A stretch of DNA of 20,487 nt. It comes from a virus. A model generated the notes under the pieces. That model did no database searches and was not told where the DNA came from. It worked only from the letters and a program-made list of their open reading frames with translations. Numbering within the stretch: position 1 is the first letter of the stretch; every line of letters starts with the position of its first letter. This document shows positions 1-20,487 of the stretch, one piece after another. The position numbers and the translations under genes are program-made. Location: positions 1 through 20,487 of IMG/VR virus record IMGVR_UViG_3300030107_006566; one strand, given 5' to 3'.

Positions 1-1062
1 GTCTGCGGCGTCTACAGTGATATTATCTGCAGAGTCGATATCTACACTACCAGCACTAGCATTTAAGTGTAGTGCAGAAGCTCCAGTACCAGCAGAAGCT
101 AACCTTAACTCCTGAGTCCCGCCACCAGCGACAGCGATATCTAAGTCTTTGGCAGATCCAGTAACAGTCAGATTCGAATCATCGGTACCGTCGATAGAAA
201 CAGTAGTTCCGTCAACCGCAACTCCGGTGGTTGCATTGATGTCAACGTTCGCCGCCGAAGTAATGTCCACCTCTCCAGAATTCGAGGAGGTAACTGTGAC
301 ACCCGTGTGCCCATCAACCAAAACAGATCCAGCTTGTGAATCAATCGTCACATTTCCACTGGAGGTTGCCACAGATGTCGCTGCATCACCTGTCGTAATA
401 TCGTCTGCCGCTACCGCGCCAGAAGATGGAGGCGCTGCGAGGTTAGTACCGTTTGTGATTCGAATGTCATCGCCAGCATCTGTGGTAAAGTATAATTCTG
501 CTGGAGTGGTGTTCTTAACCCACAACTGACCATACGCGGCGGTATCAGAAATAGCGTTTGCTTTTTCTTTAAGCTGAATAGACCCATTGGCTACTACGTT
601 ACCACTAGAGTCTAGTGTCGCATTTACCGTACCACCAGTTCTAAAGTTAAAAATATCCGAACCGTGGTCGTAGTATATCTCGCCTGGGTTAGAAGATACG
701 TTATCCCCAAACTGAATAATACCAATGTTACCCGCGTTACCAACTATCTGTAATCCTGGCCTAGTAGCATCTTCCAGAATCAAACATGGCGTACTAGCAT
801 ATACTCCAGACCCTGAAGTAGCAGTCTTAACAACATGCAAAGGTAGATGTGGGACGGACTTATTAATACCCACTTTACTACTACTCGCATCCACTATCAA
901 AGCGTGAGTATTAGTCTGAGACTCAACTCTGAAGTCTACGTTCTCAGCACCCTCGTTGACTGTAATACCACCAGAAAGACTAAGGATGTCATCTGCGCTT
1001 AGTGTGGTAAGCGCCTCTAGATCAATAGCGGTCTTATCTTTTCTACGTCCTCCGAAACCCAT
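1..1062 (-). CDS. Tail-fibre-like virion protein, 3' end cut by the window edge
   Basis: The frame opens with ATG at 1062-1060 and stays open for 354 codons to base 1, so the C-terminus lies outside the window. The start is well supported: a perfect AGGAGG sits 6 bases upstream. The protein begins MGFGGRRKDK. Near residues 35-80 it carries the pattern NEGAENVDFRVES ... THALIVDA ... VGINKS ... LHV, which I recognise from phage tail fibres and other receptor-contact proteins with short beta-repeats. Residues from about 230 onward are a Gly/Ser/Thr/Asp-rich series of short alternating strands (VTIDS, VLVDG, VDITS, VDINA, VSIDG, VDIDS), as in a trimeric beta-helical fibre shaft. Such fibres often end in a self-cleaving S74 chaperone domain, but that part is not in view. 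It follows the 1074-1604 gene with only 11 bases between stop and start, so the two are probably co-transcribed. Fibre-like character is fairly sure; the receptor and exact tail position are unknown. Confidence 0.8.
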   Translation of the reverse strand, partial: MGFGGRRKDKTAIDLEALTTLSADDILSLSGGITVNEGAENVDFRVESQTNTHALIVDASSSKVGINKSVPHLPLHVVKTATSGSGVYASTPCLILEDATRPGLQIVGNAGNIGIIQFGDNVSSNPGEIYYDHGSDIFNFRTGGTVNATLDSSGNVVANGSIQLKEKANAISDTAAYGQLWVKNTTPAELYFTTDAGDDIRITNGTNLAAPPSSGAVAADDITTGDAATSVATSSGNVTIDSQAGSVLVDGHTGVTVTSSNSGEVDITSAANVDINATTGVAVDGTTVSIDGTDDSNLTVTGSAKDLDIAVAGGGTQELRLASAGTGASALHLNASAGSVDIDSADNITVDAAD

Positions 1063-1068
1063 TTCACG

Positions 1069-1074
1069 CCTCCT
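1069..1074 (-). promoter_or_regulatory. Strong ribosome binding site for the fibre gene
   Basis: AGGAGG on the minus strand, six bases (CGTGAA) before the ATG at 1062. It shares one base with the TAA stop of the preceding gene. It fixes the start of the edge-truncated fibre gene and suggests translational coupling. Confidence 0.85.
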
Positions 1075-1604
1075 TAGGCCAGAACCGCAACGGCTTCAAA
1101 AACGCCATGTTGTTCAGTAGGGTTAAGAGCTGCGCCGTTATCAGCAGCGGCTCTCTGCACTAAAAAATAGTAAATAGAGATCTCAGCAGAATAACTTTCG
1201 CCAGGGCCTAGTGTGAAGAAATTAGCCCCGTTATCAAAGCTTACTTTCAAGTCATCTTGCGTGGCAGTCCCAGTGTTTCTTATAGTAAAAGACTTAGTCC
1301 TAGCACCTTGCTGTGCGAAACCAGTAGTAACTTGATTTTTTGACGTACCCTCATTAATGTAATTAGATATATTACCACCACCATCGTTCCACGTTACATC
1401 AGTAGTACCTGATACGGTAGGTGCCGTAGTAGTAACGTTGGGTGATATCGCACCGCCACCAGTATTCCAATTTGGCCCGAAAAGATTCTGAGTACGTGAC
1501 TGAGGAGAGCTTTTTCTTGGGATAAAATATTTGGTTGAATTAGTGGCGTCAACAGCATGTGTCAACGTATCATTAATGTGGATCGGTCTACCCGCTCGTT
1601 GCAT
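1074..1604 (-). CDS. Beta-rich virion structural protein of unknown role
   Basis: 176 residues starting MQRAGRPIHI. I do not recognise a named family. The N-terminal third is polar. The middle holds repeated Gly/Asn/Thr segments: WNTGGGAIS near residue 46 and WNDGGGNIS near residue 71 look like two copies of one short strand-turn unit. The C-terminal part (KSFTIRNTG ... LKVSFDNGANFFTLGPGES) reads like an immunoglobulin- or jelly-roll-type beta domain of the kind found in phage tail, baseplate or decoration proteins. ATG at 1604 has GGAGA about 11 bases upstream. It is the first gene after the terminator at 1690-1713, so it probably begins its own transcription unit with the fibre gene. A structural role is inferred from position and composition. 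Confidence 0.7.
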   Translation of the reverse strand: MQRAGRPIHINDTLTHAVDATNSTKYFIPRKSSPQSRTQNLFGPNWNTGGGAISPNVTTTAPTVSGTTDVTWNDGGGNISNYINEGTSKNQVTTGFAQQGARTKSFTIRNTGTATQDDLKVSFDNGANFFTLGPGESYSAEISIYYFLVQRAAADNGAALNPTEQHGVFEAVAVLA

Positions 1605-1689
1605 CTCAAGTTCTCCATGTCACTAGGTCATTGCGACCCTGTATTAATAGTAGAGGGTAAAAAGAGGATTTAATAGAGGAGTATTCTAT

Positions 1690-1713
1690 AAAAAAGGGGA
1701 CCGAAGTCCCCCC
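1690..1713 (-). terminator. Intrinsic terminator with UUCG tetraloop
   Basis: On the minus strand this reads GGGGGAC-TTCG-GTCCCC followed by six T. The perfect 6-bp stem is made of plus-strand bases 1696-1701 and 1706-1711, the loop is the very stable UUCG tetraloop, and the T tract is 1690-1695. It begins 4 bases after the stop of the 255-aa gene. It would end the capsid transcript. In the remaining roughly 85 bases before the next start I see no convincing promoter. Confidence 0.9.
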
Positions 1714-1717
1714 TCGA

Positions 1718-2485
1718 CTAACGTCCTTTCGAATGAAAGCCTTTCGGTGTAAAGGATGGAGACAAGCTCAACTGATCCTTCACTGGCCGATAAGAAATAG
1801 AGGCGCATAAGGCTATACTAGCACCTGTAGTATTACTAAGACCCCACACTAGAGTGTCCCCAGCATTTAAAGCAACGCCAGAGCTTGAAAAGTTTTTAGC
1901 ACTAGTCTCGGCGTGAGCCACGGCAATGAGAGTGCCCGTGTATTCATTTGCAGCAGCACTACCTGCTCCCGTCACGCTAGAGAGGCTAAACCATTGACCC
2001 TCATCACACTCATTAGCAGGAGTAAGTGCTGTACCATCAGTGCAAAACAAAAGCTCACAGCTAGATGGAGACGCTCCCAACGCGGTACCACCTGCATCTC
2101 CGTGGACAACACCCGCACCAATAAGCTGATTATTTCCAGCGGTCCCAGATCCTCCACCTGTGGCGGTTGTCCAGGTTGCTGGAACTCTCATGACAATTAA
2201 AGAGCTTGTCGCAGGAACACCTGCATTAAGCGCAGCGCCTATCGACATCAATTTAATATCAGTAACCATACAGTCTTCTGCTGCGTAGAACAGAAAACCA
2301 GAACCCTCTTGCCCATTAGCTATTACGGTGTCACCGGGGTTAACCGACGCAGAACCCGCAGAGTCGGCTGGCATCTCTAACACTTTTGGGGGAGTTACTA
2401 CTACGGCACGATTAAGCTGACTGGCCAGTTCATCAACAACAGCCGAGCCAAGGTCATTTACTAAAGTTTTAGACTGAACAGCCAT
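1718..2485 (-). CDS. Putative virion decoration or structural protein, 255 aa
   Basis: The protein starts MAVQSKTLVNDLG from an ATG with GGAG about 7 bases upstream. It is rich in Ala, Gly, Ser and Thr with short strands throughout and contains four cysteines. Phrases such as VNPGDTVIANGQ, MVTDIKLMSIGAALNAG, LNAGDTLVWGLSN and LCASISYRP suggest an all-beta shell or appendage domain. I do not recognise a catalytic motif, signal peptide or transmembrane helix. The gene is the last of the capsid-side unit, directly ahead of the intrinsic terminator. Its position two genes after the capsid protein fits a decoration, head-completion or neck role, but this is inference only. Confidence 0.7.
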   Translation of the reverse strand: MAVQSKTLVNDLGSAVVDELASQLNRAVVVTPPKVLEMPADSAGSASVNPGDTVIANGQEGSGFLFYAAEDCMVTDIKLMSIGAALNAGVPATSSLIVMRVPATWTTATGGGSGTAGNNQLIGAGVVHGDAGGTALGASPSSCELLFCTDGTALTPANECDEGQWFSLSSVTGAGSAAANEYTGTLIAVAHAETSAKNFSSSGVALNAGDTLVWGLSNTTGASIALCASISYRPVKDQLSLSPSFTPKGFHSKGR

Positions 2486-2495
2486 CTTTTATCTC

Positions 2496-2729
2496 CTACT
2501 TTTTCTTTGAAGAGTTACTCTTTGAACCACTGCTCGACTTTTTAGCAGGCTTCAACTTGTCAAACATAGACTTTTTGGGCGCTGCTTCTTTAGCAGCAGG
2601 CTTTGCTTCCTTCTTTGGAGCAGGAGCCTTTTCTTTAGCTACAGGAGCTTCTTTTGCCTTAACGGCTTCTTCACGCTGTTTCACAGCAAGTTGTCTAGCT
2701 TGCCACTGTTCAAGATTAAATCCTGGCAT
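2496..2729 (-). CDS. Small Lys/Ala/Pro-rich histone-like tail protein
   Basis: 77 residues. The first 30 or so (MPGFNLEQWQARQLAVKQRE) look helical and amphipathic. From about residue 25 to the end the protein is almost entirely Lys, Ala, Pro, Glu and Ser, with repeats like AKEAPVAKEKAPAPKKEAKP and a final SSSGSKSNSSKKK. This resembles the C-terminal tail of histone H1 and is very probably disordered and DNA-, RNA- or polyanion-binding. ATG at 2729 has AGGAG about 6 bases upstream, 2 bases after the previous stop. Alternatives are a capsid-associated cement peptide or an internal DNA-condensing protein. The coding call is good because of the ribosome site and the fit between neighbours; the function is a guess. 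Confidence 0.7.
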   Translation of the reverse strand: MPGFNLEQWQARQLAVKQREEAVKAKEAPVAKEKAPAPKKEAKPAAKEAAPKKSMFDKLKPAKKSSSGSKSNSSKKK

Positions 2730-2731
2730 GA

Positions 2732-3004
2732 TTACTCCTGGTTTAAAATCTCACAATCGTGAAATTTAGTAAGCGTTTCTGCGTCGTTGTAATTCTGAGC
2801 ATCAAACTCTGCAACGCCGTCTTTATCAAACTTAAATATAGTTGTACCACACGTTATAGAAGTGTTAATCAAATTTCTGTGCTTAATGTAAAAAATATTT
2901 ATAAAAGGCTCTGTTTCCAGAGGGGTGTCAAGACTGGCCCTGAGGAGTTTTTCCCCCCAGGACCATCTGACATGCTGATTAACTATCGAATCCCTGTTAT
3001 GCAC
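2732..3004 (-). CDS. Small conserved-looking protein after the capsid gene
   Basis: 90 residues from a GTG start that overlaps the capsid stop by one base (TAGTG), which implies translational coupling. The first 45 residues are mixed. The second half (TSITCGTTIFKFDKDGVAEF ... AETLTKFHDCEIL) looks like a compact small alpha/beta fold with two cysteines. I recognise short phage proteins of this general pattern downstream of capsid genes but cannot assign a family. No ATG lies nearer the domain, so the GTG is the only sensible start in frame. A head-completion or connector role is possible from position alone. Confidence 0.6.
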   Translation of the reverse strand: MHNRDSIVNQHVRWSWGEKLLRASLDTPLETEPFINIFYIKHRNLINTSITCGTTIFKFDKDGVAEFDAQNYNDAETLTKFHDCEILNQE

Positions 3005-4449
3005 TAGGAGATTCGACCAACGTTAATCAATCGGGTCCACTTAGCTGGTGCAAAGAGGATGGGTGTTCCGTACATCAGGATCATCCATCGGTATGCAGGA
3101 GCAAGGACCGCAAGATCCATTCTCATCAGAGGAGCAAGCTGACGGAAGGAGAGGACCGATGGGGTCAACTCACCAAGGTAAGCAGTCTCTGTGAATGGAA
3201 GATTCACGTTATTATCAACAACTGAAGCACCAACGACGTTGCCGCCCTGAGAGGTACATCGAACACGAGCAATCTCACTGTACCCTGACAAGGATGTTGG
3301 GACAGTCGTAGACGTTCCCAGCGAGTTTGAACGATAAATAATGTAATACTCAGGAGGATTAGCACCAATCGTTACCGCGTTAGTAACATCGAAGCTAATA
3401 CCCGCTCCATCAGTAACATTTGCTGCACTCACTGCGTTTGCAGCACTAATTCGAGGAGCAGACTCACCAAAACGGTTGCAAGCAGTTACTGCGTAAGCAA
3501 AGTTGTTGTTTCCAGAAGGAGTTCCTAACAATTTAGACCAATTCGCAGCCGTTCCAGACGTACCAAAGTTGGTAATGTTCTGAGGTGTTGCAGGAGCGTT
3601 AGCACTCGTTGCAGCAGAGGGCGGCGACTTAGCTTGCTTAATGAAAACGTTTGGATTGAAGTCAATGTTACCAGCTTGGGTAGCCATTGAGTTCACCGCA
3701 AGTCCAACCTTTCCGTCTGCAGGAGAAGGAAGGTTAATTCGCTCACGTGGGTAGAACGTCTTCACCAAGTCACTCATCGCACGAGTACCAAGGAACATGT
3801 CCGTTGGGTACCCGAATGATTCGATAACCTGGTTAGCAGCTTCTTCGATGTCAGCTTCCTGAAGAGGTTGTCCCTCAAGGTCGATAACGTTACCGGAAGA
3901 AATCAAGCTGTCCAATCCGTCGAACTGCTCAGACTCACCGTCAAAGGCAAGTGAGGAGTTACCGTGGAAAAGAGCATCCTCAGTACGCTCAAGAAGCCAG
4001 AGAATACCGTTCTGGTTTTCCAGAGCGATAACATCTCCGTGAGCAGGGTTCACCAAAGTAGCAGGGTGTGTCACAGAACGAGTCGTTCCGATGAACTTCA
4101 CCAATGCAGTCTGGCGAGTGTAGGTACTGTCCTGGCTTTGTGGAATCTCTCCCTCACGGGTGAATCCGAAACCAGCAGCACCATAACTGCTCAGTACGTT
4201 GTACTCTTCAACTGTTGAGTACGCAGCACTCTTTGGAATTTTCTTCCAGAGCTTGATGTGCTTGTTTGTAAAAGTAACAACCTTGAGACTGGACTCAAGG
4301 CTCTCAACTCGAAGCGTCGAACCACCGGTCTGACCACTCGTCTGATATCCCGCTGAAAGAGCCTTAGTAAGCTCATTTACATCGTTCATAGACGAGGCAC
4401 CAAACCCGTTGAGTCCGTCATAATCATTTAAACTGACTTGGGGTAGCAT
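3004..4449 (-). CDS. Major capsid protein, HK97-fold-like, with an inserted Ig/FN3-like domain
   Basis: 481 residues. The start ATG at 4449 has the strong site AGGAGAGG just upstream. After a roughly 55-residue N-terminal arm, residues 56-270 read as a phage capsid protein of the long-tailed-phage type: strands and helices such as KLWKKIPKSAAYSTVEEYN, FTREGEIP, VKFIGTTRSVTHPATLV, a long helical LERTEDALFHGNS, then AANQVIESFGYPTDMFLGT. Residues about 285-425 differ. They are Ala/Asn/Thr-rich and contain FAYAVTACNRFGESAPR and YYIIYRSN, the signature look of a fibronectin-III/Ig-like domain inserted before the final capsid strands (RMDLAVLAPAYRWMILMYGT). The N-terminal arm contains a 25-residue segment repeated in the protease. 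The gene follows the two scaffold-like paralogues, the normal order for protease, scaffold and capsid. It would form the hexamers and pentamers of the head shell. Confidence in capsid identity rests on order, length and fold-like pattern. Confidence 0.85.
   Translation of the reverse strand: MLPQVSLNDYDGLNGFGASSMNDVNELTKALSAGYQTSGQTGGSTLRVESLESSLKVVTFTNKHIKLWKKIPKSAAYSTVEEYNVLSSYGAAGFGFTREGEIPQSQDSTYTRQTALVKFIGTTRSVTHPATLVNPAHGDVIALENQNGILWLLERTEDALFHGNSSLAFDGESEQFDGLDSLISSGNVIDLEGQPLQEADIEEAANQVIESFGYPTDMFLGTRAMSDLVKTFYPRERINLPSPADGKVGLAVNSMATQAGNIDFNPNVFIKQAKSPPSAATSANAPATPQNITNFGTSGTAANWSKLLGTPSGNNNFAYAVTACNRFGESAPRISAANAVSAANVTDGAGISFDVTNAVTIGANPPEYYIIYRSNSLGTSTTVPTSLSGYSEIARVRCTSQGGNVVGASVVDNNVNLPFTETAYLGELTPSVLSFRQLAPLMRMDLAVLAPAYRWMILMYGTPILFAPAKWTRLINVGRIS
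4291..4365 (-). repeat. Capsid copy of the peptide shared with the protease
   Basis: Encodes residues 29-53 of the capsid protein: KALSAGYQTS, then G, QTGGS, T, LR, V, ESLES. 21 of 25 residues match the protease copy at 6132-6206. The DNA copies differ mainly at codon third positions. Confidence 0.9.
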
Positions 4450-4462
4450 TATCCTCTCCTAA

Positions 4463-5185
4463 TTAAGCTAAAAGGCTTTTAACAACGTCGTGACTTACAG
4501 CCTGAACACCAAGCTGCTCGCACTTAATCACCTCAAGCGGTGAAACAGTACCGGCTTCAACACCCTTCATAAGGGCACTTAAAACCACGCTTTTATCGAG
4601 CGCATCAGTCTGGGTAGCCTCACCCATTGATTTACTCATATCAAGCATACTCTTTGGACCACGTGCAGGTGCGTCTGCGTATTCAACAATATTGCCAATT
4701 GACTTGGACAACTCATCGTCTAAAACAGACAGGTTATGTGCAATGGACTTCGCCATCTCACCCTGTTCGTGATGAATTTGAACAAGAGACTTCTCGATAG
4801 TGTCTTCAAGCTGGTGACAATACACAGCGATAGACTTCGTAAGCTCATTCAAGAACTCACTAACCTCAACACCCTTGTTCATTCGAGGAGCAGCCATAGA
4901 ACCCATGCCGTACCCGGCCTTGTCCATGTCATCGGCCTTAGCCTTTTCTTCCTCTTCTTCTTCCTCTTCGTCCTCCATTGCCTTAGCAACGTAGTCCGTA
5001 CCATCGTCTTTTATATCGTCGTCCCACTTGGTGTCCTCTTGAGTGTCGTACTCTTCGGCGTCTCCACCGCTCCATTCGACATCAGATTGTCCACCTGTCT
5101 GAATTTGAGCCTTGGAAAGGATCTCATCCAGCTTATGCAGGGACTTGACGATTTCGTCTTCAAATCGAGTCTCCTCAGACATCAT
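4463..5185 (-). CDS. Acidic scaffold-like protein, copy 2 of a tandem paralogous pair
   Basis: 240 residues beginning MMSEETRFED. An AAGGAG site lies directly upstream and overlaps the end of the preceding gene. Order: a short helix with IVKSL; an acidic segment DVEWSGGDAEE ... WDDDIKDDGTDY; a run of Glu near residues 73-80; a helical, probably coiled-coil region (about 105-170) in which KSI/KSL recurs every 14-15 residues; and a C-terminal block ALMKGVEAG-x-x-SPLEVIK ending VVKSLLA. The acidic block, the VEAG/SPLEVIK block and the KS pattern all recur in the neighbouring 245-aa protein, so the two arose by duplication. The slot between protease and capsid gene is classic for a scaffolding protein, and acidic coiled-coil composition agrees. 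A minor capsid or internal protein is the alternative. It also carries QTGGQS near residue 30, recalling the protease/capsid peptide. Confidence 0.75.
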   Translation of the reverse strand: MMSEETRFEDEIVKSLHKLDEILSKAQIQTGGQSDVEWSGGDAEEYDTQEDTKWDDDIKDDGTDYVAKAMEDEEEEEEEEKAKADDMDKAGYGMGSMAAPRMNKGVEVSEFLNELTKSIAVYCHQLEDTIEKSLVQIHHEQGEMAKSIAHNLSVLDDELSKSIGNIVEYADAPARGPKSMLDMSKSMGEATQTDALDKSVVLSALMKGVEAGTVSPLEVIKCEQLGVQAVSHDVVKSLLA

Positions 5186-5193
5186 CTTTCTCC

Positions 5194-5931
5194 TTACAGT
5201 CCTAAACTTTTTTGAATTTCAGGACTAATAGATCCAGTGTGCTCGAACTTAATGACTTCCAAAGGAGAAATCATTCCCGCCTCAACACCTTTCACCAAAG
5301 CGCCTAATACGTCGTTTCGTGTAACTGGCTTGTCCCCACCAAAATTACCTTTCTCAAGGTACTGAACGTCACCAACTGTATTATCCATGGACTTAGCCAT
5401 TTCGATATCCCCAGCAGTTCCGTTAATAGTATCAAACTGGTCGGCAAAAGAACCGAATACCCCATCAATACTTTTTGCAAAGCTATCAATGTCAGTATCT
5501 ACCTGGTACATCGCAGCACCAACTCGGTTTTCCAAATTCATGAAAGAAAGCCCGATTGATTTGACCATTTCGTAAAGGAAAGGAGAACTGTCAATTCCAT
5601 CTTGAAGAACTTCATTCGTAGAAATGAAGTCAAAGAAGGACTTGCCTAAGGCTTCCTTTTGCTCTGCGGAACGAGCAAGAGACTTTTCCATATCGTCGTC
5701 GTCTTCTTCCTCTTCCTCTTCCTCTTCAGCTTTATACATACCTTTGAGAAGTGCCTCGTCGTGAATCAGTTGACTATAAAGTCGAAAGCTCTTCTTGACC
5801 TCTCCACCACCATAGTCGGTACCGTTTTCATCGATATCGTCTTCCCAACTTTCCATTTCAGCTTCATCCCCGGCCCACTCAACACCTTTGTCGTGCTTAC
5901 CTGGAAGTGGCTTTACAATTTGTGTACTCAT
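5194..5931 (-). CDS. Acidic scaffold-like protein, copy 1 of a tandem paralogous pair
   Basis: 245 residues. The ATG at 5931 overlaps the protease stop by four bases (ATGA), with AGGAG about 11 bases upstream inside the protease gene. Order: VEWAGDEAE, then WEDDIDENGTDY, a Glu/Asp run near residues 68-79, a helical middle section, and a C-terminal block ALVKGVEAG-x-x-SPLEVIK followed by a short tail ending IQKSLGL. These blocks match the 240-aa neighbour in the same order. The motif x-K-S-hydrophobic appears repeatedly (KKSF, EKSL, GKSF, VKSI, AKSI, AKSM, QKSL). No enzyme motif is seen. Being translationally coupled to the protease suggests matched dosage during head assembly. Scaffold is the best guess from position and composition; one copy may serve as scaffold and the other as an internal or minor capsid protein. 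Confidence 0.75.
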   Translation of the reverse strand: MSTQIVKPLPGKHDKGVEWAGDEAEMESWEDDIDENGTDYGGGEVKKSFRLYSQLIHDEALLKGMYKAEEEEEEEEDDDDMEKSLARSAEQKEALGKSFFDFISTNEVLQDGIDSSPFLYEMVKSIGLSFMNLENRVGAAMYQVDTDIDSFAKSIDGVFGSFADQFDTINGTAGDIEMAKSMDNTVGDVQYLEKGNFGGDKPVTRNDVLGALVKGVEAGMISPLEVIKFEHTGSISPEIQKSLGL

Positions 5932-6740
5932 TCGTCTATTCTCCTATCGGCAGACAGGTCAAAAAGAATATCCGTAAGGATATTTGATGTTTCCTGTGAG
6001 TAACCTAAATTACTTGTTACTAAATGTGCAAGACTTTTCTTGGTAATTTTTCTGTTTTTTCTCTTTTTACTTTTATTTTCTTTTTTTTCTTCTTCGTCAT
6101 CATCAAAACTATAAGATAATACTTTAGCATTACTATCGAGAGACTCAGGTCTTAGTGCTGAACCACCAGTTTGATTACTCGTCTGGTACCCTGCTGAAAG
6201 AGCTTTGTCTACATTTTGATATTCTTCAATTTCGCTAGATGGGCACCAGGTTTGAGTATCCAAAGATTTAACAATATCTAAATAAGTATTGTAATTAATC
6301 GGTGCCGTGGTGATTGCGATATCTTGTATCCAACACTTTGAAATAGAATTACCATTTCGTCTAACAGTTTTGCCTTGAAGAGAAAAACCGACTTTTCTTT
6401 TTGAATTTGGATTATTTGCAAGAGCAAGGATATGTTCCCAGACATCGTCTGACACTTTCTTGCCCTTATAAATAACACCCTTCACATAAAGACCTTTAGG
6501 AGTAATCCTGCATTCTTGTGGTTCGCCAATTTTATTGTCTGCGCCAGACTTGTGGTCCCAGTTAAAATAGCCGTGTTTTAAAAAGTAATTAAAATCAATT
6601 CCATCTTGAACAACACGTTCATTTTGCAGATCGAGGTGAGGTGTAGAAGCAATACCTTCTATCATTCGATCCTTGCCATCTTTTTCAGAGGCAGCTTTGC
6701 TGATTGGGATCCAGAAATTAAAAGATTCTTCTACAGACAT
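5928..6740 (-). CDS. Prohead maturation serine protease, S78/XkdF-like, with extended C-terminus
   Basis: 270 residues. The N-terminal 160 follow the phage prohead protease pattern: MIEGIASTPHLDLQNERVV near residue 26, then HGYFNWDHKSG with the candidate catalytic His63, GLYVKGVIYKG, VSDDVWEHI, KVGFSLQG with the candidate nucleophile Ser120, and IQDIAITTAPIN near 138-149. These proteases enter the procapsid, cut scaffold and capsid N-terminal arms, and often cut themselves. The C-terminal 110 residues are unusual: KALSAGYQTS ... QTGGS (residues 179-203) nearly duplicates the capsid arm, followed by an acidic patch, a very Lys-rich stretch and a helical end. The start lacks a strong ribosome site. 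A promoter-like sequence lies about 60-90 bases upstream. The gene is translationally coupled to the next one by an ATGA overlap. Confidence 0.88.
   Translation of the reverse strand: MSVEESFNFWIPISKAASEKDGKDRMIEGIASTPHLDLQNERVVQDGIDFNYFLKHGYFNWDHKSGADNKIGEPQECRITPKGLYVKGVIYKGKKVSDDVWEHILALANNPNSKRKVGFSLQGKTVRRNGNSISKCWIQDIAITTAPINYNTYLDIVKSLDTQTWCPSSEIEEYQNVDKALSAGYQTSNQTGGSALRPESLDSNAKVLSYSFDDDEEEKKENKSKKRKNRKITKKSLAHLVTSNLGYSQETSNILTDILFDLSADRRIDE
6132..6206 (-). repeat. Protease copy of the peptide shared with the capsid protein
   Basis: Encodes protease residues 179-203: KALSAGYQTS, then N, QTGGS, A, LR, P, ESLDS. It pairs with 4291-4365 in the capsid gene. It lies well outside the catalytic core, between the protease domain and the Lys-rich tail. 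Confidence 0.9.
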
Positions 6741-6798
6741 ACTTTAGTATCTCACATGGGTAAAATGATTAAATTCTACCAAAATTAACAACTTAACA

Positions 6799-6818
6799 AT
6801 CATCTTATCGAGGATGAT
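6799..6818. repeat. Inverted repeat overlapping the putative promoter
   Basis: Perfect 6-bp arms ATCATC (6799-6804) and GATGAT (6813-6818) separated by 8 bases. It covers the putative -10 element and part of the spacer, where an operator would act. Short arms mean chance is possible. Confidence 0.35.
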
Positions 6819-6829
6819 ATATCGGTCAA
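6802..6829 (-). promoter_or_regulatory. Putative sigma-70-type promoter for the protease-capsid unit
   Basis: On the minus strand TTGACC (6829-6824) and TAAGAT (6807-6802) are separated by 16 bases. The -35 matches consensus at five of six positions, the -10 at four of six. It lies in the only sizeable non-coding gap (6741-6878, 138 bp, strongly AT-rich) of the head gene cluster, ahead of the protease. No convincing terminator precedes it, so transcripts from upstream may also read through. Confidence 0.4.
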
Positions 6830-6878
6830 GAAAAAACAAGACTACAAATCTAAAAAATTATCAAGCCTTGTAATACGA

Positions 6879-7055
6879 TTAAGAGGTTTCTTTTGAAGAA
6901 ACTGAATTAAAAATTCTCTCAACCCAATTATCTTTTCTAACACTCTTAAGCAAAGCAATTTTTATTGCAAGTCTTGCAGCAAGATTATCTTCAGATAAAG
7001 ACTTTGAAATAGACTTTGCTACTTTCAACGCAGCATCATTTTTATCAGAACTCAT
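6879..7055 (-). CDS. Small helical protein, 58 aa
   Basis: I choose the ATG at 7055 (MSSDKNDAAL), 7 bases after the stop of the previous gene. An in-frame ATG at 7106 would overlap that gene by 44 bases. The product is Ser/Lys-rich and probably helical (LKVAKSISKSLSEDNLAARL). It carries the KS-type motif found in the scaffold-like proteins: AKSI, SKSL and LKSV. No family recognised. It sits between minor head genes and the protease promoter region. Ribosome site is weak (GAG within the previous gene's end). It could be an internal peptide packaged in the procapsid, by analogy of motif only. Confidence 0.5.
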   Translation of the reverse strand: MSSDKNDAALKVAKSISKSLSEDNLAARLAIKIALLKSVRKDNWVERIFNSVSSKETS

Positions 7056-7062
7056 GCTAAAA

Positions 7063-7674
7063 TTACTCGTTAAGTTTTTTACCAGACTTTGCTTTTTGCT
7101 TCCCATGTAGAAGATCTTTTACCGCCTCATTGTGGTGGTGTAATGCGTACTCAGCGTGTGAGCGCATCAACTTCTCAAGACCCTCTGTCTTTTTACCTGC
7201 GTTCTTCTTCTCTCGAATCATATTCATAAGGTAATGAGTGAGAGAAAAATGTGCATGTCCCGCATCTCTATGGTCATCCCACTTATAATGCTTTGTGTGG
7301 TTTATATTTGATCTGGCGTGGATATCTTTTCCACTTCCAGTAGTACCAATCGAGTGTCTAGCGTGTTCTTTGTATACTTGATAGCCTTCTGGGGCATCTT
7401 TCCCGGCAGATGGACTAACAACATTAGGGGCTTTAGATCCAGATCCTGGTTGCCATTTTTTATAGTAAATGGGCTTTCCAGTTGTAGGGCTAATCTTTTT
7501 TATCTTACCCCCACGAGGTCCAAACTTTGGTTTTTGAGCGCCAACATAAAGACCGCCCATCTCACCAGATTGTTGCCCACCGGTTTTTCCACGGAAGTAA
7601 GGTGCCCCAGAAACTGGAGCACTTATCCCCTTGAATATATCGTCATTTACGTAATGCTTAGACATATCAACCAT
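7063..7674 (-). CDS. His-rich protein of unknown function, 203 aa
   Basis: ATG at 7674 overlaps the previous stop by 8 bases (ATGGTTGA). A second ATG at 7665 (MSKHYV) is also possible, and neither has a strong ribosome site. Residues 1-45 are Gly-rich with KTGGQQSGEMGG. About 50-75 contain GPRGGKIKKI ... GKPIYYKKW, a short motif I have seen attached to various phage-related proteins. From about 100 the protein becomes strikingly His-rich (HARHS, HTKHYKWDDHRDAGHAHF, HAEYALHHHNEA) within what look like paired helices. These His residues could bind metal, but no known catalytic arrangement is recognised. Its place between portal and protease suggests a minor head or internal protein. Confidence 0.65.
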   Translation of the reverse strand: MVDMSKHYVNDDIFKGISAPVSGAPYFRGKTGGQQSGEMGGLYVGAQKPKFGPRGGKIKKISPTTGKPIYYKKWQPGSGSKAPNVVSPSAGKDAPEGYQVYKEHARHSIGTTGSGKDIHARSNINHTKHYKWDDHRDAGHAHFSLTHYLMNMIREKKNAGKKTEGLEKLMRSHAEYALHHHNEAVKDLLHGKQKAKSGKKLNE

Positions 7675-8110
7675 ACGTTACGGTACGCATGTACAAAGAA
7701 CCGCCGCCACGACCACCGTTGTAGTTCATAGCTTCTTTATTACGCGCACTAACAAGTAATCTAATCTTGAGTGTCTCTTCCATGGACAATCGAACTTTAG
7801 TTGCAGCAATTGCTTTTGGAACCAACATATCCATCCCTGGGATGATTACACTAAGAACACACTTTTCCATCTCGTTTAGGTACCCACCTTCACGAGCTTT
7901 CTGCATGCACTCCATGACTTTTGAAACTGCGTTATCCATATCCAACATGCCATTAGCATATCTACGAAAAGCAGAATTACCTGCGGTCCATGGCATTTCA
8001 CGAGCTTTATACTTGGACTCGTGCATCTGCTGCTTTCGGAAAGACGGGTTTCGATTAGCATGCATTGGCGAGTTCAAAGGTACTTTTGTTCTGGCTTTAT
8101 CATCGAACAT
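7667..8110 (-). CDS. Hypothetical minor head protein, 147 aa
   Basis: Starts MFDDKARTKV at an ATG with AGAGG about 9 bases upstream. The first 55 residues are basic and polar. Residues about 55-130 look all-helical (MDNAVSKVMECMQKAREGGY ... MEETLKIRLLVSARNKEAM), with two cysteines. The C-terminus is Gly-rich (YNGGRGGGSLYMRTVTYG). I do not recognise the family. It follows the zinc-ribbon-like gene after 28 bases and overlaps the next gene by 8 bases, so it belongs to the portal-side operon. Connector or head-completion functions are common at this position but nothing in the sequence proves one. Confidence 0.65.
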   Translation of the reverse strand: MFDDKARTKVPLNSPMHANRNPSFRKQQMHESKYKAREMPWTAGNSAFRRYANGMLDMDNAVSKVMECMQKAREGGYLNEMEKCVLSVIIPGMDMLVPKAIAATKVRLSMEETLKIRLLVSARNKEAMNYNGGRGGGSLYMRTVTYG

Positions 8111-8138
8111 GATTAATTCCTCTATATAATAACTTAGA

Positions 8139-8489
8139 CTAACCTAAGTGTGAGTTATGCCACTTACTAATGCTAATTGTCTTATGGCAATCTTGGCATA
8201 AAGATCCTTCAATGGACTTAGACACACGATTACATACTCCGCAAGTTCCTCCAACAGGAAAACTTTTTGCCAATTGAGAACCATGAGTTCTTTCAATCGA
8301 CTTCATCATTCCCCCTGCCATTGAAGGTCGTTGTCCCCCAGACCCTTGCATATTTGGTCTTGCAGTGCCTGGAGTCTGTTTTGGAATACCACCATAGTTG
8401 TACCTTTTAGAAAGTTTTTCTCCCTTTACGGCACTACCTTCTTCTAATTCTTCGTCAGATACATTGATAGATTTATGTTCTTTTTTCAT
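8139..8489 (-). CDS. Small protein with C-terminal zinc-ribbon-like CxxC pair
   Basis: 116 residues. The ATG shares one base with the portal stop (TAATG). The first 75 residues are polar and Gly/Pro-rich, probably disordered, with KS-type motifs (MKSI, AKSF). Residues 83-101 hold C-G-V-C and C-Q-D-C separated by 11 residues, a four-cysteine arrangement typical of a small zinc ribbon, followed by a short His-containing tail. Zinc ribbons mediate protein-protein or nucleic-acid contacts. Placed directly after the portal, it may be an assembly factor or minor virion protein. Zinc binding is a reasonable inference; the role is unknown. Confidence 0.65.
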   Translation of the reverse strand: MKKEHKSINVSDEELEEGSAVKGEKLSKRYNYGGIPKQTPGTARPNMQGSGGQRPSMAGGMMKSIERTHGSQLAKSFPVGGTCGVCNRVSKSIEGSLCQDCHKTISISKWHNSHLG

Positions 8490-10417
8490 TACTCAGACTC
8501 CTCATCCTCTTCAGTACTTTTACCTGTTAAAGCGTCTGGAGGCAAAGAATTTATAAATTCTTGTATCTCTTCCTGACTCACATCGTCACCACCGCCTTCT
8601 TCTTGAGGTGCTGCTTCAGCCTCTTCTTGAGGTGCTGCTTCAGCCTCTTGCGGGGGCATTTGTTGCTGAGCGTCTGCTGGTAATGCACTAGCTTGTGGTC
8701 CTTCCTGAGGTTGTTCCTCTGCAGCGCCAGGTTGTTGTGGTTGATCAATTTGCTGCTGTTGCATATCAACTTGCTGTTGTTGCATAGAGTTTTGTTGTTC
8801 AACTTGCTGTTGCTGCATTTTAAGTTGTTCTTCTTGCATCTGCTGCTGTTGAGCCATTTGCTCTTTCTGCATCTTCTCTTGCTCTTTCTGCATCTTCTTT
8901 TGTTCTTTACGCTGTTCAGCCTCGACTTTGAACTGATGCTCCATCTGAATTTTTTGCAGGTAGATAGGATTCATAATGATATCTCCATCCTCTACAGGAT
9001 CCAGATCTTCGTCAGCACGAATCTCGTTGATAGTTCTGAAGAACTGAACTTGTTGCTGACGCAACTCAATTCTTTCTCTTTCAGTCAACTCATCAAGACC
9101 AACAAAGTCTAAGTAGAAACTATCGTCAATTTTATCAATGATGTTTCTATTTATTGCGTCAGCATAAAAACGCAGTAATGGACGAAGACCTCTGTCTTTA
9201 GAGGCTTTAATCTTCCATTCGTTATTTGTCTCCACCATGGGCTGCTGCATACCACCAGGAGTTAAGCTAAACCCAATTTCCTCTGGAGATATTAAGAACA
9301 CAGCGCATGTAATCTTGATTAAGTAATCAAGCCATCTTGAATACTCCATATCAAGATTAGTACCTTGCATATTAAGATACTGAATCTCTTCGCTCTGCAT
9401 GATGGGAGTTCGCCAAGCATTCTGAGCACCAGTGACGTTAGATATCCACTGACGCTTAAATGCCTCTAATTGCTCAGGAGCAATATTATCCCCACGAATA
9501 TTGAGTATTCCTTTAGGAGCAGCACCTTGTTTAAAGAAGTTTCGATTGTATTCTTCTGCCCACAAGTGTGAGGTAATCACATTAACTAGCTGCTCAAGTT
9601 CCGCATGCCCATAACCGTTTACTCGAACGTCTGTTCTTGGGTTAGCAATGCAAAACGCTAACTCATCTTGTGTATAAGCCCTAATTATAGATCCTTGATA
9701 AACTTGAACGAAAGCTGCTTGAGTTCCTTTCGCAGGATCTACAGTTGGGTAACTCATATCTAAACCGCCATACCTATTCATAAACGGTTTTAATTCTTTG
9801 TTCTCTTTGTATTTATCTCGGTTCTCATTTGCCTTTGGATCTGCAGCAAGACGTATCGTTGAAGCATCCACGGCGACAAATTCGTAAGGCATACCTCTTC
9901 GATCTGGAACAATCTCCATACAAAGCTGGTCGTATACCATTCGATCACGAATCACCTTACGGGTAAACTGATCAAAGTTATCACGCGGCTTATTGTGATA
10001 TTTATTTGGAGACGCTTTACCACAGTTAGAAACAAACGACTCAAGCTCAAGAATAAACCGCTTCTCACTCTTTGTCAGACGGTGCTCTCTATCCTTGTGC
10101 TTAATCTCAAAACCAATGTTTCGAGTTCTCCTATAAGGAGATGTGAACGTAGCAACCTGGTTTACCCTAGTATTAATAATAGCAGCCAAAATACCTAGTT
10201 GCATCGACATCTGCTTAAGGATGTCATAACTAAGATTACTTCTTCTGTCCTTATATCCCATTGAGTAAACAAGACTCATAGGGTCAAACAACATAGACTT
10301 CGGCGCTCTTTGAGCATTTACAGGAGATATCTGACGCCATGCCTTGTTCATTTCCATGGCACGTTGCTCAATAATAGGGGAGAATACTTTTCCTAAAGCT
10401 TTATCTAAAAGGCCCAT
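8489..10417 (-). CDS. Portal protein, HK97-type family, with Gln-rich C-terminal tail
   Basis: 642 residues. ATG at 10417 has GGGAG about 11 bases upstream, across the previous stop. Residues 60-480 match the phage portal family: NTRVNQVATF near 82, DRMVYDQLCMEIV near 158, FVAVDASTIRL near 180, DELAFCIANPRTDV near 251, GYGHAELEQLV near 268, NFFKQGAAPKGIL near 293, then LDYLIKITCAVFLISPEEIGF and TINEIRADEDLDPVEDGD near 462-479. It forms the dodecameric ring at one head vertex through which DNA enters and leaves, and it nucleates assembly. From about residue 495 comes a highly charged then Gln/Met-rich coiled-coil (QMQEEQLKMQQQQ style), a Pro/Ala/Glu segment with a 24-bp tandem duplication (EAEAAPQE twice), and an acidic end. 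This makes it much longer than typical 400-500-residue members. Terminase genes are expected beyond the right edge. Confidence 0.95.
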   Translation of the reverse strand: MGLLDKALGKVFSPIIEQRAMEMNKAWRQISPVNAQRAPKSMLFDPMSLVYSMGYKDRRSNLSYDILKQMSMQLGILAAIINTRVNQVATFTSPYRRTRNIGFEIKHKDREHRLTKSEKRFILELESFVSNCGKASPNKYHNKPRDNFDQFTRKVIRDRMVYDQLCMEIVPDRRGMPYEFVAVDASTIRLAADPKANENRDKYKENKELKPFMNRYGGLDMSYPTVDPAKGTQAAFVQVYQGSIIRAYTQDELAFCIANPRTDVRVNGYGHAELEQLVNVITSHLWAEEYNRNFFKQGAAPKGILNIRGDNIAPEQLEAFKRQWISNVTGAQNAWRTPIMQSEEIQYLNMQGTNLDMEYSRWLDYLIKITCAVFLISPEEIGFSLTPGGMQQPMVETNNEWKIKASKDRGLRPLLRFYADAINRNIIDKIDDSFYLDFVGLDELTERERIELRQQQVQFFRTINEIRADEDLDPVEDGDIIMNPIYLQKIQMEHQFKVEAEQRKEQKKMQKEQEKMQKEQMAQQQQMQEEQLKMQQQQVEQQNSMQQQQVDMQQQQIDQPQQPGAAEEQPQEGPQASALPADAQQQMPPQEAEAAPQEEAEAAPQEEGGGDDVSQEEIQEFINSLPPDALTGKSTEEDEESE

Positions 10418-10420
10418 TTG

Positions 10421-12079
10421 TTATCTACTCCCATTTAAATCAATAAAATTCTCTGATTGAAATCTAGACTTTTTAAATCCTCTAGACACTAGATTTTCTG
10501 AATTAATATATAAACTTTTATTTACGGCACTACTCTTAGCTTTAACTGCAGTGGTTTGTAAAGAAGAAGGCGTTTTTGGCTTTGGCATAGTACCAAAGTC
10601 CTTTGCCCTCGTATTTTGCATTGGTCTTTTAGGCCTTGCCACACTCTCTTTTCTAATTGCAAAAGTAGCAGCCTCCCTCAAACGAGCTAAAGAACTTTGC
10701 TTCTTTAGGGGTGGTGGCTTCTTTGTAGATGAAGCTTTAAATGAAGAAGCTGATGACGCTAATTTTGGAGCCTTATACCCAGTAGACCCACCTAACTTAC
10801 TCTCCATTGCTTTAAATCGTTTGTAAGATAACGCAGCGTAACTTGCACCAGTTTTGCGGACGTGCCCTGTCTTGCTGGTAGAATCCACGTCCCAACTAGA
10901 TGGATTTAATTGTCCCGTCTTAGCGAGCCACTTTTTAGTATACTTACGCTCACCCCCAGCACCCATGTAATAGCGCATCGCAGACAATTTATAAGCCAGT
11001 TCGTGATTATCTCTAGCTTCTGGGTAATCTCTTTTTACTTTATCAAGTTGATCTTTAATAAAATAAGTAGCTACGTGAATGTTTGCTTCTGGATCCAGAT
11101 TAGATTTTAACGAACCGCCGTCCCAATTAACATTAACTCCACGCCTACGCATTTTAGCAGTCACACCTTTAAACGTACTTGGTATGACCTGCATTAAGCC
11201 TAAACCTTGCTTATTAGGTTGTCCTTGTGCAGCTTTCTTTCTCCACGCAGGCAAACCTGCATCTTTATTACCACCACTTTCAGTTTGCATAATGGAGTAA
11301 ATGTGCGCCCTGGGGACACCATACATCTTACTATACTTACTCACCAATGGGTCCCATTGACGCAAATTTTCAGGCAAACTGCCTAAATTAGGAGTGGAGG
11401 AAAAAGTTTTTGGTTGCACAGGAGCGGCTGTGCTCAGTTTAGGCGCTTTTGGAGCGCCAAACTTCATATTTTTGACGCTTTGTTGCCTAACTTTTCCAAG
11501 ATTAGACAAAATCATATTGTTAAAATACTTGCCGTAATTCTTACCAAAATGAATATCGTTAAGCTTAGACTGTATTTTTTGAGACCCTGCAGCGACATCG
11601 TGGTATTCAATGCCAGCATTCTTAAACGATCTTTGTTGTATTGGAGCTAATTTAAGTCTGTTCGGAGTTAATTTGGCATTGCCCCCAATGGGATGTCCAA
11701 ATACTTTTACTTTAACTCCTCTATCTCTTTGCTCAACAAGTTTTCGTATAAGTGGATCAATTCTGACTGAATGTTTATTCAGTCTATCTTGTCTTGCCTC
11801 TGGACCGCCAATAGAACCGATGATTATTTGGTCATTTGGATTGAATGAATACTCAGAGAGCCTGTTAACCATGTCACTATAACGACCATTATTTTTAATC
11901 TTAATAATTACATCTTTGGGGTCATACCCAAGATTTTTATAATAGTTTCTAAAATAACTTTTCATCCCACCTGTATGAGAATCACCAAAAATATAAACTT
12001 TTCCCTTTGACCCAACAGCTTTGTGTAATGAATCATCGAGAAACAATCTATTTTGAGGCTCATCTACGTACAGATTCAC
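10421..12079 (-). CDS. SGNH-hydrolase-like plus lytic transglycosylase fusion, virion cell-wall enzyme
   Basis: 552 residues from a GTG start that overlaps the previous stop by 4 bases (GTGA). Residues 26-195 resemble an SGNH/GDSL hydrolase: VYIFGDSH with candidate nucleophile Ser34, IIIGSIGG (87-92) in the position of the usual G-x-N-D block, and NDIHF with candidate His177 near the end. Residues about 240-425 are a family-1 SLT transglycosylase domain: QTESGG with catalytic Glu267, GLGLMQVIPSTF, DPEANIHVATYF and YYMGAGG. This cuts glycan strands to 1,6-anhydro products. The remaining 125 residues are basic, Ser/Pro-rich and probably flexible, ending with KS-type motifs. I found no cysteine. 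It lies just upstream of the portal, where internal or ejected virion enzymes occur. The transglycosylase call is firm; the SGNH call is good, though the substrate and the imperfect Asp-x-x-His block are open. Confidence 0.87.
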   Translation of the reverse strand: MNLYVDEPQNRLFLDDSLHKAVGSKGKVYIFGDSHTGGMKSYFRNYYKNLGYDPKDVIIKIKNNGRYSDMVNRLSEYSFNPNDQIIIGSIGGPEARQDRLNKHSVRIDPLIRKLVEQRDRGVKVKVFGHPIGGNAKLTPNRLKLAPIQQRSFKNAGIEYHDVAAGSQKIQSKLNDIHFGKNYGKYFNNMILSNLGKVRQQSVKNMKFGAPKAPKLSTAAPVQPKTFSSTPNLGSLPENLRQWDPLVSKYSKMYGVPRAHIYSIMQTESGGNKDAGLPAWRKKAAQGQPNKQGLGLMQVIPSTFKGVTAKMRRRGVNVNWDGGSLKSNLDPEANIHVATYFIKDQLDKVKRDYPEARDNHELAYKLSAMRYYMGAGGERKYTKKWLAKTGQLNPSSWDVDSTSKTGHVRKTGASYAALSYKRFKAMESKLGGSTGYKAPKLASSASSFKASSTKKPPPLKKQSSLARLREAATFAIRKESVARPKRPMQNTRAKDFGTMPKPKTPSSLQTTAVKAKSSAVNKSLYINSENLVSRGFKKSRFQSENFIDLNGSR

Positions 12080-13734
12080 TTCTTACCGTCCCGTATATGG
12101 TCAAGCAAGTCATCTTGCATCCACCAAGGCACTCTATCCAAAGCATCTTTCAATGACATTTGCTTGTTTAAAACTCTTCTAGCAAAGGGCTTCACAAAAG
12201 AGGCGCTCTTTTCAATGTTAGACTTTTTCAGCTTGATAGTCTTCCATTTTTCTTTTTTTGTTCCAACCTTTCGGTAAAGATCATCAACGTCTTTAGGTGT
12301 TCGCTTAGAAGCTTTAGCTCTCCTACTTAAAGCTTGAGTGGCTTTTTCCTGCCTAGTTTTTCGCTTCTTTACAGAAACAGGTTTACCAGACGCTTTTGAA
12401 GATTTTTTCTTTCTTTCAGGGTCGTCGTCAAGATAAAGAAACTGTCTACGCCTACGTTGTCGTTTAGGCTCTCTGCCCTTTGGTTCCGATTTAGATTTTG
12501 GTGCTGGATCTGTCGCTGTGTCCTCAAGTGGTCCAGGCAACCTATCTTTCATGGCAGCAATCGACAAGCCTGCGGCACCTGCTGCAGCCAAAGGTCCTGC
12601 AGACGCATCTGGACGCTCTTCAAAGATCGGCCTAGATTTAGGCTCTTTCTTAGGCGCAGGCTTTGGAGCTTTTTTAGGCTCAGTCGTAGGTTTTTCAGGT
12701 GCTTTTTTAGGCTCAGTCGTAGGTTTTTCAGGTGCTTTTTTAGGCTCAGTCGTAGGTTTTTCAGGTGCTTTTTTAGGCACATCTTTAGGAGGCTGCTTTT
12801 TTCTAGGCTGTCTCAAAGGATCTTTACCGGGCTTCTTCCTACGCATAGGAGCCTTTCCAGGCTTTGGCTGTCTTCCCGGTGCAGGATCTTTCTTAGGAGT
12901 CTTTGGAGCCTTTTTTGGTTCTGCAGACCTCATCGCGTTTCTAACTAGACGTTGTACCTTTTTACCACCCTCTTTTGAGAGATTTTCCACGGCTTTTGGA
13001 TTACGAGCCAATAAAGCCGCTGCTTGTTTACCACCCTCTCTTCGAGCAGCTATCGCCCCCACTCGAACTAAAAAAGGTGTTGCGGCTGCAATACCACCTG
13101 CCGTTGTGGATGGTTCTGGAAAAGCTATGGGTATTACAGATGCAACAGCCACAAGAGCCTCTGTTGGGTTCTCTTTTGCAGCTTCCCATGCATCTCCAAA
13201 GAAATTAGATCCAAGCTTATTTACTGCTTGCTTATAGATTCTGTCGTCGCCAGGGGCACCAACTACCTTGCCTTGGTTTTCTCTGGCTAGTTGCCACATC
13301 TCGGCATCAGATCTTTTCTGTCTGGCTTTGCTTAAGTCACTTGTACCAAACAAAGTTAAAGATTTAGCCACAGCTTCTTGTGGGTCTTTATAGTGAATAG
13401 TGTTTGGCTTTTCGCCTTCAGCCTCTTCATGATCTATAAAATGTAGAGTATCTGGAACCTTAGGTACTTTAGGTGTAGGACCAGACATGTCAGGCTTTGG
13501 AGTGCCAGGTACATAGAACTGCTTTCGCTCTGCAGTCTTTCTTGGTACATCCTCAGGCCTAACAGGCAGATTACCAATACGAGCAACAGCTTTTTCACCA
13601 CCGGATGCAGGACAAATGTATTCCGTTGGGTCCAACTCACCCTTCTTATTAACCCGATGACTACGCAGAGCTACGGTCTTAATACACTTCTTAGGCTTCT
13701 TCATTGAAGGAACTTCTGGAATACCTTTTGCCAT
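12076..13734 (-). CDS. Basic Pro/Lys-rich protein with hydrophobic segment, possible internal virion protein
   Basis: 552 residues from the ATG at 13734, one base after the upstream stop. A GTG at 13743 would add three residues and overlap that stop. Numbering from the ATG: an N-terminal section with two cysteines (KKCIKTVALRS, EYICPASGG); a KS-type motif (AVAKSLTLFG) near 122; a hydrophobic Ala/Ile/Val/Pro-rich segment around 193-230 (ALVAVASVIPIAF, AAATPFLVRVGAIAA) that could insert in or span a membrane; a long Lys/Pro/Arg-rich disordered region including three perfect copies of PEKPTTEPKKA near 320-360; another Ala/Gly-rich patch; and an Arg/Lys-rich C-terminal third ending with a helical RVPWWMQDDLLDHIRDGKK. 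I recognise no family. Strong positive charge suggests DNA or envelope association. It is coupled to the cell-wall enzyme gene. Confidence 0.75.
   Translation of the reverse strand: MAKGIPEVPSMKKPKKCIKTVALRSHRVNKKGELDPTEYICPASGGEKAVARIGNLPVRPEDVPRKTAERKQFYVPGTPKPDMSGPTPKVPKVPDTLHFIDHEEAEGEKPNTIHYKDPQEAVAKSLTLFGTSDLSKARQKRSDAEMWQLARENQGKVVGAPGDDRIYKQAVNKLGSNFFGDAWEAAKENPTEALVAVASVIPIAFPEPSTTAGGIAAATPFLVRVGAIAARREGGKQAAALLARNPKAVENLSKEGGKKVQRLVRNAMRSAEPKKAPKTPKKDPAPGRQPKPGKAPMRRKKPGKDPLRQPRKKQPPKDVPKKAPEKPTTEPKKAPEKPTTEPKKAPEKPTTEPKKAPKPAPKKEPKSRPIFEERPDASAGPLAAAGAAGLSIAAMKDRLPGPLEDTATDPAPKSKSEPKGREPKRQRRRRQFLYLDDDPERKKKSSKASGKPVSVKKRKTRQEKATQALSRRAKASKRTPKDVDDLYRKVGTKKEKWKTIKLKKSNIEKSASFVKPFARRVLNKQMSLKDALDRVPWWMQDDLLDHIRDGKK
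12668..12780 (-). repeat. Perfect 33-bp tandem repeat inside the Pro/Lys-rich gene
   Basis: Three identical 33-bp units (12668-12700, 12701-12733, 12734-12766) plus a partial fourth copy of about 13 bp. Each keeps the frame and encodes PEKPTTEPKKA. Identical copies point to recent expansion by replication slippage or recombination. Confidence 0.95.
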
Positions 13735-13735
13735 T

Positions 13736-16700
13736 TTACACACTCACGTACAGTCCGAGGCCCTTTTCGACCTTTTCATCTTCTTCTTTCTCATCAAAGT
13801 CTGGTGTTTCGCCTGAGCTAACACCGAATCTATGCTTACCAAAAGAGTTTTTGTGTGCTCGAACCTTTCGGTCTTCACTCAAAGAGTCTCCTTTGATTAA
13901 AGCATTTAGTAAGTACAACATTTCATCATTCCCTGCGAAAAGTGATTTCAAGAACCTATCTTCATCACCAATAATTGTTTTTTTCTGACTGGGCCTTAGA
14001 TCATAACCTTTTAAGTTTTCAGCTTGAAGGTTTTGCTTCAGAGACTGAAGATACCTCTTTCTAAGCTCTCTAGCATACACATTTATTTGATGATGATACC
14101 CTGGGTAGTTCTCTTTTAAATCAGAAACCTTTCTCTCTAAAACATCCAAGAATCTATTAACACTAGACCCCCAAGTTTTCGTTAACTCTTTTTTAGTTGG
14201 CTTTTCTTTTTCGAAAAGTTGTCTTTTCCCTTCAGTAACAAGCCATTCATCTTCAATGTCATCTACAGTAATTGGCTTGACGCTAGGACCCCCCTCAACT
14301 GCAAGATTATACTCTTCATGACCAAACTCCCCTTCCTCTTCCAAACCAACATTATCTATGGAAAATTCTAAATCAGAGCTTACTTTCTTAAAATCATCTT
14401 CAGACAACCCAGATAACTTTTGAAGGTGATTTTCGACAATAACACCGTAATCATTCACAGTATTTACAAAATTTACCTTCTTTGTTTCACCACCAGTAAG
14501 AGTAGACTTATAAGAGTTAAGAGCAGAAACTAACTCCTTCTTTGAATTATCCACCCAATCCATTCGTTGCTGCTCAACAATTTTAGATTTTTGTTCTTTT
14601 GAAAGAGGCACACTGGCCAAATCACTATCCAGTCCACCTTCAGGGAATTTAAAGCTATTTAAATACTTTTTAGCACCATCTTTTATACCACGAACAGTGA
14701 CGATAGAACCCTTACCTTGTTTAGAAATTTCATGATCAAATACATTTGCTCCAGCGTTACTTGTCACAAGTTTGTATTGTTTACTATTTTTCGGAAACAC
14801 CCCTAAGACTTTTGATGTTTTGATCGTGCCAGGTACGGCTAATCTAGTTTGTTTCTTTGAAAACTCTCCAGTACCTCTAAGACCCTTTAATGTTTTTGAA
14901 ATTTTGCTGTATTTATCAATACGTTTTTTAAGATCTTTTTCAGCAGCCTCAATACCTTTTTTATCTAAATTTGATTTGTTGCTATCAAATTCTTTTTCAA
15001 GATTTGCAATTTCATTTGCTATGACATCCTCGTAATTAGCACTTACCTTAGATACAACAAGATGTTTTTTATTATTACCATCTGTTATTATTTTTCCGTT
15101 AAATAGAGGAGTTTTTACAACATCACCTTCATCAGGTTCTTGAGACTTATTTTCTTTTAAAATATCTAGTAATTTTCCCTTGTCGTCAGCGTAAGGGAAT
15201 TGATTGTCAAAAGCATGCCAAAGTGTAGTCGGAACTTCCTGAAAAGCCTGTTTTTCGTCATCCCATTTATTCAAAACAATATCACTGGTTGTTACGTATA
15301 CATCCTCTCCACCAACACTTTCTTTGAAAACAGGATTCTTTTTAGTATTTGCCTCACCGGACTTAGTTTTGGGATATAACTTTCCATCTTTTTCTACAAA
15401 ATTAGAGTCTTCAGCAGAAACAGTTTTAAAAGCCTGATCGTCAACGACACTCATTAATAGTTTATGACTAGCACTTCCCTTAGGGTGTAATTCACCTAAA
15501 CCCAATACTGTATTTTCAGAGTTTGGAACATCTATTTTCTTTGGCTTGCCACTACGCAGGTTTGAAGCAAACTCAGTGAGGTCAGCATGTTGACTGCGCT
15601 TTATGAACGGGTTGTTGTCAGCCTTAACATAGCCTTGAGCGATATGATCTGGAGCTTCCAAAGGCATTATGTACGGCTTCTTTAATCTAGCAAGAGCAGA
15701 GTTTACTGAGAATTTAAGTTGATCTTCCTTCTTTTTAGGGTCAAACCCTAAAGATGTCAGTAACTCGTTGGTCTTTCGCACGTCAGCCGTGAATCTCTTT
15801 TTCCTCTCTCTTTGTTGTTCCCTTTTCTGACGCTCATCAACTACTTCAGGGCCACCACCTTTACTAGGTCTCTTTGCTTTAAACTCTTTGTGCAGTTTTT
15901 TAAGAATATTCGTTTCAAGATCTAACACTCTTTCTGAATCAGCATCTAAATCACCTTCGGTTTCCATTTCTTTTTTGCGTTCAATTCTGTCGTTAATTAA
16001 GCCAGACAAATAAGATAATGCCTTATCTTTAGATTCTTGACCGCCTTCTAACTGTTTAAATCGATCTTCAGCCTGCTTTTTATACTCGCTTTCATCTTCT
16101 TTGAACTGGTGTCTGTAGTATTCAAGAGACATGTTGTCAGCTTTCCGATGAAGAGCTTCCTTAACATTTGGATTATCAGAGGCTTCTGCAGCGGTTCTTA
16201 ACATACCTTCAGCAACTGTTCTTGCTTTATCGCCCAGGTTTACAGATATATCCTCTGACCTCTTATCTGGAAACTCAGGATTTGGGTACTTCTTTTCTTC
16301 GTTTTTATATACGTTATTCGCTTCAGCCACAAATTTTTTAACTAAGTCCTTTTCTGGTTCAGGCAGATCTAAATCTTTATAAACATCGTTTTTTCCATAT
16401 TTTTGCTTTGGTTTAGGTCTGCCTGTAGACATTGAATCAAGAAACGGACCTATATGACTTCTATCTTCATCCGATAATTCCATATCGTCTAAAAACTTTT
16501 CTTTATCAAATTTTTCTGCTGGCTCAGATGGTGTATCAGTCGTAGACTCTACGGATTCCACGGGGGGCAGAGGTGGTATCAAACCTTCAATCCGATCTGA
16601 CAATTCTTTGTCACCATTGTCATAAGCCAGATCAGCCTGCTTAACCAAATAGTCTTCTATCTCTTGTGGAGATGCATTCTGATCTTGCATCTCTTTGAAC

Positions 16701-19700
16701 TGCTGCTCAACGTCCTCAAAGGTCATTTTCTTTTCAGGAAGAGGTTCCATCAAACCTTCAATCCGATCTGACAATTCTTCGTCACCATTCTCATCAGCCC
16801 GATCAGCCTCCTTAGCCAAATAGTCAAATATCTCTTGTGGAGATGTATTCTGATCTTGCATCTTTTTAAGCTGCTCTTTAACACCCTCAAGGGTCATTTC
16901 CTTTTCAGGAGTTTCTCCACTAGAAGGCGCATCATTAGGATTAACTCCATCCTCAAAATAAGCGTATGGCCTAGGACTATCTAATTTATCAAGAACATCT
17001 GATTTACCAGCTTCATCACCGCTCAAGAAATTTCCTTGAGCACCCCTATCTATGGTCCAAGTATCTCCAACTTTTTCCCACCCAACATATTTCTCATTTG
17101 AATCCATCTCATCAAAATGAACTGCTTCTGGGTGAAGGTCTTTATAAGTCTGTTTTAAATCTACTTTCTGTTCTGGAGCCACATCTTCAGCAGCTTCCTC
17201 TTCTGTCCCCTCGGCAACTTCCTTAGGTTCTCCCTCATCAACATCTTCTGACGCTGCTTCGGAGACAACTTCTTCTGACGCTTTACTTTCGGCAGGAGCT
17301 TCACCTTCGACAGGAGCTTTACCTTCGACAGAAGCTTCTTCAGTTTGAGGAATAGCTTGTTCACTTTCAGCACCCTTCAATCCAGTTACTGTAAGCTTAC
17401 CGTCTTCTCCCTGTGTGAAGTTATATAAATCTTCATTCTCCAGTATGTGTTTTCCTCTTTTACTACTCTCTCCAACGACAAACTCACCATCTTTGTCGAG
17501 AGCATTTTTAATTCTGGTGTTGTGTCCCTTGTCAGCACCAGATAGCTCTTTAGGTGGCGCTTCTGCTTCAGGCTGTGCTTCTGCTTCAGGCTGTGCTTCT
17601 GCTTCAGGCTGTGCTTCTACTTCAGGCTGTGCTTCTGCTTCAGGCTGTGCTTCTGCTTCAGGCTGTGCTTCTACTCCTGATGGTGCTTGACCTCTCGCTG
17701 CCGCTGCAGCTTCCTCAGATGGTGCAGATACATCCTCACCAGTTTCATTCTCCAGGTCATTTACTTTTTCATTTGCAGCAGCGTTAGCAGCAAAGTAAGA
17801 CAATTTTTGATCAGCGCGTGAAACATTGCCTTCTTCATCTTTCAGACCCTCTTGTACCGCTGCTCCAGCATCTGCAAATTCTTTCGCTGATGGAGTATCA
17901 ATAGAGGCATTTGCTTGTTTTTCACTAACGTATTGCTTCAACCCATCAAGCACTCTAGAAAATGCAACATAGCCGCCCTCTCCAAACAAGAATTCACCCA
18001 TGAACTTTGCCTTAGCTTTTTCAGGGTTAGATGCTTCGAGCTTTTTGTATTCACGCAAAGCCTTCTGTTTAGCTTTCGTAAAATCTGCTTGAGCACTTTG
18101 GAACATCTTGTGGTGTGTGGGGTTGAGGTCCTCTTGAACCAACCAATACCCAAATCTCTTCATACGAGTTTCGTCATCTTGACCAGCCTCGTACCCTTTA
18201 ACACCTGTCTCTCCTATACCTTCAAGAAGGTTTTGTACCTCTCTAGATACATCTTGGTCTTGATCAATTAACTTGTGAGACTCAGTGGCATAGGGCTTAC
18301 CCTTGAGGTGTGTCTCTTTATCAAACTCTTCTGGGCTATCTGGCACAGGTGCTGCCTCAATAGAACCACCCTTAATTTGTATTTGGTCCTCAATGGCCTT
18401 TTGTCTAACGCTCTCTGGCTGCTTATGGGCCTCGTGCCAATCGACCATTCCCCCCCTGGCACCGCCATCACGGGAGTTAATCTGAGAGTTCAAATCAGAT
18501 ACTGCTATCTCTTTTTCGACTGTCTTACCTGTCTCAGCGTCGATCTCGTCATACTTGTAGAAGTCCTCATCACCTCTATAGAAGTGATCTGTAATTAAGA
18601 TAGAACTTCCATCAGAGTATTTTACGCCTTTCCCTACGTTGAACTCAGGGTTTACCTTTGTGCTGTAATCGTAAGACTCGTGATGTGATAAAGGTGGATG
18701 TTCTTGACCATAATGACCAAACAAAGGGTCTTTCTTACCTTCCTTTACTCGATCTATTCTTTGCTTCTTGGTCATCGACGCAAAGTCAACCTCTTCCTCT
18801 GGAGCGTCCTTTTCCCTCTTAGCTCGCAAATCTTCACGCTTAGCTTCAGCAGCAGCGTTTCTATCATCTTCGCTGAACATGTGCGCCCAGTCGTGCGTAC
18901 CTTTAGAATACTGACCGGCAGAAACATTGTGATGAAGCTCATCAACTGGAATCTGCTCATGTAAGAAGTGAGGCTCGTTCGGGGAGTCAGCTTTGTAGTC
19001 AGGGTTTAGCTTATGTACATCGTACATGTGTCGGCCATTCTCATCGTAAGTGACACGAGAAATGACCATCTGATCGCCATCAGCTTTATTACCCTTATAA
19101 AAGCCTGAACCAACATTGTCTTGAGGTCTAACCTTTGGATCAAATACTTTTGAGGTCTTATCTTTGCGACTGTTGTAGTAGTAATCTGGCAGTCCTTCAG
19201 GCGGCACCCTTAAACCTTCCTCAAACTTAGCCTTCTGCTCTGCAGCCTGTCGTTCCACTTCAGCAGCTTTATCCGCCGCTGCCTTCTGCTTAGTAGCAGC
19301 TTTCTCCGCAGCAGCCTGCTCTCTTTGAGCAACTTTGTCCGCTCTCGCTCTCTCTTTTTGATCTTGTATTCTATTTATATCTTCCTGAGAGACGGACGGT
19401 CCTGCATATCTCTCTCGCTTGCTGGCCCTAGAGTCTTTCCCTACACTGGAGTTGTGTAAGTCCAGAGCGTCACCCTCTAATTGATGGAGCATTTTGGCTT
19501 TGTTAAAAGCTGTCTCCATCGCTTTAACTCTATCAGCACCCTCGTAATGATCTGACTGACGCATAATATCGTTAAACTCAGCCAATGTTTCTGAAGAAAA
19601 CTTACGAGACTGCTTTTTGATCTCCTTGATACGATTAGAATTCATATCAGTGCCGTCAGTCATTTTATTGATGCCGCGATCTATGTCCTCAAAATCATTT

Positions 19701-20487
19701 GCATTTGGAGTCGTGTGTGGGTGGTGTATTCCTGCTTCAGCATCAGCTAAAATTCTATGCTTACGTAAAATTAAATCATAAGTGTGTGAAGTAGTATGGT
19801 TAAGAGTGTGGTCTGGTTCTCCAGCTTGTTTAGCTCGATTATGCATATTTACTAGGTTCTCATAATCTTTATGGAACTCTTTATGTCTTTGCGGAGACCA
19901 GTGGTTAGTATCACCTATAGTATTTGCAACATCGCCATGAAAGAGGTCATCTCCCTCTAATATGGACTTCGTCTTCTTTATATCCTCTTCAGGTACTTTG
20001 TATTTCTTTAAATGCTCTTCACGAGCCTGATTAATTTTTCTTCTTTCTTTAATGTCATCGACTACGGATGCTCCTGCAGATCGCAAGGCCTGTATCGCGC
20101 CCCCAAATGCTGTAGCTGCATCCTGGCTAGATAGCATGTGTCCAATAGCATACGCACTGGCCGAGTGACTCTTTTTTGATCGATACTCAGGTTTATCTAA
20201 AACCTTTGTCATCTCTTTAATCTTTTCGAACTTCTCTCTTGGAGTAGCATCGTCACCAGGAATATTTCTAAACACCTTTCTAATCGGGTGCGGAACGTGG
20301 TCACCTTTAAAAGCACCATCAACGTGTTTATGAGAGACAAAGGTCGAAGGATCTGCTGTTGGCTCACCAGTGCCTGAATCATCTAATTCTGATTTAGATG
20401 TCGCTGCATCAGTCTTTACTTCTTCTGCTTTAGGTTCAGCAATTTCTCCATGATGATCTTTTAACGCCTGCACACCATGAGGTCCGA
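13736..20487 (-). CDS. Very large charged repeat protein, 5' end beyond the window
   Basis: At least 2,249 codons without a stop. A GTG at 20473 is possible, but the frame (GPHG) is open to the edge, so the true start is probably outside. Residue numbers count from 20473. About 1-190: helical and polar. 190-260: His-rich. 385-430: Ala/Lys/Glu coiled coil. 447-515 and 607-665: two related modules with NVGxG, later Y and DW. 930-972: AEAQPE hexapeptides, then a Glu/Ala linker. 1193-1306: two 57-residue repeats. 1330-1600: highly charged helices. 1600-2000: mixed alpha/beta (HIAQGYVKADNNPF, VLGLGELHPKGSASHK). 2080-2245: helical, with RFLKSLFAGNDEM, ending GLYVSV. I found no cysteine, membrane helix or catalytic motif. 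Order beside a cell-wall enzyme and the portal suggests an internal or ejected virion protein; tape measure or polyvalent-type protein are alternatives. Confidence 0.8.
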   Translation of the reverse strand, partial: GPHGVQALKDHHGEIAEPKAEEVKTDAATSKSELDDSGTGEPTADPSTFVSHKHVDGAFKGDHVPHPIRKVFRNIPGDDATPREKFEKIKEMTKVLDKPEYRSKKSHSASAYAIGHMLSSQDAATAFGGAIQALRSAGASVVDDIKERRKINQAREEHLKKYKVPEEDIKKTKSILEGDDLFHGDVANTIGDTNHWSPQRHKEFHKDYENLVNMHNRAKQAGEPDHTLNHTTSHTYDLILRKHRILADAEAGIHHPHTTPNANDFEDIDRGINKMTDGTDMNSNRIKEIKKQSRKFSSETLAEFNDIMRQSDHYEGADRVKAMETAFNKAKMLHQLEGDALDLHNSSVGKDSRASKRERYAGPSVSQEDINRIQDQKERARADKVAQREQAAAEKAATKQKAAADKAAEVERQAAEQKAKFEEGLRVPPEGLPDYYYNSRKDKTSKVFDPKVRPQDNVGSGFYKGNKADGDQMVISRVTYDENGRHMYDVHKLNPDYKADSPNEPHFLHEQIPVDELHHNVSAGQYSKGTHDWAHMFSEDDRNAAAEAKREDLRAKREKDAPEEEVDFASMTKKQRIDRVKEGKKDPLFGHYGQEHPPLSHHESYDYSTKVNPEFNVGKGVKYSDGSSILITDHFYRGDEDFYKYDEIDAETGKTVEKEIAVSDLNSQINSRDGGARGGMVDWHEAHKQPESVRQKAIEDQIQIKGGSIEAAPVPDSPEEFDKETHLKGKPYATESHKLIDQDQDVSREVQNLLEGIGETGVKGYEAGQDDETRMKRFGYWLVQEDLNPTHHKMFQSAQADFTKAKQKALREYKKLEASNPEKAKAKFMGEFLFGEGGYVAFSRVLDGLKQYVSEKQANASIDTPSAKEFADAGAAVQEGLKDEEGNVSRADQKLSYFAANAAANEKVNDLENETGEDVSAPSEEAAAAARGQAPSGVEAQPEAEAQPEAEAQPEVEAQPEAEAQPEAEAQPEAEAPPKELSGADKGHNTRIKNALDKDGEFVVGESSKRGKHILENEDLYNFTQGEDGKLTVTGLKGAESEQAIPQTEEASVEGKAPVEGEAPAESKASEEVVSEAASEDVDEGEPKEVAEGTEEEAAEDVAPEQKVDLKQTYKDLHPEAVHFDEMDSNEKYVGWEKVGDTWTIDRGAQGNFLSGDEAGKSDVLDKLDSPRPYAYFEDGVNPNDAPSSGETPEKEMTLEGVKEQLKKMQDQNTSPQEIFDYLAKEADRADENGDEELSDRIEGLMEPLPEKKMTFEDVEQQFKEMQDQNASPQEIEDYLVKQADLAYDNGDKELSDRIEGLIPPLPPVESVESTTDTPSEPAEKFDKEKFLDDMELSDEDRSHIGPFLDSMSTGRPKPKQKYGKNDVYKDLDLPEPEKDLVKKFVAEANNVYKNEEKKYPNPEFPDKRSEDISVNLGDKARTVAEGMLRTAAEASDNPNVKEALHRKADNMSLEYYRHQFKEDESEYKKQAEDRFKQLEGGQESKDKALSYLSGLINDRIERKKEMETEGDLDADSERVLDLETNILKKLHKEFKAKRPSKGGGPEVVDERQKREQQRERKKRFTADVRKTNELLTSLGFDPKKKEDQLKFSVNSALARLKKPYIMPLEAPDHIAQGYVKADNNPFIKRSQHADLTEFASNLRSGKPKKIDVPNSENTVLGLGELHPKGSASHKLLMSVVDDQAFKTVSAEDSNFVEKDGKLYPKTKSGEANTKKNPVFKESVGGEDVYVTTSDIVLNKWDDEKQAFQEVPTTLWHAFDNQFPYADDKGKLLDILKENKSQEPDEGDVVKTPLFNGKIITDGNNKKHLVVSKVSANYEDVIANEIANLEKEFDSNKSNLDKKGIEAAEKDLKKRIDKYSKISKTLKGLRGTGEFSKKQTRLAVPGTIKTSKVLGVFPKNSKQYKLVTSNAGANVFDHEISKQGKGSIVTVRGIKDGAKKYLNSFKFPEGGLDSDLASVPLSKEQKSKIVEQQRMDWVDNSKKELVSALNSYKSTLTGGETKKVNFVNTVNDYGVIVENHLQKLSGLSEDDFKKVSSDLEFSIDNVGLEEEGEFGHEEYNLAVEGGPSVKPITVDDIEDEWLVTEGKRQLFEKEKPTKKELTKTWGSSVNRFLDVLERKVSDLKENYPGYHHQINVYARELRKRYLQSLKQNLQAENLKGYDLRPSQKKTIIGDEDRFLKSLFAGNDEMLYLLNALIKGDSLSEDRKVRAHKNSFGKHRFGVSSGETPDFDEKEEDEKVEKGLGLYVSV
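16556..16897 (-). repeat. Two tandem 57-residue repeats in the very large protein
   Basis: Period exactly 171 bp: units 16727-16897 and 16556-16726. Both encode an M-T-[LF]-E-x-V opening, KMQDQN/EMQDQN, SPQEI and ELSDRIEGL. They look like a duplicated helical hairpin with diverged sequence, so this is an older duplication than the 33-bp repeat in the neighbouring gene. Confidence 0.9.
17559..17675 (-). repeat. 18-bp tandem repeat coding for AEAQPE hexapeptides
   Basis: About six units of 18 bp, nearly identical, encoding AEAQPE with two VEAQPE variants. The segment is an acidic Pro/Ala linker that probably separates domains and can change length by slippage. Confidence 0.93.

Follow-up and report, generated by a model that had tools for sequence, protein, structure and literature searches.

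In tailed phages and herpesviruses the proteases that mature the capsid have a common fold and different targets, and several of their cut-site codes are already known. The T4 prohead protease gp21 cuts after Glu, within [LI]-x-E. During T4 maturation the scaffold is digested to small peptides and the capsid protein is trimmed N-terminally (PMC9958956); gp245 of SPN3US and the phiKZ-type enzymes recognize three residues, A-x-E, prefer Ser at P1' and remove their own C-terminal part (PMC10052503, PMC7411985); and in herpesvirus maturation the protease sets itself free and cuts the scaffold (PMC4498786). For the HK97 capsid a "cleavage site, K103/S104" is described (PMC10275583), in the sequence TFNK|SLGS, where the bar marks the bond cut. 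A Lys-based, scaffold-wide code such as the one proposed here is a variant for which we found no description in the open-access literature; no published Lys-Ser code for SPO1-type phages was found there.

The window analysed here, the whole stretch of 20,487 nucleotides from an uncultivated virus, resembles the Herelleviridae of A511, 812 (K) and SPO1 type: its protease, scaffold and capsid protein are homologous to theirs, and the genes are arranged alike, protease first, scaffold next and major capsid protein last, in the window and in the SPO1, A511 and 515A1 records. It differs from these relatives in that its capsid protein is at most about 44% identical to those of cultured phages, in having two scaffold paralogues rather than one, in a zinc-ribbon protein that carries sites, and in a predicted capsid cut site that reads K|A, where A511 and 812 (K) have K|S. 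The genes concerned are as follows.

3004..4449, minus strand: major capsid protein, 481 aa, SPO1 gp6.1 family (PDB 9vel, SPO1 Gp6.1, E 9e-107; PHROG 752, E 8.8e-104)
4463..5185, minus strand: scaffold protein 2, 240 aa, acidic, nine sites (PHROG 15087, E 5.7e-4)
5194..5931, minus strand: scaffold protein 1, 245 aa, acidic, seven KS-hydrophobic sites (PHROG 15087, head scaffolding, E 2.4e-5)
5928..6740, minus strand: prohead (head-maturation) protease, 270 aa (PHROG 1028, E 2.8e-59)
6879..7106, minus strand: small protein (58-75 aa), three sites, a weaker candidate substrate
8139..8489, minus strand: zinc-ribbon protein, four sites, the third real carrier and a predicted substrate

Distribution of the Lys-Ser-hydrophobic motif

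In a comparison with composition-matched shuffles, the check that an earlier sequence-only reading had proposed, KS[ILMFV] was found nine times in the 240-aa scaffold protein (0.45 expected), seven times in its 245-aa paralogue (0.42 expected; BLASTP E 6e-16 between the two) and four times in the zinc-ribbon protein (0.29 expected), counts that 0 of 2000 shuffles matched (p<0.0005 each); in both scaffold proteins a hydrophobic residue follows every KS. Enrichment in the small protein was marginal (3 vs 0.63 expected, p=0.018), and the motif was at chance level in the protease (p=0.14), the portal (p=0.38), the cell-wall enzyme (p=0.77), the Pro/Lys-rich protein (p=0.53), the 2245-aa protein (p=0.86) and most of the window's remaining head, tail and enzyme genes. 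KS[ILMFV] is absent from the major capsid protein, which has TKAL instead. The sequence-only reading had counted about sixteen sites in the acidic paralogues, which is exact (9 + 7), and the others that it listed are present: VKSL and KKSL in the protease, AKSI, SKSL and LKSV in the small protein, PKSM in the portal, AKSL in the Pro/Lys-rich protein, NKSL in the cell-wall enzyme, and MKSI, AKSF and SKSI in the zinc-ribbon protein, where HKSI had been overlooked. Its statement that the motif runs through the head proteins holds for the scaffold pair, the zinc-ribbon protein and marginally the small protein, but not for the protease and portal, which are at chance, or the capsid protein, which has none.

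The sites of the scaffold pair are listed below, most of them with their conservation among relatives.

5785..5793, minus strand: scaffold 1 K47 (VKK|SF)
5677..5685, minus strand: scaffold 1 K83 (MEK|SL), unconserved
5635..5643, minus strand: scaffold 1 K97 (LGK|SF), KSF in 11/12 relatives
5554..5562, minus strand: scaffold 1 K124 (MVK|SI), kept in 11/12 relatives, aligned with scaffold 2 K117
5467..5475, minus strand: scaffold 1 K153 (FAK|SI), K in 92% of relatives
5386..5394, minus strand: scaffold 1 K180 (MAK|SM)
5203..5211, minus strand: scaffold 1 K241 (IQK|SL), close to the C-terminus, 11/12 relatives
5138..5146, minus strand: scaffold 2 K14 (IVK|SL), 11/11 relatives
4829..4837, minus strand: scaffold 2 K117 (LTK|SI), K in 11/11
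4784..4792, minus strand: scaffold 2 K132 (IEK|SL), K in 11/11, one with KAL
4742..4750, minus strand: scaffold 2 K146 (MAK|SI), K in 11/11, relatives mostly KAI
4697..4705, minus strand: scaffold 2 K161 (LSK|SI), K in 73%, relatives KSQ or KSE
4646..4654, minus strand: scaffold 2 K178 (GPK|SM)
4625..4633, minus strand: scaffold 2 K185 (MSK|SM), 11/11 relatives
4586..4594, minus strand: scaffold 2 K198 (LDK|SV)
4472..4480, minus strand: scaffold 2 K236 (VVK|SL), 11/11 relatives

The same bias extends to the scaffolds of 60 non-redundant relatives, in which KS is the most enriched dipeptide (619 vs 181.6 expected) and KS followed by a hydrophobic residue occurs 414 times against 39.4 expected; K[A/G]-hydrophobic is found at about 2.5 times expectation, and K-acidic, K-Lys and K-Val-hydrophobic are depleted. 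A hydrophobic residue occupies P3 at 84% of KS as compared to 29% of other Lys. There are nine KS-hydrophobic sites in the SPO1 scaffold and seven in that of Kayvirus 515A1; scaffolds of A511 and Bastille type have few such sites and many KS. That Lys- and Ser-rich proteins should yield the motif by accident fits the portal, cell-wall enzyme, Pro/Lys-rich and 2245-aa proteins, all at expectation, but is refuted for the scaffold pair by the shuffles, which also exclude the zinc-ribbon count, and by the conservation across the 60 relatives, so that as an account of the motif chance has next to no probability. A DNA-level repeat was rejected as the source because the codons vary among sites (23 distinct 9-mers for 25 sites).

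Across the whole SPO1 proteome, the scaffold ranks first (p 8e-8) and the protease second for KS-hydrophobic, and the other 227 ORFs show no enrichment (60 vs 57.7 expected). The sequence-only reading had asked whether virion proteins alone are enriched: scaffold and protease stand out, but the remaining structural genes have 8 sites against 12.5 expected, and we therefore rejected the motif as a general mark of virion proteins. In the contigs of two other relatives, G001 and G002, both scaffolds and the zinc-ribbon homologue take ranks 1-3, the homologue being third by count. Outside the procapsid proteins the motif is thus unenriched in SPO1 and in mild excess in the remaining ORFs of G001 (65 vs 49.7) and G002 (63 vs 40.4).

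A candidate cut-site consensus and its alternatives

The capsid protein belongs to the SPO1 gp6.1 family and has Lys at the predicted cut position of its N-arm.

4357..4365, minus strand: predicted capsid maturation cut LTK29|ALSAGY, aligned with 812/K K24|S25 and A511 K23|S24

K29-A30 is invariant in a 9-sequence alignment, and nearly all relatives' capsid proteins read [L/I/V]-x-K-[A/S/T]-[L/F] at the aligned place. In A511 and 812/K the capsid protein is cut after Lys at this same arm position: the mature peptide of Listeria A511 Cps begins, by record annotation, at S24 after ALK23, and the deposited mature chain of Staphylococcus 812/K (PDB 9row) begins at S25 of the full-length protein (5lii), after VVK24. 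The pattern of the scaffold sites, [LIVMF]-x-K|[S/A/G]-hydrophobic, is that of the capsid cut sites. Where conserved scaffold sites vary, Ser is swapped mainly for Ala (KAI in 9/11 relatives at site 146), and on this ground we set aside phosphorylation or another Ser-specific role, entertained as an idea only.

We thus conclude that the motif very probably marks where the phage's own prohead protease recognizes and cuts its substrates, with the consensus [LIVMF]-x-Lys|(Ser/Ala/Gly)-hydrophobic. That packaged proteins have a protease recognition site in common was among the ideas first drawn from the sequence, and it is strongly supported here by the enrichment, the conservation and the match to recorded capsid cut sites, in addition to the way scaffold and protease alone stand out in a whole proteome and a reciprocal control with T4. 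Points on the other side are the scarcity of KS-hydrophobic in A511 and Bastille-type scaffolds, the mild excess among the remaining ORFs of G001 and G002, and the K|A of the window's own capsid site. In that control the T4 scaffold gp22 contains no KS-hydrophobic and 16 [LI]xE (5.9 expected), and the window scaffolds show no [LI]xE enrichment (3 vs 3.7 and 2 vs 3.5 expected), an indirect test that speaks against T4-type cleavage.

From here we infer cutting at the individual scaffold sites, an order of cuts and the exit of peptides. The protease would be packed into the procapsid along with the two acidic paralogues that form the scaffold and, upon closure of the shell, would free itself by a cut at K158|S, shortly after the catalytic domain. 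Cuts at up to 16 scaffold sites could then yield short peptides, most of them acidic, which would leave the shell and clear the internal mould before DNA packing, and removal of the first 29 residues of every capsid protein at TK|AL would unlock expansion.

A different role, that of a structural contact recurring at two-heptad intervals in a coiled-coil scaffold, had been suggested by the spacing in the 240-aa protein. The spacing of 15, 14 and 15 residues is real (K117, K132, K146, K161), the four sites lie on one predicted 62-residue helix, and hydrophobic residues at -2, +2 and weakly +5 of the Lys suit an amphipathic helix. However, in 22 scaffolds of diverse lineages adjacent spacings fall in heptad register in 46% of cases vs 42% by chance (p=0.17), and such a contact does not explain why a fixed Lys precedes Ser or Ala, why the protease site lies in a low-confidence linker or why the motif is identical with recorded capsid cut sites. 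A periodic contact is accordingly very unlikely.

As a protease site, the motif can be set beside the described systems. HK97, with its gp4 protease, fits [LIVMF]-x-K|S-hydrophobic (K103|S104-Leu, Phe at P3), but has no separate scaffold protein, and the delta domain of gp5 is unenriched (1 vs 0.25). In T4, too, the scaffold is enriched in sites for the phage's own protease, there with Glu at P1. The SPN3US and phiKZ-type enzymes share with the window a three-residue site, Ser at P1' and, as predicted for the window, self-removal, with P1 Glu and P3 Ala where the window has P1 Lys and a large hydrophobic P3. Herpesvirus assemblin (S21), whose consensus [VLI]-x-Ala|Ser has the same layout as the window motif, differs in P1 Ala rather than Lys and in being made as one fusion with the scaffold. 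This suggests that the enzymes of the SPO1/Twort group have in common with those of T4, the phiKZ-type phages and herpesviruses a layout in which P3 and P1 are read and P1' is small. For this large group, to which therapeutic phages of Staphylococcus and Listeria belong, [LIVMF]-x-K|[SAG]-hydrophobic provides a testable consensus, and a short motif over-represented in the scaffold and common to the capsid arm offers a route from sequence to a phage's protease code and internal head proteins.

The prohead protease and its capsid-arm copy

The protease is homologous to phrog_1028 and SPO1 gp3.2. In its catalytic domain (residues 17-148) H63 and S120 are the predicted catalytic residues, and neither varies in 43 relatives; the structural model of the protease matches T4 gp21 (Z 14.5, rmsd 2.4 over 138 aligned residues) and the herpesvirus proteases (Z 6-8). 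Two features lie behind this domain.

6261..6269, minus strand: DIVK158|SL, where the catalytic domain ends, a predicted site of self-cleavage; K158 invariant and S159 in at least 90% of 43 relatives
6126..6212, minus strand: copy of the capsid cut-site arm within the protease (VDK179|ALSAGYQTSNQTGGSALRPESLD), matching residues 27-55 of the phage's own major capsid protein

K158|S lies in a linker (149-229) that has low confidence in the model and is probably disordered, and the site reads KAF in 5/13 relatives. KKSL at 235, with Thr at P3 and within a predicted helix, is probably no site.

The arm copy behind the catalytic domain, a conserved near-copy, scores z 18.8 against shuffles and exceeds z 5 in 40/58 relatives. 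One could tentatively envision a protease tail that mimics the capsid arm and docks at its position as a built-in pseudo-substrate, recruiting the enzyme to the shell and holding the active site occupied until closure, so that self-release would open a timed cascade of cuts, all specified by a single Lys-Ser code.

The copy also bears on whether the motif might instead be a docking or procapsid-targeting tag that binds shell or protease and stays uncut, since the protease carries the capsid arm around the motif and the motif is limited to proteins expected within the procapsid. The sites here are many and scattered, however, whereas a T4-type targeting sequence is one N-terminal peptide, which the protease itself takes off (PMC7411985), and relatives' capsid proteins are cut at the motif's Lys-Ser bond. 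An uncut tag is thus improbable, and the protease-site reading has no need of a targeting role.

Further candidate substrates

Neither the zinc-ribbon protein nor the small protein could be assigned a function by Pfam and PHROG scans. The former is probably a further internal substrate; in the latter, K54 is kept in 3/3 aligned relatives. A possible N-terminal cut in the portal, conserved in part, was left as a weak candidate because its P3 is non-hydrophobic and the solved portal chain is deposited full length.

10292..10300, minus strand: possible portal cut APK40|SM, with KS/KA plus hydrophobic in 6/8 relatives

Similar portal motifs are found at K41 in SPO1 and K48 in Kayvirus.

Lys-Ser sites in the head genes

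The window of 20,487 bases spans the complete virus record, and its head genes are arranged as follows.

portal, minus strand
8139-8489, minus strand, zinc-ribbon protein
three small proteins, minus strand
5928-6740, minus strand, prohead protease (270 aa)
5194-5931, minus strand, acidic protein of 245 aa
4463-5185, minus strand, acidic protein of 240 aa
3004-4449, minus strand, major capsid protein (MCP, 481 aa)

The two acidic proteins are paralogues (E 6e-16) with a weak match to PHROG 15087, head scaffolding. The protease falls in PHROG 1028 and, as modelled, folds like T4 gp21 (Z 14.5) and the herpesvirus proteases (Z 6-8). For the MCP, the family is that of SPO1 gp6.1 (PDB 9vel, E 9e-107), which also takes in the capsid protein of Staphylococcus phage 812/K (5lii, 9row). 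The gene order protease-scaffold-capsid is identical in SPO1, A511 and Kayvirus 515A1.

As the sequence-only reading had claimed, KS[ILMFV] (KS-hydrophobic) recurs in the acidic paralogues, with 9 occurrences in the 240-aa and 7 in the 245-aa protein versus 0.45 and 0.42 expected, counts reached by 0/2000 shuffles. All 16 KS of the pair precede a hydrophobic residue, 15 of the 16 sites have a hydrophobic P3 (P1 being the Lys), and because the codons at these sites vary, the signal lies at the protein level. The claimed extension to neighbouring proteins held for the zinc-ribbon protein (4 vs 0.29; 0/2000 shuffles) and a small protein at 6879-7106 (3 vs 0.63), but counts in the remaining window genes stayed close to the shuffle expectation. 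Going by ORF calls, zinc-ribbon proteins of relatives range in length from about 90 to 394 aa but retain the final zinc-ribbon-like part and several KS sites. An ORF of 2245 aa (13736-20473) lies upstream of the head genes; it has an Ala/Glu/Pro/Gln repeat and numerous stretches rich in Lys and Glu, with KS-hydrophobic at chance level.

The whole-proteome comparison that the reading had proposed, to see whether only virion proteins are enriched, was made in relatives and picked out few proteins. In SPO1 (229 ORFs), the scaffold ranks first (9 vs 0.72, p 8e-8), followed by the protease; the other structural genes hold 8 versus 12.5 expected, and all 227 ORFs apart from scaffold and protease 60 versus 57.7. 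In two contigs of close relatives (one of 128 kb, the other of 101 kb and covered over its first 100 kb), ranks 1-3 fall to both scaffolds and the homologue of the zinc-ribbon protein, with a mild excess in the remaining ORFs. T4 serves as a reciprocal control: its scaffold gp22, the substrate of gp21, is rich in [LI]xE (16 vs 5.9) with no KS-hydrophobic, whereas the window scaffolds show no [LI]xE excess.

A site pattern common to scaffold and capsid

Digestion of a scaffold by a prohead protease is textbook knowledge, and single Lys-Ser cuts are already on record. Capsid proteins of the SPO1/A511/812-type family lose an N-terminal arm: by its record annotation, the mature A511 protein starts at S24, after ALK23, and the mature 812/K chain (9row) begins with the residue that is S25 in full-length 5lii, behind VVK24. 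HK97 is cleaved at K103/S104, within TFNK/SLGS (PMC10275583). Cuts on record for such proteases thus include Lys/Ser-hydrophobic. At the aligned position the window MCP reads ELTK29/ALSAGY, and its relatives mostly LNKAL, LTKAL, LSKAL, LQKAL or KSF.

In 60 non-redundant loci, kept from 121 with both genes, KS is the top-enriched scaffold dipeptide (619 vs 181.6); expectation is exceeded 10.5-fold by KS-hydrophobic and about 2.5-fold by K[A/G]-hydrophobic. The combinations KE-, KK-, KV- and KI-hydrophobic are depleted. The position two before the Lys is hydrophobic in 84% of KS; the share is 90% for KS-hydrophobic and 72% for K[A/G]-hydrophobic, versus 29% for other Lys. These flanking preferences therefore give the consensus [LIVMF]-x-K/[SAG]-hydrophobic, which the capsid cut sites also fit. 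In the 240-aa protein, close relatives retain 95% of the site Lys versus 55% of the other Lys (p 0.007); a Ser lost at a conserved site is mostly replaced by Ala. In the mainly open-access literature, we found no description of a Lys-based code throughout the scaffolds of this group.

The motif had also been read as a periodic coiled-coil contact. In the 240-aa protein, one predicted 62-residue helix does carry four of the sites, but across lineages the spacings show no significant heptad register (p 0.17). A targeting tag without cleavage is unlikely and not needed to explain the sites. Most likely, judging from sequence, the scaffold-wide motif is a cleavage site of the prohead protease, as had also been suggested; enrichment, conservation, restriction and the pattern in common with the capsid speak for this, and from these we infer the cutting itself, its order and the exit of peptides.

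The G002 contig, from a close relative, encodes a protein (L150:1941-3497) with 8 extended sites versus 0.80 expected and a 150-aa ORF (24895-25347) with 4 versus 0.14, possibly additional proteins of the head interior, or ones that are ejected.

The protease as a probable substrate

In the protease model, the catalytic domain is followed by a second stretch.

residues 17-148, catalytic domain
residues 149-229, low-confidence stretch, probably disordered, holding K158/S

K158 is invariant in 43 relatives and followed by Ser in at least 90%. After it, VDK179/ALSAGYQTSNQTGGSALRPESLD is a near-copy of capsid TK29/ALSAGYQTSGQTGGSTLRVESLE. The protease tail matches its own capsid arm at z > 5 in 40/58 relatives, SPO1, A511 and Kayvirus among them; in the latter two, the copy begins at the invariant K-S itself. 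Searching the PDB with the Kayvirus protease brought up the mature capsid chain, protease residue 165 aligning to its residue 1. We found no description of this copy in the mainly open-access literature.

Most likely, the protease is packed together with the scaffold, releases itself by a cut at K158 and cuts the scaffold at many sites into peptides predicted to be mostly acidic and mostly of 4 to 61 residues (one of 103). It probably also trims the capsid arm, and the shell could then empty and expand, as after such processing in T4 (PMC9958956) and HK97 (PMC10275583).

The C-terminal helices of the protease (residues 231-270, window 5928-6050) align with N-terminal IHF helices (1ihf_A, Z 5.3, 40 residues, rmsd 1.9); this short, helical match of the model tentatively suggests a tail for HU/IHF-like dimerisation or DNA binding. 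In one lineage (loci L061, L063, L065, L069 and L070), protease ORFs of 537-578 aa fuse protease and scaffold, as herpesviruses likewise do, and end just before the capsid gene; the fused part retains 6-13 KS-hydrophobic sites.
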